Of a stretch of DNA of 64,000 nucleotides, positions 1-64,000 are shown one piece after another. The stretch is from contig CACYHW010000005.1 in NCBI GenBank assembly GCA_902774335.1, forward strand, positions 30,895 to 94,894, in the 5' to 3' direction. Below the pieces are notes generated by a model. The model searched no databases. It saw nothing but the letters and a program-made list of their open reading frames with translations, and was not told the origin of the DNA. Numbering within the stretch: position 1 is the stretch's first letter; each line of letters starts with the position of its first letter. The position numbers were made by a program, and so were the translations under genes. The stretch is from an uncultured Bacteroidales bacterium. GTDB taxonomy: Bacteria > Bacteroidota > Bacteroidia > Bacteroidales > Bacteroidaceae.

Positions 1-33
1 AGTCGATGAAATAACATTTTGGTTTATTTAATA

Positions 34-46
34 TGACACAGTGTCA
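34..46. promoter_or_regulatory. Perfect 13-bp palindrome upstream of grpE
   Basis: TGACACAGTGTCA reads the same on both strands around a central A. It lies about 60 bp before the chosen grpE start, where an operator for the chaperone operon could sit. It does not resemble the HrcA/CIRCE element. Whether it is a binding site is inference; a 13-bp palindrome can also occur by chance. Confidence 0.25.
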
Positions 47-106
47 CCGCACATGGCCGTGGCACAATCTTTGCTGTATACAGAGTGTTACTGTAAGAAA
101 AAAGGA

Positions 107-706
107 ATGAGCAAGAAAAACAAACATAAAATGTCAGAAAATTTCCAATCCGAAAAAGAGGAAGAGAAGGAGGTTCTGAACAGTGCTGAGCAGCAGAACG
201 AGGCTGCAGCACAAGAGGAGAACGCGCAGGAAGAGAACCGTGAGGAGACCATTGAGGAGAAGCTGGCCAAGAGCGAGGCCGAGGTAGCCGACCTCAAGGA
301 CCGTCTGCTTCGTCAGATGGCCGAGTTCGACAATTTCCGCAAGCGCACCATGAAGGAGAAGGCAGAGATCATCCTGAACGGCAGTGCCGGCGTGGTGACC
401 GATATCCTGCCCGTGATAGATGACCTGGAGAGGGCAATAGCCAACTCTGCCAAGTCCGAGGACTTTGGAGCCCTGAAGGAGGGCATCGAGCTTATCTACA
501 ACAAGCTCATGCACACTCTGGAGCAGAAGGGCCTTCAGAAGATTTCACCCAAGAACGAACCGTTCGATACCGATTTCCACGAGGCAATAGCCATGATACC
601 CGCGCCCGACGAGGAATCCAAGGGCAAGGTTCTGGACTGCGCCATAGACGGATACAAACTTAATGACAAGGTTCTGCGCCACGCCAAGGTGGCCGTAGGA
701 CAGTAA
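107..706 (+). CDS. grpE: GrpE nucleotide exchange factor
   Basis: Cytoplasmic co-chaperone that releases ADP from DnaK, completing the DnaK/DnaJ/GrpE folding cycle. The N-terminal third is acidic and Glu/Gln-rich, followed by a long helix (AEVADLKDRLLRQMAEFDN) and the family core FRKRTMKEKAE, then a C-terminal beta domain ending LRHAKVAVGQ. Length (199 aa) is normal. The frame is open upstream to a GTG at 41, but the encoded extension is unlike GrpE. ATG 107 is chosen, and ATG 131 is an equally good alternative because AAGGA directly abuts 107 and cannot serve as a normal ribosome site for it. dnaJ follows after 12 nt, so the two are surely co-transcribed; dnaK is not in the window. Confidence 0.95.
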   Translation: MSKKNKHKMSENFQSEKEEEKEVLNSAEQQNEAAAQEENAQEENREETIEEKLAKSEAEVADLKDRLLRQMAEFDNFRKRTMKEKAEIILNGSAGVVTDILPVIDDLERAIANSAKSEDFGALKEGIELIYNKLMHTLEQKGLQKISPKNEPFDTDFHEAIAMIPAPDEESKGKVLDCAIDGYKLNDKVLRHAKVAVGQ

Positions 707-718
707 TACCACGGAAAT

Positions 719-1888
719 ATGGCAAAAAGAGACTACTATGAAGTGCTTGAGGTCCCAAAGACCGCAACAGCCGATGAGATAAAGAAGGCTTACCGCAAGA
801 AAGCCATACAGTACCATCCTGACAAGAACCCCGGCGACAAAGAGGCCGAGGAGAAGTTCAAGGAGGCTGCCGAGGCATACAGCGTGCTGAGCGATCCCGA
901 CAAGAGAGCCAAGTACGACCAGTTCGGATTTGACGGACTGAGCGGAAACGGCGGATTCGGAGGCGGCGGCGGATTCAGCGGAGCCGGAATGTCAATGGAT
1001 GACATATTCTCAATGTTCGGCGACATATTCGGAGGCGGCGGATTCGGTGGATTCGGCGGATTCGGAGGCAGCCGCACCAGACAGCGCGGAGAACGCAAGT
1101 CGCGCGGATCGGACATAAGGATCAAGGTTGCCCTGACCCTGGAGGAGATCAACAGCGGCGTAACCAAGAAGTTCAAGCTCAAGAAACTGGTTCCCTGCCA
1201 GCACTGCAAGGGCACCGGAGCCAAGGACGGATCGGCCGCCGAGACCTGCCCCGACTGCCACGGCTCAGGCGTAGTGATGCGCACCCAGCAGAGCTTCTTC
1301 GGTATGGTTCAGACCCAGACCGTATGCCCCCGCTGCGGTGGTGAAGGAAAGATAATCAAGGACCGCTGCCCGCACTGCAGCGGCGACGGCGTTGTGTACG
1401 GCGAGGAGATTGTTGAGATCAACATACCGGCCGGTGTAGCCGAGGGCATGCAGCTCTCAGTTGAGGGCAAGGGTAATGCCGGCAAACACAACGGATATAA
1501 CGGCAACCTGCTGGTTCAGATTGAGGAGATACCGCACAAAGACCTGGTACGTGACGAGAATGACCTGGTATACAACCTGCTGCTGACAGTTCCGCAGGCT
1601 GCTCTGGGCGGTGCAATTGAGATACCCACCCTGGACGGTGCGGTAAAACTCAAGATTGAGCCGGGCACACAGCCGGGCAAGATGCTGCGTCTGCGCGGCA
1701 AGGGACTGCCCGAGGTCAACACCAGCCGTCGCGGCGACATGATTGTAAACGTAAGCGTATACATACCGGAGACACTGTCCAAGGATGAGAAGGCGGCCAT
1801 GGAGAAGTTCCAGACATCGGACCACTTCCAGCCCACCCCATCAATCAAGGAGAAACTGTTCCGCAAGTTCCGCAGTTATTTTGACTAA
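719..1888 (+). CDS. dnaJ: DnaJ (Hsp40) chaperone
   Basis: J-domain co-chaperone that stimulates DnaK ATPase and delivers unfolded clients. Domain order is complete: J domain (residues 1-70) with the HPD tripeptide at 33-35, a Gly/Phe-rich linker (about 75-125, repeats of GGFGG), and a zinc-binding region with four CxxCxGxG-type motifs ([32 protein letters not shown], from about 160). Two C-terminal substrate-binding beta domains follow. This is a type I DnaJ of normal length (389 aa). It follows grpE in the same operon and folC follows after 6 nt. Confidence 0.97.
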
Positions 1889-1894
1889 GAAATA

Positions 1895-3211
1895 ATGACT
1901 TACCAGGAAGCTGTAGAGTATCTCTACACCCAGACACCCCTTTTCCAGAACGTAGGCCAGGAGGCATATAAGGAAGGCCTGTACAACACGGTGACGATTG
2001 ACCGCCACCTGGGATGCCCCCACAAACTGTTCAAAACCATCCATGTAGCCGGAACAAACGGCAAGGGAAGCGTATCGCACACCCTGGCCGCCATCCTGCA
2101 GGCATCGGGTCTTAAGACCGGACTCTACACATCGCCCCATCTGACCGATTTCAGGGAGCGCATCAGGGTGAACGGCAAGCCCGTGAGCCCGGATTACGTT
2201 GTCAGGTTCATCCAGGACAACAGGGAGTTTCTGGAGCCGCTGCACCCGTCGTTCTTCGAGGTGACCACAGCTATGGCTTTCAGCTGGTTTGCCGAGCAGG
2301 AGGTTGACGTTGCCGTGATCGAAACCGGTCTGGGAGGACGTCTGGACTGCACAAACATAATCACACCTGCACTTTCAATCATAACCAACATAGGCTACGA
2401 CCACATGAAGTTCCTGGGCGATACGCTCTCCCAGATTGCTTTCGAGAAGGCCGGAATAATGAAAAAGAACGTTCCTGTGGTCATAGGCGAGCACACTCCC
2501 GAAACCCGCGCCGTGTTTGAGCGCAAGGCCGAGGAGGTGGGAACAAAGATTGTGTTCGCACAGGATAATTGTAAAATAATTTCGCATAAATACTTTTCTC
2601 CCGGCAAGGTCATTTACGAGACCGCATCCCTACCCGCACTTGAGAGCGGACTGGCCGGTCTGTGTCAGGAGAAGAACGCAAACACCATCCTGACCGCACT
2701 GGAGGTGCTGCAGCAGAACAGAAAGTTCACTTTCCAGGAGCAGGCCATAAGGAAAGGATTCAAGGATGTGTGCCGCATGACAGGTCTGCGCGGACGCTGG
2801 CAGCTTGTAAGCAAAAAACCGGATATCATATGCGACACCGGACACAACAGCCACGGCCTCAAATACATTGCACAGCACTTAGAGGAGCTCTCCTCAAAAC
2901 CGGGATTCGGCCAGCTGCGCATCGTGATGGGTATGGTCAACGACAAGGACGTGTCCGATGTGCTGGCACTCATGCCGCGCAATGCAAGATACTACTTTAC
3001 CCAGGCATCGGTCAAGAGAGCCCTGGAAGCAAGCAGCCTGAGGGATATGGCCAGACAGGCCGGACTGACCGGCAGGGTGTACGGCACCGTAGCCCAGGCA
3101 GTATCCGCAGCACAGCGTGAAGCATCGGCCCAGGATCTGATATTCGTGGGCGGCAGCACCTTCGTCGTAGCCGACCTGCTTACCATGCCGGAATTCTTTA
3201 TTCACGGCTGA
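1895..3211 (+). CDS. folC: Folylpolyglutamate / dihydrofolate synthase
   Basis: Cytoplasmic Mur-ligase-family enzyme that joins glutamate to folates, and often dihydropteroate to glutamate, in an ATP-dependent reaction. The ATP-binding loop GTNGKGSVSH is near residue 53. The family signature region VIETGLGGRLDCTN and the C-terminal ligase domain (CDTGHNSHGL, MGMVNDKDV) are intact. At 438 aa it is a full-length FolC. One protein of this type usually supplies both activities in Bacteroidales, but the sequence does not tell which reactions it carries out. It starts 6 nt after dnaJ. No terminator is seen after it; a promoter-like sequence for the next operon lies in the 91-nt gap. Confidence 0.93.
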   Translation: MTYQEAVEYLYTQTPLFQNVGQEAYKEGLYNTVTIDRHLGCPHKLFKTIHVAGTNGKGSVSHTLAAILQASGLKTGLYTSPHLTDFRERIRVNGKPVSPDYVVRFIQDNREFLEPLHPSFFEVTTAMAFSWFAEQEVDVAVIETGLGGRLDCTNIITPALSIITNIGYDHMKFLGDTLSQIAFEKAGIMKKNVPVVIGEHTPETRAVFERKAEEVGTKIVFAQDNCKIISHKYFSPGKVIYETASLPALESGLAGLCQEKNANTILTALEVLQQNRKFTFQEQAIRKGFKDVCRMTGLRGRWQLVSKKPDIICDTGHNSHGLKYIAQHLEELSSKPGFGQLRIVMGMVNDKDVSDVLALMPRNARYYFTQASVKRALEASSLRDMARQAGLTGRVYGTVAQAVSAAQREASAQDLIFVGGSTFVVADLLTMPEFFIHG

Positions 3212-3228
3212 AAATTTCAACCCAATCG

Positions 3229-3260
3229 CTTGCAATAGTACCCGAAATTGGCTTAATTTG
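3229..3260 (+). promoter_or_regulatory. Bacteroidetes-type promoter for the gal/ara operon
   Basis: CTTG (3229-3232) is a 3/4 match to the -33 TTTG box. It is separated by 20 nt from TTAATTTG (3253-3260), which differs from the -7 consensus TAnnTTTG at one position. Position and spacing suit the operon starting at 3303. The transcript leader would be about 35-40 nt. Confidence 0.45.
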
Positions 3261-3302
3261 CGTGTTTATTTTTAAATAATCATAATAAGCCAATTATACT
3301 AT

Positions 3303-4388
3303 ATGAGCGATTTCTTTATCAAAGAGAATCTGGCCGGCCTCAAGAGAGAGGATTTCCAGGCTACAGTCCAGGGTAAAAAAACAGATCTTTACATACTCAA
3401 GAACAAGAGAGGCAGTGAGATAGCAGTCACTAACTTTGCAGGTGCACTCTGCTCCGTCATGATGCCCGACCGCAACGGCAAGATGGAGAGCGTTGTATGG
3501 GGACACGACAGCCTGCAGCATGTTATGGACAGCGAGGAGACATTCCTGAGCGTTCTCATCGGACGTTACGGCAACCGCATTGCCAACGGTAAGTTCACCT
3601 TGGACGGCAAACAGTACACACTGGCTATCAACAACGACCCCAACAGCCTCCACGGAGGTCCCACCGGTTTCCACAAGCGCGTATTCGACGCCGAGCAGAC
3701 CGATGCACAGACACTCAAGCTCCACTACCTGTGTAAGGATGGCGAGGAGGAATTCCCCGGCAACCTGGACGTTAACGTAGTATACCGTCTGACCGATGAC
3801 AACGAGCTGGCCATCGAATACGAGGCAACAACCGACAAAAAAACCGTAGTATGCCTGACACACCATGCCTACTTTACACTGAACGGTATGAAGAAGAACC
3901 CTCTCACGGTTCTGGACTACGATCTGACAATCAATGCTGATCATTATATTCCAATCGACAATACATGTATTCCTCTGGGCTCAATCGACAAGGTTGAGGG
4001 AACCCCGTTCGACTTCCGCACCCCGCACAGGATCGGTGACCGCATCGAGGAGGGCATCCAGACCAAGAACGGCAACGGTTATGACCACTGCTGGGTTCTC
4101 AACAAGCGCGAGCCGGGAGAACTGAGCTTTGCCGTAAAGTGCGTTGACCCCGCAAGCGGCCGCACACTGGAGTGCTACACCACCGAGCCCGGCGTACAGT
4201 GCTACTCAGGCAACTGGTGCAGCGGAAGCACATGCGCCCACGGTTCTACACTGCCCAAGCGCTGCGCTATCTGCTTTGAGGCCGAGCACTTCCCCGACAG
4301 CCCCAACCGTCCCTATTTCCCGAGCACAGTGCTCAATCCCGGAGAGGTTTACACACAGACTACAATCTACCGTTTCGGAGTAGAATAA
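3303..4388 (+). CDS. galM: Aldose 1-epimerase (galactose mutarotase), cytoplasmic
   Basis: Interconverts alpha and beta anomers of aldoses such as galactose, feeding the alpha form to galactokinase. Family landmarks present: GRYGNRIANGKFTLDG, the LHGG motif with catalytic-region His, THHAYFTLNG (second conserved His) and FEAEHFPDSPNRPYFPST containing the catalytic Glu. There is no signal peptide, in contrast to the two other mutarotases nearby (5583 and 15180), so this copy should be cytoplasmic. First gene of the operon; galK starts 10 nt downstream, which supports a galactose role. Confidence 0.93.
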   Translation: MSDFFIKENLAGLKREDFQATVQGKKTDLYILKNKRGSEIAVTNFAGALCSVMMPDRNGKMESVVWGHDSLQHVMDSEETFLSVLIGRYGNRIANGKFTLDGKQYTLAINNDPNSLHGGPTGFHKRVFDAEQTDAQTLKLHYLCKDGEEEFPGNLDVNVVYRLTDDNELAIEYEATTDKKTVVCLTHHAYFTLNGMKKNPLTVLDYDLTINADHYIPIDNTCIPLGSIDKVEGTPFDFRTPHRIGDRIEEGIQTKNGNGYDHCWVLNKREPGELSFAVKCVDPASGRTLECYTTEPGVQCYSGNWCSGSTCAHGSTLPKRCAICFEAEHFPDSPNRPYFPSTVLNPGEVYTQTTIYRFGVE

Positions 4389-4398
4389 TCCGTTGATT

Positions 4399-5553
4399 AT
4401 GGATACGACTGTTCTCAGAAACAGGTTTCGCCAGCAGTTCGGGACCAGCGGCGACCTGTACTTCTCACCAGGCAGAATCAATCTGATAGGTGAGCACACC
4501 GACTACAACGGTGGTTTTGTATTTCCCGGCGCAGTAGACAAGGGTATCGCCGTTGAGATTTACCGCAACGGTTCACGCAAGGTTTCCCTCCTGGCTCTTG
4601 ACCAGAAGGATGCCCCCTATGTGGAGTTCAGTCTGGATGACACGGATAAACCCGAGCAGCATTGGGCTTGCTACATATTCGGCGTATGCAAGGAGCTGGA
4701 GAAACGCGGCGTCACACTTGGCGGATTCAACGCAGCCTTTACCGGTGACGTTCCGCTGGGCGCCGGCATGTCTTCATCGGCAGCACTGGAGAGTGCGTTC
4801 GCATTCGCCCTTAACACCATGTTCGCCGACGGTCAGGTTGACAAGTTCGAACTTGCCAAGATAGGTCAGGCCACCGAGCACAACTATTGCGGAGTAAAGT
4901 GTGGTATAATGGACCAGTTCGCATCGGTATTCGGACGTGAAGGATGTCTTATCCGTCTGGACTGCCGTTCTCTGGAATATGAGTATTTCCCGTTTGACCC
5001 TCAGGGTTACAAACTGGTTCTGGTCAACTCTATGGTCAAGCATTCACTCGGAAACGAGTATAACGAGCGCCGCGAGAGCTGTGAGAAAGCAGTTGCTCTC
5101 ATGAACGCCCAGTTCGGTCGCGTGGAGGCCCTGCGTGACGCCAACTATGAGATGCTCGATGCCGTAAAGAAAGATCTCTCCGAGCAGGATTACCGTCGTG
5201 CCCGTTACGTCCTTGATGAGAAGGAGCGTGTGCTGGCCGTGTGCGATGCACTGCAGGCCGGTGACTACGAACTGGTGGGCAGGAAGATGTATGAGACCCA
5301 CTGGGGACTGAGCCGTGACTATACCGTAAGTTGTCCGGAACTGGATTTCCTGGTAGAGACCGCACAGGATTGCGGCGTTACCGGAAGCCGTGTGATGGGC
5401 GGAGGTTTTGGTGGATGCACCATCAACCTGGTACGCGAGACCGTATGTGACAAGTTCATATCCAAGGCCAAGCGCGAATATGCCAGGAAGTTCAGCATCA
5501 TACCGGAGATCTATCAGGTCGTAATTGGCGACGGATCACGCAAACTGCAATAA
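4399..5553 (+). CDS. galK: Galactokinase
   Basis: Phosphorylates alpha-D-galactose to galactose 1-phosphate (Leloir pathway), GHMP kinase superfamily. Signature GRINLIGEHTDYNGG is near residue 25, the GHMP ATP-binding motif PLGAGMSSSAALES near 118 and the C-terminal motif GSRVMGGGFGGCTI near 330. The frame extends to a TTG at 4393, but ATG 4399 gives the usual N terminus and is preferred. galT and galE are not in this window. Placed between two mutarotase genes. Confidence 0.95.
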   Translation: MDTTVLRNRFRQQFGTSGDLYFSPGRINLIGEHTDYNGGFVFPGAVDKGIAVEIYRNGSRKVSLLALDQKDAPYVEFSLDDTDKPEQHWACYIFGVCKELEKRGVTLGGFNAAFTGDVPLGAGMSSSAALESAFAFALNTMFADGQVDKFELAKIGQATEHNYCGVKCGIMDQFASVFGREGCLIRLDCRSLEYEYFPFDPQGYKLVLVNSMVKHSLGNEYNERRESCEKAVALMNAQFGRVEALRDANYEMLDAVKKDLSEQDYRRARYVLDEKERVLAVCDALQAGDYELVGRKMYETHWGLSRDYTVSCPELDFLVETAQDCGVTGSRVMGGGFGGCTINLVRETVCDKFISKAKREYARKFSIIPEIYQVVIGDGSRKLQ

Positions 5554-5582
5554 TAACAATCAACTAACAAATAACAACAAAA

Positions 5583-6734
5583 ATGAAAAAAACTGGTTTA
5601 ATCGCTCTGATGGCAGGTTTGTTCGTTATGACAGCCTGTTCTCGGAAGGAGGCTCCGGTCCTCAACAAGGCCGACTTCCAGATGGAGTTCACAGGCAAGC
5701 AGACTGACCTGTACAAACTCACCAATTCAAAGGGTTGTGAGGTTTGGGTAACCAACTTCGGTGCCCGTATCGTGGCAATCATGGTTCCTGACAAGAACGG
5801 TCAGATGCAGGACGCTGTCATCGGATTCAAGAACATTCAGGATTACACCACACAGGCCAGCGACTTTGGATCAACCGTAGGTCGTTACGCCAACCGTATC
5901 AACCAGGGTCAGATCACACTGGACGGCGTTACATACCAGCTGCCCCAGAACAATTTCGGACACTGCCTGCACGGAGGTTGCACTCTGGAGCCCGAACCCA
6001 TGGGCTGGCAGAACCTTGTATGGGATGTAAAGGAGGTTAAGAAGAGCTCTATCACTCTGGTGATGAATTCAGCTGACGGCGAGGCCGGATTCCCCGGCAA
6101 CGTAGTTGCTACCGTAACCTACACCCTTACCAAGAACAATGCCATTGACATTGTATGGAAGGCTACCACCGACAAGAAGACTGTGATCAACATGACCAAC
6201 CACAGCTACTTCAACCTGAACGGTGACCACTCAATCCCCGTTACAAACCATATCCTGACTCTGAATGCCGACAACTTCACTCCCTGCGACAGCACATACA
6301 TGACCACAGGCGAGATCCTGCCGGTAGCAGGCACTCCCATGGACTTCACCAAGGGCAAGGCCATCGGTCTGGAGATCAACAACTACGCTTATGAGCAGCT
6401 CAAGAACGGAAACGGTTACGATCACAACTGGGTTCTCAACACCAAGTGCGATGACACCAAGTGCGCCGCCAAACTTTACAGCCCCATCACCGGTATCTAC
6501 GTAGAGGTTTACACCAACGAGCCGGGTATCCAGTTCTATTCAGGTAACTTCCTGGACGGTTCAGGTCTGGACAAGCAGGGCAACAAGATGGAGCAGCGTA
6601 CCGGCTGCTGCCTGGAGACACAGAAGTTCCCCGACAGCCCCAACAAGTCAAATCTGCCCGGATGGTACAGCGCAGAGCTCGTTCCCGGTCAGGAGTACTA
6701 CAGCCATTGCATCTATCAGTTCGGAGTCGAATAA
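5583..6734 (+). CDS. Aldose 1-epimerase, predicted lipoprotein
   Basis: Second mutarotase of the operon. The N terminus is a lipoprotein signal (hydrophobic LIALMAGLFVMTAC, Cys about residue 19), so the mature enzyme should be membrane-anchored in the periplasm or on the outer membrane. The epimerase core is intact: GRYANRINQGQITLDG, CLHGG, TNHSYFNLNG, and ETQKFPDSPNKSNLPGW at the catalytic Glu. An envelope mutarotase would equilibrate sugar anomers before uptake by the SSS symporter encoded 17 nt downstream. The substrate could be galactose, arabinose or another aldose; the sequence does not decide. Confidence 0.9.
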   Translation: MKKTGLIALMAGLFVMTACSRKEAPVLNKADFQMEFTGKQTDLYKLTNSKGCEVWVTNFGARIVAIMVPDKNGQMQDAVIGFKNIQDYTTQASDFGSTVGRYANRINQGQITLDGVTYQLPQNNFGHCLHGGCTLEPEPMGWQNLVWDVKEVKKSSITLVMNSADGEAGFPGNVVATVTYTLTKNNAIDIVWKATTDKKTVINMTNHSYFNLNGDHSIPVTNHILTLNADNFTPCDSTYMTTGEILPVAGTPMDFTKGKAIGLEINNYAYEQLKNGNGYDHNWVLNTKCDDTKCAAKLYSPITGIYVEVYTNEPGIQFYSGNFLDGSGLDKQGNKMEQRTGCCLETQKFPDSPNKSNLPGWYSAELVPGQEYYSHCIYQFGVE

Positions 6735-6751
6735 TACTAACTTAAAACTAT

Positions 6752-8749
6752 ATGAATTTCATTGAAGCAATCGGACAGTCAGGATTCAAGACTGTCGACT
6801 TTATCATTCTTCTGGTATATCTGGTACTTCTGGTATCACTGGGATTGTTCCTGGGACGTACCAAGAAAGGCGAGGAGAAAAGTGCAAGTGATTATTTTCT
6901 GGCAGGTAACACCCTTACCTGGTGGGCAGTCGGTGCATCACTGATAGCCGCTAACATCAGTGCCGAGCAGTTTATCGGCATGTCAGGTACAAGTTATGCT
7001 GACGGTATCGCTACCGCTGCTTATGAGATCATGGCAGCAGTCACACTGGTTGTGATAGGTAAGTTCCTGCTCCCTATCATGCTGAAGAGAAAGATCTTCA
7101 CCATACCGCAGTTCCTGCGCGAGCGTTACAATGACGGTGTGGGTCTGGCATTCTCAATCCTGTGGCTTTTCCTCTACGTATTCGTAAACCTGACATCCGT
7201 TGCATGGCTGGGAGCTCTGGCCATTGAGCAGATCCTGGGTCTGGAAGGTGTATCAATAGCCATAGGCAGCACAACCATATCAATGAGAATGGTTATCATC
7301 GTTGCTCTTTACGTAATAGCCGGTATCTACTCTATCTACGGAGGTCTTGCATCAGTTGCATGGACAGACGTTATGCAGGTTGTATTCCTGGTAGGCGGCG
7401 GTCTCATCACTGCTTATGTTGCCCTTAAGGCCGTTGGCGGTGGCGAAGGAGCACTGGCCGGTCTGAGCAATGTCTACAATGACATCACAAGCGGTGAGCA
7501 TCTTACCGACAGCCATTTCCATCTGGTATTCCAGAAATCGCACGGTGTTGACGCATTCAACAACGTTCCCGGTATTGCAGCCATTGTAGGTGCCGTTTGG
7601 ATCACCAACCTGGGTTACTGGGGTTTCAACCAGTACATCATCCAGAAGGGTCTGGCCGCAAAGAGCATCAACGAAGCCCAGAAGGGTATGGTGTTTGCTG
7701 CATTCCTTAAGATTCTGATCCCGTTCATCGTGGTTCTGCCCGGCGTTTGCGCTTATTATATCGCAAACCATACCGGCAACGGCCCGTATCCCGATCTCTA
7801 CAACGATGCATATATGCCCGACCTGGCAGCAGGACTGAGCGGCGTGATTGAGAAATCAGACCAGGCTTATCCGTGGCTTGTAAGAAACTTCACCCCCACC
7901 GGCATCAAGGGTCTTACATTCGCAGCTCTGGCAGCCGCCATCATCTCATCTCTGGCTTCAATGCTGAACAGTACTTCAACCCTGTTCACAATGGATATCT
8001 ACAAGAAGTACATCAACAAGGATGCCAAGGATACCACTCTTGTAAAGATGGGACGTCTCACATCACTCATTGCACTGATTATCGCCCTCGTTGCAGTAAA
8101 GCCTCTGCTTGGCGGTCTGGATCAGGCATTCCAGTACATACAGGAGTATTCAGGTTTCATCTATCCGGGTATCGTAATCGTATTCGGTCTGGGTCTTCTG
8201 TGGAAACGTGCCAGCGGCAAGGCTGCCGTTTGGACCGCAATCCTGGTTATCCCCATGGGTGTTCTGTTCAAACTCTGTCTGCCCAATGTGGCATTCCAGC
8301 TGCGCGCAGGTTACATATTCGTAATCATGTTCTTCTTCTTTGTATTCATGTCACTGGTTGACAAGAAGAAGTCACAGGAGTGCGGTCTTCCCGATGAGCA
8401 GTCACGCAAGACCATGCTTAAGTGGGCCGCAATACTGGGAGGCACAGGAATCTTCTTTATCGTCATTGCTGCAATAGTTGTTATCTGGGGTGCATTCCTG
8501 CCCGCACAGGCTACACCTGATAACCACATCATTGCATATCTGAACGATATAGGTTTCCAGGCATTCTTCTTCTTTGGAGTTCTGGTAGGTTCATCAGCTG
8601 TATGGCTTTACAGCAACTCAAAGGATACCGTACAGGACGAGAAGGCTCTTGCCGTTGACCTGAGCTATTTTGACACAGACAAGAGCTACGGCTGGTGGGC
8701 CCTGGTTATCTGCCTGATTTGCCTTGTTCTTTACGTAGTTCTGTGGTAA
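6752..8749 (+). CDS. Sodium:solute symporter (SSS family) for sugars
   Basis: Large hydrophobic protein (665 aa, roughly 14 membrane segments) of the SSS/SGLT family, which imports solutes with sodium. Recognisable segments are [18 protein letters not shown] and [14 protein letters not shown] near the N terminus, [17 protein letters not shown] (the family signature region) and [19 protein letters not shown]. Gene context between galactose and arabinose enzymes suggests galactose/glucose or L-arabinose as substrate; in Bacteroides an SGLT-like symporter is found in the arabinose locus. araD starts one base after its stop. Confidence 0.88.
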
Positions 8750-8750
8750 T

Positions 8751-9455
8751 ATGCTGGAGGAACTGAAAGAGAAGGTATTCCGTGCCAATCTGGACCTTGT
8801 AAAGCAGGGTCTGGTCATATTCACGTGGGGTAACGTATCGGGCATAGACCGTGAGAAGGGTCTGGTGGTGATCAAACCCAGCGGCGTGAGCTATGACGAG
8901 ATGAAGGCAAGTGATATGGTTGTAGTCTCCCTCGAGACCGGTAAGGTCGTTGAGGGAGATCTCAACCCTTCATCCGATACTCCCACACATCTGGTTCTGT
9001 ACAGGTCTTTCCCCAACATCCAGGGTGTGGTTCACACCCACTCTACCTATGCTACCGCATTTGCGCAGGCCGGCCGTGACATTCCTAACATCGGAACCAC
9101 ACACGCCGACTATTTCTACAAGGACATACCTTGCACACGCGATATGACGGAGGCCGAGGTAAAGGGACAGTACGAGCTGGAGACAGGCAACGTGATAGTG
9201 GATGAGATACTGAACATCCGCAAGATCAACCCTGACCACACCCCGGCCGTACTGGTCAAGAACCATGGCCCGTTCTCATGGGGAACATCGCCTGACAATG
9301 CAGTGTATAACGCCAAGGTGATGGAGCAGTGCGCCAAGATGGCGTTCGTGGCTATGTCGGTCAATCCCGGCCTGACCATGAATCCGCTGCTCATTGAGAA
9401 GCATTACATGCGTAAACATGGCCCTAACGCTTATTACGGCCAAAAAAAGAAATAA
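8751..9455 (+). CDS. araD: L-ribulose-5-phosphate 4-epimerase
   Basis: Class II aldolase-fold, metal-dependent enzyme converting L-ribulose 5-phosphate to D-xylulose 5-phosphate, the last specific step of L-arabinose catabolism. Landmarks: [10 protein letters not shown] and [11 protein letters not shown] near the N terminus, the metal-ligand motif [14 protein letters not shown], the third His in [12 protein letters not shown], and the C-terminal [14 protein letters not shown]. Length 234 aa is typical for AraD. It is separated from the symporter by 1 nt and from araA by 21 nt, so translation is probably coupled to the symporter. Confidence 0.95.
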
Positions 9456-9476
9456 TCACTTTATAAAAACAAGATT

Positions 9477-11009
9477 ATGTTTGAAAACAATGAGATATGG
9501 TGGGTGACAGGTGCACAGCTCCTTTACGGAGGTGACGCCGTGGTTGCAGTTGACGGTCACTCAAAGGAGATGGTTGACGGTCTGAACAAGAGCGGAAACA
9601 TTCCCGTTAAGATTGTATATAAAGGTACTGCAAACAGCAGCAACGAGGTTGAGGCCGTAATGAAGGCTGCCAACAATGACAGCAAGTGCATAGGTATCAT
9701 CACCTGGATGCACACCTTCAGCCCCGCTAAGATGTGGATCAAGGGCCTGCAGGCTCTTGAGAAGCCCCTGCTCCACTTCCACACACAGTACAACACAGAT
9801 ATTCCATGGGACTCAATTGACATGGATTTCATGAACCTGAACCAGAGCGCCCACGGTGACATCGAGTTCGGTCATATCTGCACACGTATGCGTGTTGCCC
9901 GCAAGGTTGTTGTAGGTCACTGGAAGAGCGCTGAGGCTCAGAAGCAGATTGCCGTATGGGCTCGCGCCGCTGCCGGCCGTGCCGATGCACATAACGTACG
10001 CTGCCTTATGTTCGGTATGAACATGAACAACGTGGCCGTTACTGACGGTGACCGCGTTGAGTTCGAGCAGCGCATGGGTTACCATGTAGACTACTACCCC
10101 GTATCATCACTGATGGACTACTTCAAGAAGGTTACCGATGCTGAGGCTGACGCCCTTGTTGAGGAGTACAAGAAGCTCTACACCATCAAGATTGATGAGA
10201 GCGGTGAGAAGGTATACTGGGAGAAGGTAAAGAACGCAGCCAAGGCTGAGATCGCCCTGCGTCGCGTACTCAAGGATGAGAACGCTACTGCTTTCACCAC
10301 CAACTTTGATGACTTGGGTGACGCCGATATCGACGCTCCCGATTTCTGCGGTTTTGACCAGATCCCCGGTCTGGCATCACAGCGTCTGATGCAGGAGGGT
10401 TACGGTTTCGGTGCTGAGGGCGACTGGAAGACAGCCTGCCTGCAGCGTACTCTCTGGGTTATGAACCAGGGTATGCCTAAGGGTTGCTCATTCCTTGAGG
10501 ACTACACTCTGAACTTTGCCGCTGACTGCACATCAAGCCTGCAGAGCCACATGCTGGAGATCTGCCCGCTCATTGCTACCGAGAAGCCCAAACTGGAGGT
10601 TCACTTCCTTGGCATAGGTATCCGCAAGCAGCAGACCGCACGTCTGGTATTCACATCAAAGACCGGCCGCGGTATCAAGGCAACCGTTGTTGACCTGGGT
10701 AACCGCTTCCGTCTTATCACCAGCGAGGTTGAGTGCATCGAGCCCAAGCCCATGCCCAAGCTGCCGGTTGCATCGGCCCTCTGGGTTCCGCAGCCTACAT
10801 TTGAGATCGGCGCAGGCGCATGGATCCTGGCCGGTGGTACTCACCACAGTGCATTCTCATATGATATCACTGCCGAGTACTGGGAGGATTTTGCCGAGAT
10901 GTGCGACATCGAGTACATAGGCATAGACAAGAACACCACCATCAGCGGATTCAAGCAGCAGCTCCGTAACAACGAGGTTTATTTCATGCTTAACAAAGCC
11001 CTTAAGTAA
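9477..11009 (+). CDS. araA: L-arabinose isomerase
   Basis: Manganese-dependent isomerase converting L-arabinose to L-ribulose. All active-site segments of the E. coli-type enzyme are visible: GYGFGAEGDWKTA (Glu), SFLEDYTLNF (Glu), SHMLEICP (His) and the C-terminal GGTHHSAFS (His). The 510-aa length matches the family. It sits in an araD-araA-kinase run with 2 nt to the kinase gene. Nothing unusual was seen. Confidence 0.96.
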   Translation: MFENNEIWWVTGAQLLYGGDAVVAVDGHSKEMVDGLNKSGNIPVKIVYKGTANSSNEVEAVMKAANNDSKCIGIITWMHTFSPAKMWIKGLQALEKPLLHFHTQYNTDIPWDSIDMDFMNLNQSAHGDIEFGHICTRMRVARKVVVGHWKSAEAQKQIAVWARAAAGRADAHNVRCLMFGMNMNNVAVTDGDRVEFEQRMGYHVDYYPVSSLMDYFKKVTDAEADALVEEYKKLYTIKIDESGEKVYWEKVKNAAKAEIALRRVLKDENATAFTTNFDDLGDADIDAPDFCGFDQIPGLASQRLMQEGYGFGAEGDWKTACLQRTLWVMNQGMPKGCSFLEDYTLNFAADCTSSLQSHMLEICPLIATEKPKLEVHFLGIGIRKQQTARLVFTSKTGRGIKATVVDLGNRFRLITSEVECIEPKPMPKLPVASALWVPQPTFEIGAGAWILAGGTHHSAFSYDITAEYWEDFAEMCDIEYIGIDKNTTISGFKQQLRNNEVYFMLNKALK

Positions 11010-11011
11010 TT

Positions 11012-12610
11012 ATGGCATACGATCCCAAATCAGTTATTGAAAAAGGACAGGCCATTCTCGGTATAGAGTTTGGCTCAACCCGTATCAAGGCTGTGCTCAT
11101 AGACCCCGAATACAAGCCGATTGCCCAGGGTAGTCATACCTGGGAGAATCAGCTTGTGAACGGGCTGTGGACATACAGCGTTGAAAGCATATGGTTCGGA
11201 CTTCAGGACTGCTACGCAGACTTGCGCAAGAACGTGCTCAAGCAGTACGAGGTTGAAATTGAGAATCTGGCTGCAATAGGTATCAGTGCAATGATGCACG
11301 GTTACATGCCTTTTGACAAGCACGGTGACATTCTGGTTCCGTTCCGCACATGGCGTAACACCAACACAGCCAAGGCCGCTGCAGAGCTGTCAGAGCTGTT
11401 CGTGTTCAACGTTCCTCTGCGCTGGAGCATCTCACATCTGTATCAGGCCATCCTGGACAATGAGCCGCACGTGAAGGATATTGATTTCCTGACCACTCTG
11501 GCAGGTTTCATCCACTGGCAGCTCACCGGCAAGAGAGTGCTTGGCGTAGGTGATGCATCGGGTATGATTCCCGTTGATCCCGCCACCAAGAGCTACAACG
11601 CCACAATGGTTGAAAAGTTTGACAAACTGATTGCCACCAAGGGCTATCCCTGGAAGCTGCTTGACATTCTGCCCAAGTCACTTGACGCAGGTCAGGATGC
11701 AGGCGTGCTCACCGAGGCAGGCGCACGCAAGCTGGACATCACCGGCCATCTGAAACCGGGTGCTCCCATCTGTCCTCCCGAGGGCGATGCAGGCACCGGA
11801 ATGGTGGCTACCAACGCCGTACGCCCGCGCACCGGTAACGTATCGGCCGGTACATCATCATTCTCAATGATCGTGCTTGAGAAGGACCTTAAGAAGCCTC
11901 ATGAGGTGATTGATATCGTTACCACTCCTGACGGAAGTCCCGTGGCTATGGTTCACTGCAACAACTGCACAAGTGACCTGAACGCATGGGTCAACCTGTT
12001 CAAGGAGTTTGAGGAGATAATGGGTATTCCCGTTGATATGGGACAGCTCTTTACCAACCTGTTCAATGTTGCCCTTAAGGGTAATCCTGACTGCGGCGGC
12101 ATCATGAGCTACAACTACGTATCAGGTGAGCCTGTTACCGGTTTTGCCGACGGACGTCCTCTGTTTGTACGCTCAGCAAATGACAAGTTCAACCTGGCTA
12201 ACTTTATGCGCGCTATCATAAGCGGTGCAATAGGTGTGCTCAAGGTTGGTAACGATATCCTGTTCAACGAGGAGAAGATCAAGGTTGACCGCATTACCGG
12301 TCACGGCGGTCTGTTCACCACTCCGGGTGTAGGCCAGAGGATTCTGGGTGCTGCCCTGAACTCACCTATCTCCTGCATGAAGACTGCAGGTGAAGGCGGT
12401 CCCTGGGGTATGGCTATCCTGGCATCTTACCTTATCAACAACAAGAAGAACCAGTCTCTGGCTGAGTTCCTGGATGATCAGGTATTTGCCGGTGATACAG
12501 GTACTTCTGTCGCTCCCACACCTGAGGATGTTGCAGGATTCAACGCTTACATTGAGAACTACAAGCAGTGTCTGCCTATTGAGGAGGCCGCGGTGAAGTT
12601 CAAGAATTGA
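11012..12610 (+). CDS. araB: Ribulokinase-like FGGY kinase
   Basis: FGGY-family carbohydrate kinase, inferred to phosphorylate L-ribulose from its place directly after araA. Landmarks are ILGIEFGSTRIKAVLID (N-terminal phosphate loop), LTGKRVLGVGDASGMIP, GNVSAGTSSFSM and the C-terminal TGHGGLFTTPGVGQ. At 532 aa it is in the ribulokinase size range, but Bacteroidales members of this type are often labelled xylulokinase; the arabinose operon is the reason for my call. The stop codon TGA lies inside a run of AATTGA repeats that leads into the operon terminator. Confidence 0.85.
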   Translation: MAYDPKSVIEKGQAILGIEFGSTRIKAVLIDPEYKPIAQGSHTWENQLVNGLWTYSVESIWFGLQDCYADLRKNVLKQYEVEIENLAAIGISAMMHGYMPFDKHGDILVPFRTWRNTNTAKAAAELSELFVFNVPLRWSISHLYQAILDNEPHVKDIDFLTTLAGFIHWQLTGKRVLGVGDASGMIPVDPATKSYNATMVEKFDKLIATKGYPWKLLDILPKSLDAGQDAGVLTEAGARKLDITGHLKPGAPICPPEGDAGTGMVATNAVRPRTGNVSAGTSSFSMIVLEKDLKKPHEVIDIVTTPDGSPVAMVHCNNCTSDLNAWVNLFKEFEEIMGIPVDMGQLFTNLFNVALKGNPDCGGIMSYNYVSGEPVTGFADGRPLFVRSANDKFNLANFMRAIISGAIGVLKVGNDILFNEEKIKVDRITGHGGLFTTPGVGQRILGAALNSPISCMKTAGEGGPWGMAILASYLINNKKNQSLAEFLDDQVFAGDTGTSVAPTPEDVAGFNAYIENYKQCLPIEEAAVKFKN

Positions 12611-12630
12611 GAATTGAGAATTGAAAATTG
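12604..12630 (+). repeat. AATTGA-type 3' repeat overlapping the araB stop
   Basis: Degenerate direct repeats of GAATTGA/GAAAATTG begin at the last codons of the kinase gene and include its stop. They are complementary to the repeats at 12686-12719, so the transcript could form an outer stem around the terminator hairpin. Similar runs flank GH43 and rpiB at 19.3-19.4 kb. Confidence 0.7.
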
Positions 12631-12668
12631 AAAAACGCTTGCGAAATTGAATTCGCAAGCGTTTTTTT
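12631..12668. terminator. Strong intrinsic terminator, bidirectional
   Basis: The stem pairs ACGCTTGCGAA with TTCGCAAGCGT around a 6-nt loop, flanked by A5 on the left and T7 on the right, so it can work on both strands. It closes the gal/ara operon and the convergent ROK/MFS operon. Confidence 0.9.
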
Positions 12669-12719
12669 ACGCAGGTTCGAGCGTATTAATTCTCAATTCT
12701 AAATTCTAAATTCTCAATT
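12669..12719 (-). repeat. Composite 3' repeat after the ROK kinase gene
   Basis: Read on the minus strand, this is a run of AATTGAGAATT/TAGAATT units, then ATTAATACGC, two bases and GAACCTGCGT. The same arrangement occurs on the plus strand after the GH43 gene (19257-19305), which shows that it is a dispersed element and not local chance. Confidence 0.7.
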
Positions 12720-12725
12720 ATTATT

Positions 12726-13685
12726 TTACCACGCCAGGGCCGAAGCACCCAGTATGGCAGCATCAGATTCCTTGAGTGATGAATAGAGTATCTGAATCTT
12801 GTTCTTCCAGACTTTCATCAGATTGTCATTCATTGACTTTACAAGAGCTCCGTGGAAATACTCCTTGGACTTGGCCATACCACCGAATATTACGATAGCC
12901 TCGGGAGCGCTGAACTTTACGAAATCAGCAAAGGCACGGCCCAGTAGAGTTCCGGTGTAGTTGAATATCTCAAGTGAGAGCTCATCGCCCTGCTTTGCGG
13001 CATCATAGACGTCCTTTGAAGAGATCTTCTCAGGATCAAGCTTACGCAGCAGGCTGTCGCGCTTATCGGAAGCAAGAAGCTCACGTGCAGTCCTGGCAAC
13101 GCCCATGGCACTGGTGTAGGTCTCAAGGCAACCCTTAAGTCCGCAGTTGCACTGACGTCCGTTACGCTCTATGCATACATGGCCCAGCTCGCCGGCAAAA
13201 CCGTCGTGTCCGTAAACCATCTTGCCGTCAATCACGATTCCGCTGCCTACTCCTGTTCCAAGAGTAATCATGACAAAGTTCTTCATGCCTTTGGCAACAC
13301 CGTATGCCATCTCACCCATAGCGGCTGCGTTGGCATCATTGGTAATGGTTACGGGAATACCGACCATTCCGGACAGAAGCTTTGTGAACTCTATGATTGT
13401 GGGCTGACCGTCTACATAACCCCACTTGAGGTTAGGAGCATACTCTATAGTACCTTTATAATAGTTGCTGTTGGGAGCACCGATACCGATACCCTTCACC
13501 TCACCTACATTCTTTGTCTTGGCTATCAGGTCCTTGATGGCGCCTGAAAGATCATTCAGATAATCATTCAGGTTGGTCTGCAGTGAAGATATTACACACT
13601 GCTCCAGAATCTCACCTTTGGCATTGACAACACCAAGTTTTGACGACTGTCCGCCTACATCTATTCCTATTACGAGATTTTCCAT
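12726..13685 (-). CDS. ROK-family sugar kinase (glucokinase-like)
   Basis: Cytoplasmic sugar kinase of the ROK family, probably phosphorylating glucose or a related hexose. Features: N-terminal phosphate-binding loop IGIDVGGQSSKLGVV, substrate region NDANAAAMGEMAYG, GTGVGSGIVIDG, the conserved ELGHVCIE, and the zinc-binding CNCGLKGCLET motif typical of ROK kinases. The length (319 aa) is normal and there is no DNA-binding domain, so it is an enzyme and not an NagC/XylR-type repressor. It follows an MFS sugar transporter gene by 3 nt in one operon, so uptake and phosphorylation are coupled genetically. Exact substrate is unproven. Confidence 0.87.
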   Translation of the reverse strand: MENLVIGIDVGGQSSKLGVVNAKGEILEQCVISSLQTNLNDYLNDLSGAIKDLIAKTKNVGEVKGIGIGAPNSNYYKGTIEYAPNLKWGYVDGQPTIIEFTKLLSGMVGIPVTITNDANAAAMGEMAYGVAKGMKNFVMITLGTGVGSGIVIDGKMVYGHDGFAGELGHVCIERNGRQCNCGLKGCLETYTSAMGVARTARELLASDKRDSLLRKLDPEKISSKDVYDAAKQGDELSLEIFNYTGTLLGRAFADFVKFSAPEAIVIFGGMAKSKEYFHGALVKSMNDNLMKVWKNKIQILYSSLKESDAAILGASALAW

Positions 13686-13688
13686 ATA

Positions 13689-14993
13689 TCAGTCTTTTTT
13701 GGGTTTTGAACCTACAAGTGCATAGAAGAATATGTAACCGAAGCCCAGTATAACGAGCCAGTAGCTGCTCATGTATGTTGTAGCATCGGCAATTGCATTC
13801 TGGATGAGCGGGAGAACACCACCGCCTACAACCATCATCATGAAGATACCCGATGCAAGAGCTGTTGCCTTACCCAGGCCCTCAACTGCCAGGTTGAAGA
13901 TAGATCCCCACATTACTGATGTGCACAGACCTACAAGAACGAGCAGGAGAGCTGCAACGGGAACCTTGGCCATCTCAAAACCGGAGCCATTGAATACAGG
14001 CATTGATACCAGGTTTTCCTTTGATGAGAAGATGGCGCAGAGTACAAGAATCAGGGTGAGACCTGATGTAACGGCCAGCTGGATACGGCTTGATACCTTT
14101 CCGCTGATGAGGCTTGAAGCAAATCGGCCGATAAGCATCAGGAACCAGTATGAACCGGCGCAGAAACCGGCAATAGCAGCTGCATTGGTAAGCAGACCGC
14201 CACCCTTGGCTGTGGTATCGGACAGATACAGATTAAGGGTACCGGGAGTACCTACCTCAACACCTACATAGCAGAAGATGGCTATTACACCGAGTACGAA
14301 ATGACGGAACTTCCAGGGATTGGGAACGTCCTTACCGTCATTTGAAGAAGCTGTCTCGGGATCAACCAGAGTAAGGAAGCTGATGATGATGAAGGCCAGT
14401 ACGAATACGACCATGGCGATGTAGAGCACCAGGTTGATATCCTTGAATGCTGTGGCGGGAGTGATGGTTCCTATCAGGGCACCAACCAGCATCGGAGTGA
14501 GTGTTCCAAGCAGTGAGTTAAAAGTACCGCCTATCTGTACCAGCTGGTTACCGCGCTTGCTGTCACCACCAAGAAGTGTAAGCATGGGGTTGACTACGGT
14601 GTTGAGCATACATACGGAGAAACCTGAGATAAAGGCACCCAGCAGATATACATAGAAGCTGAACGGAACGCCGGTAGAACCGGGGTTAACTCCGATGACA
14701 CCTGACAGGAACTGAACGAATACGCCAGCAAAACCTACTGCGATTGCAGTCAGGATGGTTTTCTTGGAACCGTTCTTGTAGAAGAGCTTACCGGCGGGAA
14801 TACCCATGAACAGGTATGCCAGGAAGTTCATCATGTTACCCATCATACCCAAGGCATTGGAGCCGTTGATTCCGGGCTGGTTCTTCCAGATGTTTGCAAC
14901 AGGTGCGGCAAGGTTAGTCACGAAACCCACCATACCAAAAAGGAATATCATCGTTATAATGGCAACGATATTCTGATTCTTTTTCTGGGACAT
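13689..14993 (-). CDS. MFS sugar transporter, FucP/GlcP-like
   Basis: Twelve-helix major facilitator (434 aa) resembling the fucose/glucose/galactose:H+ symporter branch: the N terminus FLFGMVGFVTNLAAPVANIW, loop FYKNGSKKTILTAIAVG and helix GLCTSVMWGSIFNLAVEGLG are characteristic. Paired with the ROK kinase gene, it most likely imports a hexose that the kinase then phosphorylates. A near-consensus promoter (15063-15093) lies about 70 bp upstream, divergent from the mutarotase gene at 15180, so the three genes may respond to the same sugar. Confidence 0.85.
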   Translation of the reverse strand: MSQKKNQNIVAIITMIFLFGMVGFVTNLAAPVANIWKNQPGINGSNALGMMGNMMNFLAYLFMGIPAGKLFYKNGSKKTILTAIAVGFAGVFVQFLSGVIGVNPGSTGVPFSFYVYLLGAFISGFSVCMLNTVVNPMLTLLGGDSKRGNQLVQIGGTFNSLLGTLTPMLVGALIGTITPATAFKDINLVLYIAMVVFVLAFIIISFLTLVDPETASSNDGKDVPNPWKFRHFVLGVIAIFCYVGVEVGTPGTLNLYLSDTTAKGGGLLTNAAAIAGFCAGSYWFLMLIGRFASSLISGKVSSRIQLAVTSGLTLILVLCAIFSSKENLVSMPVFNGSGFEMAKVPVAALLLVLVGLCTSVMWGSIFNLAVEGLGKATALASGIFMMMVVGGGVLPLIQNAIADATTYMSSYWLVILGFGYIFFYALVGSKPKKD

Positions 14994-15062
14994 AGTGATT
15001 AGTTAGTTTTAAGTTGATAAATATTTGTTTTGAATTATTATAGGCTAGCACTTACGTAAACG

Positions 15063-15093
15063 CAAATGTAGCCATTTTTTCTATATGGACAAA
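15063..15093 (-). promoter_or_regulatory. Consensus promoter for the MFS/ROK operon
   Basis: On the minus strand, TTTG (15090-15093) and TACATTTG (15063-15070) match the -33 and -7 boxes exactly with a 19-nt spacer. The palindrome TTACGTAA (15052-15059) falls about at the predicted transcription start and could be an operator. Confidence 0.75.
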
Positions 15094-15141
15094 CAAACCA
15101 ACTAAAAGTCAAAACAATCAACACCGAAACAAAAATAAACC

Positions 15142-15149
15142 TATCTTTG
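15142..15149 (+). promoter_or_regulatory. -7 box TATCTTTG for the mutarotase gene
   Basis: Exact TAnnTTTG match. The first in-frame ATG (15156) is only 6 nt after the box, the next (15180) is 30 nt after it. No good -33 TTTG is visible. Confidence 0.6.
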
Positions 15150-15179
15150 CGTTAAATGTTTACGACAATTAATGCTAAT

Positions 15180-16319
15180 ATGAAAACAAATTTCAAGAAA
15201 GCCACCGGATTCATCCTGGCTATGGCAGCAGCTTTCATCTGCTGCGCTCCCTCTGTAGCAGCAAAACCTAAATTCCCTCTCATGGACAGCGCCCCCTTTG
15301 ACACCATCATCGATGGTCAGAAAGTAGCCCTTTTCACTATTCAGAAAGGTAAAGTGGCCGCACAGATTACCAACTATGGCGGATTCGTAGTATCTCTGTT
15401 CTCACCTGACAAGAACGGAGAGTATGCCAATCTGGTAAACCATAACAACAACATCAAGCAGTACCTGACCTATAATATGGGTATGGTAGGTCCGGCTCTG
15501 GGTCGTTACGCCAACCGTATCGCCAACGGAAAGTTCACACTGGACGGTGTAGAATACAACATCACCAAGAACAGCGGACAGCACACTCTGCACGGCGGAA
15601 GCAAAGGCTTTGACCACACCGTTTGGACTGTTGTCAAGGCTAAGAAAGACAAGCTGGTTCTCAGTTGCGTTCTGCCCGACGGTCTGGACGGATTCCCCGG
15701 CACACTGACCACATATCTGACCTACTCCATCACCAAGGACGGCGGTCTTCAGATCAAGTACGAGGCAACTACCGATAAGGCTACAGTTGTCAACCTTTCA
15801 AATCACACCTACTTCAATCTGGACGGTGTAGGCAACGGTGACATCATGGACCATGAGCTGATGATCAACGCCGGTTTCATTACCGAGACTGACCGCAGCA
15901 ACATTCCTACCGGTGACTACGGCCTGGTGGACGGTACTCCCTATGACTTCCAGAAGCCTGTAAGAATCGGCGACCGCCAGTACTCACCCGCTCCCGGCCA
16001 GGGCCGCGGAGGATTCGGAGGATTCGGAGGCCAGGTTCCCGAGGGTATGGTACGCAACTATGACAACAACTTCTGCCTTGTCCACACCGGCAAGGGCGTT
16101 GAGAAGGTTGCATCACTCTACTCACCCAAGTCTGGACGTTACATGGAGGTTTGGAACAACCATCCGGGACTGCAGGTTTACACCGGTGCCCGCACTGCTA
16201 TCGCCCTGGAGTCACAGATGTACCCCGACTCACCTAACCACGACATGTTCCCCAGCACGGTTCTCCGTCCGGGTGAAAAGTATGAGCACACTATAATCTA
16301 CAAGCTCTCCGTGAAGTAG
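15180..16319 (+). CDS. Aldose 1-epimerase with signal peptide
   Basis: Third mutarotase in the window, about 379 aa. The N terminus is basic followed by a hydrophobic stretch ending at PSVAAKP, a Sec signal peptide, so the protein should be periplasmic. The epimerase core is complete: GRYANRIANGKFTLDG, TLHGG, SNHTYFNLDG and ESQMYPDSPNHDMFPST. A Gly-rich insertion ([13 protein letters not shown], around residue 280) is absent from the two other copies. The start at 15180 leaves a normal leader; 15156 would add eight residues and make the mRNA nearly leaderless. Divergent from the MFS/ROK operon, suggesting work on the same sugar. The stop codon abuts a long inverted repeat. Confidence 0.88.
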   Translation: MKTNFKKATGFILAMAAAFICCAPSVAAKPKFPLMDSAPFDTIIDGQKVALFTIQKGKVAAQITNYGGFVVSLFSPDKNGEYANLVNHNNNIKQYLTYNMGMVGPALGRYANRIANGKFTLDGVEYNITKNSGQHTLHGGSKGFDHTVWTVVKAKKDKLVLSCVLPDGLDGFPGTLTTYLTYSITKDGGLQIKYEATTDKATVVNLSNHTYFNLDGVGNGDIMDHELMINAGFITETDRSNIPTGDYGLVDGTPYDFQKPVRIGDRQYSPAPGQGRGGFGGFGGQVPEGMVRNYDNNFCLVHTGKGVEKVASLYSPKSGRYMEVWNNHPGLQVYTGARTAIALESQMYPDSPNHDMFPSTVLRPGEKYEHTIIYKLSVK

Positions 16320-16446
16320 TACCATTGGGGACGGTTCCGTTTGGTACCGTTTTATATCCAATTACAAAGAGAACAGCGACTTACTATTAAGCCGCTGTTT
16401 CTTATTTCTCAAAACGGTACCAAACAGAACCGTCCCCAATGGTACT
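16318..16446. repeat. 129-bp inverted-repeat element with 36-bp arms
   Basis: Arms 16318-16353 and 16411-16446 are reverse complements over 36 bases with a single mismatch; each arm carries the core TTGGGGACGGTTC and GGTACCG. The 57-nt interior contains its own small stem (ACAGCG / CGCTGT). The element begins within the mutarotase stop codon and ends about 20 nt before the convergent phosphoesterase gene. It looks like a MITE or REPIN-type non-autonomous element and could also terminate transcription from both sides. No target duplication or transposase was found. Confidence 0.8.
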
Positions 16447-16466
16447 GCAAGAAGAATTGACGGTTT

Positions 16467-17549
16467 TTATTGCGTGATATTCAACACCAAATACTCGGAG
16501 CGGGTGCCGATGCGGATGCGGGCGCCCCAGATTCCTATGCCTGAGGTGATGTAGTAGCGGGTGGAGCCGCGCTGGTGGTGACCCCACGATTTTTCATACA
16601 TAGCGTCCGTTATCCATGAGATGGGCCAGACCTGGCCGCGGTGGGTGTGGCCGCTGAACTGGAAGTCTATGCCGGCCTGCTCGGCCTCCTCCAGATGGTA
16701 AGGCTGATGATCCAGCAGTATGCTGAATCCTTCTATACTGTCCGTGAGCGCACTCAACGGCTTGCGGTCACGGTTGGTACGGTCATCACGGCCTATCACC
16801 GTAATGCCCTTGAACGAGGCGCTCCCGTCACGCAAAAGACGTATGCCGGCATCCTTGAAGAAACGCTCAACAAGCGGTTCGTTGCTGTAATAGTCGTGGT
16901 TACCCAGCACGGTCCAGATGGGGGCGCTCAGGCGGTGGAACTCATCGGCATAACAGCCATCAAGGACAGGCCTCATGCTTCGGTCCACCACATCACCGGC
17001 TGAGAGTACCAGGTCCGGATTCTCGGAATTGATCATGTCCACCCATCGGGCCAGTTCGGCACGACGGTTATGGTAACCCAGATGCAGGTCACTTACAAGC
17101 ACTATCCTTAGCGGCTTTTCCAATTGCTTATCGGTATGGATTGTCAGTTCCTCACGGTACTTGTGGTGATAGTGAATACCGCCCGCAATCATCCATATGA
17201 CTACCGAGCCCACAACCGTTATAAAGCCTATCCGGCTATCCTTAAGGAAAAAGGAAGGTATGATATGACAGATGCGTGCCAAACCGGCAAGCAGGAACGC
17301 CATAAGAAGGTAAAGGAAGAATATCAGCCAGGGGTTGCCCACATTGTAAACTGCGTAAGCCAGGCCCATGGGCAGCCTTTCAATGCGCAGGAAACTCATA
17401 AAGAAGAGAGCCATCCACAGCAGATACACTGCCACCACACAACCCTTTACAACGGATGATCCGGGAGTGATGCGCCACAGCCGCCAGCATAAGTAGAAAT
17501 TCAGGCATAGGACTATCCCTATGAACAACAGTGCAATTGTCTTATTCAT
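16467..17549 (-). CDS. Membrane-anchored calcineurin-like metallophosphoesterase
   Basis: The N-terminal part has several hydrophobic segments (TIALLFIGIVLCLNFYLCW, then others up to about residue 130), and the C-terminal two-thirds is a dinuclear-metal phosphoesterase. Metal motifs are in order: VSDLHLGYHN, AGDVVD, LGNHDYY and FSGHTHRGQVWP. It belongs to the YkuE/YaeI-like group of membrane-associated phosphoesterases; some members act on lipid pyrophosphates such as UDP-diacylglucosamine, but the substrate here is not known. Single gene, convergent with the mutarotase. The GH43 gene starts divergently just upstream. Confidence 0.85.
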   Translation of the reverse strand: MNKTIALLFIGIVLCLNFYLCWRLWRITPGSSVVKGCVVAVYLLWMALFFMSFLRIERLPMGLAYAVYNVGNPWLIFFLYLLMAFLLAGLARICHIIPSFFLKDSRIGFITVVGSVVIWMIAGGIHYHHKYREELTIHTDKQLEKPLRIVLVSDLHLGYHNRRAELARWVDMINSENPDLVLSAGDVVDRSMRPVLDGCYADEFHRLSAPIWTVLGNHDYYSNEPLVERFFKDAGIRLLRDGSASFKGITVIGRDDRTNRDRKPLSALTDSIEGFSILLDHQPYHLEEAEQAGIDFQFSGHTHRGQVWPISWITDAMYEKSWGHHQRGSTRYYITSGIGIWGARIRIGTRSEYLVLNITQ

Positions 17550-17608
17550 CGGCGTAAAGATAGTTCTTTTTTTGTACCTTTATGACTCAAATCAGTTTTC
17601 CAACCAAA

Positions 17609-19261
17609 ATGACTAAACGCAATTACGGACTATCATGGCTATGCATGACGCTTTCATGTTTCGCCGCCATGATGACATCCTGTTCAGGACAGGCCAAAAA
17701 CCAGGAGAAAGAACTTATGACAGTAGGAAATCCATTCATGCCCCTGTGGGAGCATATCCCCGACGGCGAGCCGTACGTGTTTGAGGACCCGGACAACCCC
17801 GGAAAACAGCGTGTCTATGTTTACGGATCACATGACAGCCGTATTACCGATTACTGCGGCCGCGAGCTTGTGGTATGGTCGGCTCCTGTAGAGGACCTTA
17901 ACCACTGGCGCTATGACGGCGAGATACTCAAGGTCGATAAGAACCGTGACGGGCAGGCTATCAGCCGCCGCGGATTGGCCGATGTACTTTTTGCTCCCGA
18001 TGTAACCCTGGTAACCGCCCCCGACGGCACCAAGACATACTACCTCTACCCCAACGACCAGGAGGGAGGCCGAAACGGTCTTATAGCCAAGAGTTCACGT
18101 CCCGACGGTCCATTTGAGGTATGCAACTGGAGCAAGGACAACCCCAACCGTGCCGACGGCGTGCTGGCATTTGACCCCGCAGTCTTTGTGGATGACGACG
18201 GCCGCATTTACGGCTACTGGGGATTTGAGCGTTCATATGCAGCCGAGCTGGACCCCGCCACCATGGCAACCGTAAAGCCCGGCACCAAGATCGTTGAGGA
18301 TATGGTTCCCGGCCGATACATGGACGGCGTGTTCAAGTTCTTTGAAGCATCGTCCATACGTAAGATCCAGGACAAGTACATATTCATCTACAGCAGGTTC
18401 AGCCTGGAGGGCGAGTTCGGTCTGCCCTCGTCAAACTACACGCTGGCATACGCTTACGGCGACAGCCCTCTGGGTCCCTGGACCTACGGCGGAACCGTTA
18501 TCGACGGACGCGGACGCGAGATCAACGAGAAAGGTGAGCCTATAGCATCGGGCACCGTCGACGGCAACACGCACGGCGGCATCTGCCAGATCAACGGACA
18601 ATGGTATGTATTCTATCACCGCCAGACCGGTACCGATGAGTACGCACGTCAGGCTATGGTCGCACCTATTGAGATAAAGGTTACTCCGGGCCCCGGCGGC
18701 AAGGTTGAGATATCGGAAGGAGAGTATAACTCCGAGGGATTCTCGCTGAACGGTCTTGATCCGCTGGAGCGTCACAGCGCAGGTCTGGCCTGCTGGTACA
18801 CCGGACCCAAGACAGCCATTCACGAGTGGCCTAACAACACATTCTTTGGGTCATACGTAGCTTCGGCTTACGGCACTGACAGCAGGTTTGACAAGCCTTT
18901 TGACCTGGAGAACAATACCAACCCCGTGGTCAACAACACCGACGGTTCAATTGTGGGCTACAAGTATTTCAACTTTGACGCCACCAACGGACGCAAGAAC
19001 GTAAAACTGCTGCTCAACCTGATTCCTGAAGGTGTGGACGGCACCATCACCATTATGGCAGACCGCCCCTGGACATCGCAGAAGGGCAGGGAACTGGGCA
19101 AGATCAGTCTCAAGGCCGATATGCCCCAGCAGCCCACTGAAATTGCCGTAAAACTGCCCGCAATAGGCGAACTCAGCGGCAAGCACGCCATATACTTCAC
19201 GTTCTCATCGGACACAAAGGAGAAATCCATCTGCACCCTGCTGGATTTCAAATTTAATTGA
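17609..19261 (+). CDS. GH43-family arabinosidase-like lipoprotein with C-terminal CBM6-like domain
   Basis: Predicted glycoside hydrolase of family 43 that releases L-arabinose or xylose from plant polysaccharides. The lipoprotein signal ends MMTSC (lipobox MTSC), so it is envelope-anchored. The five-bladed propeller (roughly residues 40-370) shows family segments YVYGSHDSRITDYCG, LFAPDVT, FDPAVFVDDDGRIYGYWG and NTHGGICQINGQWYVFYHR. Residues from about 400 (WYTGP, YKYFNFD, LLLNLIPEGVDGTI) resemble a CBM6-type beta-sandwich. ATG 17609 is chosen over 17582 because it begins the signal peptide. With araABD, rpiB and tkt nearby it supports pentose use. Its stop lies in an AATTGA repeat. Confidence 0.85.
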   Translation: MTKRNYGLSWLCMTLSCFAAMMTSCSGQAKNQEKELMTVGNPFMPLWEHIPDGEPYVFEDPDNPGKQRVYVYGSHDSRITDYCGRELVVWSAPVEDLNHWRYDGEILKVDKNRDGQAISRRGLADVLFAPDVTLVTAPDGTKTYYLYPNDQEGGRNGLIAKSSRPDGPFEVCNWSKDNPNRADGVLAFDPAVFVDDDGRIYGYWGFERSYAAELDPATMATVKPGTKIVEDMVPGRYMDGVFKFFEASSIRKIQDKYIFIYSRFSLEGEFGLPSSNYTLAYAYGDSPLGPWTYGGTVIDGRGREINEKGEPIASGTVDGNTHGGICQINGQWYVFYHRQTGTDEYARQAMVAPIEIKVTPGPGGKVEISEGEYNSEGFSLNGLDPLERHSAGLACWYTGPKTAIHEWPNNTFFGSYVASAYGTDSRFDKPFDLENNTNPVVNNTDGSIVGYKYFNFDATNGRKNVKLLLNLIPEGVDGTITIMADRPWTSQKGRELGKISLKADMPQQPTEIAVKLPAIGELSGKHAIYFTFSSDTKEKSICTLLDFKFN

Positions 19262-19305
19262 GAATTGAAAATTGAGAATTGAAAATTAATACGCAGAACC
19301 TGCGT
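19257..19305 (+). repeat. Composite AATTGA repeat after the GH43 gene
   Basis: Four to five AATTGA(G/A) units begin at the GH43 stop codon and run into ATTAATACGC then AGAACCTGCGT. ACGCAG/CTGCGT is a 6-bp hairpin. The block matches the minus-strand block at 12669-12719. Confidence 0.7.
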
Positions 19306-19321
19306 TAAGCCCACAACAATA

Positions 19322-19354
19322 AAAAAGGGTTCGGAATTTCTCCGAACCCTTTTT
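19322..19354. terminator. Bidirectional intrinsic terminator
   Basis: The stem AAAAAGGGTTCGGA pairs with TCCGAACCCTTTTT around a 5-nt loop. The A-tract on the left and the T-tract on the right let it serve both GH43 (plus) and rpiB (minus). Confidence 0.88.
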
Positions 19355-19428
19355 ACAATTTTCAATTCTCCGCTCGGCCCGAAGGGACGCTTTCACAAAG
19401 CGAAGCGACTGAAAGAATTTTCAATTCA
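19355..19428 (-). repeat. AATTGA repeats and small hairpin after rpiB
   Basis: Minus-strand GAATTGAAAATT copies lie at 19356-19370 and at about 19414-19428, the latter starting at the rpiB stop codon. Between them is a GC-rich segment with a short hairpin (CGCTTT cac AAAGCG). Confidence 0.55.
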
Positions 19429-19854
19429 CTTTACAGGGATGCTGTCAACGCGAGCCTGATGACGACCGCCCTCGAAGGGGGTGTTCAGATACTCGTCCAT
19501 GATCTTGCGGGCCATATCGTTGTCGATAAAGCGGCCGGGCATAACCAGAACGTTGGCATCATTGTGCTGACGGATCAGGTGAGCTATCTCGGGAATCCAG
19601 CAGAGTCCGGCGCGGATGCCCTGATGCTTGTTGAGGGTCATTGAGATACCCTCGCCGCTGCCGCACATGGCAATACCCTTTTCTACCTCTCCGTTCTCAA
19701 TGCCGCGGGCCAGTGCATGACCGTAATCGGCATAATTGCAACTCTCGGGAGAGTAGGTGCCGTAGTCCTTGAACTCCAGCCCCTTCTCCTTCAAGTATTC
19801 TATCACAAACTGCTTAAGCGGGAAAGCAGCGTGGTCACTTGCTATTCCTATCAT
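19426..19854 (-). CDS. rpiB: Ribose-5-phosphate isomerase B
   Basis: Interconverts ribose 5-phosphate and ribulose 5-phosphate in the non-oxidative pentose phosphate pathway. It belongs to the RpiB/LacA/LacB fold: N-terminal IGIASDHAAFPLK, and the active-site Cys in AMCGSGEGISMTLNKH. The 142-aa length is exact for the family. Its ATG overlaps the stop codon of transketolase by one base (TAATG), so the two are translationally coupled. Some RpiB paralogs isomerise allose or galactose 6-phosphates, but pairing with tkt argues for ribose 5-phosphate. Confidence 0.94.
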   Translation of the reverse strand: MIGIASDHAAFPLKQFVIEYLKEKGLEFKDYGTYSPESCNYADYGHALARGIENGEVEKGIAMCGSGEGISMTLNKHQGIRAGLCWIPEIAHLIRQHNDANVLVMPGRFIDNDMARKIMDEYLNTPFEGGRHQARVDSIPVK

Positions 19855-21869
19855 TACTTGAGCAATGACTTAACCTGGTTGTATACGTTCTCAGCGGTGA
19901 AACCGAGCTTCTCGTCCAGCACCTTGTAAGGAGCTGAGAAACCGAATGAGCTCAGTCCCCATACCTTACCGCTGGCACCTACCAGACCCTCAAGGGTTAC
20001 AGGCAGACCTGCAGTGAGACCGAACTTACGCTTGTTACCGGGCAGGATGCTGCGCTGGTAAGCCTTTGACTGACTGCGGAACAGGCCCTCGGAAGGAACG
20101 CTTACGATGCGGCACTTGATACCGTCCTTGCGCAGGAGCTCGGCACCGGCAACCAGAGTTGATACCTCTGAACCTGAAGCGAGCAGGATAACGTCGAAGT
20201 CAGCGTCTGAACCTGCAACGATGTAAGCACCCTTGGCAGCCTGGCTGTAGTCGTTACCTGCGGGCAGGGTCTTGATGTTCTGACGGCTCAGGATAAGGCC
20301 TGTGGGTGAAGTGGTATTCTCCATAGCGAGCTTCCATGCCTGAGTGGTCTCGTCGCTGTCGGCGGGACGGAGAACAAGCATTGAGTTCTTGCCCTTGTGA
20401 GTCTTGAGTTTCTCCATGAGACGGATCTGTGCCTCCTGCTCAACGGGCTCGTGTGTAGGACCGTCCTCACCTACGCGGAATGCATCGTGAGTCCAGATGA
20501 ACTTGACGGGGAGCTCCATGAGGGCTGCCATACGTACGGCGGGCTTCATGTAGTCTGAGAATACAAAGAAGGTACCGCAAGCGGGGATAACACCACCGTG
20601 CAGAGCCATACCGATGCAGCAGCAAGCCATGGTGAGCTCGGCTACGCCGGCCTGGAAGAATGCACCGCTGAAGTCACCCTTAACCATGTTGTGGGTATAC
20701 TTGAGGAAACCGTCGGTCTTATCAGAGTTGCTCAGGTCAGCACTTGCGCAGATCATGTTGGGAACCTGCTGAGCCAGCTGACTCAGAACAGCGGCCGATG
20801 CAGAACGTGTTGCATCATCGGGCTTCTGCTGAACCTTGCTCCAGTCAATCTTGGGAGCCTTGCCGCTGAACCACTCCTTGAGGAGAGCAGCCTTCTCAGG
20901 ATTTGCCTTTTCCCAGGCAGCCTTGCGGGCATACTTGGCATCCATGATCTTGCGGAGCTGCTTGGCGCGGTCAGCATAGAGTTTCTTGACCTCGGGGAAG
21001 ATCTGGAAAGGATTCTCGGGATCACCGCCCAGAGCCTTGATGGTGTTAACATAAGCATCACCGCCCAGAGGAGCACCGTGGGTCTTGCAGTTACGCTCGT
21101 AGCTGCTGCCGTCGGCCTGGAGGGCACCCTTACCCATGATGCACTTACCGATGATAAGGGTCGGTTTGCCATTGGCGTTCTGAGCCATTGTCAGGGCACC
21201 GCGGATCTGGTCAACATCATTTCCGTTTATCTCATATACGTTCCAACCCCATGCGCGATACTTAGCGGCAGTATCCTCAGACGTTACCACCTTGGTCTCG
21301 GTTGAAAGCTGGATATCGTTTGAATCATAGAACATGATGAGGTTGTCAAGACCCAGAGTACCTGCAATACGGCCTGCGCCCTGTGAAATCTCCTCCTGGA
21401 TACCACCGTCCGATATGTAAGCGTAGATCTTGTGGTTCATTACCTCCTCACCCAGTACGGCTGCCAGATGCTTCTCAGCAATAGCGGCACCTACTGCAAA
21501 TACGTGACCCTGACCAAGAGGACCTGAGGTGTTCTCGATACCACGGGCAACCTCGAGTTCGGGGTGACCGGTAACGGGTGAACCCCACTGACGCAGGGTA
21601 GCCAGCTCCTCCATTGAGAACTTACCGGTAAGGGCAAGCTGTGAGTAGAGCATGGGAGCCATATGGCCGGGGTCAAGGAAGAAACGGTCACGACCCTCAA
21701 ACTTCATGTTACGGGGATCATACTCCAGGAACTCGCTGAAAAGCACGTTAATGAAATCAGCACCGCCCATGGCGCCGCCCGGATGACCTGACTTGGCCTT
21801 CTCGACCATTGATGCAGCCAGAATGCGGATATTATCGGCTGCCTTGTTCATCAATTCTTTACTGTTCAT
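19854..21869 (-). CDS. tkt: Transketolase
   Basis: Thiamine-diphosphate enzyme moving two-carbon units between pentose phosphates and glycolytic intermediates. Full length (671 aa) with pyrophosphate domain (GHPGGAMGGADF, DPGHMAPMLYSQLALTG, YISDGGIQEEISQG in the cofactor-binding region), pyrimidine domain (HDAFRVGEDGPTHEPVEQ) and C-terminal domain. The cofactor motif reads SDGGIQEE where many transketolases have GDGCxxEG, a variant I have taken as normal for this branch. First gene of a two-gene operon with rpiB. It would carry xylulose 5-phosphate made by AraD into glycolysis. Confidence 0.95.
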   Translation of the reverse strand: MNSKELMNKAADNIRILAASMVEKAKSGHPGGAMGGADFINVLFSEFLEYDPRNMKFEGRDRFFLDPGHMAPMLYSQLALTGKFSMEELATLRQWGSPVTGHPELEVARGIENTSGPLGQGHVFAVGAAIAEKHLAAVLGEEVMNHKIYAYISDGGIQEEISQGAGRIAGTLGLDNLIMFYDSNDIQLSTETKVVTSEDTAAKYRAWGWNVYEINGNDVDQIRGALTMAQNANGKPTLIIGKCIMGKGALQADGSSYERNCKTHGAPLGGDAYVNTIKALGGDPENPFQIFPEVKKLYADRAKQLRKIMDAKYARKAAWEKANPEKAALLKEWFSGKAPKIDWSKVQQKPDDATRSASAAVLSQLAQQVPNMICASADLSNSDKTDGFLKYTHNMVKGDFSGAFFQAGVAELTMACCCIGMALHGGVIPACGTFFVFSDYMKPAVRMAALMELPVKFIWTHDAFRVGEDGPTHEPVEQEAQIRLMEKLKTHKGKNSMLVLRPADSDETTQAWKLAMENTTSPTGLILSRQNIKTLPAGNDYSQAAKGAYIVAGSDADFDVILLASGSEVSTLVAGAELLRKDGIKCRIVSVPSEGLFRSQSKAYQRSILPGNKRKFGLTAGLPVTLEGLVGASGKVWGLSSFGFSAPYKVLDEKLGFTAENVYNQVKSLLK

Positions 21870-21907
21870 TGTTATTGTCGTTTAGATCAAATTCGCGTGA
21901 TAGCTTG

Positions 21908-21939
21908 CAAATTTAGTAAAAATATGGCAGCGGGGAAAA
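21908..21939 (-). promoter_or_regulatory. Promoter for tkt-rpiB
   Basis: On the minus strand, TTTT (21936-21939) as a 3/4 -33 box and TAAATTTG (21908-21915) as an exact -7 box are spaced by 20 nt. The leader would be about 30 nt. Confidence 0.65.
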
Positions 21940-21997
21940 CGTATCTACATTTTTATAATAATAGCGTGGGCGGTGGGGTTTTATGGGTATTTTTACC

Positions 21998-22005
21998 TAC
22001 TTTTG
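21998..22005 (+). promoter_or_regulatory. -7 box TACTTTTG for the phosphatase/glycosyltransferase operon
   Basis: Exact TAnnTTTG match with the start codon at 22062, giving a leader of about 50 nt. The -33 region is poor. Confidence 0.6.
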
Positions 22006-22061
22006 CGTTATGCAAACAACACTGGACAACAAATAACACTGACCTAAATAACCTACTAAAA

Positions 22062-23465
22062 ATGAAGAAATCAATTATTATCAGTCTGGCGCTCCTCTTG
22101 CCGCTGTCATTATGTGCAGAAATCACAAAGAAAGAGGATATCAATCAGGACAACCTCTACAAGTTCAGAGGCAGTATGACCCAGTATGAGGATCCGGGTG
22201 TCACCTACTCAAAGGCTCCCAAGGGCTTCAAGCCTTTCTACATGAGTCACTACGGCCGCCACGGTTCACGTTACCTGCTCAACACACCGCAGTACAACGA
22301 CCCGTATTCAATCCTTCAGGCTGCCGATGACAAAGGCGTACTGACAGAGTTCGGCAAGGATGTCCTGAGACGCATCGAGATAATGGCCAAGGATGCCGAC
22401 GGCCATCTGGGCGACCTGACCATAGTAGGCCAGCAGCAGCATCGCGGCATTGCCCGCCGTATGGTCCGCAACTATCCGGAGATATTCAACAAGAAGTCAC
22501 ACATCGTGGCACGCTCAACCACATCACACCGCGTTATAGCCAGTATGACCGCCGCCTTGATGGAGTTCTCGGCCATACTGCCCAAGATGGACATCGACTT
22601 CAACGACAGTGACTTTGACCGCGGTTACATGAACTACGAGGACAGGGCCATCAACAGCGCCAAGAACAGCCGCGAAAGAAACGCTGCCGTGAACGCTTTC
22701 AACGCCAAGCATAACAACCCCGAGCGCCTGATGTGCGCCCTCTTTACCGATACCACATTCATCACCCGTTATCCCAGGACATCGTCCAGCTCAAGTTCAC
22801 GCTCCCAGATGTCAAGCGCAGCCCAGGAGACATCGGGTTCCGTATCGACCACAGACCGCTCGGACGATCTCTACACCAAGATTTATGATATTGCCGCCAA
22901 CATGGGCAGCCACACATACTTAGGATTCGACCTGGACGATGTGTTCACATACGAGGAGTGGTATGACTGCTGGCTCCAGAACAACCTCTACTGGTTCTCA
23001 GTTTCCGGTTATCACGACATGACCCAGAACCTGGTTCCTTACGGCCACGCAACACTGCTCCAGGACTTCCTGGATAAGGCCGATGAGGCCATCGCCAACG
23101 GCACCCCCAGCGCCAACCTGCGCTACGGTCATGACACCGCCCTCTATCCCCTGCTCTGCCTCATGGAGGTGAACGACTGCTCTTATGCACCCAAGGATAT
23201 CGAGGACCTGGCAAACAAATGGGTTAACTATGACATTGTCCACATGGGCAGTAACCTCCAACTCATATTCTTCAAGAACAAGAAAGGCACCATCCTGGTA
23301 AGGGCCCTGCTCGACGAGACCGAGGCCAAGCTGCCGGTAGAGTGCTATAAGGATGCCAAGGGTAATGAGTATCCCTACTTCTACGAGTGGAACAAGGTAG
23401 AGAAGTACTACCGCGACATCCTGGCCCGCTGGACAAGAATCAGAGCCGAGCTGACAAACAACTGA
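22062..23465 (+). CDS. Exported histidine-type phosphatase (MINPP/phytase-like)
   Basis: Periplasmic or surface phosphomonoesterase of the histidine phosphatase clade 2 type; relatives hydrolyse inositol polyphosphates. A Sec signal (KKSIIISLALLLPLSLCAE) is followed by the catalytic RHGSR at residues 66-70 (HYGRHGSRYLL). The second-half motif that normally supplies the proton donor (HD or HAE) is read here as VHMGSNLQ around residue 394, so that residue is Met or Gly instead. A Ser-rich insertion lies near residue 245. ATG 22062 begins the signal peptide; the upstream extension contains the promoter and is rejected. A glycosyltransferase gene follows after 4 nt. Confidence 0.85.
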   Translation: MKKSIIISLALLLPLSLCAEITKKEDINQDNLYKFRGSMTQYEDPGVTYSKAPKGFKPFYMSHYGRHGSRYLLNTPQYNDPYSILQAADDKGVLTEFGKDVLRRIEIMAKDADGHLGDLTIVGQQQHRGIARRMVRNYPEIFNKKSHIVARSTTSHRVIASMTAALMEFSAILPKMDIDFNDSDFDRGYMNYEDRAINSAKNSRERNAAVNAFNAKHNNPERLMCALFTDTTFITRYPRTSSSSSSRSQMSSAAQETSGSVSTTDRSDDLYTKIYDIAANMGSHTYLGFDLDDVFTYEEWYDCWLQNNLYWFSVSGYHDMTQNLVPYGHATLLQDFLDKADEAIANGTPSANLRYGHDTALYPLLCLMEVNDCSYAPKDIEDLANKWVNYDIVHMGSNLQLIFFKNKKGTILVRALLDETEAKLPVECYKDAKGNEYPYFYEWNKVEKYYRDILARWTRIRAELTNN

Positions 23466-23469
23466 TAAA

Positions 23470-24585
23470 ATGAAAATAGGGTTCGATGCAAAACGTCTTT
23501 ACAACAACTTCACCGGTCTGGGAAACTACTGCCGGACCGTTGTTGACATCCTTACGGAGCGCTATCCTGAAAACGGGTATTTCCTGTATACCCCCAAGAT
23601 AAAGGAAGACTCCAGGACCGAGCCCTATCTTTACAATCCTCAATGCACCACCGTCACTCCGGACAGCCCGTTCCTGAGAGGACTGTGGAGAACATTCCAG
23701 GTTTCAAGAAGAGCTGACAGGGACTCGTTGGATATTTTTCACGGATTATCCAACGAGCTGCCTGTACGTCTTAACATACCATCGGTGGTAACCATCCACG
23801 ACGTGGCTTTCAAGACATTTCCCGACATGTATCACCTGCCAGACAGGATCATATACGATGCCAAGTGGAAATATGCCTGCAACCATGCCGACAGGATAAT
23901 AGCCATCAGCACATCCACCAAGAACGACGTCATCGAGTTTTACGGTGTGGATCCAAATAAGATAGACGTGGTCTATCAGCCCGTAAACAGCATCTATTAC
24001 ACCCAGGAAGCCGGTGTAAGGCCTCAGCTTCCCAAGAAGGTCAGGGATCACGAATATATGCTGTATGTGGGTTCCATCAACTCACGCAAGAACCTGCTGG
24101 GAATAATCAAAGCCATGGAGCTGCTGCCGCAGGACCTGCGCATTCCGCTCATCGTCGTAGGCAACGGCCGCGAATACAAACATGAGGTGCTGCGTTACAT
24201 CACCGCACGCGGGCTCAACAATCTGATTGTATTCCCGTCTTGCCACATCGGCACTGCCCAGCTGCGTTACCTCTACTCAAACGCCGCAATGCTGGTTTAT
24301 CCGTCGTTCTACGAGGGATTCGGCCTACCGGTGCTGGAGGCGCTGCTCTCCAAATGTCCCGTTGTAACAAGCAATATCTCATCACTGCCCGAGGCCGCCG
24401 GACCGGACTCGCTGCTTGCCGACCCCAATGATATAGGCGATATATCGGACAAGATACGTAAGGTTCTTACCAACAGTGATTTCCGCGAAAAGATGATTGG
24501 TAAAGGTTATCAGTACGCGACAGGAAGGTTCAACCCCACAAGACTGGCGGAATCCATGATGGATACATACAAAAGCATTCTTTAA
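23470..24585 (+). CDS. Glycosyltransferase family 4
   Basis: GT-B fold retaining glycosyltransferase using a nucleotide-sugar donor, presumably adding a sugar to a surface glycan. It starts with MKIGFDAKRLYNNFTGLGNY, has the hinge YVGSINSRKNLLGIIKA around residue 200, and the donor-site E-x7-E motif in PSFYEGFGLPVLEAL near residue 280. There is no signal peptide, so it acts at the cytoplasmic face. It shares an operon with the upstream phosphatase (4 nt) and with LicD (4 nt). Donor and acceptor cannot be inferred. Confidence 0.9.
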   Translation: MKIGFDAKRLYNNFTGLGNYCRTVVDILTERYPENGYFLYTPKIKEDSRTEPYLYNPQCTTVTPDSPFLRGLWRTFQVSRRADRDSLDIFHGLSNELPVRLNIPSVVTIHDVAFKTFPDMYHLPDRIIYDAKWKYACNHADRIIAISTSTKNDVIEFYGVDPNKIDVVYQPVNSIYYTQEAGVRPQLPKKVRDHEYMLYVGSINSRKNLLGIIKAMELLPQDLRIPLIVVGNGREYKHEVLRYITARGLNNLIVFPSCHIGTAQLRYLYSNAAMLVYPSFYEGFGLPVLEALLSKCPVVTSNISSLPEAAGPDSLLADPNDIGDISDKIRKVLTNSDFREKMIGKGYQYATGRFNPTRLAESMMDTYKSIL

Positions 24586-24589
24586 AGCT

Positions 24590-25432
24590 ATGGCTCAATA
24601 CGAAATCCGACCTCTCCAGTTAAAGATACTGGACATAATGACCGCGTTTGACAAGATATGCCGCGAGCATGGACTGACCTACTACATCTGGGCCGGCACG
24701 ATGCTTGGAGCTGTCCGACACGGAGGGTTCATACCATGGGACGATGATGCCGACATAGCCCTTCCGCGCAAGGACTACGACATTCTGGTGAGCCATGCCG
24801 CCGAGTGGATACCCCAGCCCTACGAGCTTAACTGCATCGAAAAGAGCGACGCCTTTACAGGAACATACGCCAAGTTCATTGACGGCAGCACCACCATCGT
24901 GGAGCGTTACGACTTCAACTCCGTGGGCGGAATATACGTTGACATATTCCCCATTGACGAGACCTACAACTGCCGTTTCCTGGCCAAGATAAGGGCTTCC
25001 AGATACAAGATACTCAACAAGCTGGCATACTTCTGCAACAGGAACCCCTACAAGCACGGCAAGGGCCCAAGTTCATGGCTTCCCCGCACTGTACAGGCCC
25101 TGACCACCAACGCCAAACTCCAGAAGAGGGCGTGCAGAATAATGAAATCCGGATCGTTCCCCAAGTCAAAGTACGTCTGCGACTATGACTTCGGCACAAG
25201 GGGAATAATGCCCAAGGACATCATAGGCAAGCCCACTCCCATCATGTTCGAAGGCAGGGAGTTCATGGGTGTAGAGTTCCCGGACAGATATCTGCCTCAC
25301 TTCTACGGCGATTACATGAAGCTGCCCGACGAGAAGGACCGCAAACAGCACAACTTCTACTATCTGAACTACGACCTGCCCTACAGCCTGTATGTGGATG
25401 ACAGGAGCTTTGTAAAGGACAAAAAGCAATGA
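24590..25432 (+). CDS. LicD-family phosphotransferase
   Basis: LicD/FKTN-type nucleotidyltransferase-fold protein, a family that attaches phosphocholine or related phospho-groups to surface glycans. The characteristic N-terminal block is plain: YYIWAGTMLGAVRHGGFIPW followed by DDDADIAL, which supplies the metal-binding aspartates, then YVDIFPIDE near residue 122. At 280 aa it has typical length. It lies between two GT4 genes and overlaps the second by 4 nt, so it probably decorates the product of this cluster. No choline kinase/LicC partner is adjacent, so the transferred group is open. Confidence 0.88.
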   Translation: MAQYEIRPLQLKILDIMTAFDKICREHGLTYYIWAGTMLGAVRHGGFIPWDDDADIALPRKDYDILVSHAAEWIPQPYELNCIEKSDAFTGTYAKFIDGSTTIVERYDFNSVGGIYVDIFPIDETYNCRFLAKIRASRYKILNKLAYFCNRNPYKHGKGPSSWLPRTVQALTTNAKLQKRACRIMKSGSFPKSKYVCDYDFGTRGIMPKDIIGKPTPIMFEGREFMGVEFPDRYLPHFYGDYMKLPDEKDRKQHNFYYLNYDLPYSLYVDDRSFVKDKKQ

Positions 25433-26511
25433 GGGTAATACATCTGGTTTCGAACAAGGCCTGGGGTGGCGGCGAGCAGTATGTCTATGACATTTGCCGG
25501 CACCTGGCAGCCGACGGCCATGATGTGACAATCATACACAAGCCCATACCCGTTCTGCGCGACAAGCTGTCGCAGCTAAACATTCCGCTGCACGAGATGT
25601 CGCTTGGCGGCATCCTGGACATGGGCAGCGCCCGCAGGTTAAGCCGTCTGATAGCCAGCGGCAGCAGCATTCTGCATGTCCACAACTTCAAGGACGCCTT
25701 CACAGCCGCATACGCCAGGAAAATTTCGGGCAATCCCCTTGTAAGGATAGTTCTGACACGACATCTGGTCAGGCCCGGCAAGAGATCCTTCATGTACCGA
25801 TGGCTTTACCGTCAGCTGGACAGGATCATATTCGTATCAAAACTGGCGCAGGACCGTTTCCTGGAGGGTATGCCGCAATCTGTCAGGGACAAGAGCACAG
25901 TGCTCCACAACAGCATCACCATACCGGACAGCATCACCGCTCCGGACCTCAGGAAGCAGCTGGAACTCCCAGCCGACAGCACCATACTGATGTATCACGG
26001 AAGGATAGAGCAGGAAAAAGGCATAGACATCCTTGTCAAGGCCTTCGCTGCAGTCCGTGCCGATAACCTCCATCTTGTACTGGTGGGAACAGGCTCGCAG
26101 GAGTACTCACAGTCACTCAATGAAAGCATACAAAACCAAGGCTTGCACGACAGGGTACATTTCACCGGATTCCGCAGCGATATCATAGCCTGCATCCAAG
26201 AGGCCGGTCTGGGAGTGATTCCCTCCATTGTGGCCGAAGCCTGCCCGCTTTCATGCATGGAGTATATGTCGCAGGGCAAATGCGTAATCACCACCTGCAA
26301 CGGAGGCCAGGCTGAATACATCCGGGACGGCGTAACCGGCATACTTGTACCGCCGGCCGATACACAAGCGCTGGCCGATGCCATAACGCGTGCCGTCACA
26401 ACCCATGAGGCCGACACCATAGGTCAGGCTGCAGCCCGATGGTTCAGCACAAACCTGTCATACGACGTCTTCTACAGCCGCCTGACAGATATCTACAAAA
26501 AGCTGTTCTGA
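25429..26511 (+). CDS. Glycosyltransferase family 4
   Basis: Second GT-B retaining transferase of the cluster, 360 aa. The N terminus is VIHLVSNKAWGGGEQYVYD with the acceptor-side glycine loop. The phosphate-binding region LMYHGRIEQEKGIDILVKAF is near residue 185 and the C-terminal donor site is near residue 275 (VAEACPLSCMEYMSQGK, an E-x7-E variant). It overlaps licD by 4 nt (ATGA). Its stop codon directly abuts the stop of the convergent acyltransferase with no spacer, so no terminator can lie between them outside coding sequence. Confidence 0.88.
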   Translation: MRVIHLVSNKAWGGGEQYVYDICRHLAADGHDVTIIHKPIPVLRDKLSQLNIPLHEMSLGGILDMGSARRLSRLIASGSSILHVHNFKDAFTAAYARKISGNPLVRIVLTRHLVRPGKRSFMYRWLYRQLDRIIFVSKLAQDRFLEGMPQSVRDKSTVLHNSITIPDSITAPDLRKQLELPADSTILMYHGRIEQEKGIDILVKAFAAVRADNLHLVLVGTGSQEYSQSLNESIQNQGLHDRVHFTGFRSDIIACIQEAGLGVIPSIVAEACPLSCMEYMSQGKCVITTCNGGQAEYIRDGVTGILVPPADTQALADAITRAVTTHEADTIGQAAARWFSTNLSYDVFYSRLTDIYKKLF

Positions 26512-27195
26512 TCAGTCCAGCGAGGCCAGGAAAGCCTCGGGATCGGCGAATCTTTCAGGATAGGTTCTGAGCAGCTTTTCATCGGTACAATCCCACCACT
26601 TGAGACGCAGCAGTTTCTCTATATCGGAGTCGCTGAAACGTTTCTTAATGGGTTTGGCGGGAACGCCTCCTGCAATGGTATAAGGGGGAACATCCTTGGT
26701 CACTACGGCTCCTGCGGCAATCACGGCACCATCGCCAATGGTAACACCGTCCATGATCATCACCCCGCTGCCTATCCACACATCATTTCCAATCACTACC
26801 TTATAGCCCGGCACGGCCTCGCGGTCAATCTCGTGGAAGAGAGTCTTGTCCGTATATGCAAATCCGAACTTCTTGCGCACATCCATGTAGAACGGAAGTG
26901 ACGTGGTGATATTCTGTGTGGTGGGATGCGCACTGAATCCGGTCTTCAGGTTATCGGCTATGCTGCAGAAACGGCCGCATCGGACATCGGTCAGACGGCT
27001 GCCGTTACCTATGTAGGTTCCGAACCCCACGAACGAATCCTTGACGGACGCATTCCTGTATACGTAGTTGTTTCCCTCGAACTGAGCGCGTCGGATAGTC
27101 ACATTCTTGTCAAAGACTACCCTCTTCCAAAGCTTGAGCTTGGCAGGCAGGCAGTCCAGCGGGGAAAAGATGTAACGGAGTCTCTTGAGTGACAT
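26512..27195 (-). CDS. Hexapeptide-repeat acyltransferase
   Basis: Left-handed beta-helix O-acetyltransferase-like protein (227 aa) of the WcaF/CatB group, likely acetylating a sugar in a surface polysaccharide. Hexapeptide repeats run from about residue 45 to 180 ([57 protein letters not shown]), followed by the typical [12 protein letters not shown] and a C-terminal helix. His in GFSAHPTT is in the position of the catalytic His of xenobiotic acetyltransferases. It follows the GT2 gene by 3 nt on the minus strand. Confidence 0.87.
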
Positions 27196-27198
27196 ATA

Positions 27199-28092
27199 TC
27201 AGATGTATTTCTTGTGACGCATGGAGAGGCTCAACGGGCTGCCGCTCAGGAGCACGGGAAGGATATACCACCTCTTGACCTTGGGAAGCAGCTTGATAAT
27301 GATGACCAGTCTGTACAGGAACGAATGGAACGCATTATGGTATTTCCTGAAGGCGTACACATCCGATATGAATCCCTCACGGCGCGTAAGGCTGCGGGCG
27401 TTCTCGGTGCTCTTGCCCTGATGATGGACAAACGAGTAATTGGGATTAACCGTGCAGTGGTATCCCAGCTTGAGCAGACGCATTGAGAGGTCGTACTCCT
27501 CGGAATAGAGGAATATGTTCATGTCAAAGCCTCCGCACTGCCAGAACAGCGGGGCCGGCATAAGCAGGAAACATCCGTTTATGTGGTGTGCGGTAAATGG
27601 GGCGTCGTGCAGACGGCGACGGGAAGGGTATCTGGCAGGAAACAGCCTCTCGAGTATCTTGCGGTTCACAATCTCGGGCAGGAGTCCAAGGTCATGGTTG
27701 AAGGAGCTTACCAGCTGTCCCTGTGAATTGTACTGCTGAGGCGTGATGCAGCCCACATCGGAGTGGTCACGCAGATAGGCCACAAGCGGGGTTACGCAGT
27801 CCGATGTAAGTTCCACATCGCTGTTCAGGAAACATAGATAATCCCCGTTGGCCACATTGGCTCCAAGCATGTTGCCGCCTCCAAACCCAAGGTTCTGGCG
27901 CGATACCACAACCTGAAACTCATCCTGGTGTGCCAGCACGGCATCCCTGTCGGCAGGGTCCGATCCGTTATCGACGACAATTATCTCAAACGTTGTGTCA
28001 ACCACATTCCTGCGGATACTCTCAACACATTTAAGCACCAGCTGAGCCGTGTTGAAGTTCAAGATGACGAATGACACTGACGGTTTGAGCAT
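27199..28092 (-). CDS. Glycosyltransferase family 2 (rhamnosyltransferase-like)
   Basis: Inverting GT-A transferase. The N terminus SVSFVILNFNTAQLVLKCV and the following VVDNGSDPADRDA are standard; the metal-binding motif is CFLNSDVELTSD near residue 90, and HHINGCFLLMP lies near residue 170. I place the start at ATG 28092: the frame opens upstream only to a TTG at 28164, and a terminator-like hairpin for secG (28115-28143) occupies that extension. Operon partner is the acyltransferase 3 nt downstream. It is probably part of the same polysaccharide pathway as the convergent GT4/LicD operon. Confidence 0.87.
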   Translation of the reverse strand: MLKPSVSFVILNFNTAQLVLKCVESIRRNVVDTTFEIIVVDNGSDPADRDAVLAHQDEFQVVVSRQNLGFGGGNMLGANVANGDYLCFLNSDVELTSDCVTPLVAYLRDHSDVGCITPQQYNSQGQLVSSFNHDLGLLPEIVNRKILERLFPARYPSRRRLHDAPFTAHHINGCFLLMPAPLFWQCGGFDMNIFLYSEEYDLSMRLLKLGYHCTVNPNYSFVHHQGKSTENARSLTRREGFISDVYAFRKYHNAFHSFLYRLVIIIKLLPKVKRWYILPVLLSGSPLSLSMRHKKYI

Positions 28093-28114
28093 TGCCTTGT
28101 AGGGTATATTGATT

Positions 28115-28143
28115 AAAAAAGGAGACAGCTGTCTGCCTCCTCT
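28115..28143 (-). terminator. Probable terminator after secG
   Basis: On the minus strand, AGGAGGCAGAC and GTCTCCTTTTTT form a hairpin with one bulged C, two G-U pairs and a 4-nt loop, ending in six T. It sits 22 nt after the secG stop and before the GT2 start. Confidence 0.55.
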
Positions 28144-28164
28144 TATCTTGATGTTAAGACTCAA

Positions 28165-28509
28165 TTACTCCTCGGGGAGGTCCTGAATCTCAATGGGTGA
28201 ATCGAATGTGGTTGTAGACGATTCGGGGTTGACCATCTGGCTCTCGATTGCCTCACCTTCCATGACAGAACCCGGGTTGACAACCTTGGGTTTAGCCACA
28301 TAAGCGGTAACGATGCTGAGAACTGAGATAGCGATGATCAGAGTCCAAGTGGTCTTCTCCAGGATATCAGTTGTCTTGCGGACACCCATGATCTGGTTTG
28401 ATGAAGCAAAACCTGCTGCAAGGCCACCACCTTTTGAGTTCTGGATTGTGACTACAAAGCACAGGAAAAGTGCCAGGATCACGATAATAATGAGCAAAAC
28501 CTTAAACAT
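28165..28509 (-). CDS. secG: Protein translocase subunit SecG
   Basis: Small inner-membrane subunit of the SecYEG channel. It has two hydrophobic helices: LLIIIVILALFLCFVVTIQ at the N terminus and TWTLIIAISVLSIVTAYVA near residue 65. The conserved loop NSKGGGLAAGF is followed by RKTTDILEKTTW. The tail after residue 75 is acidic and Ser/Thr-rich as in other Bacteroidetes SecG. The length is 114 aa. It follows the TPR-like gene by 3 nt, at the end of the sigma-54 activator/lptE operon. Confidence 0.93.
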   Translation of the reverse strand: MFKVLLIIIVILALFLCFVVTIQNSKGGGLAAGFASSNQIMGVRKTTDILEKTTWTLIIAISVLSIVTAYVAKPKVVNPGSVMEGEAIESQMVNPESSTTTFDSPIEIQDLPEE

Positions 28510-28512
28510 TTT

Positions 28513-28992
28513 CTATTCTGATTTTTGATTTATCCTAACTAATTTCTCCAAATACCGGATTTGGTCCGCAAAGTAAATGCTTTTATTCGGAAAATTCAAA
28601 TAAAGGGACCGAATAATTTCCAATGCTTTGCCATATCTGCGCTGTTTGAGGTAGATGCGCGCCAGTGTCTCGGTAAAATACGAATCTTCAAGCTGTTCGG
28701 ACTCCATTTCATCGGCCTCACCGTCTATAGTATCCTGCCCATCATCCTCTGAAGGAGCAAAATCCGGACGGCTGTATTCCACCGACAGGAACGCATCCAG
28801 CAGCTGCTCCGTCTTGGAACGGATGGCCTTGTCGGCCGAGCTTTCGGCTGTTGCCGACGGAGTCTCCAGATAGGCCGATACGTAATCCATGGGTACTGCT
28901 CCCAGCTCGGCAACGCTGTCAGCACTCTCTCCCCTGCCCTCAAGGAACGAGTCCAGCAGGGACATTACACGTTCATCCTTGGACTGTCCCAT
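28513..28992 (-). CDS. Uncharacterised TPR-like protein between lptE and secG
   Basis: Protein of about 159 aa with no signal peptide or membrane segment. The N-terminal half is acidic and low in complexity, with two similar segments (MSLLDSFLEGRG and EQLLDAFLSVEY). The C-terminal 55 residues (FTETLARIYLKQRRYGKALE, then IIRSLYLNFPNKS) look like one and a half tetratricopeptide repeats. ATG 28992 overlaps the lptE stop by one base (TGATG); a GTG at 28998 is possible. Its place with lptE and secG suggests an envelope-biogenesis adaptor, but that rests only on neighbours. Confidence 0.8.
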   Translation of the reverse strand: MGQSKDERVMSLLDSFLEGRGESADSVAELGAVPMDYVSAYLETPSATAESSADKAIRSKTEQLLDAFLSVEYSRPDFAPSEDDGQDTIDGEADEMESEQLEDSYFTETLARIYLKQRRYGKALEIIRSLYLNFPNKSIYFADQIRYLEKLVRINQKSE

Positions 28993-29510
28993 CACCACTT
29001 GGCTACCGTTGCATTGAACACCTGGTCCACAATGTCATCGATCATCTGTTGGACAAGCTCATCCTGGACAGATGCCAACTGCTGTGACGAGTCATACTCA
29101 CGTGTTGCACTGAACGGTTTCTCGAAATCGTCCTCGTGCTTTTTGTTGTTGGTGAACTTTACCTTGACCGTCATCTTGAGCTGAACCATCGACGAGTAAC
29201 CATCGGCCGATATGGACTTGTTGGTCTGATCGTACGATGTGATCTCACCCGACAGCACCAGATCGCCGTCACGCTTGACCTGACGAAGCTTGGTCTGGCG
29301 GTTGTAGATGTCGCTCAGCGAGTTGTTGAACATGGGAGCCATAGGGGCCCACTGATATGCGGCACGGTTGGAAAAGGTCTCCACGGTTATGGTCTTGACC
29401 GTATTGTAGTCAATTGAGGCACCGTTGAGCTTATACGAAACGGTGCAGCCTGGCATGAACAGCACACAGGCCATTGCAAAAAGGACTGATTTGATTATTC
29501 CGTGTTTCAT
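28992..29510 (-). CDS. lptE: LptE-like LPS-assembly lipoprotein
   Basis: Predicted outer-membrane lipoprotein that plugs LptD in lipopolysaccharide export. The signal peptide ends VLFMPGC, giving a lipidated Cys near residue 22. The mature start is TVSYKLNGASIDYNTVKTI, the usual opening of Bacteroidetes LptE, followed by alternating beta strands and a C-terminal helix (DELVQQMIDDIVDQVF). It is 172 aa. Its start overlaps the stop of the sigma-54 activator gene by 4 nt and it is coupled to the TPR-like gene downstream. Confidence 0.88.
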   Translation of the reverse strand: MKHGIIKSVLFAMACVLFMPGCTVSYKLNGASIDYNTVKTITVETFSNRAAYQWAPMAPMFNNSLSDIYNRQTKLRQVKRDGDLVLSGEITSYDQTNKSISADGYSSMVQLKMTVKVKFTNNKKHEDDFEKPFSATREYDSSQQLASVQDELVQQMIDDIVDQVFNATVAKW

Positions 29511-30724
29511 TCCAGGTTGTATTCCTTGATTTTACGGTACAGCGTGCGCTCCGATATGTTGAGATCGGCTGCAGCACCGCGACGTTTGCCGCCATGCTTG
29601 GCAAGGGCACGCTTGATCATATCTTTCTCCACCTCATCCAGAGACAGGGTCTCCTCTACGTAGACCTCGGTATCCTGGATGTCATCGTCATCCTGTGCGC
29701 CCTTACGGGAACCCGACGGCACACTCTGTACGGTAGTGGTACCCTCATCGGGAGTAAATATGGAAACCGGCTGCTGAACGGGCTGCTGGTTCTGCGACAG
29801 GCTGTTGACCTGAGCCTTGAGATCGGTGATGTCACGACGCATGTCAAAGAGCACCTTGTAGAGTATCTCGCGCTCGTTCTCGAACGAGTTCTCCTGGCGC
29901 TGTGCACCCGCAAGCATAGGCAGCATCGAGGTGCGGCGGTCAGGCAGGTAACCCTGAAGCAGATCGGCTGTGATAACCCTCTGCTGAGCCATAATGGATA
30001 TCTGCTCGGTGATATTCTTGAGCTGGCGAACATTGCCCGGCCAGTGGTAGGTCATGAGCATCTGCTTGGCATCCTCGGACAGCGTTACGGCCGGCATATG
30101 GTACTTCTCGGCACAGTCGGCGGCGAACTTGCGGAACAGCAGCAGCACATCGGCCCCGCGTTCACGCAGCGAAGGAACCTTGATGGGTATGGTGCTCAAG
30201 CGGTAGAACAGGTCCTCGCGGAAACGGCCCTGCTCTATTGCATGCAGCAGGTCCACGTTTGTTGCGGCCACAATACGCACGTTGGTCTTCTCGACCGTGC
30301 TGGAACCCACGCGGATGAACTCGCCCGACTCAAGCACGCGGAGCAGGCGGGCCTGGGTTGCCATAGGCAGCTCGGCCACCTCGTCCAGGAATATTGTTCC
30401 GCCGTCGGCATCGGCAAAATAACCCTTACGGTCACTGATGGCGTTGGTAAATGCGCCCTTTACGTGACCAAAGAGCTCGGAGTCGATGGTACCCTCGGGG
30501 ATGGCTCCGCAGTTCACGGCCAGATATTTCTTGGTCTTACGAAGACTGTTCTCGTGAATTATCTTGGGGAAAACATCCTTTCCGGATCCGCTCTCACCGG
30601 TTATAAGCACCGTCAGATCAGTAGGTGCAACCTGCATAGCCACGTCCATGGCGCGGTTCAGTTCCGGCGAGTTTCCGATAATCCGGAACCTCTGTTTCAT
30701 TCTCTGTATCTCTTCTACGTTCAT
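29507..30724 (-). CDS. Sigma-54-dependent transcriptional activator, no receiver domain
   Basis: AAA+ enhancer-binding protein that opens RpoN promoters. The N terminus is only about 40 residues with no response-regulator domain. Walker A is GESGSGKD and Walker B is GGTIFLDEVAELP. The sigma-54 contact loop reads GAFTNA where most family members have GAFTGA. A Gln-rich linker precedes a C-terminal Fis-type helix-turn-helix (GAAADLNISERTLYRKI). ATG 30724 is chosen because a -7 box occupies the only upstream extension. The gene is first in an operon with lptE, the TPR-like gene and secG; what it senses is unknown. Confidence 0.9.
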   Translation of the reverse strand: MNVEEIQRMKQRFRIIGNSPELNRAMDVAMQVAPTDLTVLITGESGSGKDVFPKIIHENSLRKTKKYLAVNCGAIPEGTIDSELFGHVKGAFTNAISDRKGYFADADGGTIFLDEVAELPMATQARLLRVLESGEFIRVGSSTVEKTNVRIVAATNVDLLHAIEQGRFREDLFYRLSTIPIKVPSLRERGADVLLLFRKFAADCAEKYHMPAVTLSEDAKQMLMTYHWPGNVRQLKNITEQISIMAQQRVITADLLQGYLPDRRTSMLPMLAGAQRQENSFENEREILYKVLFDMRRDITDLKAQVNSLSQNQQPVQQPVSIFTPDEGTTTVQSVPSGSRKGAQDDDDIQDTEVYVEETLSLDEVEKDMIKRALAKHGGKRRGAAADLNISERTLYRKIKEYNLE

Positions 30725-30745
30725 ATGATTCTTTAGAAAGACTGA

Positions 30746-30753
30746 CAAAAATA
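30746..30753 (-). promoter_or_regulatory. -7 box for the sigma-54 activator operon
   Basis: Minus-strand TATTTTTG, an exact TAnnTTTG match, 21 nt before ATG 30724. Confidence 0.6.
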
Positions 30754-30850
30754 CATATTTTACCCCTTATACGGAATTTTTGGCAGATTATTTGTTTTAA
30801 TTAAGGAAAACTAATTATCCTACAGTATTTCAAGGGTTACCTATTATTAC

Positions 30851-30858
30851 TACTTTTG
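30851..30858 (+). promoter_or_regulatory. -7 box for relA, 6 nt before the start codon
   Basis: TACTTTTG is an exact TAnnTTTG match and ends 6 nt before ATG 30865, so the relA mRNA should have almost no leader. No other Met is available for about 70 codons. Confidence 0.65.
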
Positions 30859-30864
30859 CGAAGT

Positions 30865-33036
30865 ATGGATATCAGGTTATACAGGGAGTTGGTGACGGCG
30901 GCCAGACCGCTGTTTGAGGCTGAGGATTGGAGCAGGCTTAAGGGACTGCTCCGCGAGGGTATCGCCAAGGGGGCTTACGGGACTGACCAGCACGGAGTTC
31001 CGGGACTGGAGAGGTGTATCAGGACCGGTATTGTGATTGTTCAGAAGACCGGACTCAAGAAGGCATCCCTGCTTACTGCCCTGTTTGACCCCATGATACA
31101 ACAGGGGCTCATTGCTCCGGAGCAGTTCAAGAAGGAGTTCGGCGAGGATGCGGCTCAGCTTATCCAGGGCATGTGCCGCGTCAAGGAGCTCTACTCCAAG
31201 CATGATTCCATAGCCGATGAGAATTTCCGTAAGCTGCTGGTATCGTTTGCCGAGGATGTCCGCGTAATAATCTGCCTGATAGCCGACCGTTATGTACTGA
31301 TGCAGATGCTGGCCAATACAACCGACACCGAGTACCGTCTGCATGTAACCGAGGAGTGCAGGCTGCTCTATATCCCCATGGCCCACCGTCTGGGTCTGTA
31401 CGTCATCAAGAGCGAGATGGAGGATATGGTGGTCAAGTATGAGCACCGTGATGTCTACGACGACATCGCACGCCAGCTAAACGAGACCAAGCGTGCCCGC
31501 GAAGCCTATATAAAGTCATTCATTGAACCCGTCAAGGCCAGACTCGAAGAGGCCGGACTCAAGTTCACGATAAAGGGCCGCACCAAGTCCATATCCAGCA
31601 TATGGAACAAGATGAAGGCCCAGAACACCACCCTGAACCATATCTACGACCTGTTTGCCATCCGAATCATACTGGATTCGCCGGCCGATAAGGAAAAGGC
31701 CCAGTGCTGGCAGGTATATAGTATAGTGACCGATATGTACCAGCCCAATCCCAAGCGTTTGAGGGACTGGCTGAGCGTGCCCAAGAGCAACGGTTACGAG
31801 TCACTGCACATAACCGTGAACGGACCCGAGAACCGATGGGTGGAGATACAGATACGCACCCGCCGCATGGATGATATTGCCGAGCGCGGTCTGGCAGCTC
31901 ACTGGTCATATAAGGGAATAAAGAGCGAGGGTGCCGCCGACAGCGTGATGGCCGGCATACGTGAGATACTGGAGCACAACACCAGCCCCGATGAACTGCG
32001 CAAGGACTTTGCGCTGGATATGTATCAGGAGGAGATATTCGTATTCACCCCCAACGGTGAGGTACGTCAGCTGCCTAAGGGAGCCACGGTGCTTGACTTT
32101 GCCTTCTCCATCCACAGCCGTCTGGGTCTGACCTGCGTGGGAGCACGTGTGGGAGGCCGCAACGTGCGCATCAGCCACAAACTCCAGAGCGGCGATACCG
32201 TCGAGGTGCTGACATCGACAACCCAGACACCCAAGCAGGACTGGCTGAACATAGCCGTGACCTCCAGAGCCCGCATGCGCATACGCCAGGGCATTAACGA
32301 AATTCGCAACCGCGAGGCGCAGGCCGGAAAGGAACTGCTTCAGCGCCGCTTCAAGAACCGCAAGATAGAGATATCGGAAAGCGATATGTCCCGTCTGATT
32401 GTCCGCATGGGATTCAAGGGACAGACCCCGTTCTTCCACGCTCTGATGGAGAATGAGATTACGGTGGATGACGTACTCAAGGTATACGAGGAGATGCACG
32501 CCCAGGCCGAAGCCGAGGTTCACAGCGCACAGGACTTTGATATTGAGAAGACCTTTACCGATACCGAGAGGAAAGCCACCCAGGACAGCGATGTGCTGGT
32601 TATCGATAACGGACTGACCGGACTGGAGTTCAAGATGGCCGGCTGCTGCAACCCCATCTACGGCGATGACGTGACCGGATTTGTAAGCATAAACGGCGGA
32701 ATCAGGATCCACCGCAGCACATGCCCCAATCTGCAGCGCATGAAGGAGCGTTACCCCTACCGCATAGTCAGGGCACGCTGGTCGGGCAAGAGCGGCAGCC
32801 AGTACAGCATAACCATGAACGTGGTGGGACAGGACGACATCGGCATTATATCAAACATATCGTCCATCATAAACAAGGAGCCCGATACCCTGCTCCGCTC
32901 CATCAGCATCGACTCCAACGGCGGACTTTTCCAGGGGCGCCTCACAGTGCTGGTGAGCGACCTGTCATCGCTTGACAGGCTGGCCAAGAAACTGCGTCAG
33001 ATCAAGGGTGTTCGGGAAGTTGAAAGGATCAATTGA
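30865..33036 (+). CDS. relA: RelA/SpoT-family (p)ppGpp synthetase, hydrolase domain degenerate
   Basis: Stringent-response enzyme (723 aa). Order: HD-like region (about 1-180), synthetase (about 220-350; SISSIWNKMKAQ, DLFAIRII, SNGYESLHITV, VEIQIRTRRMDDIAE, GLAAHWSYKG), TGS (VFTPNGEVRQLPKGATVLDF), and a C-terminal ACT domain. The HD motif is lost: the usual LLHDVxED reads ALFDPMIQQ and KLADRLHNMRT reads LIADRYVLMQM, so hydrolysis is unlikely. The synthetase loop reads RLRDW, closer to the RxKD of bifunctional enzymes than to the ExDD of E. coli RelA. Not in an obvious operon with upstream genes; the S9 peptidase gene follows after 10 nt. Confidence 0.92.
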   Translation: MDIRLYRELVTAARPLFEAEDWSRLKGLLREGIAKGAYGTDQHGVPGLERCIRTGIVIVQKTGLKKASLLTALFDPMIQQGLIAPEQFKKEFGEDAAQLIQGMCRVKELYSKHDSIADENFRKLLVSFAEDVRVIICLIADRYVLMQMLANTTDTEYRLHVTEECRLLYIPMAHRLGLYVIKSEMEDMVVKYEHRDVYDDIARQLNETKRAREAYIKSFIEPVKARLEEAGLKFTIKGRTKSISSIWNKMKAQNTTLNHIYDLFAIRIILDSPADKEKAQCWQVYSIVTDMYQPNPKRLRDWLSVPKSNGYESLHITVNGPENRWVEIQIRTRRMDDIAERGLAAHWSYKGIKSEGAADSVMAGIREILEHNTSPDELRKDFALDMYQEEIFVFTPNGEVRQLPKGATVLDFAFSIHSRLGLTCVGARVGGRNVRISHKLQSGDTVEVLTSTTQTPKQDWLNIAVTSRARMRIRQGINEIRNREAQAGKELLQRRFKNRKIEISESDMSRLIVRMGFKGQTPFFHALMENEITVDDVLKVYEEMHAQAEAEVHSAQDFDIEKTFTDTERKATQDSDVLVIDNGLTGLEFKMAGCCNPIYGDDVTGFVSINGGIRIHRSTCPNLQRMKERYPYRIVRARWSGKSGSQYSITMNVVGQDDIGIISNISSIINKEPDTLLRSISIDSNGGLFQGRLTVLVSDLSSLDRLAKKLRQIKGVREVERIN

Positions 33037-33046
33037 CAACCGGAAT

Positions 33047-34999
33047 ATGAAGAGGGCGTTAATAATTATGGCATTATTGACAGCAGGCATTAGCAATGCC
33101 GGCGCTCAGGAAACACGCATCCTGACTATGGAGGAGGCGGTTCTGGGTACCGGAATCACCGTTCATAATCCCAACTACGCGTGGGATGACCAGGGCTCAA
33201 CCTACAGGTATACCAAGGATGACAATACCATCCACATCAACGCCGGCAACGGCCGTGAAACAAAGCTGCCGGACACCGATAAGAAAGATCATTTCAAGGC
33301 CTTCAGCCGTGACGGAGAGGTGTGGTATACAGACGCCGACAGTGTAGAGCATCAGGTGACCGGTTTCGGCCGGAAGGGCATAGTATGCGGAGAGACCGTG
33401 AGCCGTAACGAGTTCGGCATAAACGGAGGCATATTCGTATCGCCCGACCGCCGCAAGATTGCATTCTACAAAAAGGATGAGAGCCGCGTGACGCTCTTCC
33501 CGCTTCTGGACATCACCACCCGCACCGGCACTCTCAAAGAGATACGCTACCCCATGAACGGGATGGAATCCGAAATCATCGCTCTGGGAGTATACGATAT
33601 CGACAAGGGCACGACCGTCTGGATGGATGTGACCGATTTTGACCAGAAACGTTACCTGACCAACATCACATGGGGTCCGGCAAGCGACCGAATCTACATT
33701 CAAGTGCTGGACCGCTCCCAGAAGAACATGCATCTTAACGCGTACGATGCCGCCGACGGCAAGTTCCTGGGCACGTTATTCACAGAACATGATGACCGCT
33801 ATGTGGAGCCGCAGTATCCTCTCACATTCCTGCCCGATGACCCCGAGCACTTTATCTATCAGACCAACGTGCGCGACGGTTACTGGAACCTCTATCTGGG
33901 CAGCGTCAAAGGCGGCGAACCCAAGCGCATAGTAAAGACCGATGCCGACCTTGAGCTGGTGGGCATAAAGGGCAGATACGTATACTATTACTCTTTTGAG
34001 GTATCGGCCGCCCAGCAGCATCTGTTCCGCGCCGACATCAAGACCGGCAAGAGCCAGCGTCTGACCGTGGAGCCGGGTTGGCACACCTGCAGCATAAGCC
34101 CTGACGGCAAATATTTCCTGGATACTTGGTCCAATCTGAACACCCCGCTCGTGGTAACTCTTGCCCAGACTGACGGCAGGAAGCCCAAGGAGCTGTACCG
34201 TGCCGATGACCCCACCGCCAGCCTCAACTTCTGCCACATCGAACCGGGTACGATAAAGAGTGCCGACGGTAAGTACGACAACCACTATCGTCTGATCAAA
34301 CCCATCGGCTTTGACCCTTCAAAGAAATATCCCGTTATCCTGTATGTATACGGCGGCCCGCATTCACAGATGGTAAACGAATCGTTCCATGCCAAGCTGC
34401 GCACCTGGGAGATGTATATGGCACAGCACGGATACGTGGTATTCGTAATGGATAACCGCGGCACCCAGCACCATGGGGCCGACTACGAGAAGGCCATACA
34501 CAAGCAGTGCGGCCAGGCCGAGATGGAGGATCAGATGGAAGGCATGCGCTGGCTCATGTCACATGACTGGGTTGACCGCGATCGCATAGGCGTTCACGGA
34601 TGGAGCTACGGCGGATTCATGACCATATCACTCATGGTCAACTACCCGGAGGTGTTCAAGGTGGGCGTGGCCGGAGGTCCCGTCATTGACTGGAAATGGT
34701 ATGAGGTCATGTACGGTGAGCGTTACATGGAGACAGAGGAAACCAATCCTGAGGGATTTGAAAAGACCAGTCTGATTCCCCGTGCAAAAGACCTCAAGGG
34801 CAAACTGCTTATCTGCCAGGGTGCCATTGACAACACCGTGGTATGGGAGCACAGCCTTAGTTTTGTTGAGGCATGCATCAAAGCGGGTGTCCAGTTGGAC
34901 TATTTCCCCTATCCCACTCATGAACACAATGTCAGGGGCACGGACCGCGTTCACCTGATGCAGAAGGTTACCGATTATTTTGAAGATTACCTTAAATAA
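33047..34999 (+). CDS. Dipeptidyl-peptidase IV-like S9 serine peptidase, exported
   Basis: Prolyl-oligopeptidase family enzyme that probably cleaves Xaa-Pro dipeptides in the periplasm. The signal peptide is KRALIIMALLTAGISNAGAQ; ATG 33047 starts it and the upstream extension overlaps relA and is rejected. An eight-bladed propeller (about 50-400) precedes the alpha/beta-hydrolase domain. The catalytic triad is visible: Ser in GVHGWSYGGFM, Asp in CQGAIDNTV and His in PTHEHNV. The 650-aa length suits DPP IV of Bacteroidales. The esterase gene follows after 6 nt. Confidence 0.92.
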   Translation: MKRALIIMALLTAGISNAGAQETRILTMEEAVLGTGITVHNPNYAWDDQGSTYRYTKDDNTIHINAGNGRETKLPDTDKKDHFKAFSRDGEVWYTDADSVEHQVTGFGRKGIVCGETVSRNEFGINGGIFVSPDRRKIAFYKKDESRVTLFPLLDITTRTGTLKEIRYPMNGMESEIIALGVYDIDKGTTVWMDVTDFDQKRYLTNITWGPASDRIYIQVLDRSQKNMHLNAYDAADGKFLGTLFTEHDDRYVEPQYPLTFLPDDPEHFIYQTNVRDGYWNLYLGSVKGGEPKRIVKTDADLELVGIKGRYVYYYSFEVSAAQQHLFRADIKTGKSQRLTVEPGWHTCSISPDGKYFLDTWSNLNTPLVVTLAQTDGRKPKELYRADDPTASLNFCHIEPGTIKSADGKYDNHYRLIKPIGFDPSKKYPVILYVYGGPHSQMVNESFHAKLRTWEMYMAQHGYVVFVMDNRGTQHHGADYEKAIHKQCGQAEMEDQMEGMRWLMSHDWVDRDRIGVHGWSYGGFMTISLMVNYPEVFKVGVAGGPVIDWKWYEVMYGERYMETEETNPEGFEKTSLIPRAKDLKGKLLICQGAIDNTVVWEHSLSFVEACIKAGVQLDYFPYPTHEHNVRGTDRVHLMQKVTDYFEDYLK

Positions 35000-36145
<1,146 letters not shown>

Positions 36146-36151
36146 GTTATT

Positions 36152-36185
36152 AAGAGGATGGCTCCCGGGTCATCCTCTTTTTTTG
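36152..36185 (+). terminator. Intrinsic terminator after the esterase gene
   Basis: AAGAGGATG pairs with CATCCTCTT around a 10-nt loop (itself containing CCCGGG) and is followed by a run of T. Confidence 0.88.
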
Positions 36186-36194
36186 TTCCCCACT

Positions 36195-36245
36195 CACCTT
36201 AGGGAGAAAAATGGCTCTACGTACGCTACAGTTCCCTAAGGTCAG
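36195..36245. repeat. 51-bp palindromic repeat, copy 1
   Basis: CACCTTAGGGA at the left end pairs with TCCCTAAGGT near the right end; the interior carries ATGGC(T/C)CTACGT. The second copy begins 32 nt downstream and differs at only a few positions. Confidence 0.8.
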
Positions 36246-36277
36246 GAGGTAGCCCGCGATATTGCGTATTTACGGTG

Positions 36278-36328
36278 CACCTTAGGGAAGAAAATGGCCC
36301 TACGTGCGCTACAGTTCCCTAAGGTCAG
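36278..36328. repeat. 51-bp palindromic repeat, copy 2, overlapping the HAD gene end
   Basis: Same orientation as copy 1. Its right half forms the last codons of the HAD gene on the minus strand (…SDLREL and the stop codon at 36309), so the repeat contributes to coding sequence. Confidence 0.8.
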
Positions 36329-36950
36329 AGGGGAGAGAACTCAGTGGAGATGAGGGAGTTATTTGGATGGTTTGGCAGCCGATGGATTGGGCGGGGAGGA
36401 TGTCTTTTTCCAGGCTGTCACCTATCATTACGGTTTCCCGGGGCTCCAGGCCTAATGCGGCTACTCCCAGGCGGAAGATCTGGGGATCTGGTTTGCGGAC
36501 TCCTGCTACGGCCGATTCTATTACGTCTTTAAAAAGGTGACTTAGTCCGAACTCTTCAAGCACCGTGTGCATGTTGCCGTAAAAGTTTGTAACAAGCACC
36601 ATGGGCAGTTTTATTCTTTCCAAGACGGGTTTGGAGACGGTGGTGATATGTTTTACCACTTTGTTGTAGCAGGTGTCAAGGATGGTGTCCTGCGCGTTTA
36701 CAGCAACACCGTGCTGCTGCAGATACTCTGTCTGGAGGGCAATCTTGGTCTGCAGGGTTTTGCAGAATGTATAATCGGGCCCGATGATGGGGTTGCGGCC
36801 CAGGGTGCGCTCGGTGTAGACATATGCCTCATACAGCAGATCCTCGGGTATATCGGCCACAACGGAGTATGCTTCCCTGAAGGCGTTGAACCAGTGGATG
36901 CCGTCGGAGTCGATCGTTCCTCCAAAATCTATCAGAATACCCTTAATCAT
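36309..36950 (-). CDS. HAD-superfamily hydrolase
   Basis: Haloacid-dehalogenase-fold phosphatase (213 aa), last gene of the five-gene lipid-like cassette. Motif I reads ILIDFGGTID: nucleophile Asp8 is present, but the second Asp of DxDxT is Gly10, so acid/base catalysis must differ from standard phosphatases. Motif II is LVTNFYG, motif III RKPDPQIF and motif IV MIGDSLEKD; a helical cap spans about residues 18-85. It overlaps the membrane-protein gene by 8 nt. Inferred role: removing a phosphate from an intermediate of the cassette. Its last codons come from a palindromic repeat. Confidence 0.85.
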   Translation of the reverse strand: MIKGILIDFGGTIDSDGIHWFNAFREAYSVVADIPEDLLYEAYVYTERTLGRNPIIGPDYTFCKTLQTKIALQTEYLQQHGVAVNAQDTILDTCYNKVVKHITTVSKPVLERIKLPMVLVTNFYGNMHTVLEEFGLSHLFKDVIESAVAGVRKPDPQIFRLGVAALGLEPRETVMIGDSLEKDILPAQSIGCQTIQITPSSPLSSLPSDLREL

Positions 36951-37953
36951 GTTTGCGTCCCGTTTTCATCATTATTATGCCGATAACCGTCCAGACAATC
37001 TGGCGCAGACGTGCCACAAGTGCGGTGTAGAGTCCGTATGCGCCGGGCACCTGTATACCACCGGCTGCCAGAGCCATTCCGCCCTCGTATCCGCCCATCT
37101 GCATGGGTGAGAAGAATATCAGGTTGCTGAACAGCGACGAGAATGCCATTACCAGTATGCTGTCCCAGAAGCTGAATCCCGGCATGAGCATACCTATCAG
37201 AAGCCAGTACTCCAGGCATGAAACCACGCGTGCGGCGTACTCCAGAAAGAGCGACCACCAGAACGGAGCCTTGCGCTGAGTATGCAGGAACGCAATTTGG
37301 CTGTCCACCTCCTCAAGTTCTGCCCTATGTTTGTCCAGATAGCCGGCAGCCCATTTCTTAACCAGCGGGATACGGCTCAAAAGACCGAATACCTTGACCA
37401 CGAATCCGTGTCGGTAACCCAGCGAGAAGAACCAGAGCACAAGAACGAACACCACGCTCATTACACCCAGCATCACGCACATCCACGCATTGAGCACATA
37501 CTTTGAGCCCACGCAGAAATGGAGCACCACATATAGCACCACGGCCGACAGCCAGAAACAGAAGTGCGAGCAGATATGCATCATGGAGTAAAGGATCACA
37601 GCCGATGACGCCTTCCTGCCGCCCACAAAACCGGACAGCTCAAGGATGCGGTAAGGCTCACCTCCCATGAGTCCGAGCGGAGTGACATAGTTGAGCGCAT
37701 ACCCCGAGACGGTCAGTTGGAACACCTTGCCGAACGGTACGCGGCGGCTGGTGCCGTCATTGATGATGAGCCCGAACGAGCAGGCGTTCATCAGATAGAT
37801 CAGCCCCCAAAGCAGCACAATGACAGGAAACCATATTCCAGCATCGGAAAGCACCTCCCTGACGCGGTTCCAGTCAGCATCGAAGGTGAGCAGCATGAGT
37901 ACCACCGCCGCTACTCCGAATACAAAGAATATGTTCTGCCAGCGTTTTTTCAT
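36943..37953 (-). CDS. YbhN/LPG-synthase-like membrane protein (putative flippase)
   Basis: Integral membrane protein (336 aa, about 8 hydrophobic segments) of the lysylphosphatidylglycerol-synthase transmembrane / UPF0104 family. Diagnostic stretch is VSGYALNYVTPLGLMGGEPYR (split here between loop and helix near residue 85), with FFSPMQMGGYEGGMALAAGG near residue 285. Relatives are the flippase half of MprF or stand-alone proteins of unknown transport role. It overlaps the CDP-alcohol phosphotransferase gene by 4 nt and the HAD gene by 8 nt, suggesting it moves that enzyme's product across the membrane; this is inference. Confidence 0.85.
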   Translation of the reverse strand: MKKRWQNIFFVFGVAAVVLMLLTFDADWNRVREVLSDAGIWFPVIVLLWGLIYLMNACSFGLIINDGTSRRVPFGKVFQLTVSGYALNYVTPLGLMGGEPYRILELSGFVGGRKASSAVILYSMMHICSHFCFWLSAVVLYVVLHFCVGSKYVLNAWMCVMLGVMSVVFVLVLWFFSLGYRHGFVVKVFGLLSRIPLVKKWAAGYLDKHRAELEEVDSQIAFLHTQRKAPFWWSLFLEYAARVVSCLEYWLLIGMLMPGFSFWDSILVMAFSSLFSNLIFFSPMQMGGYEGGMALAAGGIQVPGAYGLYTALVARLRQIVWTVIGIIMMKTGRKHD

Positions 37954-38876
37954 ATCCTCTCCATCATATCACGGCATGCTTTCTCGTGATAAGCCTTCAT
38001 GCCGTAAAAGATTATGTTCATGACCGTAAGCTCAAACACAAAGTATATCCAGGGCTCACCTACGAGCAGTGTTATGTAGAGCGCTATGGCGCGGGTATTG
38101 AAAGTCGATATGTTGGTCCATTTGAGAACGGGATATGTGCGGCGGCAGAACTCCTGTCCCAGCTCCTGAGGAATCTCATTGCCGTACTTGGCGCGCACAG
38201 CATCACGGAACTTCTGGAAGCAGGGCGTCATGCCCTCCTGACTGCGGGTGTAGTTCTGATAGAAAAAGAGCCATATCTTCCAGAACCAGCGCTCACGCCA
38301 TGGAGTGTTACTCTGCTGCTCCGCAAGTTCACGGCTGTCGTTGAGTTCGGCGTTATCGCCGTGAAACAGCAGATAGATGTTACGGTAATAGTCGGCCAGA
38401 CCTGCCTGACGCGAGTGGAACACTATGCTCGAAAAGAACTCCAGTACCCATATCCATATACCCCACACACGGCCGTCACCGAAAGGCATGGGTTCAAAGG
38501 TGAGCCTGACGGCCAGGAATATGTAGATGGAGGCAAACCAAAGGTCACCGGCAAAACCGTCCAGCAGACGCCCCCACAGGGTCTTCTTGCCGGTCATACG
38601 TGCCAGCTGTCCGTCGGCGCTGTCCAGGAAGTTTGCCAGCATGAGCATGGCTATTCCAAGTATCGTCCAGTCAAGGGTGGTGTGCCACCAGCAGAAACCT
38701 GCAAATACCCCAAGGAATATGGATATTACGGTAACTACATTGGGATGGATATTAAGAGCCTCAAAGAAACGTGCAAGCACATATCCTATGGGGCGTGTAA
38801 ACCATATGTCAAGCCACTCCTCGGTATCCTTGGATTTGAAAGTGGCAGCTATTTTTCCTTGTTTCCTATCTGTCAT
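37950..38876 (-). CDS. CDP-alcohol phosphatidyltransferase family protein
   Basis: Membrane enzyme that transfers a phospho-alcohol from a CDP-activated donor. The full motif is visible near residue 87: DSADGQLARMTG followed by GRLLDGFAGD, giving all four aspartates of DxxDGxxAR…GxxxDxxxD. At 308 aa it is longer than typical phosphatidylglycerophosphate or phosphatidylserine synthases; an extra soluble segment (about 175-250, SRQAGLADYYRN onward) lies between membrane helices. ATG 38876 overlaps the ATP-grasp stop by 4 nt. With an adjacent nucleotidyltransferase gene it resembles the CTP:inositol-phosphate cytidylyltransferase/phosphotransferase pairing, but the alcohol is unknown. Confidence 0.88.
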   Translation of the reverse strand: MTDRKQGKIAATFKSKDTEEWLDIWFTRPIGYVLARFFEALNIHPNVVTVISIFLGVFAGFCWWHTTLDWTILGIAMLMLANFLDSADGQLARMTGKKTLWGRLLDGFAGDLWFASIYIFLAVRLTFEPMPFGDGRVWGIWIWVLEFFSSIVFHSRQAGLADYYRNIYLLFHGDNAELNDSRELAEQQSNTPWRERWFWKIWLFFYQNYTRSQEGMTPCFQKFRDAVRAKYGNEIPQELGQEFCRRTYPVLKWTNISTFNTRAIALYITLLVGEPWIYFVFELTVMNIIFYGMKAYHEKACRDMMERI

Positions 38877-39694
38877 CTCTTGTTCATTATCAGTTCCGCA
38901 ATCTTTTGCGCCGCGCCCACGGTGCATGTCCTGAAGCTGGGCCAGTCGTTGAAATCAATCAGGGTGACCTGTCCGTCCGGACCCACCACAGCATCTCCTC
39001 CGTAGACATCGGTCCCAAGCAGTTCCGATGCGCGGTCAGCTACGGCCGTAAGAGTGTCCATATCCACACAGGCGCTGTCGGGGTTATCGTTGTAACGCTC
39101 CTGTCCGAACTTGCTCTCCTTGACACCGGCGGCATAGCAGTCGGTAAGGCCTGAGCCGCGTACACCGTAGAACTTGACCACCCAGCCGGGCATGTGCGCC
39201 TGAAGCACGCACTCACCTATACCGCGCTCCGCAAAACTTCTGAGCGCCGCACGGCACTCGCCGGAGTTGCTTATGTATTGGACGTCGTCCTGTATCACGG
39301 AATGGCTGTCGGGGCGTTTGATCCAGCAGGGGTAGATGTTCCAGCCGGCGGGAATATCTTGAGTAGAGCAGATTACGCTCTCGGGAATAAGACCGCTGCC
39401 CTGTAAAAGAACTGTCTGAGCTGCCCGACCGCAGTTTCTGACGGCCTGCACAGTATTGGTTACCGTTAAGCCCGATGCTGCCAGTATATCCAGCGCCTCA
39501 CGGCTTCTTGCCATCTGGAAGATTGCGTCCGTACCGGCGGGAATACCGTCATGCACAAGCTCCTGCTCGGTCATGCTCACCACCTGGTGCCCGTGGCGCT
39601 CCAGTTCCAGGGCTACGGCACGAAACACGGCGGCATCGCCCGACACTCTGTTGGGCGAAAACGTCTCGGCACGGCTTACTCCAAGATATCTCAT
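38873..39694 (-). CDS. ATP-grasp-fold protein of unknown substrate
   Basis: Predicted ATP-dependent carboxylate ligase (273 aa). The fold is suggested by the order of an N-terminal Rossmann-like part (RYLGVSRAETFSPNRVSGD), a central CWIKRPDSHSV strand with the nucleotide-contacting Lys, VLQAHMPGWVVKFYGVRG, and the C-terminal metal site VTLIDFNDWPSF. It overlaps both neighbours by 4 nt, so it must be made in step with the nucleotidyltransferase and the CDP-alcohol enzyme. ATP-grasp enzymes join an acid to an amine or thiol, so an amino-acid- or peptide-like substituent on the head group is possible. I do not recognise a named family. Confidence 0.78.
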   Translation of the reverse strand: MRYLGVSRAETFSPNRVSGDAAVFRAVALELERHGHQVVSMTEQELVHDGIPAGTDAIFQMARSREALDILAASGLTVTNTVQAVRNCGRAAQTVLLQGSGLIPESVICSTQDIPAGWNIYPCWIKRPDSHSVIQDDVQYISNSGECRAALRSFAERGIGECVLQAHMPGWVVKFYGVRGSGLTDCYAAGVKESKFGQERYNDNPDSACVDMDTLTAVADRASELLGTDVYGGDAVVGPDGQVTLIDFNDWPSFRTCTVGAAQKIAELIMNKR

Positions 39695-40386
39695 TGTTCC
39701 GATGCTATCTGACAGGCCTTGGCCACATCACTTACATGGTCCACATCGACCACCTGTCCCATATCAAAAGCCTTGAGTCTGAGCCCCGATTCCAACAGAC
39801 GGCGCTGGAAATAGCGCATCCTGGTCTGTCCGCTCTCCACACACTCGCTGAGCACGTCAAGAGCACGGGTCTTAAGGGCATAAATACCCGCCGACACATA
39901 CCGGCATGATGCTTTCTCGTCCAGGAACCCCTTTATCATCATCTCCCCATCGGTATCAACATAGAGAGGTTTCTCGTCATCAACCAACCTGGTCACTCCC
40001 ATCACTCCGTCGTAAGGGGTACGGGCGAACTCATCCATCATGGCACTCAGGCTGCTCTCACGGAACACCGTATCGACGGTGGTCACGCAGAACCTGTCAC
40101 TGCCCAGGTAAGGGGCCAGTTCCATAAGGCTGTGCATGGGTGTGGGGGTACTCTTGACCGTAAGGTCTATAGGCAGCTCCCGGGCCAGGCCGGAAACGAA
40201 ATCGGCCACCGCGGGGTTATCGGCATTCACAATAACAGCTATACGGTCGGCGCCGCAACGCATCATGATGCGGGCCAGACGCTCTATCATGGGAACGCCG
40301 TTTATGGGCACCAACGGTTTGGGCTCACCAAAGCCCTCTGAGGCCAGACGGCTCCCCTTGCCTGCCGATATGATGCCGAACCGCAT
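39691..40386 (-). CDS. Sugar/alcohol-phosphate nucleotidyltransferase
   Basis: GT-A-fold nucleotidyltransferase (231 aa) with the NTP-binding signature ISAGKGSRLASEGFGEPKPL at the N terminus and metal-site region CVTTVDTVF near residue 95. Proteins of this kind activate sugar or polyol phosphates to NDP forms. First gene of the overlapping cassette and 12 nt after pdxA. Inferred role: making the CDP-alcohol donor used by the phosphotransferase two genes downstream. A cytidylyl preference is assumed from context, not shown by the sequence. It is distinct from the MurU-like protein at 47995. Confidence 0.85.
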   Translation of the reverse strand: MRFGIISAGKGSRLASEGFGEPKPLVPINGVPMIERLARIMMRCGADRIAVIVNADNPAVADFVSGLARELPIDLTVKSTPTPMHSLMELAPYLGSDRFCVTTVDTVFRESSLSAMMDEFARTPYDGVMGVTRLVDDEKPLYVDTDGEMMIKGFLDEKASCRYVSAGIYALKTRALDVLSECVESGQTRMRYFQRRLLESGLRLKAFDMGQVVDVDHVSDVAKACQIASEQ

Positions 40387-40398
40387 ATAAGAATCCTG

Positions 40399-41493
40399 TT
40401 AATCCTTATTGTTGGTATCCAGGTTCTTGAGTTTGTCGCTGTCGTCGCGACGGTCAAAGTAGAGTTTGCCCAGAGGGTTGGCATGTATCTTCTCCTCGTT
40501 GCGACGGCAACGCAGGATGTCTATCGCAGCAAAGATGGCCTGACGCATCGACTCCTCACTGGCCAGTCCCTTGCCTGCAATGTCATAGGCTGTACCGTGA
40601 TCGGGCGATGTGCGGACCACCGGCAGACCGGCGGTAAAGTTGACTCCGCACTCCATGTCAAGCGCCTTGAGTGGGATAAGTCCCTGATCGTGGTACATGG
40701 CCAGTACGGCATCGAACTTGCGGTAATCGCCGCTGCCAAAGAATCCGTCGGCCGAGAAGGGGCCGAAGCACTGGATCTTCTCGGCAACTGCCTCATCGAT
40801 GGCAGGCTTGATGATATCCTTCTCCTCCTTGCCGATAAGGCCGTCATCGCTGGCATGCGGGTTGAGAGCCAGCACGGCTATGCGAGGTATCTCAATGCCG
40901 AAATCGTTCTTGAGCGACTTGTAGAGTATTCTGAGTTTATCCTTGATAAGGTCCTTGTTCAGGAGTGAGGCAACCTTGGCGATGGGCTCGTGAACGGTAG
41001 CCAGAGCCACCCTCATAGAGTTGTTCATAAGAATCATGAGAGCATGGTTTCCCTCGCCCAGCTGAGCCTCGATATACTCGGTGTGACCCGGGAAATGAAA
41101 AGCGTCGGAGTGGATGCTCTTCTTGTTGATGGGAGCTGTAACCAGGACATCGATCATACCCTCACGGTACTCCTTCACGGCACGCTCCAGAGCCTGATAG
41201 GCGGCAGTACCACTCTCCTGGGTTGCCATTCCGAACTCAACCTTGACATCCTCGGCATTGCAGTTCACCAGATTCAGACGGTCGTTCTGTGCATCGGCGG
41301 CACTGTCCACAACACTGAAATTGGTAGGTGAGTCAATGGTCTTGCGGTGATAGGTCATCACCTTGGGTGAGCCATATACTACCGGAATACAGAACTCGAA
41401 CATGGTAGGATCCTCAAAGGTCTTGAGAATCACCTCGTATCCTATACCGTTTACATCACCCTGGGTTATTCCGACTTTTATCTTGTCACTCAT
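40399..41493 (-). CDS. pdxA: 4-hydroxythreonine-4-phosphate dehydrogenase
   Basis: NAD-dependent, metal-binding enzyme of the DXP-dependent vitamin B6 pathway. The N terminus is KVGITQGDVNGIGYEVILK. The metal-binding His of FPGHTEYIEAQLG and AMYHDQGLIPLKAL are present, as is VNFTAGLPVVRTSPDHGTAYD. It is 364 aa, slightly longer than E. coli PdxA because of a charged C-terminal tail (NTNNKD end). It follows the DUF4837 gene by 6 nt and precedes the nucleotidyltransferase by 12 nt. PdxJ is not nearby, so a PdxA2-like side role cannot be excluded, but the canonical call is most likely. Confidence 0.9.
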   Translation of the reverse strand: MSDKIKVGITQGDVNGIGYEVILKTFEDPTMFEFCIPVVYGSPKVMTYHRKTIDSPTNFSVVDSAADAQNDRLNLVNCNAEDVKVEFGMATQESGTAAYQALERAVKEYREGMIDVLVTAPINKKSIHSDAFHFPGHTEYIEAQLGEGNHALMILMNNSMRVALATVHEPIAKVASLLNKDLIKDKLRILYKSLKNDFGIEIPRIAVLALNPHASDDGLIGKEEKDIIKPAIDEAVAEKIQCFGPFSADGFFGSGDYRKFDAVLAMYHDQGLIPLKALDMECGVNFTAGLPVVRTSPDHGTAYDIAGKGLASEESMRQAIFAAIDILRCRRNEEKIHANPLGKLYFDRRDDSDKLKNLDTNNKD

Positions 41494-41499
41494 ATCGTA

Positions 41500-42702
41500 T
41501 TAATCTTCTGGTTCAATAATTATCTCTTCGAGATCATATCTGTATTTCTCCAAATCAAGTTCATCGGGAAGGCGCAGTGTATAGAGAGCTGCCTCAAGTC
41601 TCTTGAGCACGTTTCTCTTGGCCTGGTTGGGATAGTATACGAATCCCTCGGCCACAATCACACGCTGGTTCTTCTCGTCCACACGTGACACCGACACGAA
41701 CGGTCCGCCCATATCGTAATCCTTGACCTCCCAGAGGCCTCTTACTATCATTGCATACTCTCCGTGTACAGCCTCTTCGGACACCAGATTGAACTCCTTC
41801 CTGGTAATCACGTACTGCCCTTCCTTGGGACCGGGCACGTTTCTCTGCATCACGGAGTCACGTTTTCTGGTAAAGTACTCCTCGGTAAAAGTATCGGCAT
41901 CCCTGTAGGGATAGGAGTAGATGACCAGGTTAAGGTCCTGCTCCACCTTCTTGACGAATCTCTCGCAGCGGGCCCAAAGGAAATGGCGGCCCACGGTGAC
42001 CTTGGTAAGCTCGGTAGGAGCCCATATGTCACATCCGAACAGTTTCTTGACCTCCTCCTGCACATAGGGCTGATGATCCTCCCTGAGCAGGTCGCACTCG
42101 CGGTTGAGTTCGGCCTTGGTAAAGAAGTCTACTATGACGTCACGGTTGTCCATAACAAAGTGTTTGAACTTGATGGCGTCGGGAGCCTGGATGGTCATGA
42201 TTATCTGGGGAGCGGCATAGACATCCCTTGAGAACTTGAACTTGCACTTGCTGTAGGTTGAGGGATCAATCTTGATGATCACTATGTTGCGGCAAAGGCG
42301 CAGGTTCTTGGACAGGTTGTTCTGGTTAATCCTGGACACCTTGAAGCAGGGCTCCGACTGCAGGACACCGGCCATATCGTCGGTCAGTATCGAGTAGAGG
42401 GAATCCACGGCTCCGGAATGGAAATCGTCCTCGCCGGCCACAAGAAGTATCTCATAGGGCGATCCGGCCGATGTGGGAGTAAGGACGCCCTTCTTCTTTT
42501 TGCGGTTGCCGGTCTTACGGATCTCGGTGTTCTTGGATTTCTTGGACTTCTTGGCCTTTGCACCGCTCTTGGCCGATGTGCTGACCTCTTTCCCGGCGTT
42601 CTCCTTGCCGTTCTGTCCGGTCTGGGATGCACGGGAGCCGCATGCCACGGTCAACATAACCGCAAGCAGCATCATGCAAACTCTATAGATGTATTTTTTC
42701 AT
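41500..42702 (-). CDS. DUF4837 family lipoprotein
   Basis: Predicted lipoprotein (400 aa): signal MLLAVMLTVAC with lipidated Cys near residue 21, then a Lys/Ser-rich linker (KSGAKAKKSKKSKNTEIRK) before a globular domain from about residue 80. The pattern (YEILLVAGEDDFHSG, DSLYSILTDDM, then C-terminal FVYYPNQAKRNVLKRLEA) matches the Bacteroidetes DUF4837 family, whose function is unknown. It lies between rlmN (11 nt) and pdxA (6 nt) in one operon. The very basic linker could touch the cell wall or LPS, but this is speculation. Confidence 0.85.
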   Translation of the reverse strand: MKKYIYRVCMMLLAVMLTVACGSRASQTGQNGKENAGKEVSTSAKSGAKAKKSKKSKNTEIRKTGNRKKKKGVLTPTSAGSPYEILLVAGEDDFHSGAVDSLYSILTDDMAGVLQSEPCFKVSRINQNNLSKNLRLCRNIVIIKIDPSTYSKCKFKFSRDVYAAPQIIMTIQAPDAIKFKHFVMDNRDVIVDFFTKAELNRECDLLREDHQPYVQEEVKKLFGCDIWAPTELTKVTVGRHFLWARCERFVKKVEQDLNLVIYSYPYRDADTFTEEYFTRKRDSVMQRNVPGPKEGQYVITRKEFNLVSEEAVHGEYAMIVRGLWEVKDYDMGGPFVSVSRVDEKNQRVIVAEGFVYYPNQAKRNVLKRLEAALYTLRLPDELDLEKYRYDLEEIIIEPED

Positions 42703-42713
42703 ATCTAAAAGAT

Positions 42714-43739
42714 TTAGGAATTCTCGTTTTTAGCCGTACTCAGCATGCCGCACGCAGCCCAGATGTCCTCGCCTCGCGACGCACGTATGGTGGCGAACAC
42801 GCCGTGACCGGTAAGCCAGTCGCGGAACTCCACCATGCGCTCCTCGGGGACAGGACGCAGGGGGCTGTCCGGAATGGCATGGAATCGTATCAGGTTTACA
42901 CGGCAGCTCAGTCCGTTAAGTGTCTTGACAAGCTGGCGGGCATCGTCAATGGAGTCATTCACACCGTCAAACATGGTGTACTCGAACGACAGACGGCGCT
43001 GGTGGCTGAAGTCATATCGGCGCAGCACCTCCAGCATCTCGGTCATGGAGAAGGCCTTCTCGGCCGGGATAAGCTCACGGCGCTTTTGAGGCGTGGGAGC
43101 ATGCAGGCTCACTGCGATGTGGCACTCACAGCCCTCGATAAGCTGTTTGAGCTCGCGGCGCAGGCCCACTGTCGATATTGTGATGCGCTTGGGGCTCCAT
43201 CCGAATCCCCAGGGCGCGATCATGATCTCCTGAACGGCCAGGACGTTCTGCAGGTTGTCCAACGGCTCGCCCATGCCCATAAAGACCACGTTGGTCAGGT
43301 TCTCCTTGCCGGGCAGCGAGAGTATCTGGTTGAGTATCTCGCCGGCCGTGAGGCTTGCCGTATAGTGCTGGCGGCCTGTCATGCAGAACACGCAGCCCAT
43401 CTTGCAGCCCACCTGGCTCGATATGCAGAGTGTGGCGCGGTCGGCATCAGGAATATAGACAGCCTCCACAAAATGGCCGTCCTGCACGGGGAACAGATAC
43501 TTGACCGTGCCGTCCTGCGATGCGGCTGCATGCGATGGTGCAGCCAGAGCTACCTCGTAATTGGCAGCCAGACGCTCACGCAGCTTGAGCGATATGTTTG
43601 TCATCTGATCTATGGAACTAACCTGCTTGACATAGAGCCAGTCGGCCATCTGTTTGGCGGCGAACATAGGCATCCCTGTCTCAACGGCAACCTGCTGCAG
43701 TTCAGCCAGTGTCAATCCCACAAGATTCTTTTTTCCCAT
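42714..43739 (-). CDS. rlmN: 23S rRNA (adenine-2503-C2)-methyltransferase
   Basis: Radical-SAM enzyme that methylates C2 of A2503 in 23S rRNA and A37 in some tRNAs. The iron-sulfur motif is CKMGCVFCMTG (CxxxCxxC) near residue 111, followed by GEPLDNLQNV and SLHAPTPQKR. The C-terminal catalytic Cys region is ASRGEDIWAACGML, giving the second of the two methyl-transfer cysteines. It is full length (341 aa). First gene of the long minus-strand operon, with its own -7 box 17 nt upstream. Confidence 0.95.
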   Translation of the reverse strand: MGKKNLVGLTLAELQQVAVETGMPMFAAKQMADWLYVKQVSSIDQMTNISLKLRERLAANYEVALAAPSHAAASQDGTVKYLFPVQDGHFVEAVYIPDADRATLCISSQVGCKMGCVFCMTGRQHYTASLTAGEILNQILSLPGKENLTNVVFMGMGEPLDNLQNVLAVQEIMIAPWGFGWSPKRITISTVGLRRELKQLIEGCECHIAVSLHAPTPQKRRELIPAEKAFSMTEMLEVLRRYDFSHQRRLSFEYTMFDGVNDSIDDARQLVKTLNGLSCRVNLIRFHAIPDSPLRPVPEERMVEFRDWLTGHGVFATIRASRGEDIWAACGMLSTAKNENS

Positions 43740-43756
43740 AATAATTATACTTACTG

Positions 43757-43764
43757 CAAAAGTA
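43757..43764 (-). promoter_or_regulatory. -7 box for the rlmN operon
   Basis: Minus-strand TACTTTTG, an exact match, 17 nt before ATG 43739. It is only 14 bp from the divergent -7 box at 43779. Confidence 0.6.
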
Positions 43765-43778
43765 CAAAGAAAAATGAC

Positions 43779-43786
43779 TATTTTTG
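43779..43786 (+). promoter_or_regulatory. -7 box for the GT2 gene, 6 nt before the start codon
   Basis: TATTTTTG is an exact match and ends 6 nt before ATG 43793, the same spacing as at relA. It implies an mRNA with almost no leader. Confidence 0.65.
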
Positions 43787-43792
43787 CTTTAT

Positions 43793-45133
43793 ATGACAGA
43801 AACGATACAATTACCTAAATACGTCTCCTCAACCCTTGAGGTGAGAGAGTTGCTCAGCTCCACAAGTGCGCAGTATCTACTGCTTAACATAAGCGACAGG
43901 GAGGTTATCCTGTCCGATGACGCCCGCGACCGCATGCTTCAGGCCGCACAGTCCACAGGCGCAGGAATGGTGTTCTCGGACTACATAATGATGACCGGGC
44001 CCGATTCCATCATTCCCGCCCCGCTCATTGACATCCAGAGCGGCAGTCTGCGCGACGATTTTGACTTTGGAGCGATTGTCCTGGTTACACGCGCCGGCAT
44101 CGACGCCTACCTGGCCCGCACGGACCTCTACGAATCGCCGTCGGGCGGATTCTACCAGATGCGCCTGGCCATACAGGACGCACTGTCCATAGTACGTGTG
44201 CCCCAGCCTCTCTACACTGTCACGGAGACCGATCTGCGCACATCGGGCCAGAAACAGTTCGACTATGTGAACCCGCGCAACCGCAGCATCCAGATTGAGA
44301 TGGAAAAGATCTGCACCGAGCACCTCAAGCACATAGGCGGCTATCTGCAGCCGGGAGCCGGCAAGAGAATCGAATCATACGACGGCACATTCCCCGTTGA
44401 GGCATCGGTCATAATTCCTGTACGCAACAGGGAACGCACCATAGCCGACGCGGTGAAATCGGCCCTGGACCAGAAGCTTGACAGCCCGTTCAACGTGATA
44501 GTGGTTGACAACCACTCAACCGACGGCACCACCCACATACTGGCCGGTCTGGCCGCACAGGACAGCCGTCTCATACATATCATCCCGGAGAGCAATGACC
44601 TGGGAATAGGCGGATGCTGGAACCTGGCGGTCAACGACAGCCGTTGCGGCCGTTTTGCAGTCCAGTTGGACAGCGACGACCTGTACAGCGGCGCCGACAC
44701 GCTGCAGAAGGTGGTGGACAAGTTCCGCGAGGGAGGCTACTCCATGGTGATAGGCAGCTACCGCATGTGCAACTTCAGTCTGGAGACACTGCCGCCGGGC
44801 ATAATAGACCATCGCGAGTGGACCGATGAGAACGGCCCCAACAACGCGCTGCGCATTAACGGTCTGGGCGCTCCCCGAGCCTTCTACACCCCCGTTGTCA
44901 GGGAGATAGGATTCCCCAATGTGAGTTACGGCGAGGATTATGCCGTAGCCATACGCATTGCCGGCCAGTACCGCATAGGACGCATCTTTGACGAGCTCTA
45001 CCTGTGCCGCCGCTGGGAAGGCAACAGCGACGCCGCGCTGAGTCCCGAGAAGGTCAATGCCAACAACCTCTATAAGGACACCCTGCGCACCGCCGAACTG
45101 CAGAGACGTATTAACCAAAACCTGAGCCGTTGA
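43793..45133 (+). CDS. Two-domain GT2 glycosyltransferase
   Basis: 446 aa. Residues 1-200 form an N-terminal domain without a clear family ([20 protein letters not shown]), which itself has a weak GT-A look. Residues about 205-400 are a standard inverting GT2 domain: [34 protein letters not shown], metal motif [13 protein letters not shown] and the catalytic-region [16 protein letters not shown] 43793 is preferred over the TTG at 43784, which lies in the promoter. The stop overlaps the start of the DUF4922-SpoIID fusion (TGATG), so the two proteins are coupled. The acceptor is unknown. Confidence 0.85.
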
Positions 45134-47295
45134 TGGAACAGATATTCAAGCATCTGGACACCTGTCTTGAACAGCAGCTGGAGCAGTGGCCCGCAGCAAA
45201 GGAGGCCTTTACCAACCTGGAGAGCGTACAGACCCGCGTGCTCTCATCGTCGGGACTGGCACTCCAGCACAACCCCGCCCGCATAGTATCAACTACAGCC
45301 AACGTCAATCCGGCCCAGGCAACCATCCGTCCCTGTTTTCTGTGCGGCGACAACCGCCCCAAGGAGCAGATAGCCTTTGATGCCGGAGACGGCTTTGACC
45401 TGCTGGTCAACCCCTACCCCATACTGCGCGAGCACTTCTGCGTGGTAAGCCGTGAGCACCGTCCGCAGATGTTCAGGGACTGCTACCAAAAGATGATCAA
45501 CATTGCGCAGGAGCTTGAGCCAGGCTATATGATATTCTACAACGGTCCCCGCAGCGGAGCATCGGCCCCCGACCACCTGCATATGCAGATTGGACGTTCA
45601 CAAGGCATACCCCTGGTTGACAAACTGCGCGAGAACGAGCCGCCCGCCAAGGACGAGCCCATAACCATACAGACGTTCGGATACCCCGTTATAGTGATCA
45701 AGGGGGCCGATCCCTCCAAGGTATGGGATTACGTGAGCGGCATGACCATCTACGACGGAGAGTACGAACCGCGCATGAATGTGCTCTCGTTCAACCGCGA
45801 CGGTCAGGTCATTACAGCCATTGTGCCGCGCAGCAAGCACCGTCCCGACTGCTACTATGCTCAGGGAGACGGAAAGATCATGGTCAGTCCCGGCGCAATC
45901 GACATGTTCGGTCTGATAATCACGCCCCGCAGGGAGGACTTTGACAGCCTTACCGAACATCAGGTGCTGGACATCTACCATCAGGTGACACACCAGCAGC
46001 CCAAAATAAGCGTGGGCATCATGGCCGCACCAGAGATAAAATTCTGTCTGAACGACAGTTACACAGACGGACGCAGCAGCTTTGAGGGTGAGCTCAGCAT
46101 CAGCGCCATACAGGGACGCCTGAGTTGGAACGGCATACTGGTAGACAGCCTCACGCTCAAGCCTAACGAACACGGCAGCACATTCACCCTGCACGACGTG
46201 ACCATAGGAATAGGATTCCATTGGGAACGCAAGGAGGACCAGACATTCTCTGGACAACTCAAGTTCATACCCGAGGGCAACAACGTCCGCGCCATAAACA
46301 TACTTCCCGTCGAGGAGTATCTGGCCAGCGTCATATCTTCGGAGATGAAGCCCACTGCCAGCCGCGAGTTCCTGCGCGCACATGCAGTGATATCGCGCAG
46401 CTGGGTGCTGGCACAGTTACGTTCTCCGTACCGCAAGGCCGCAACCGCCCAGGCATCGGCCCCGCAAACCACGCACAACCATATCCTGGACCGCATAATC
46501 AAGTGGTACGACCACGACCAGCACACCACCTTCGATGTATGTGCCGATGACCACTGCCAGCGCTACCAGGGCCGCACCCGCATAATCAGTGTCCAGGCCG
46601 AAGCCGCAGTCAAGGACACGTTCGGACAGACGCTGGTATTTGAAGGCCACCTGTGCGACGCCCGTTTCAGCAAGTGCTGCGGCGGTATTACCGAGCAGTT
46701 CGAGACCTGCTGGCAAGATGAACACAAGCCCTATCTGGTGGCTCTGCGCGACAGCAGTGTGGACGAAGGCCCCCTGCCCGACCTTACCGTCGAGGAGACC
46801 GCCCGCCAGTGGATATTACAGGAGCCCAAGTCTTTCTGCAACTCGGCCGACGGCAACATCCTGTCCGAGTCACTTAACGGCTATGACCTTGAGACCCCGG
46901 ATTATTACCGCTGGAAAGTGGAATACACCACCAATCAGATATCGGACATATTCCGCCGCAAGTCAGGTCTGGATATAGGAAGCATCGTTGACCTTAGACC
47001 CATTAAGCGAGGACCTTCAGGCAGGATATTCGAACTGAAGATTGAAGGCACAAAAGGTACGGTAACCATAGGCAAGGAGCTGGAGATACGCAGAACGCTG
47101 TCGGAGTCACACCTGTTTAGCAGCGCTTTTGTCGTCGAAAAGACTCCTGACGGTTTTATCCTTCACGGAGCCGGCTGGGGACATGGCGCAGGCCTATGTC
47201 AGATAGGTGCCGCCGTTATGGCCGCCAAGGGCTACACATACCGCGAGATACTGTCACACTATTATCCTCAGACCTCAATCGGACGCTTTTACTGA
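45133..47295 (+). CDS. DUF4922 (HIT-like) - SpoIID/LytB fusion protein
   Basis: 720-aa fusion. Residues 1-300 look like a GalT/HIT-superfamily nucleotidyltransferase (DUF4922): a CFLC pair near residue 70, VNPYPILREHFCVVS, and the His motif PDHLHMQIG near 150. Residues about 330-720 form a SpoIID/LytB domain: EEYLASVISSEMKPTASREF with the catalytic-type Glu, CCGGITEQF, and C-terminal GWGHGAGLCQIGA. SpoIID enzymes cleave denuded peptidoglycan outside the membrane, yet no signal peptide or membrane helix is visible here. This suggests either cytoplasmic work on recycled glycans or unusual export. Coupled to the upstream GT2 gene. Confidence 0.85.
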   Translation: MEQIFKHLDTCLEQQLEQWPAAKEAFTNLESVQTRVLSSSGLALQHNPARIVSTTANVNPAQATIRPCFLCGDNRPKEQIAFDAGDGFDLLVNPYPILREHFCVVSREHRPQMFRDCYQKMINIAQELEPGYMIFYNGPRSGASAPDHLHMQIGRSQGIPLVDKLRENEPPAKDEPITIQTFGYPVIVIKGADPSKVWDYVSGMTIYDGEYEPRMNVLSFNRDGQVITAIVPRSKHRPDCYYAQGDGKIMVSPGAIDMFGLIITPRREDFDSLTEHQVLDIYHQVTHQQPKISVGIMAAPEIKFCLNDSYTDGRSSFEGELSISAIQGRLSWNGILVDSLTLKPNEHGSTFTLHDVTIGIGFHWERKEDQTFSGQLKFIPEGNNVRAINILPVEEYLASVISSEMKPTASREFLRAHAVISRSWVLAQLRSPYRKAATAQASAPQTTHNHILDRIIKWYDHDQHTTFDVCADDHCQRYQGRTRIISVQAEAAVKDTFGQTLVFEGHLCDARFSKCCGGITEQFETCWQDEHKPYLVALRDSSVDEGPLPDLTVEETARQWILQEPKSFCNSADGNILSESLNGYDLETPDYYRWKVEYTTNQISDIFRRKSGLDIGSIVDLRPIKRGPSGRIFELKIEGTKGTVTIGKELEIRRTLSESHLFSSAFVVEKTPDGFILHGAGWGHGAGLCQIGAAVMAAKGYTYREILSHYYPQTSIGRFY

Positions 47296-47297
47296 TG

Positions 47298-48002
47298 TTA
47301 CCGCTCCATCCAGCGGGTTCTCTCCTGAGGTGGGAATTTCTCTATTGCATAGCGCAGCATGGTGCGCGGCATGGTCTTGCAGCGTGGCTCAAGCCAGGCT
47401 TTCAACTCTTCAACATTGCGCTTGCCTGCTTCACGCAGAAGCCAGCCCACAGCCTTGTGTATAAGGTCATGCTTGTGGTTAATGAGAATGTCGGCTATGG
47501 CGTAGGTATCGGTCGTCTGGCCGTGACGGATAAACTGCATGGTGCTCACCATCCCTATGCGCTGCTCCCAGATGGTCTTGCCGTTGCGTGCCAGGTCATA
47601 CAGCACGGTCCGTTCCTTATCCAGCAGCCATGTTCCTATGAGCGGATAGCATGACAGGTCCACCAGATCCCAGTTGTTGATGTATGCGGTATGTGACAGG
47701 TAGAAATCCACGCACTGTTTCTGCAATGCGGCATTCTTCCTGTTGTGGCCGAAAATCTCTACCAGAGTAAGCAGAGCGGCCAGACGCACCTCGTGATACT
47801 TGCTGCTCACACACTCCTCAAGGTCATCGAAGGTCACATCTTTCCAGCACTCCTTGACGACGGAACGCGTAACAGGCACCTTGATGCCAAGGAACTCATC
47901 GCCCTCGCCGTACTGACCGGGGCCGGTCTTGAAGAAACGCATCAGCCCCTCCACCTGGGTGGGATCGGCTTGAGCGGTTATCTGATCCAGCAGCTTATTC
48001 AT
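47298..48002 (-). CDS. AlkD-like DNA alkylation repair protein
   Basis: All-helical HEAT-repeat protein of 234 aa belonging to the DNA alkylation repair family, which excises N3/N7-alkylpurines. Recognisable segments are the N-terminal FLGIKVPVTRSVVKECWKD, DLEECVSSKYHEVRLAALL, INNWDLVDLSCYPLIGTWLL, and the C-terminal HKAVGWLLREAGKRN. The conserved Trp/Asp pair of the active site (NNWDLVD) is present. It overlaps the nucleotidyltransferase gene by 8 nt and ends 2 nt from the convergent SpoIID-fusion gene. Confidence 0.9.
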   Translation of the reverse strand: MNKLLDQITAQADPTQVEGLMRFFKTGPGQYGEGDEFLGIKVPVTRSVVKECWKDVTFDDLEECVSSKYHEVRLAALLTLVEIFGHNRKNAALQKQCVDFYLSHTAYINNWDLVDLSCYPLIGTWLLDKERTVLYDLARNGKTIWEQRIGMVSTMQFIRHGQTTDTYAIADILINHKHDLIHKAVGWLLREAGKRNVEELKAWLEPRCKTMPRTMLRYAIEKFPPQERTRWMER

Positions 48003-48738
48003 AGTGTTCCCTTATTATCTGAGCGGCCAGTTCCAGGGTCTCGGGTTTGCCGGCATCGACCCAGCGGGAAGCGTCGCTCTCCACCATACGCAGGTCAAGA
48101 CGGCCAGCATTGGACACATAGAAATCGGTTATTCCGAACTTGGCCTCGGGAACGGCATCCAGCAACGGGAGCAGGGATTTGGAGACCACATGAATACCCT
48201 GGAATGCATACGGAGTGTATGCGGTCTTGTCAAAACCGGCCAGCGGCGAACGCACCTGTCCCGTCTTCTCATTGCTCCAGCCGCACAACGCTCCACCCTT
48301 GTCAAAATAGAGGTAACGTGACGTGCTGCGGCGGGCAGTCAGGAGGGTGGCGTCGGCACCGCTCTCAATATGTTTCCTGTAAAGTCCAGCCAGATCGGCC
48401 GATGAGAATATATCCACGTTATGTACCAGCACAGGATCGTCGTTTCCCATCAGACGCATGGCCTTACGCAGTCCGCCGCCCGTATCGAGCAGCAGGTCGG
48501 ACTCATCGGACAGGCATATGTCCAGTCCGAAGTTTCCGTTCTCCTGAAGGAACTCCCTGACCTTGGGGGCAAAGTGATGTATGTTGATTACGAACCTGTC
48601 GAATCCGGCGGCATGCAGATGGCGCAGCTGATGCTCAAGCATGGTGCGGCCCTCCACCTGGACCAGAGCCTTGGGACGGTCCGATGTCAGAGTGCCCAGA
48701 CGTGTACCCAGGCCGGCTGCAAGAATAAGCGCGTTCAT
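47995..48738 (-). CDS. MurU-like sugar-phosphate nucleotidyltransferase
   Basis: 247-aa GT-A nucleotidyltransferase with signature LAAGLGTRLGTLTSDRPKAL and metal-site region VLVHNVDIFSSADL near residue 105. The pairing with an upstream APH-type kinase gene (4-nt overlap) is that of AmgK-MurU, which make UDP-MurNAc from recycled MurNAc. I therefore infer activation of a phospho-sugar, perhaps MurNAc 1-phosphate. Similar proteins also activate mannose or glycero-manno-heptose phosphates, so the substrate is not settled. Confidence 0.82.
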   Translation of the reverse strand: MNALILAAGLGTRLGTLTSDRPKALVQVEGRTMLEHQLRHLHAAGFDRFVINIHHFAPKVREFLQENGNFGLDICLSDESDLLLDTGGGLRKAMRLMGNDDPVLVHNVDIFSSADLAGLYRKHIESGADATLLTARRSTSRYLYFDKGGALCGWSNEKTGQVRSPLAGFDKTAYTPYAFQGIHVVSKSLLPLLDAVPEAKFGITDFYVSNAGRLDLRMVESDASRWVDAGKPETLELAAQIIREHYE

Positions 48739-50180
48739 AGTTCAATGCGCTTTTTCTGTTCGCGATGCTCAAGGATGATATGTATCCTGTCACCGTACTT
48801 GGACTTGAGATGTTCCGCCAGATGGTTGGCGCAATAGAGTGAGCGGTGCTGTCCGCCTGTGCAGCCGAATGCCACCATCAGGTTCAGGAATCCGCGCTCA
48901 ACATATCTCTCTACAGCCGGATCCACCAGCCCGTATACATTATCCAGATAACGCTGCACCTCGCCCTGAGCCTCAAGGAACTCTATCACGGGGGCATCGG
49001 CTCCGGTTATCTTCTTGTACTGGTCGTACTTGCCGGGGTTGTGCATGGCGCGGCAGTCAAAGACGAATCCGCCGCCGTTGCCGCTCTTGTCTTCAGGTAT
49101 GCCGCCCTTACGGTAGCTGAAGCTCATTACACGAACGGTTAGTTTACCGTCTGCAGCAGTTGGAGCGGGGACGAACATGGGCAGCTCTGTCATCTCTGAA
49201 AGCATCTGGACAAGATAGGGATACTCCTGCGCCCCCACCCCTGCATCCAGCAACTCCCTGAGGTTGCCTATTGCAGCCGGAATGCTCTCTATGAAATGCT
49301 GCTTGCGCTCAAAATAGCCGCGGAACCCGTATGCGCCCAGCACCTGCAGCGTGCGGAACAGCACAAAATGCATCAGCCCCTTGCGGAACTCCTTGGCGCT
49401 GACCTTACGGTATCGGGACAGGGATTGGGTGTATATGTCTATAAGATGTTCACGCAGGCTTGACGGATATGCGGCACGGGCCTGCCAAAGGAACGAGGCC
49501 ACATCGTACTCCACCGGTCCGCGTCGGCCACCCTGGAAATCTATGAACCAGGGTTCACCATCCTTGACCATCACGTTACGCGCCTGGAAGTCACGGTACA
49601 TGAATGTCTCATAAGGGGCACCTGCCAGCAGGACGGAGGCAAAACGCTCAAAGTCATCCTCCAGGCGTGCTTCATGGAACTCCAGTCCGGTGGTCTTGAG
49701 GAATGAATACTTGAAGTAGTTCAGGTCCCAGAATATGCTGCGTTCATCGAATGACTCGCAAGGAAAGCAAACGCTGTAATCCAGCCCCTCACCGCCCTTG
49801 AACTGAAGGTCGGGCAGCAGGCTCATAACCTTTTCAAGCAGGGCCGTCTGCTCCGCGCTGTATGAACCAGTCTGACGGGCACTCTCCATCATTCCAAACA
49901 GTGATGCGTCACCAAGGTCCTGCAGCAGATAGCACATACCTGAGTCCGATACAGCCAGTATCTCCGGCACGGGCAACCCGGCCTGACGCATGTGACCTCC
50001 TATTGTAAGAAACGCCCTGTTCTCATCACGGTTGGTTCCCTCAACGCCTACAAGGGACTCTCCACCCGGCATTATAAAACGGTAATAAACACGGTTGGAG
50101 CCCGCAGCGGCCAAAGTAACAACCTGCTCCGGTTCAGCGCCTTTAAATCGGCTCAGCAACTCTTTCAGTTCTGCTTTCAT
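48735..50180 (-). CDS. APH-type sugar kinase fused to a RapZ C-terminal domain
   Basis: 481 aa. Residues 1-330 are an aminoglycoside-phosphotransferase/AmgK-like kinase: SNRVYYRFIMPGGESLVGV (nucleotide loop), catalytic FMYRDFQARNVMV near 205 and metal site WFIDFQGGRRGP. Residues about 345-481 match the RapZ C-terminal domain, including MVAFGCTGGQHRSLY; the RapZ N-terminal P-loop kinase domain is absent. RapZ CTD binds glucosamine 6-phosphate in E. coli, so the fusion could link amino-sugar sensing to sugar phosphorylation. ATG 50180 is 8 nt after a -7 box; the longer upstream frame crosses the gpx promoter and is rejected. Confidence 0.85.
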   Translation of the reverse strand: MKAELKELLSRFKGAEPEQVVTLAAAGSNRVYYRFIMPGGESLVGVEGTNRDENRAFLTIGGHMRQAGLPVPEILAVSDSGMCYLLQDLGDASLFGMMESARQTGSYSAEQTALLEKVMSLLPDLQFKGGEGLDYSVCFPCESFDERSIFWDLNYFKYSFLKTTGLEFHEARLEDDFERFASVLLAGAPYETFMYRDFQARNVMVKDGEPWFIDFQGGRRGPVEYDVASFLWQARAAYPSSLREHLIDIYTQSLSRYRKVSAKEFRKGLMHFVLFRTLQVLGAYGFRGYFERKQHFIESIPAAIGNLRELLDAGVGAQEYPYLVQMLSEMTELPMFVPAPTAADGKLTVRVMSFSYRKGGIPEDKSGNGGGFVFDCRAMHNPGKYDQYKKITGADAPVIEFLEAQGEVQRYLDNVYGLVDPAVERYVERGFLNLMVAFGCTGGQHRSLYCANHLAEHLKSKYGDRIHIILEHREQKKRIEL

Positions 50181-50188
50181 AATGAGAC

Positions 50189-50196
50189 CAAAGTTA
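50189..50196 (-). promoter_or_regulatory. -7 box for the APH-RapZ operon, 8 nt before the start
   Basis: Minus-strand TAACTTTG, an exact match; the leader would be a few nucleotides at most. Confidence 0.6.
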
Positions 50197-50240
50197 CTTA
50201 TTTCTTGCCTAACATGAAAAAATATAGTTAATAAAACAAA

Positions 50241-50292
50241 ATATCGTTTGCGATATAAATTCTTTGCCATATCTTTGTATCGCAAACGATAT
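50241..50292 (+). promoter_or_regulatory. gpx-marR promoter with two flanking palindromic operators
   Basis: The promoter has TTTG (50247-50250) and TATCTTTG (50270-50277) with a 19-nt spacer, a perfect match to consensus. Operator A is ATATCG-TTTG-CGATAT (50241-50256), centred on the -33 box. Operator B is TATCG-CAAA-CGATAT (50278-50292), starting at the base after the -7 box. The two share a 15-bp perfect inverted match with centres 36 bp apart. A MarR repressor encoded two genes downstream is the obvious candidate to bind both, blocking RNA polymerase. Confidence 0.85.
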
Positions 50293-50316
50293 AACAACGG
50301 TAAAACAATAATAATT

Positions 50317-50859
50317 ATGAAAAGGATTTTTGATTTCAAGGCTCTCAACAACAAGGGCGCAGAGGTAGATCTGGCACAGTATGAAGGAAAGGTACTGATG
50401 ATAGTGAACACAGCATCCAAGTGCGGCTTCACCCCGCAGTACGACGGTCTGGAAGCCCTCTATCAGAAATATAAGGATAAGGGCCTTGTCATTATTGGTT
50501 TCCCGTGCGACCAGTTCGCCCATCAGGAGCCGGGCAGCGATGCCGAGATCGAGGAGTTCTGCCGTCTGAACCACGGCGTTACGTTCCCGCTCATGAAAAA
50601 GACCGATGTAAACGGACCGCAGGAGCACCCCGTATTCACCTACCTCAAGGAGGCCGCTCCCGCCGAGGAGTACAAGGGTCTCAAGGCAAAGGCAACACAG
50701 AAGATGCTCAAGACCTTAAGCAAGAGCGTGGAGAAGGAGAGCGACATACTCTGGAACTTTACCAAATTCATGATAAACCGCGATGGTTCTATAATAAAGC
50801 GTTACGCACCCGTAACAACACCCAATGATATTGAGAAGGATTTAATTGAAATGTTGTAA
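50317..50859 (+). CDS. Glutathione peroxidase-family thiol peroxidase
   Basis: 180-aa cytoplasmic peroxidase, Cys-type (no selenocysteine). The peroxidatic Cys36 is in NTASKCGFTPQYDGL; the Gln motif reads CDQFAHQEPGS (usual NQFGxQEPG), and the Trp motif is ILWNFTKFMI. There is no signal peptide. In bacteria lacking glutathione such enzymes generally use thioredoxin. It is the first gene behind the two-operator promoter, and the marR gene overlaps its stop by one base (TAATG), suggesting peroxide- or thiol-responsive control. Confidence 0.93.
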   Translation: MKRIFDFKALNNKGAEVDLAQYEGKVLMIVNTASKCGFTPQYDGLEALYQKYKDKGLVIIGFPCDQFAHQEPGSDAEIEEFCRLNHGVTFPLMKKTDVNGPQEHPVFTYLKEAAPAEEYKGLKAKATQKMLKTLSKSVEKESDILWNFTKFMINRDGSIIKRYAPVTTPNDIEKDLIEML

Positions 50860-51302
50860 TGAAAGAGCAGTTAAAACTGGAGAACCAATTGTGTTTCAGG
50901 CTTTACACGGCATCCCGTCTTATTACACAGGCCTATCACCCGTTACTGTCAGGATACGGACTCACGTATCCGCAGTATCTGGTGCTGATGGTGCTTTGGG
51001 AAAAAGATGAGCAGCCCGTGAATGACATAGCCAAACGTCTTATGCTTGAAACCAACACAGTCACTCCCCTGCTCAAACGCATGGAGTCAGAGGGCATACT
51101 GACACGCAGCAAGGGAACAGAGGATGCGCGTCAGATAATTGTAAAACTGACAGAAAAAGGACAGAGACTGCAGGAACAGCTTACAGACGTACCTGCTGAA
51201 ATGGGCAAATCAATACTATGCAAAAGTGTCAATCCGGATACGGTACCGTCACTGTTCTGTACCCTGGATGATATCATAGACAAATTGTCAAAAAGCCATT
51301 GA
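50859..51302 (+). CDS. MarR/OhrR-family regulator
   Basis: 147-aa winged-helix repressor. The core is YPQYLVLMVLWEKDEQPVND then RLMLETNTVTPLLKRMESEG (recognition helix) and SKGTEDARQIIVKLTEKG (wing). A Cys near the N terminus (QLCFRLYTASRLI) corresponds to the redox-sensing Cys15 of OhrR proteins, so it may sense organic peroxides. Coupled to gpx by a 1-nt overlap, and most likely the protein that binds the operators at 50241-50292. It is separated from the AraC-type gene by 2 nt. Confidence 0.9.
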   Translation: MKEQLKLENQLCFRLYTASRLITQAYHPLLSGYGLTYPQYLVLMVLWEKDEQPVNDIAKRLMLETNTVTPLLKRMESEGILTRSKGTEDARQIIVKLTEKGQRLQEQLTDVPAEMGKSILCKSVNPDTVPSLFCTLDDIIDKLSKSH

Positions 51303-51304
51303 CC

Positions 51305-52105
51305 ATGCATAACACCCCCCATTGGAAAGCCCATGCGGACTATTCAAAAAGCCGGTTCATCATAAGACAGATGGACACGGCCGGTAAGACCCGGAACAGC
51401 GAGGTACCGGTAGCCAGCCTCCCGCTGATAGGTTTTATCTATGTGACTCATGGCGAGGTACTGGTAGAGTGCGACGGAAACTCATACCTGTGCCAGCCGG
51501 GCCATGTGCTCATAATACCGGCCAACTGTCCCTTTGCCATCATGTATTACCACGATGCAACAGGCTATACCGGAGCTTTCGCTCCTTCGGTCCTCACGGA
51601 TTCCAGACCTTTAAGGTACATGAGCACCCCGATTCATCAGGCATTCTGGTTTGATGAGGGGGTATTCATGGGGGAACTTTTCAATATGTTGCTGGAATCA
51701 TTCAAAAAGGGAGACGACGTATTCATTGAAAAGGCACTGGACCTGCTGCTGTCACGTATCAAAAGCGGGCAGGCAACAGTGGCTCCCAAAGCCGTGAACA
51801 TATTTCTGGAATCGGTCTTTGATACGGAACGTTCCATAGGCAACATAGCGTCATATGCACAGGAGGCAGGCATCAGCGAGAACTATCTGAGCCGCCAGAT
51901 CAAGCAGTATACGGGCCGAAGCGTGGGCGGATGGATTGACATTGCGCGGCTGGCCAGGGCAAAGAAACTGCTGTCACGGACATCGCTGCCCGTCATTGAT
52001 GTGGCAGCTGCCGTAGGGCTTGAAGATCAGTCCTACTTTGCACGTTTCTTTAAGCGAGCCACAGGTATGACCCCGTCGGCATTCCGAAAAGCCATGCAAG
52101 GATAA
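51305..52105 (+). CDS. AraC-family transcriptional regulator
   Basis: 267-aa regulator: an N-terminal cupin-like sensor domain (LIGFIYVTHGEVLVECDGNS) and a C-terminal double helix-turn-helix (about 165-265: ISENYLSRQIKQYTG, ARLARAKKLLSRTSLPVIDV and SYFARFFKRATGMTPSAFRK). ATG 51305 is chosen; the TTG six bases upstream is less likely. It is 2 nt from marR and 42 nt before the TonB receptor gene, so it probably controls the receptor. What it senses cannot be read from the sequence. Confidence 0.88.
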   Translation: MHNTPHWKAHADYSKSRFIIRQMDTAGKTRNSEVPVASLPLIGFIYVTHGEVLVECDGNSYLCQPGHVLIIPANCPFAIMYYHDATGYTGAFAPSVLTDSRPLRYMSTPIHQAFWFDEGVFMGELFNMLLESFKKGDDVFIEKALDLLLSRIKSGQATVAPKAVNIFLESVFDTERSIGNIASYAQEAGISENYLSRQIKQYTGRSVGGWIDIARLARAKKLLSRTSLPVIDVAAAVGLEDQSYFARFFKRATGMTPSAFRKAMQG

Positions 52106-52147
52106 TCCTAATTTCTGTAATCAGCGTTCTAAAATATACCATTATTT

Positions 52148-54361
52148 ATGAAGACCTTTGCAGTCGCAATGACAGCAATGGTTCTCATATCTATTTTGGC
52201 GGCCACAATGGCCCTTGACGATACTCTGACGCAGAATCTGCCCATGATTAACGTAACAGCTCTCAAGGAACAGGTTCCCACGGAGCGCATCGCGTCGGCG
52301 GTATCGTCCATATCGTTCGAAACGCTCCGAAAAAACGGCACATATCGTCCCAATTCACTCTCACGGACCATTCCCGGCCTGCATATTCCGGATTACGGAG
52401 CATCCATGACATCGACCGTATATCTGCGCGGCCTGGGCTCCAGGATGGACAACCCGGTCATGGGACTTTACATTGACGGCATTCCCGTCATCGACAAGAA
52501 CGCATACGATTTTGACTGGGAGGGCCTGAACGGCGTAACAATGCTGGGCGGTCCGCAGGGAACAATGTACGGACGCAACAGCATGGGCGGCGTACTGTCC
52601 CTGAGCACCATATCACCACTCGAGGATTCAAAGCCCACCGTCAGGCTGGAGTACGGTACAGCCAACACCTTCAGGGCCGGAATATCGTTCACAACAGGGA
52701 GTCACGCCTTCTCGGCCACATTCAGGCACACCGACGGATTCTTTATGAACGTATACAAGAACCGTCTCACTGATCCCTATGACGGTCTCTCCTTCAGGTG
52801 GAAGTGGGAACGCCACGTCACCGAACGCGCCACCCTTACCAATATCCTGCAGGCCAACCTGTCAAAGGAGGGAGGCTTTGCCTACGGACTCTGGCAGGAC
52901 AGCGTGCTGCATCCCGTATCATACAATGACGAGGGCAGCTACCGCCGCCTTTCGGTCATCGAAGGATTCAAACTGCACCGCTGCGGCGATGAATTCAAGA
53001 CCGATGTAGCCGGTTCGCTGCAGCTGCTCTCGGACGACATGCATATGGACCAGGATTATACCCCCAAGTCCGTATTCACCCTGCAGCAAAAGCAGTTAAG
53101 CGGAGCCGGAACGTTGGAGTTCACCCTGCGCCGGGCCGATGCATACGCGCTGTGGCAGCCGCAAACCGGACTGTTCGCATTCTACCGCCTCAACAGCATG
53201 TCGGCCCCCGTCACATTCAAGCGGGACGGAATAGAAACACTTATCCTTAACAACGCCAACAGCCACATACCTGAAGATATAGGCTACCTTGCCATCTCCG
53301 ATACCAGGATGCCGGTAAACTCCGACTTCCTGATCGACACATGGAACACCGCCCTTTTCCACGAGTCGGTGTTCGACCTGGACCGATGGACACTGACCGC
53401 CGGCATACGTCTTGACTATGAAGGCGGCACCATGGACTACGACTGCATGGCCAGGCTACACTATCGTTTCGAGCCTGTAATGACCGCCGACAGGGAACTG
53501 TCGGTTCCCTACAAAGGCACCGTAAGCCACCGCCACTTTGAGGTTATTCCCAAACTGTCGGCCCTGTTCAGGGTAAACAGCGAGACTGCCCTCTACGCTA
53601 CCCTGTCCAAGGGTTACCGCGCCGGCGGATTCAACACGCAGATATTCTCCGACATACTTCAGAACATAACCATGAATGCCGTGATGAAGGATCTGGGCGT
53701 CCATCTGGACCGCAAGTTCGTATCAGTAACGGCAGGAAACACCGAATATGACCCTGAGACCGCCTGGAACATGGAGTTGGGCACGCGTTTCAACCACGGC
53801 CCGTTCCGTGCTCAGGCATCGGTCTACTGCATGAACGTAAGCGGACAGCAGCTCACCGTATTCCCTCCGGGCATGTCCACCGGACGTATGATGACCAATG
53901 CCGGACGCAGCCGCAGCATAGGTCTGGAAACCGTAATGAGCTGGAACCCCGAGCGTTTCCGTTCACATGTATCGTGGTCTTGGTGTGACGCCAGGTTCAT
54001 ATCCTACAATGACGGTAACGCCGACTACTCCGGAAACCGTCTGCCTTACGTACCGGAGCATACGCTCGATGCCGGCATAGGATACAGTTTCAGGCTGGGC
54101 AGCAGGACGCTGGATATAGACGCAGGGCTTAACGGCGCAGGTCCCTACAGTTGGAATGAGGCAGGCACACAGAAAGAACCCTTCCGTCTGAAGGTTTCCG
54201 GCAGGATAGCCATGGTTCTGGGAGATACTGAGATCTACGTGCGCGGTGAGAACCTGACCGGCACACAGGAGCGCAGTTTCTATTTCAAATCGGTGGGCAA
54301 GGAGTTCTTTGCCTCAGGCAAGCCCCGTACAATAATGACAGGTATAACTTTTAAACTATAA
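52148..54361 (+). CDS. TonB-dependent outer-membrane receptor
   Basis: 737-aa receptor with a Sec signal (AVAMTAMVLISILAATMA), a plug domain (about 45-165; NSLSRTIPGLHIPDYG, STVYLRGLGSRMDNPVMGLY, GGPQGTMYGRNSMGGVLS) and a beta-barrel ending in TIMTGITFKL. It lacks the carboxypeptidase-like N-terminal domain of SusC proteins, so it resembles siderophore/cobalamin-type receptors more than glycan porins. Gene order (AraC regulator upstream, small lipoprotein 6 nt downstream) suggests a dedicated uptake unit, possibly iron-related given the peroxidase operon, but the ligand is unknown. Confidence 0.88.
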   Translation: MKTFAVAMTAMVLISILAATMALDDTLTQNLPMINVTALKEQVPTERIASAVSSISFETLRKNGTYRPNSLSRTIPGLHIPDYGASMTSTVYLRGLGSRMDNPVMGLYIDGIPVIDKNAYDFDWEGLNGVTMLGGPQGTMYGRNSMGGVLSLSTISPLEDSKPTVRLEYGTANTFRAGISFTTGSHAFSATFRHTDGFFMNVYKNRLTDPYDGLSFRWKWERHVTERATLTNILQANLSKEGGFAYGLWQDSVLHPVSYNDEGSYRRLSVIEGFKLHRCGDEFKTDVAGSLQLLSDDMHMDQDYTPKSVFTLQQKQLSGAGTLEFTLRRADAYALWQPQTGLFAFYRLNSMSAPVTFKRDGIETLILNNANSHIPEDIGYLAISDTRMPVNSDFLIDTWNTALFHESVFDLDRWTLTAGIRLDYEGGTMDYDCMARLHYRFEPVMTADRELSVPYKGTVSHRHFEVIPKLSALFRVNSETALYATLSKGYRAGGFNTQIFSDILQNITMNAVMKDLGVHLDRKFVSVTAGNTEYDPETAWNMELGTRFNHGPFRAQASVYCMNVSGQQLTVFPPGMSTGRMMTNAGRSRSIGLETVMSWNPERFRSHVSWSWCDARFISYNDGNADYSGNRLPYVPEHTLDAGIGYSFRLGSRTLDIDAGLNGAGPYSWNEAGTQKEPFRLKVSGRIAMVLGDTEIYVRGENLTGTQERSFYFKSVGKEFFASGKPRTIMTGITFKL

Positions 54362-54367
54362 ACAAAA

Positions 54368-54841
54368 ATGAAGAAAACCCTTTTCCTTATGCTTGCCCTT
54401 GCGGCAGTTTTAGTGAGTTGCGACAAGTCATCAGACGAGCCCCAGGAACTGAAGATTGAAAGTGCCGATTATTGCGGTGATCTTTCAGTCGAGGCCTCAA
54501 GCGGACTCTTTACCATGGACAGCATCAAGGTGGCCTTCAACGCTACCGATAAGGCCGATTCAGCCTCAGTCACCCTGTTCCAGGTAAAGTTCGCCCCCAG
54601 AATGCCGGTTTCGCTGGATGTGACCATACCTGAAATTACAGTAACCAGGACTGAAAAAGGTGGTATCCTGACCGTCGACAGTGTTGTTCCCTTTGCTATG
54701 GGCGGCAAGTATCCCAACTACACCGTAAAGGATTTTGAAGGCGAGATTGTAGACAACGAGATTACATTCTCACTCAAGTTCGGTTCCACTCCCACCTCAT
54801 ACCGCGGTCTGCTTATTGAGGAGGATGATAAAGAGCAGTAA
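54368..54841 (+). CDS. Small calycin-like lipoprotein
   Basis: 157-aa lipoprotein: signal LFLMLALAAVLVSC, lipidated Cys near residue 18. The mature part is mostly beta strands with repeated Thr/Val pattern (GLFTMDSIKVAF, SVTLFQVKFAPRMP, EITFSLKFG), resembling the Bacteroides calycin-like beta-barrel family. It follows the TonB receptor by 6 nt and is followed by a strong terminator, so it is the last gene of this operon. Inferred as a surface partner that hands substrate to the receptor; no binding motif is recognisable. Confidence 0.72.
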   Translation: MKKTLFLMLALAAVLVSCDKSSDEPQELKIESADYCGDLSVEASSGLFTMDSIKVAFNATDKADSASVTLFQVKFAPRMPVSLDVTIPEITVTRTEKGGILTVDSVVPFAMGGKYPNYTVKDFEGEIVDNEITFSLKFGSTPTSYRGLLIEEDDKEQ

Positions 54842-54855
54842 TACGCACTTACCAC

Positions 54856-54903
54856 AAAAAGAGCCCCGCAAACCGTAACAGCCGGTCTGCGGGGCTCTTT
54901 ATA
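54856..54903. terminator. Strong bidirectional terminator
   Basis: The stem AGAGCCCCGCA/TGCGGGGCTCT is extended by an inner ACCG/CGGT stem, with A5 before and T3 after. It separates the receptor operon from convergent ybjQ. Confidence 0.88.
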
Positions 54904-54921
54904 GTTTCAGGAATCACTAAG

Positions 54922-55242
54922 TCATCCCAACTTTACTGCGGTACCTGAGGCGGTCACCATCAGCATTCCGGCACGCTCACCCAGAACCTCATAATCGATA
55001 TCTATACCGACCACGGCATCGGCACCCAATCTGTAGGCCCTGTCTTCCATCTCTTTCATGGCCTGGGCCCGTGCATTGATAAGCTCATCCTCGTAAGTCG
55101 TGCTGCGGCCGCCCACGAAATCCCTTATGCTTGCGGCAAAATCCTTGATAAAATTCACACCGGTGATAACCTCACCGAAAACTACACCACGGTATTCTGT
55201 GATGTTGCGACCCTCGATGGTCGGAGTTGTAGTCAGAATCAT
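54922..55242 (-). CDS. YbjQ/UPF0145 family protein
   Basis: Conserved 106-aa cytoplasmic protein. It opens [19 protein letters not shown], then [17 protein letters not shown] and the Gly-rich [18 protein letters not shown], the standard UPF0145 pattern, ending in [20 protein letters not shown]. The family forms pentamers of unknown function. ATG 55242 gives the usual N terminus; a TTG at 55251 is rejected. It has its own -7 box and no operon partner. Confidence 0.92.
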
Positions 55243-55264
55243 AATCTTCAATTATTGTTTTACG

Positions 55265-55272
55265 CAAAAATA
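55265..55272 (-). promoter_or_regulatory. -7 box for ybjQ
   Basis: Minus-strand TATTTTTG, exact TAnnTTTG, 22 nt before ATG 55242. Confidence 0.6.
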
Positions 55273-55331
55273 GTCTCTTTTTTTATATATTCGCACTTGG
55301 ATTATAACTAATAGACAACACATACACAGCT

Positions 55332-55886
55332 ATGAAAAAAAGTTTGATTCTAACGCTCATGGTCATGTTTATGGCCACATGCGCAGCTAAGGACCCCAAA
55401 GTTCTGATTTCTTATTTTTCACCCACAGGAACAACCAAGTCACTGGCACAGGAACTGGGCTCCGTAACCGGCGCCGACCTGTTCGAGATTGAGGGTGCAC
55501 AGCCCTACACCGCCGATGACGTAAACCTTGGAAACCGTGAGGCCCGCGCCTTCAAGGAGATGGCCGACAAGTCCCTCCGTCCCGAGGTAAAGGGTAAGCC
55601 CGATAAGCTCAAGAGCTACGATGTAGTATTCATCGGATTCCCCATCTGGGGCGACGCGGCACCCAACATCATCAACACATTCATTGAGCAGAATGACCTT
55701 AAAGGCAAGACCGTCATCATCTTCTCCACATCAGGAAGCAGCAATCTGACAAACTCATACAATAAGCTCAAGGAACAGTATCCCGACCTGAAGATGGTGG
55801 AGGGCACTACCCTTAAGCGCAACCCCACCCCCGAGGCACGCCAAGAGGTGATAAACAAACTCAAGGAAGCAATCCCGGCTAAGTAA
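55332..55886 (+). CDS. Flavodoxin-fold protein with export signal
   Basis: 184 aa. The first 18 residues are a signal peptide ending MFMATC, consistent with a lipobox, so this flavodoxin is probably anchored in the envelope. The FMN phosphate loop is SYFSPTGTTKSLA near residue 28; FIGFPIWGDAAPNII and FSTSGSSNLTNS complete the flavin site. Related Bacteroidales proteins belong to the flavodoxin_4-type group. Its stop overlaps the start of the AmpG-like transporter (TAATG). A role in periplasmic reduction is possible; electron donor unknown. Confidence 0.85.
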   Translation: MKKSLILTLMVMFMATCAAKDPKVLISYFSPTGTTKSLAQELGSVTGADLFEIEGAQPYTADDVNLGNREARAFKEMADKSLRPEVKGKPDKLKSYDVVFIGFPIWGDAAPNIINTFIEQNDLKGKTVIIFSTSGSSNLTNSYNKLKEQYPDLKMVEGTTLKRNPTPEARQEVINKLKEAIPAK

Positions 55887-57151
55887 TGGCAAAACCCAGA
55901 ACCTCGTGGGCATGGGTGCCCACACTATATTTTGCAGAAGGACTACCTTACGTGTTAGTGGTGACCGTATCGGCCATCATGTTCAAGCAGTTGGGCATAA
56001 GCAATGCCGATGTGGCCCTTTACACCAGTTGGCTTTACCTGCCATGGGTAATAAAACCTTTCTGGAGCCCGTTTGTGGATCTGGTCAAGACCAAGCGCTG
56101 GTGGCTGCTGCTTACTCAGTTTATTCTGGGAGCAGGTCTGGCCGGCGTGGCACTGACGCTCAACACCACGAACTTCTTCAGGTGGTCGCTTGCCATCATG
56201 TGGCTGCTGGCGTTCAGCTCGGCCACACATGACATATCCATCGACGGTTTCTATATGCTCGGCCTGGACGAGGGCGAGCAGTCCCTGTTTGTGGGTATAC
56301 GCAACACCGCCTACCGCATTGCCATGATTGCCGGTCAGGGAGGTCTTCTGATCCTGGTAGGACAGTTCGAGAAGATGTTCGGATCCACCGTACGCGCCTG
56401 GAGTCTGGGATTCCTGGTAGCCGGCGGTCTGATGATACTGCTTTGGCTATACCACTCCTACATCCTGCCCCACCCGGTTGCAGACTGCACCACAGGCATA
56501 TCCGGCAGCAACATCATCAAGGAGTTCGGAATGACCTTTGTGAGTTATTTCAAAAAGCCCCATATCCTGCCGGCACTGCTCTTTATACTGCTGTTCAGGT
56601 TTCCGGAGGCTCAGTTGGGCAAGATAGCCCCTCTGTTCCTCGTAGACTCTCTGGAAGCCGGAGGCCTGGCTCTGACAACCAGTCAGGTAGGTTTTGCGCA
56701 AGGTACCCTGGGCGTTATCGGACTCCTGCTGGGTGGCATCCTGGGTGGAATAACCCTCTCGCATTACGGCCTTAAGAAATGCATATGGTATATGGTGGCC
56801 GCCATATCCTTTCCGGATCTGGTCTATGTATATCTGAGTTGGCTTCCCACACAGAACATGGCACTGGTAAGCACCTGCATATTCATAGAACAGATGGGAT
56901 ACGGATTCGGGTTCACCGCCTATACCCTGTTCCTAATGTATTTTGCCCGCGGCGAACATCAGACTTCACACTATGCCATCAGTACAGGTATCATGGCATT
57001 GGGTATGATGCTGCCCGGCATGATATCGGGTATCCTGCAGGAGCACATGGGCTACCGCACATTCTTTATTTGGGTTATAGCCTGCTGCGCCGTAACCTGT
57101 GTGGTATCGGCAATTATTAAATACGAACCTGATTTTGGAAAGAAACAATGA
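55886..57151 (+). CDS. AmpG-like MFS permease
   Basis: 421-aa twelve-helix transporter. The opening WVPTLYFAEGLPYVLVVTVS and YLPWVIKPFWSPFVDLVKTK are characteristic of AmpG muropeptide permeases and their Bacteroidetes relatives, as is SATHDISIDGFYM. It is followed with a 4-nt overlap by a BadF-type kinase gene, a pairing that supports import and phosphorylation of amino sugars or anhydro-muropeptides in peptidoglycan recycling. The substrate is inferred. Confidence 0.83.
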   Translation: MAKPRTSWAWVPTLYFAEGLPYVLVVTVSAIMFKQLGISNADVALYTSWLYLPWVIKPFWSPFVDLVKTKRWWLLLTQFILGAGLAGVALTLNTTNFFRWSLAIMWLLAFSSATHDISIDGFYMLGLDEGEQSLFVGIRNTAYRIAMIAGQGGLLILVGQFEKMFGSTVRAWSLGFLVAGGLMILLWLYHSYILPHPVADCTTGISGSNIIKEFGMTFVSYFKKPHILPALLFILLFRFPEAQLGKIAPLFLVDSLEAGGLALTTSQVGFAQGTLGVIGLLLGGILGGITLSHYGLKKCIWYMVAAISFPDLVYVYLSWLPTQNMALVSTCIFIEQMGYGFGFTAYTLFLMYFARGEHQTSHYAISTGIMALGMMLPGMISGILQEHMGYRTFFIWVIACCAVTCVVSAIIKYEPDFGKKQ

Positions 57152-57999
57152 AGCTTGTAGTTGACAGCGGTTCGACCAAGACCGACTGGGGATTTTTCAA
57201 TACGGAATATGACCTCAAGGCCATCAAGACACAGGGCATCAACCCCTGCCATCAGAGCATTGACGCCATTAGGACCATCATAAACAGCGAGTTGATAAGC
57301 AACGCATCGGCCGATGACATTAACTCCGTGACCGAACTTTTCTATTACGGAGCAGGCTGTGCCACACCGTCCATCTGCGCACAGATGGCCGGCATACTCA
57401 AGGAGTTCTTTCCCGATGCAGCCATCGCCGTGGACAGCGACATGCTGGGCGCCGCACGCGCACTCTGCGGTCATGCCGAGGGTGTGGCATGCGTGCTGGG
57501 CACCGGCTCCAACTCATGTATGTACAACGGTGTGGAGATTGTGGACCAGGTTCCCTCGTTAGGCTATATCCTGGGCGATGAGGGCAGCGGCGCCGCTTTG
57601 GGCCGACGCTTTATCGGCGACTGTCTTAAACGCCAGATGCCCGATGCCGTATCAAAGGAGTTCATGGAGCGTTACTCCCTGGACAAGGACATTATCATTG
57701 AGAACGTATACCGTCAGCCCCTGCCCAACCGCTACATTGCAGGGTTTGTGCCGTTCATACACGAAAAGCGTACGGTACCCGAGGTTCACAAGATGCTTAT
57801 CCAGTGCTTCTCGGAGTTCTTTACACGCAACGTAATCAACTACCACAAGCCGTGGCTGCCGGTTCACTTTGTAGGTTCACTGGCAGGCATATTCGCCGAC
57901 GAGCTCAAAGAGACCGCCGACTCGCTTGGCATGACAATAGGAAAGATTATGGCAAGTCCCATGAGCGGACTTGTGGAGTATTACTGCCAGCAGAGCTGA
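57148..57999 (+). CDS. BadF/BadG-type N-acetylhexosamine kinase
   Basis: 283-aa ASKHA-fold kinase. ATP-binding motifs are LVVDSGSTKTDWGFF at the N terminus and CVLGTGSNSCMYNG near residue 115; the dimer/substrate region has GYILGDEGSGAALGRRF. This layout is that of eukaryotic GlcNAc kinase and bacterial MurK. With the AmpG-like gene it most likely phosphorylates GlcNAc or MurNAc from recycled cell wall. Its last 19 nt overlap the convergent phosphopantetheinyl transferase gene tail to tail. Confidence 0.85.
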   Translation: MKLVVDSGSTKTDWGFFNTEYDLKAIKTQGINPCHQSIDAIRTIINSELISNASADDINSVTELFYYGAGCATPSICAQMAGILKEFFPDAAIAVDSDMLGAARALCGHAEGVACVLGTGSNSCMYNGVEIVDQVPSLGYILGDEGSGAALGRRFIGDCLKRQMPDAVSKEFMERYSLDKDIIIENVYRQPLPNRYIAGFVPFIHEKRTVPEVHKMLIQCFSEFFTRNVINYHKPWLPVHFVGSLAGIFADELKETADSLGMTIGKIMASPMSGLVEYYCQQS

Positions 58000-58583
58000 T
58001 CCGGGAAATCCTGGGAATACATAGCGACCGATACCGCATAACCCTTTACGGGGTTGACAACGGTATCGGTCTTTGTTTTGTCTGTAAGTATACCGTGCAG
58101 GTTATCGGTAATGCCTGTCCCCATTAGCTTGAAGACAGCCTCCTTGCGCGTCCAGTATGATATGAACGTCTCATTAGGATTGGGGGACGACAGAATATGC
58201 GCTTTCTCGGCGGGGTTCATGGTCTTGTCCAGCAGGCTGTCGCTGAAACTGCGCAGCGACTCAACATCAATACCCACCGGCCTGTCACTCACGGCCACGG
58301 CTATGGCATCCTTGCAGTGACTTATGCTGAAGTGTATATCGGGACGGTCTGCCAGATAGGGCTTACCGTGCCCGCCCACCGCCATCTCCACATGCTCCAC
58401 TCCAAAAGTCTCCTTGAGGAGAGATGCAAGCATAAGGTATGACTTGAGCGACGCATAACGCCCGAAAGTGTGTTTGAAGGCCATTGCCTGACTGCGCCGT
58501 AGTTCAGGCACGAGCGGCAGCATACGTTCCACCTCCGCATCGGTGCAGAGACTCATGTCGTCGGACAGGCGGAGGCGGATCAT
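57981..58583 (-). CDS. 4'-phosphopantetheinyl transferase (Sfp type)
   Basis: Transfers phosphopantetheine from CoA to carrier proteins. The 200-aa length and motifs are of the Sfp/AcpT group: GGHGKPYLADRPDIHFSISH, the Mg-binding VGIDVESLR and WTRKEAVFKLMGTG. It follows the DUF1846 gene by 12 nt on the minus strand and overlaps the kinase gene by 19 nt at the 3' ends. No polyketide or NRPS gene is nearby, so it may serve the acyl carrier protein of fatty-acid synthesis. Confidence 0.9.
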   Translation of the reverse strand: MIRLRLSDDMSLCTDAEVERMLPLVPELRRSQAMAFKHTFGRYASLKSYLMLASLLKETFGVEHVEMAVGGHGKPYLADRPDIHFSISHCKDAIAVAVSDRPVGIDVESLRSFSDSLLDKTMNPAEKAHILSSPNPNETFISYWTRKEAVFKLMGTGITDNLHGILTDKTKTDTVVNPVKGYAVSVAMYSQDFPDQLCWQ

Positions 58584-58595
58584 AGCATAGGGATG

Positions 58596-60077
58596 TCACT
58601 TCCCGTTGGGGAAGTATTTCTTCTTGACCGGATCGCAGGTAAGGCCCACACCCAGTTTGCGGAATATCTTACGGTCCACCTCGCTCAACAGAACGGTGCA
58701 GTGTACCTGACAGCCACGCAGCTCAGGCAGCATGTCGAGTGCCTTGCGGCAGTTCTCATCCTGCTGGCTCAGAATAGAGAGGGCCACCAGAACCTCATCG
58801 GTATGCAGACGCGGGTTGTTGCCGTGCAGGTAGTCAACCTTGGTCTTCTGGATGGGCTCTATCATGTTCTGGGGAATAAGTTTGACGTTATGGTCTATTC
58901 CTGCCAGATGTTTGGTGGCGTTGAGTATAAGTGCGGCGCTGGGGCCCAGCAGGGCTGTGGTCTTGGAGGTTATTATAGTTCCGTCCGACAGTTCCATGGC
59001 GGCTGCGGGCACGCCGGTCTCCTCCTGACGCTCCTTGGCGGCTATAGTGGTCCGACGGGTAGCAGTGGTTATGCCGGCCTTGTTCATGAGCAGGGCAATC
59101 TTGTTGACCTCGGTCTCATTGGTCTTGCCGCTGGCCATATCACCCAGGGCGGTGTAGTAACGGCGGATCACCTCATCCTTGGCGGCACGGCAGCAAACCT
59201 CGTCATCGCTGATGCAGAAACCTGCCATATTAACGCCCATATCGGTGGGTGACTTATACGGATTCTCGCCATATATTCCCTTGAACAGTGCATCCAGCAC
59301 GGGGAATATCTCTATGTCACGGTTGTAGTTGACAGCGGTCTTGCCATAGGCCTCCAGATGGAACGGGTCAATCATGTTCACATCGTCCAGATCGGCCGTA
59401 GCAGCCTCGTACGCAATGTTGACGGGATGGTTCAGAGGCAGGTTCCAGATGGGGAATGTCTCGAACTTGGCATATCCGGCCTTGATACCGTGTTTCTGCT
59501 CCTGATAGAGCTGGCTCAGGCAGACAGCCATCTTACCGCTTCCGGGGCCCGGAGCTGTGACGACAACCAGAGGACGTGAGGTTACAACATAATCGTTGCG
59601 GCCGAATCCCTCGTCGGAGTCAATCAGTGCCACGTTGTTGGGGTAACCCTCGATGATATAGTGTACGTAGGTCACTATACCCAGACGCTTCAGGCGCTCG
59701 CGGAATGCATCGGCACTGGCCTGGCCGTTGTAATGGGTTATAACCACCGATCCTACCAGAAGGCCACGGCTCTGGAACTCCTCACGCAGACGCAATACGT
59801 CCATATCGTAGGTGATACCAAGATCGCTGCGGACCTTGTTCTTCTCAATGTCAACTGCACTGATAACTATGACAATCTCGGCGTATTCGCTTAACTGGTT
59901 AAGCATACGCAGCTTGCTGTCAGGCTGGAAACCGGGAAGTACGCGGCTGGCGTGGTGATCGTCGAAGAGCTTGCCTCCGAACTCAAGATAAAGCTTGTCT
60001 CCGAACTGAGCGATGCGCTCCTTGATGTGTTCGGACTGTATCCTCAGATACTTGTCGTTGTCAAATCCGTATATCAT
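58596..60077 (-). CDS. DUF1846 family protein
   Basis: 493-aa cytoplasmic protein of the conserved DUF1846 family, function unknown. It opens MIYGFDNDKYLRIQSEHIKE and contains a nucleotide-loop-like APGPGSGKMAVCLSQLYQ near residue 180 and AKFETFPIWNLPLNHPVN after it. ATG 60077 gives this standard N terminus; the longer frame would cover the promoter and is rejected. A -7 box lies 9 nt before the start, so the mRNA leader is very short. The phosphopantetheinyl transferase gene follows in the same operon. Confidence 0.9.
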   Translation of the reverse strand: MIYGFDNDKYLRIQSEHIKERIAQFGDKLYLEFGGKLFDDHHASRVLPGFQPDSKLRMLNQLSEYAEIVIVISAVDIEKNKVRSDLGITYDMDVLRLREEFQSRGLLVGSVVITHYNGQASADAFRERLKRLGIVTYVHYIIEGYPNNVALIDSDEGFGRNDYVVTSRPLVVVTAPGPGSGKMAVCLSQLYQEQKHGIKAGYAKFETFPIWNLPLNHPVNIAYEAATADLDDVNMIDPFHLEAYGKTAVNYNRDIEIFPVLDALFKGIYGENPYKSPTDMGVNMAGFCISDDEVCCRAAKDEVIRRYYTALGDMASGKTNETEVNKIALLMNKAGITTATRRTTIAAKERQEETGVPAAAMELSDGTIITSKTTALLGPSAALILNATKHLAGIDHNVKLIPQNMIEPIQKTKVDYLHGNNPRLHTDEVLVALSILSQQDENCRKALDMLPELRGCQVHCTVLLSEVDRKIFRKLGVGLTCDPVKKKYFPNGK

Positions 60078-60086
60078 AACGGATTG

Positions 60087-60094
60087 CAAATATA
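60087..60094 (-). promoter_or_regulatory. -7 box for the DUF1846 gene, 9 nt before the start
   Basis: Minus-strand TATATTTG, an exact match; leader estimated at a few nucleotides. Confidence 0.6.
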
Positions 60095-60149
60095 TCAGTT
60101 TTACTGATAATATACAATATCCAGGCATGGCCTCTTTTGACATTTTTGT

Positions 60150-60157
60150 TATTTTTG
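60150..60157 (+). promoter_or_regulatory. -7 box for the MG2-like protein gene
   Basis: TATTTTTG, an exact match, 26 nt before ATG 60184. No good -33 box was found. Confidence 0.55.
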
Positions 60158-60183
60158 CACCATCTTAAAACTGACCTCGTACA

Positions 60184-62862
60184 ATGAAAGTACAATCCCT
60201 ACTGACCAGATTAATGTCCGGACTGGCTCTGACAGCCTCCATACTCACAATCCAGAGTTCCGCATGCCATGCAGCCGTATCTCCGATTGATTCCTTGATG
60301 AAGTTTGCAGGAAACATCCATCAGTTCAACTCCATATTCCCGCAGGAGAAAGTATACCTGCAGTTTGACAACACATCATACTTTTCGGAAGAGACAATCT
60401 GGTTCAAGGCATTCGTGGTGAACGCATCCACGCTCAAGCGTTGCGAGAGCCGCGTCCTCTATGTAGACCTTCTGTCACCCGACGGCGTACTGCTCAAGCA
60501 GCAGAAGCTCATGATCGTGGCAGGACAGGCCGACGGATCACTCACCCTCTACGACGGAGCCACGGCACAGGCCCGCGACCTCAGGGGCGGCGTATCCGGA
60601 TACCCCAGCGGATTCTACGAGATCAGAGCCTATACCAACTACATGCTCAACTTCAACCAGGACGCCATATTCTCAAGGGTCCTGGCCGTCTATAACAAGC
60701 CCAAGCAGGAGGGCCACTACTACGATGAGAACCCCACCATCAACATACGCCCCTCAAGCACCAAGCCCCTGCGTCCCGAGGTGTCCGATCCGCGCGAAAT
60801 GAACGTATCGTTTTACCCCGAGGGAGGCCACATGGTTATAGGCCAGCCCTGCACAGTAGCCTTCAAGGTTACCGGAAGCAACGGACTGGGCATTGAGGCC
60901 GAGGGCAGCATGGACGACATCAAATTCAGCACCATGCACGACGGCATGGGTTCGTTCACATTCACCCCGGATTCCAGACGCAACAGCGTCAAGTTCACCG
61001 CCGGCGGACGTACCCGCACATTCAGCCTTCCCGATGCCGAGAAGGCCGGATACACCGTACAGGCTGAATTCCAGGACCAGGATAACATTAAGTTCACCGT
61101 CCACTCGTCCAAGGAGATGCAGGGACAGGAACTGGGTATGACACTCACATGCCGCGGCGAACTGGTTGACTTTGCCACAATGAACATACAGTCAAGGAAA
61201 GAGGAGCACACATTCAATCTTTCACAGCTGCCCGAGGGTATTATACGCTTCTCGCTGTTCAACATGTACGGCGACATCATGGCAACCCGCTCATTCTACC
61301 ACGAGAACAGGGAGATAGGTGTCCCCACCCTTACCGTGGAGTCCGACAAGGAGTCATACACTCCTTTCGAGAAGATCAAGCTCTCGTTCCTGTTGAGCGA
61401 CGGCAAGGGCATACCTTTCCGCGACAGGTTCTGCCTGTCGGTAAGGGACAGCCGCGGCCAGGCCAACGTCTTCAACGACGACCTGCGCACCAACTTCCTG
61501 ATGTCATCGGACCTGAAGGGATTCATTGAAAGACCCGCATACTATTTCAACCCGGAAAACGCCGACCGTCTGCGTGACCTGGACCTCCTGTGCATGGTAC
61601 AGGGCTGGGAGCGCTACGAGTGGAAGACCATGGCCGGACTGGAGGACTTCTATGAGTCACACCGTCTGGAGAACGGACTGACGCTTAACGGTTGGGCAGT
61701 CTCACAGTCGGGCAGCAAACCTCTGGCCGACGTACAGATCATTGCGGCACTGGCCACAAGGGACAAGACACTCACCGAGACCTACACCTACACCACCGAC
61801 GAGACCGGTTACTTCGGATTCGACATAGGTCTGGATTTCTACGACAAGGAGCGTTTCTCCATAAAGGCTGTGACACAGAACAAGGGTCTGTTCGGATCAC
61901 CCGCCCGCATCATGCTGGACAGGGCGCAGAGACCTGCCGTGAGAGCTTATCAGCCTGGTGAAACCATCTTTACCGGAAACTCGGTGCTCAAGTCGGGCGG
62001 CAAGACCACCTTGACCGACCAGGACGACCAGCTGCCCACCGTGGTCAACATCGAGACCGGATTCGTACTGCCCGACGTGGAGATCAACGAGCACAGGAAA
62101 TATGTGGATTACTATAAGTTCCAGGCCTACGACGCCGTCAAGGATGTGGAGCTGGAGCTTGACAAGGGTAAGTTCACTACCGATGTCTACGGCTATCTGC
62201 TGGAGAAGGGCTACGACATATCAATGGATATGGACACCTCCGGCGAGCTTCAGGTTCTGTACATCAACGGCCTCCCCGCATACATCTATGCCCACAGCCA
62301 GAACAAACTCAAGGACCTTGACTTTGAGTCCGAGGAGAGCACCATGTCACCGTCGGCCTACGCATCGACCATAGACATGCAGGACATCAAGAGCCTGCTG
62401 GTTTATGACCGACCCATGTACCAGCGTGAAGCATGGGACCTCTCGCCGCTCTATCTCTCATACCTGAACAAGACCATCGACATGGACAAGATCGAGCAGA
62501 TGAACGACCTGTCATCGGCCTCATCGCCCGCCAACAAGCTGGTCTATATGGTAGACATTCTGCTCAAGGAGGAATGGGAGATTATCGACCAGAACAACAA
62601 GATTCACCGCAACCAGCGCTTCACCACAGTTGACGGTTACTCAAGGCCCTACAGCTTCTATGCTCCCGAGTACCCCAACGGTCCCATACCGGGCGACGTG
62701 GACTACCGCCGTACCCTCTACTGGAACCCCAACGTGATAACCAACAACGAGGGCAAGGCACAGGTTGAGTTCTATAACAGCTCCATTACCAAGAACTTCG
62801 ATGTTCAGGCCGCCGGAATAACAGCATCGGGCGTGCCCTACACACTTGACGCAGGATTCTGA
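60184..62862 (+). CDS. Large exported MG2/alpha-2-macroglobulin-like protein
   Basis: 892-aa secreted or surface protein. The signal peptide is SGLALTASILTIQSSACHAA. Residues about 50-150 form an MG2-like domain (PQEKVYLQFDNTSYFSEETIWF, split by strand breaks, then SGFYEIRAYTNYMLNF) as in macroglobulin-type proteins of Bacteroidetes. Further Ig-like domains follow, one with a carboxypeptidase-regulatory look (LTLNGWAVSQSGSKPLADVQ). The C terminus (NPNVITNNEGKAQVEFYNSS) resembles the closing domain of this family. No thioester motif (CGEQ) is seen, so it is not a classic protease trap. Single gene with its own promoter; function unknown. Confidence 0.8.
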   Translation: MKVQSLLTRLMSGLALTASILTIQSSACHAAVSPIDSLMKFAGNIHQFNSIFPQEKVYLQFDNTSYFSEETIWFKAFVVNASTLKRCESRVLYVDLLSPDGVLLKQQKLMIVAGQADGSLTLYDGATAQARDLRGGVSGYPSGFYEIRAYTNYMLNFNQDAIFSRVLAVYNKPKQEGHYYDENPTINIRPSSTKPLRPEVSDPREMNVSFYPEGGHMVIGQPCTVAFKVTGSNGLGIEAEGSMDDIKFSTMHDGMGSFTFTPDSRRNSVKFTAGGRTRTFSLPDAEKAGYTVQAEFQDQDNIKFTVHSSKEMQGQELGMTLTCRGELVDFATMNIQSRKEEHTFNLSQLPEGIIRFSLFNMYGDIMATRSFYHENREIGVPTLTVESDKESYTPFEKIKLSFLLSDGKGIPFRDRFCLSVRDSRGQANVFNDDLRTNFLMSSDLKGFIERPAYYFNPENADRLRDLDLLCMVQGWERYEWKTMAGLEDFYESHRLENGLTLNGWAVSQSGSKPLADVQIIAALATRDKTLTETYTYTTDETGYFGFDIGLDFYDKERFSIKAVTQNKGLFGSPARIMLDRAQRPAVRAYQPGETIFTGNSVLKSGGKTTLTDQDDQLPTVVNIETGFVLPDVEINEHRKYVDYYKFQAYDAVKDVELELDKGKFTTDVYGYLLEKGYDISMDMDTSGELQVLYINGLPAYIYAHSQNKLKDLDFESEESTMSPSAYASTIDMQDIKSLLVYDRPMYQREAWDLSPLYLSYLNKTIDMDKIEQMNDLSSASSPANKLVYMVDILLKEEWEIIDQNNKIHRNQRFTTVDGYSRPYSFYAPEYPNGPIPGDVDYRRTLYWNPNVITNNEGKAQVEFYNSSITKNFDVQAAGITASGVPYTLDAGF

Positions 62863-62926
62863 CATGAATATGGCCCGTCCGGCCAAAAAATGAATCAAAA
62901 TTCTCTTTATTTAAATAATAAAATGC

Positions 62927-62934
62927 TATCTTTG
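62927..62934 (+). promoter_or_regulatory. -7 box for rpsA
   Basis: TATCTTTG, an exact match, followed by a leader of about 75-80 nt before ATG 63016, longer than most here. Confidence 0.6.
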
Positions 62935-63015
62935 CGCCCGCTAAGTGCCGCAGTGCCCTTGGCGTGTGTATACAACATATTGTCTAACTTTATCTTAGTT
63001 TCAAAATTTAACTAA

Positions 63016-64000
63016 ATGGAAGATTTTAAGAATGTAGCTCCCCTTCAGGAATTTGACTGGGATGCTTTTGAAAACGGAAGTGCCGCAGCAGGCATGTCAA
63101 AAGAGCAGCTCGAGCAGGCTTATGACACTACCCTCAACAAGGTAGCCGACAACGAAGTCGTTAACGGAACTGTCACAGCCATCAACAAGCGCGAGGTTAT
63201 CGTAAACATCGGTTACAAGTCCGATGGTATTATCCCCATCAGCGAATTCCGCTACAACCCCGACCTCAAGGTAGGTGACGAGGTAGAAGTTTACATTGAG
63301 AACACAGAGGACAAGAAGGGTCAGCTGCTTCTGTCAGCTTCTGTCACATAAGAAAGCCCGCGAGTCACGTTCATGGGATCGCGTAAACGAGGCTCTCGAT
63401 TCACAGGAGATTGTAAAGGGTTACATCAAGTGCCGCACAAAGGGTGGTATGATTGTCGATGTATTCGGCATCGAGGCCTTCCTCCCCGGCTCACAGATCG
63501 ATGTAAAGCCCATCCGCGACTACGATGTATTCGTTGGCAAGACCATGGAGTTCAAGGTTATCAAGATCAACCAGGAATACCGAAACGTAGTTGTTTCTCA
63601 CAAGGCTCTTATCGAAGAGGAGCTTGAGCAGCAGAAGAAGGAGATCATCAGCAAGCTTGAGAAGGGTCAGGTACTCGAGGGTACCGTTAAGAACATCACC
63701 TCTTACGGTGTATTCATCGACCTGGGCGGTGTTGACGGTCTTATCCATATCACAGACCTCAGCTGGGGCCGCGTAAGCGATCCTAAGGAGATTGTTGAGC
63801 TCGACCAGAAGATCAACGTCGTTATCCTTGACTTCGATGACGAGAAGAAGCGTATCGCTCTCGGTCTCAAGCAGCTCACTCCCCATCCTTGGGATTCTCT
63901 GGATCCCAACCTCAAGGTTGGCGACGTTGTCAAGGGCAAGGTTGTCGTTATGGCCGATTACGGTGCATTCATCGAGATTGCTCCGGGCGTAGAGGGTCTG
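63016..64000 (+). pseudogene. rpsA: 30S ribosomal protein S1, frameshifted and cut by window end
   Basis: S1 binds mRNA on the 30S subunit through repeated S1 (OB-fold) domains. The first part (63016-63351) gives 111 residues: acidic N terminus and first S1 domain (VVNGTVTAINKREVIVNIGY), then goes out of frame and stops. From 63347 the +1 frame continues as normal S1 sequence (HKKARESRSWDRVNEALDS, GGMIVDVFGIEAFLPGSQI, TSYGVFIDLGGVDGLIHITD) and stays open to the window end. The shift coincides with a 10-bp tandem duplication. Removing one copy restores one clean frame. S1 is normally essential, so an assembly/sequencing error is as likely as a real mutation. Confidence 0.9.
63327..63346 (+). 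repeat. 10-bp tandem duplication in rpsA
   Basis: GCTTCTGTCA occurs twice head to tail (63327-63336 and 63337-63346). One copy gives the frame LLLSHKKAR expected of S1; two copies give LLLSASVT and a stop. Confidence 0.95.

Follow-up and report, generated by a model that had tools for sequence, protein, structure and literature searches.

A conserved five-gene cassette of Bacteroidales proposed to form a (dihydro)ceramide phosphoinositol head group via CDP-inositol

Organization and conservation of the cassette

The window analyzed here is a stretch of 64,000 nucleotides from an uncultured Bacteroidales bacterium. Five genes on its minus strand, each open from an ATG to a stop codon in the reading frames of the window, form a cassette with the following features.

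39691..40386, minus strand: nucleotidyltransferase, 231 aa, proposed inositol-phosphate cytidylyltransferase (Pfam NTP_transf_3 above cut-off)
38873..39694, minus strand: ATP-grasp protein, 273 aa, proposed inositol or inositol-phosphate kinase (profile, predicted fold, and pairing with the nucleotidyltransferase)
39167..39175, minus strand: KFY motif of the ATP-grasp protein, with K174 (family alignment)
38933..38956, minus strand: DxN motif of the ATP-grasp protein, D247-F-N-D-W-P-S-F254 (family alignment)
37950..38876, minus strand: CDP-alcohol phosphotransferase, 308 aa from the ATG at 38876 or 325 aa from the ATG at 38927 (PF01066, 46 bits; cut-off 22)
38544..38624, minus strand: CDP-alcohol motif DSADGQLAR-x8-GRLLDGFAGD (sequence motif)
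36943..37953, minus strand: YbhN/HpnL-like membrane protein, 336 aa, proposed lipid flippase (PF03706, LPG_synthase_TM, 72.1 bits; cut-off 33.4)
36309..36950, minus strand: HAD-superfamily hydrolase, 213 aa, proposed phosphatase (PF00702, 62.6 bits; cut-off 26.4)
36909..36929, minus strand: motif I of the HAD hydrolase, D8-F-G-G-T-I-D14, in which the second Asp typical of the motif is absent (alignment)

When the CDP-alcohol phosphotransferase gene was taken to begin at the ATG at 38876, not at 38927, successive genes overlapped by 4, 4, 4, and 8 nt, and the first of them, encoding the nucleotidyltransferase, was separated from the end of pdxA by 12 nt. The first-pass annotation of the window, which had described five genes at these coordinates with overlaps of 4–8 nt after pdxA, was borne out on these points. 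Its assignments of the nucleotidyltransferase, CDP-alcohol, YbhN-like, and HAD proteins all agreed with Pfam matches above the curated cut-offs. The ATP-grasp protein gave no supporting Pfam or PDB match in single-sequence searches, and its assignment was upheld by the family profile and the predicted fold.

The neighborhood comparison suggested in that annotation revealed that the five families are kept together, the opposite of the outcome that it had named as refuting its reading. Of 22 loci from the same group, 18 had RlmN, DUF4837, pdxA, and the five genes in one fixed order, and in the remaining four, the contig or locus ended before the full order could be seen. The YbhN-like gene was present in 21 and the HAD gene in 44 of 51 loci. 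As raw genome counts that ignore kinship between genomes, the ATP-grasp protein was found in 52, the nucleotidyltransferase in 51, and both in 50 of 393 Bacteroidales genomes, and the CDP-alcohol enzyme was found in 61, of which 51 also had the ATP-grasp protein. The thresholds were E <= 1e-3 for the ATP-grasp protein, E <= 1e-20 for the nucleotidyltransferase, and E <= 1e-50 for the CDP-alcohol enzyme; three genomes with weak ATP-grasp matches (G249, G286, and G099) were removed from 55, and four with low-scoring CDP-alcohol paralogues only (G048, G330, G347, and G390) from 65. The cassette is real and conserved, and an origin of its five genes in separate pathways was rejected on the basis of gene order and co-occurrence. 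Separately, the ATP-grasp frame was shortened in L037, one of the 18 loci.

The nucleotidyltransferase and the ATP-grasp protein

The best PDB match of the nucleotidyltransferase was 4jd0 (E 1.1e-6), the inositol-1-phosphate cytidylyltransferase of T. maritima (PMC12275187), and R13, K23, and D105 were invariant in an alignment of 18 rows. We propose from these similarities that it is an inositol-phosphate cytidylyltransferase. The nucleotidyltransferase and the ATP-grasp protein are nearly inseparable across the genomes. In G059, G247, and G393, the two share a single reading frame, and an 825-aa frame in G219 comprised both proteins and the CDP-alcohol enzyme.

The predicted structure of the ATP-grasp protein, a check proposed at the outset, had an ATP-grasp fold that matched ArgX (3vpb) in Foldseek (E 1.2e-12, TM 0.72). 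This fold, together with the metal-binding residues D234, D247, and N249, invariant in 20 rows, places the protein in the superfamily. Its placement as a plain Pfam family member was rejected; 20 members of the family gave scattered weak matches only, including LpxI_N, YheCD, RimK, ATPgrasp_ST, ITPK, and R2K. DxN followed by PSF or PSY was found in 75 of 82 distinct sequences, with seven unmatched by the pattern; K174 was invariant in 20 rows, and K-x-Y was likewise found in 75 of the 82 and unmatched in seven.

According to the first-pass annotation, ATP-grasp proteins form amide bonds. On this reading, the protein would be an amide- or ester-forming ligase adding an amino acid or acid to the inositol head group. 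The best 50 of the 374 fold matches at E <= 0.001 were of this type (ArgX, D-Ala-D-Ala ligases, and RimK-type proteins) and contained no inositol kinase. The family profile matched the ATP-grasp protein 7drm and the inositol kinase ITPK4 at about equal E-values, and its matches 7drm, 7qys, and 3vpb are ligase-type. However, in a residue comparison over five listed PDB alignments (three ligase-type proteins and two ITPKs), the three ligases had ExN where this family has DxN and Arg where it has Lys; the Lys at the KFY site was seen in one of the two ITPKs (ITPK4). At these two positions, the family matches inositol kinases but none of the three listed ligases. The family resembles the ITPK inositol phosphate kinases (PF05770) in its ATP-grasp fold, DxN, and this Lys, but differs from them in that PF05770 matched only one of 20 members, at E 0.038, and did not match the window protein. 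Furthermore, because its tightest partner is a cytidylyltransferase that shares its frame in some genomes, the ATP-grasp protein probably acts at or before CDP-inositol, which argues against the ligase. We regard the ligase as unlikely and tentatively suggest from the two residues and the pairing that the protein may be an inositol-ring kinase, although the chance of this is somewhat below even.

The CDP-alcohol phosphotransferase and the HAD hydrolase

The CDP-alcohol enzyme matched its Pfam family above cut-off, but the claim that it carries all catalytic Asp residues is inexact at the fourth Asp of GxxxDxxxD. The enzyme has the pattern DxxDGxxAR-x8-GxxxDxxxGD, in which Gly127 occupies the canonical site and Asp128 follows. 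Among 103 distinct sequences, this site read GD in 80, GN in 10, and GV, GC, SD, and SE in one each; the canonical Asp was found in five low-scoring paralogues, and four sequences, two of them fragments, had no motif. This departure from the canonical motif counts against the proposed route, given that the B. vulgatus enzyme was found by a pattern ending GX3DX3D (PMC9246714). In the profile search, AF2299 was nearest, and AF2299 and IPCT-DIPPS scored above PI-phosphate synthases. The structure prediction suggested by the first-pass annotation gave a model with a pLDDT of 71, to which AF2299 was again nearest (E 5e-3); none of its Foldseek matches reached E <= 0.001, and the model carries no weight for acceptor binding.

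Ten genomes had the CDP-alcohol enzyme and no ATP-grasp protein; in seven of them, another cytidylyltransferase adjoined the enzyme (IspD/TarI-like in five, TagD-like in two). These seven genomes had no MIPS, and no HAD of the cassette type was found in the stretch around the enzyme, which suggests that the ATP-grasp protein and the HAD hydrolase track the inositol version.

The HAD hydrolase does not have the phosphatase motif I DxDx(T/V); all 16 aligned rows read D-x-G-G-T, with D8, G10, G11, T12, and D14 invariant. DFGGT, DYGGT, or DYGAT was found in 71 of 76 distinct sequences, the other five being cut or unmatched. The departure in motif I speaks against the proposed route. We suggest that the protein may be a phosphatase matching the putative ATP-grasp kinase.

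Myo-inositol as the probable alcohol

As first annotated, the window contains no inositol-phosphate synthase (MIPS). The exclusion of inositol on this ground was rejected, since MIPS is encoded in the same genome, on a contig other than that of the window. Enzymes of the MIPS family convert glucose-6-phosphate to inositol-3-phosphate. By raw genome count, MIPS (E <= 1e-3) was found in 62 of the 393 genomes and together with the ATP-grasp protein in 47; the two genes were within 5 kb of each other in 38 of these 47, or 38 of 46 outside the genus of the window. MIPS was not found in five of the 52 ATP-grasp genomes, including G325 and G388, both 99% complete, and 15 of the 62 MIPS genomes had no ATP-grasp protein, of which G141 and G295 had a CDP-alcohol enzyme of the cassette family. 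Because MIPS is present in the genome and is a close neighbor of the cassette in most relatives outside the genus that have both (38 of 46, within 5 kb), the alcohol, which the first-pass annotation had left unnamed, is very probably myo-inositol.

Relation to known inositol lipid clusters and the acceptor

The cassette had been put forward as an undescribed system; however, a nucleotidyltransferase, a CDP-alcohol enzyme, and a HAD hydrolase beside MIPS were already proposed in 2022 as a putative alternative inositol lipid cluster, BVU_RS13095 to RS13115 of Bacteroides (Phocaeicola) vulgatus (Heaver 2022, PMC9246714). These three families occur together in the window, and by locus-tag steps they are first, third, and fifth in both, orthology resting on layout and relatives. 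An LPG-synthase-like gene in the vicinity and MIPS in the genome are further common points. The window differs from the published cluster in its ATP-grasp protein, which has no role in the published scheme, and in its unlinked MIPS; P. copri is a noted exception to MIPS in the vicinity of the cluster (PMC9246714). Literature searches returned no report of an ATP-grasp protein in this cluster, and the term ATP-grasp has no occurrence in the main text of PMC9246714. Judged by layout, the cassette is most likely the cluster that Heaver 2022 predicted, for which the route was unproven there.

The BT-like cluster of B. thetaiotaomicron comprises PI-phosphate synthase, PIP phosphatase, an AUR1-like PI-ceramide synthase, and MIPS. 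The cassette shares with it the start from MIPS and inositol lipids at the end. In contrast, the 87%-complete genome of the window had no match to PAP2_3 (PF14378), which we take to be the family of AUR1, and no further PI-type CDP-alcohol enzyme; its only other CDP-alcohol enzyme was PssA-like and adjoined phosphatidylserine decarboxylase. A control search with PF14378 was positive in 11 of 14 genomes, including Bacteroides ihuae.

The window's genome encodes a serine palmitoyltransferase (507 bits to 8guh and 3a2b; threshold > 390 bits). This enzyme was found in 55 of the 61 genomes with the CDP-alcohol enzyme, compared to 22 of 80 control genomes (80 of 110 randomly drawn), and in all 10 of those 61 that lack the ATP-grasp protein. 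Four genomes had its gene approximately 6 kb upstream of the inositol cassette. Six of the 52 ATP-grasp genomes lacked it, including G158 (97% complete). Since 11 of 14 MIPS genomes without the CDP-alcohol enzyme also had serine palmitoyltransferase, the association is not peculiar to the cassette. In the lipid data reported for B. vulgatus in PMC10056535, ceramide-PI was found and diacyl-PI was not detected. Because of this profile and the co-occurrence with serine palmitoyltransferase, ceramide is probably the direct acceptor, and we propose that the CDP-alcohol enzyme is a CDP-inositol:(dihydro)ceramide phosphoinositol transferase.

In the scheme of Heaver 2022 (PMC9246714), CDP-inositol and diacylglycerol would instead give PI-DAG, which the HAD hydrolase would convert to PI-ceramide. 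That scheme predicted the same three families beside MIPS in print, and in species without BT-type genes, the paper describes TLC bands consistent with PI-DAG and PI-ceramide, with PI-ceramide confirmed by MS in two of them. The failure to detect diacyl-PI in B. vulgatus speaks against it, as does its omission of the ATP-grasp protein, present in 50 of the 51 nucleotidyltransferase genomes. It also requires head-group exchange by a HAD hydrolase, for which we know of no precedent. Transfer through PI-DAG is quite improbable, and direct transfer onto ceramide is favored.

Discussion

We are fairly confident that the cassette encodes a CDP-inositol route to an inositol lipid, and the evidence leans, with somewhat less assurance, towards the whole explanation, in which the product is the head group of (dihydro)ceramide phosphoinositol. 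Activation of an alcohol phosphate followed by CDP-alcohol transfer, as first annotated, is supported. MIPS, encoded elsewhere in the genome, would supply inositol-3-phosphate from glucose-6-phosphate. The ATP-grasp protein would phosphorylate the inositol ring, and the nucleotidyltransferase, acting as a pair with it, would couple that phosphate to CMP. The CDP-alcohol enzyme would then move phosphoinositol onto (dihydro)ceramide with release of CMP. The HAD hydrolase would strip the excess phosphate, acting on inositol-3-phosphate ahead of the ATP-grasp step or on the lipid once transfer is complete, and the YbhN-like protein, where present, may aid lipid movement across the membrane. We infer every catalytic step from gene content, conservation, the co-occurrence of MIPS and serine palmitoyltransferase, and the published B. 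vulgatus lipid profile, all of which are observed.

The phosphate made by MIPS is at position 3, and the ordinary phosphoinositide linkage is at position 1; the kinase and phosphatase together would shift the phosphate from 3 to 1. In a wider reading, somewhat unlikely to hold in all its parts jointly, the ATP-grasp protein would be a bacterial inositol-ring kinase of an undescribed family and the obligate partner of a cytidylyltransferase, making this shift with the HAD hydrolase, and the shifted-Asp enzymes would be a Bacteroidales CDP-alcohol:ceramide phosphotransferase family in which the adjoining cytidylyltransferase determines the head group (inositol, IspD/TarI-type, or TagD-type). Phosphate at position 1 would let CDP-inositol go straight onto ceramide with ordinary stereochemistry.

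Parallels exist in other systems. IPCT-DIPPS (PDB 4mnd), of the hyperthermophile CDP-inositol route to di-inositol phosphate, likewise combines a cytidylyltransferase with a CDP-alcohol enzyme. Its similarity to the two window proteins was weak (26.6 and 22.1 bits; family cut-off 580), and unlike IPCT-DIPPS, the cassette has separate genes and adds the ATP-grasp and HAD proteins. In the CpgD route to ceramide diphosphoglycerate of Caulobacter (PMC12275187), the same kind of cytidylyltransferase activates a ceramide head group, but that head group is phosphoglycerate and here it would be inositol; "CDP-alcohol" has no occurrence in PMC12275187.

It is very improbable that the product is an inositol phosphodiester in soluble or surface-bound form (di-inositol phosphate, for example), with the HAD hydrolase serving as its phosphatase; the profile ranking of AF2299 and IPCT-DIPPS and the minor capsule inositol reported for B. 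thetaiotaomicron (PMC9246714) would fit it, whereas the serine palmitoyltransferase co-occurrence, its linkage in four genomes and its presence in 10 of 10 genomes where other cytidylyltransferases may serve the enzyme, and the YbhN-like partner in 21 of 51 loci argue for a lipid. It is equally improbable that the cassette serves another alcohol in the window's genus, where MIPS and the cassette are on different contigs in all 30 genomes with both and where the CDP-alcohol family could pair with another cytidylyltransferase as it does elsewhere, since MIPS is found in 31 and the ATP-grasp protein in 33 of the 37 genus genomes, the five genes retain the order of the MIPS-linked form, and in G047, a genome of another family, the locus, on two contigs, is flanked by pdxA on one side and by MIPS on the opposite side.

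Relative to the prediction of Heaver 2022, the proposed novelties of the CDP-inositol route to ceramide are the ATP-grasp protein as a core enzyme and ceramide as the acceptor. Gut Bacteroidales have inositol sphingolipids that are similar to lipids of the host. For the lineages with this cluster, an in-silico scheme is all that had been published on how these lipids are made. The present analysis contributes a fifth enzyme for the route and a case for ceramide, not diacylglycerol, as the acceptor. If the proposal of a CDP-alcohol:ceramide transferase family is correct, such a family could also account for other, as yet unassigned head groups of bacterial sphingolipids, phosphoglycerol and phosphoethanolamine being examples.

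Organization and conservation of the cassette

The five-gene cassette of the window most likely provides a route to inositol sphingolipids. The cassette genes and the preceding pdxA are arranged as follows.

40399-41493, minus strand, pdxA, after which the first gene of the cassette follows with a 12-nt gap
39691-40386, minus strand, nucleotidyltransferase
38873-39694, minus strand, ATP-grasp protein
ATG at 38876, end at 37950, minus strand, CDP-alcohol phosphotransferase (308 aa from this ATG)
36943-37953, minus strand, YbhN/HpnL-like membrane protein
36309-36950, minus strand, HAD hydrolase

With the ATG at 38876, the CDP-alcohol gene overlaps the ATP-grasp gene by 4 nt, and the overlaps between the five genes are 4, 4, 4, and 8 nt, in agreement with the first-pass annotation, which had described an overlapping cassette, likely for a modified lipid or polyol-phosphodiester head group. 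A scan of genome contigs yielded 22 loci, whose titles named Bacteroidales, Bacteroidaceae, or Prevotellaceae, and in nine cases a ruminant or horse sample. Eighteen of the 22 shared one order, RlmN, DUF4837, and pdxA followed by the five genes, and the remaining four reached an end. The ATP-grasp frame was truncated in locus L037, and in L047 a 582-aa frame was common to the ATP-grasp protein and the CDP-alcohol enzyme.

Of 37 genomes of the genus (36 besides the window's own), 33 carried the ATP-grasp gene and 31 inositol-phosphate synthase (MIPS). Among 393 genomes of the order, the nucleotidyltransferase occurred in 51, the ATP-grasp protein in 52, and both in 50; the CDP-alcohol enzyme occurred in 61, 51 of which also had the ATP-grasp protein. 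Among 51 cassette loci from other genomes, the nucleotidyltransferase and the CDP-alcohol enzyme were each present in 48, HAD in 44, MIPS in 36, YbhN in 21, and pdxA in 19, part of the absences being due to contig ends. In G047, G306, and G363, HAD was absent from the locus and present on another stretch. The nucleotidyltransferase and ATP-grasp protein formed a single frame in three genomes (G059, G247, and G393), and in G219 one 825-aa open frame comprised these two and the CDP-alcohol enzyme. The shared order and the strong co-occurrence over the 393 genomes bore out conservation across Bacteroidales, and the five-gene cassette is real and conserved.

The RlmN, DUF4837, and pdxA genes upstream (window 40399-43739) also recurred outside the genus. 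One genome of the genus, G017, carried two complete five-gene sets (L076 and L077), each preceded by RlmN-DUF4837-pdxA; the HAD of L077 was matched as three pieces.

Inositol as the probable alcohol

The first-pass annotation was right that the window holds no MIPS, but the genome encodes one, with both Pfam MIPS domains, on another contig. This MIPS gene (L072, G000:C3) adjoins apparent arginine biosynthesis genes, recognized by eye from translations. MIPS and the ATP-grasp gene lay on different contigs in all 30 genomes of the genus holding both, and the tie between MIPS and the cassette within the genus is therefore one of co-occurrence only. Across the order (393 genomes, the window's included), MIPS was present in 62, a strong ATP-grasp match in 52 (after removal of three weak ones from the 55 at E <= 0.001), and both in 47 (Fisher's test, p ~1e-41, not corrected for kinship), and in 38 of the 47 the two matches were at most 5 kb apart. 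The commonest layouts consisted of the nucleotidyltransferase, ATP-grasp protein, and CDP-alcohol enzyme, with or without YbhN, followed by HAD and MIPS. In G047 (61% complete), one contig carried pdxA and the first cassette genes and a second the last genes and MIPS; this split layout thus looks intermediate between that of the window and the MIPS-linked form. The top PDB match of the window's nucleotidyltransferase was 4jd0, given in an excerpt of PMC12275187 as the T. maritima inositol-1-phosphate cytidylyltransferase.

Kinase or ligase function of the ATP-grasp protein

Single ATP-grasp sequences gave nothing firm in Pfam or PDB. The family profile matched 7drm, an ATP-grasp protein, at 4.8e-6 and 7pup, the inositol kinase ITPK4, at 5.4e-6, with both kinds lower down. 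In the five alignments listed, ITPK4 shared the DxN and Lys of the family and 1z2n the DxN, whereas three ligase-type chains had ExN and Arg at these positions; among 82 distinct family sequences, DxN and K-x-Y were each found in 75, with seven unmatched in each case. Against a kinase, the protein may be of the ligase type: in the predicted model (pLDDT 83.8), the best 50 of 374 fold matches (E <= 0.001) were all ArgX, D-Ala-D-Ala ligases, and RimK-type proteins. We nevertheless lean tentatively toward a kinase, at somewhat less than an even chance, because of the inositol context and the cytidylyltransferase partner.

A possible phosphate shift

MIPS produces 1D-inositol-3-phosphate, and the linkage in ordinary phosphoinositides is at position 1. 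CDP-inositol made directly from the MIPS product would yield the opposite enantiomer. We infer a mechanism using every gene, in which the phosphate would be relocated by the ATP-grasp protein as a ring kinase and HAD as a phosphatase. HAD might act early, releasing free inositol that the ATP-grasp protein would phosphorylate again, or late, stripping the surplus phosphate from the finished lipid after the ATP-grasp protein had formed a bisphosphate. The cassette-type HAD was kept in all five MIPS-less ATP-grasp genomes (G247, G325, G329, G388, and, on another contig, G306), which slightly favours the late step. Motif I of HAD is D-x-G-G-T, missing the second Asp of most phosphatases; YihX is an active phosphatase with Gly at that position.

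Ceramide as the probable acceptor

Serine palmitoyltransferase is encoded in the window's genome, with 507 bits to the structurally solved chains 8guh and 3a2b. With matches required to exceed 390 bits (the following group reaching no more than 287), the enzyme was found in 46 of the 52 genomes with the ATP-grasp protein, in 55 of the 61 with the CDP-alcohol enzyme, in all ten of the latter that lack the ATP-grasp protein, and in 22 of 80 control genomes with none of the genes. Of 14 genomes that had MIPS but lacked the CDP-alcohol enzyme, 11 encoded it as well, and it thus marks inositol-lipid makers more widely. The ATP-grasp genomes without it were G047 (61% complete), G375 (71%), G247 (86%), G393 (90%), G381 (1.0 Mb), and G158 (97%). 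Four genomes, all from one family, had the serine palmitoyltransferase gene some 6 kb upstream of the cassette.

B. vulgatus and P. veroralis are among the species named in the available text of Heaver 2022 (PMC9246714). An excerpt of Ryan 2023 (PMC10056535) reports ceramide-phosphoinositol as 1% of the sphingolipids of B. vulgatus, with diacyl-phosphoinositol not detected. Direct transfer onto ceramide fits these later lipid data better, although TLC bands in the available part of Heaver 2022 speak against it.

In loci L069, L205, L207, and L208 (with L146, L147, and L148), a second gene set separated the serine palmitoyltransferase gene from the inositol cassette; it consisted of a HisC/CobD-like PLP enzyme, a CDP-alcohol enzyme, a nucleotidyltransferase, and a LysE-like protein (families scanned in L069 and partly in L205). 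Its CDP-alcohol enzyme had the canonical fourth Asp, and the top PDB match of its nucleotidyltransferase, searched for L069, was CTP:phosphocholine cytidylyltransferase. This set might supply ceramide phosphoethanolamine by way of CDP-ethanolamine.

The CDP-alcohol enzyme as a probable shared module

In the CDP-alcohol family of the cassette, Gly replaces the canonical fourth Asp and is followed mostly by Asp or Asn, unlike the pattern ending GX3DX3D by which, according to the available text of Heaver 2022 (PMC9246714), the B. vulgatus enzyme was found. Ten of the 393 genomes had the CDP-alcohol enzyme without the ATP-grasp protein. In L186-L190 (5/5), an IspD/TarI-like cytidylyltransferase adjoined a CDP-alcohol enzyme of the cassette subfamily, and in L191 and L192 a TagD-like cytidylyltransferase and a short-chain reductase did so; the matches were below NCBIfam's cut-offs. 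The seven genomes of L186-L192 had no MIPS, and the stretches retrieved around these loci carried no HAD labelled as cassette-type. Second CDP-alcohol copies lay beside a TagD-like neighbour in L196, L197, and L199, whose genomes also hold the inositol cassette, so that this pairing was seen in all five loci scanned (with L191 and L192); these sets are candidates for phosphoglycerol ceramide synthesis. The CDP-alcohol enzyme thus appears to be a module common to several such sets, with ATP-grasp and HAD tracking the inositol version.

The remaining three of the ten genomes fitted this pattern less well. In G075 (L201), a genome without a match to either the ATP-grasp protein or MIPS, the nucleotidyltransferase and CDP-alcohol enzyme were fused in one frame, resembling IPCT-DIPPS. 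MIPS was present in G141 and G295, whose CDP-alcohol copy was more distant and lay on another contig or more than 2 Mb away, with no cytidylyltransferase recognized beside it.

A second small CDP-alcohol protein was seen nearby in L186 and L190, and a GlsA/OlsF-like acyltransferase near the CDP-alcohol enzyme in L191.

Relation to the predicted inositol lipid cluster

The first-pass annotation had put the cassette forward as a candidate for an undescribed system. The layout fits the "putative alternative inositol lipid cluster" of B. vulgatus predicted by Heaver 2022 (PMC9246714), and the cassette is therefore not a new kind of system. New are the ATP-grasp protein as a core part of the cluster, the case for ceramide as the acceptor, and a model in which one type of transferase is combined with interchangeable activators of the head group.
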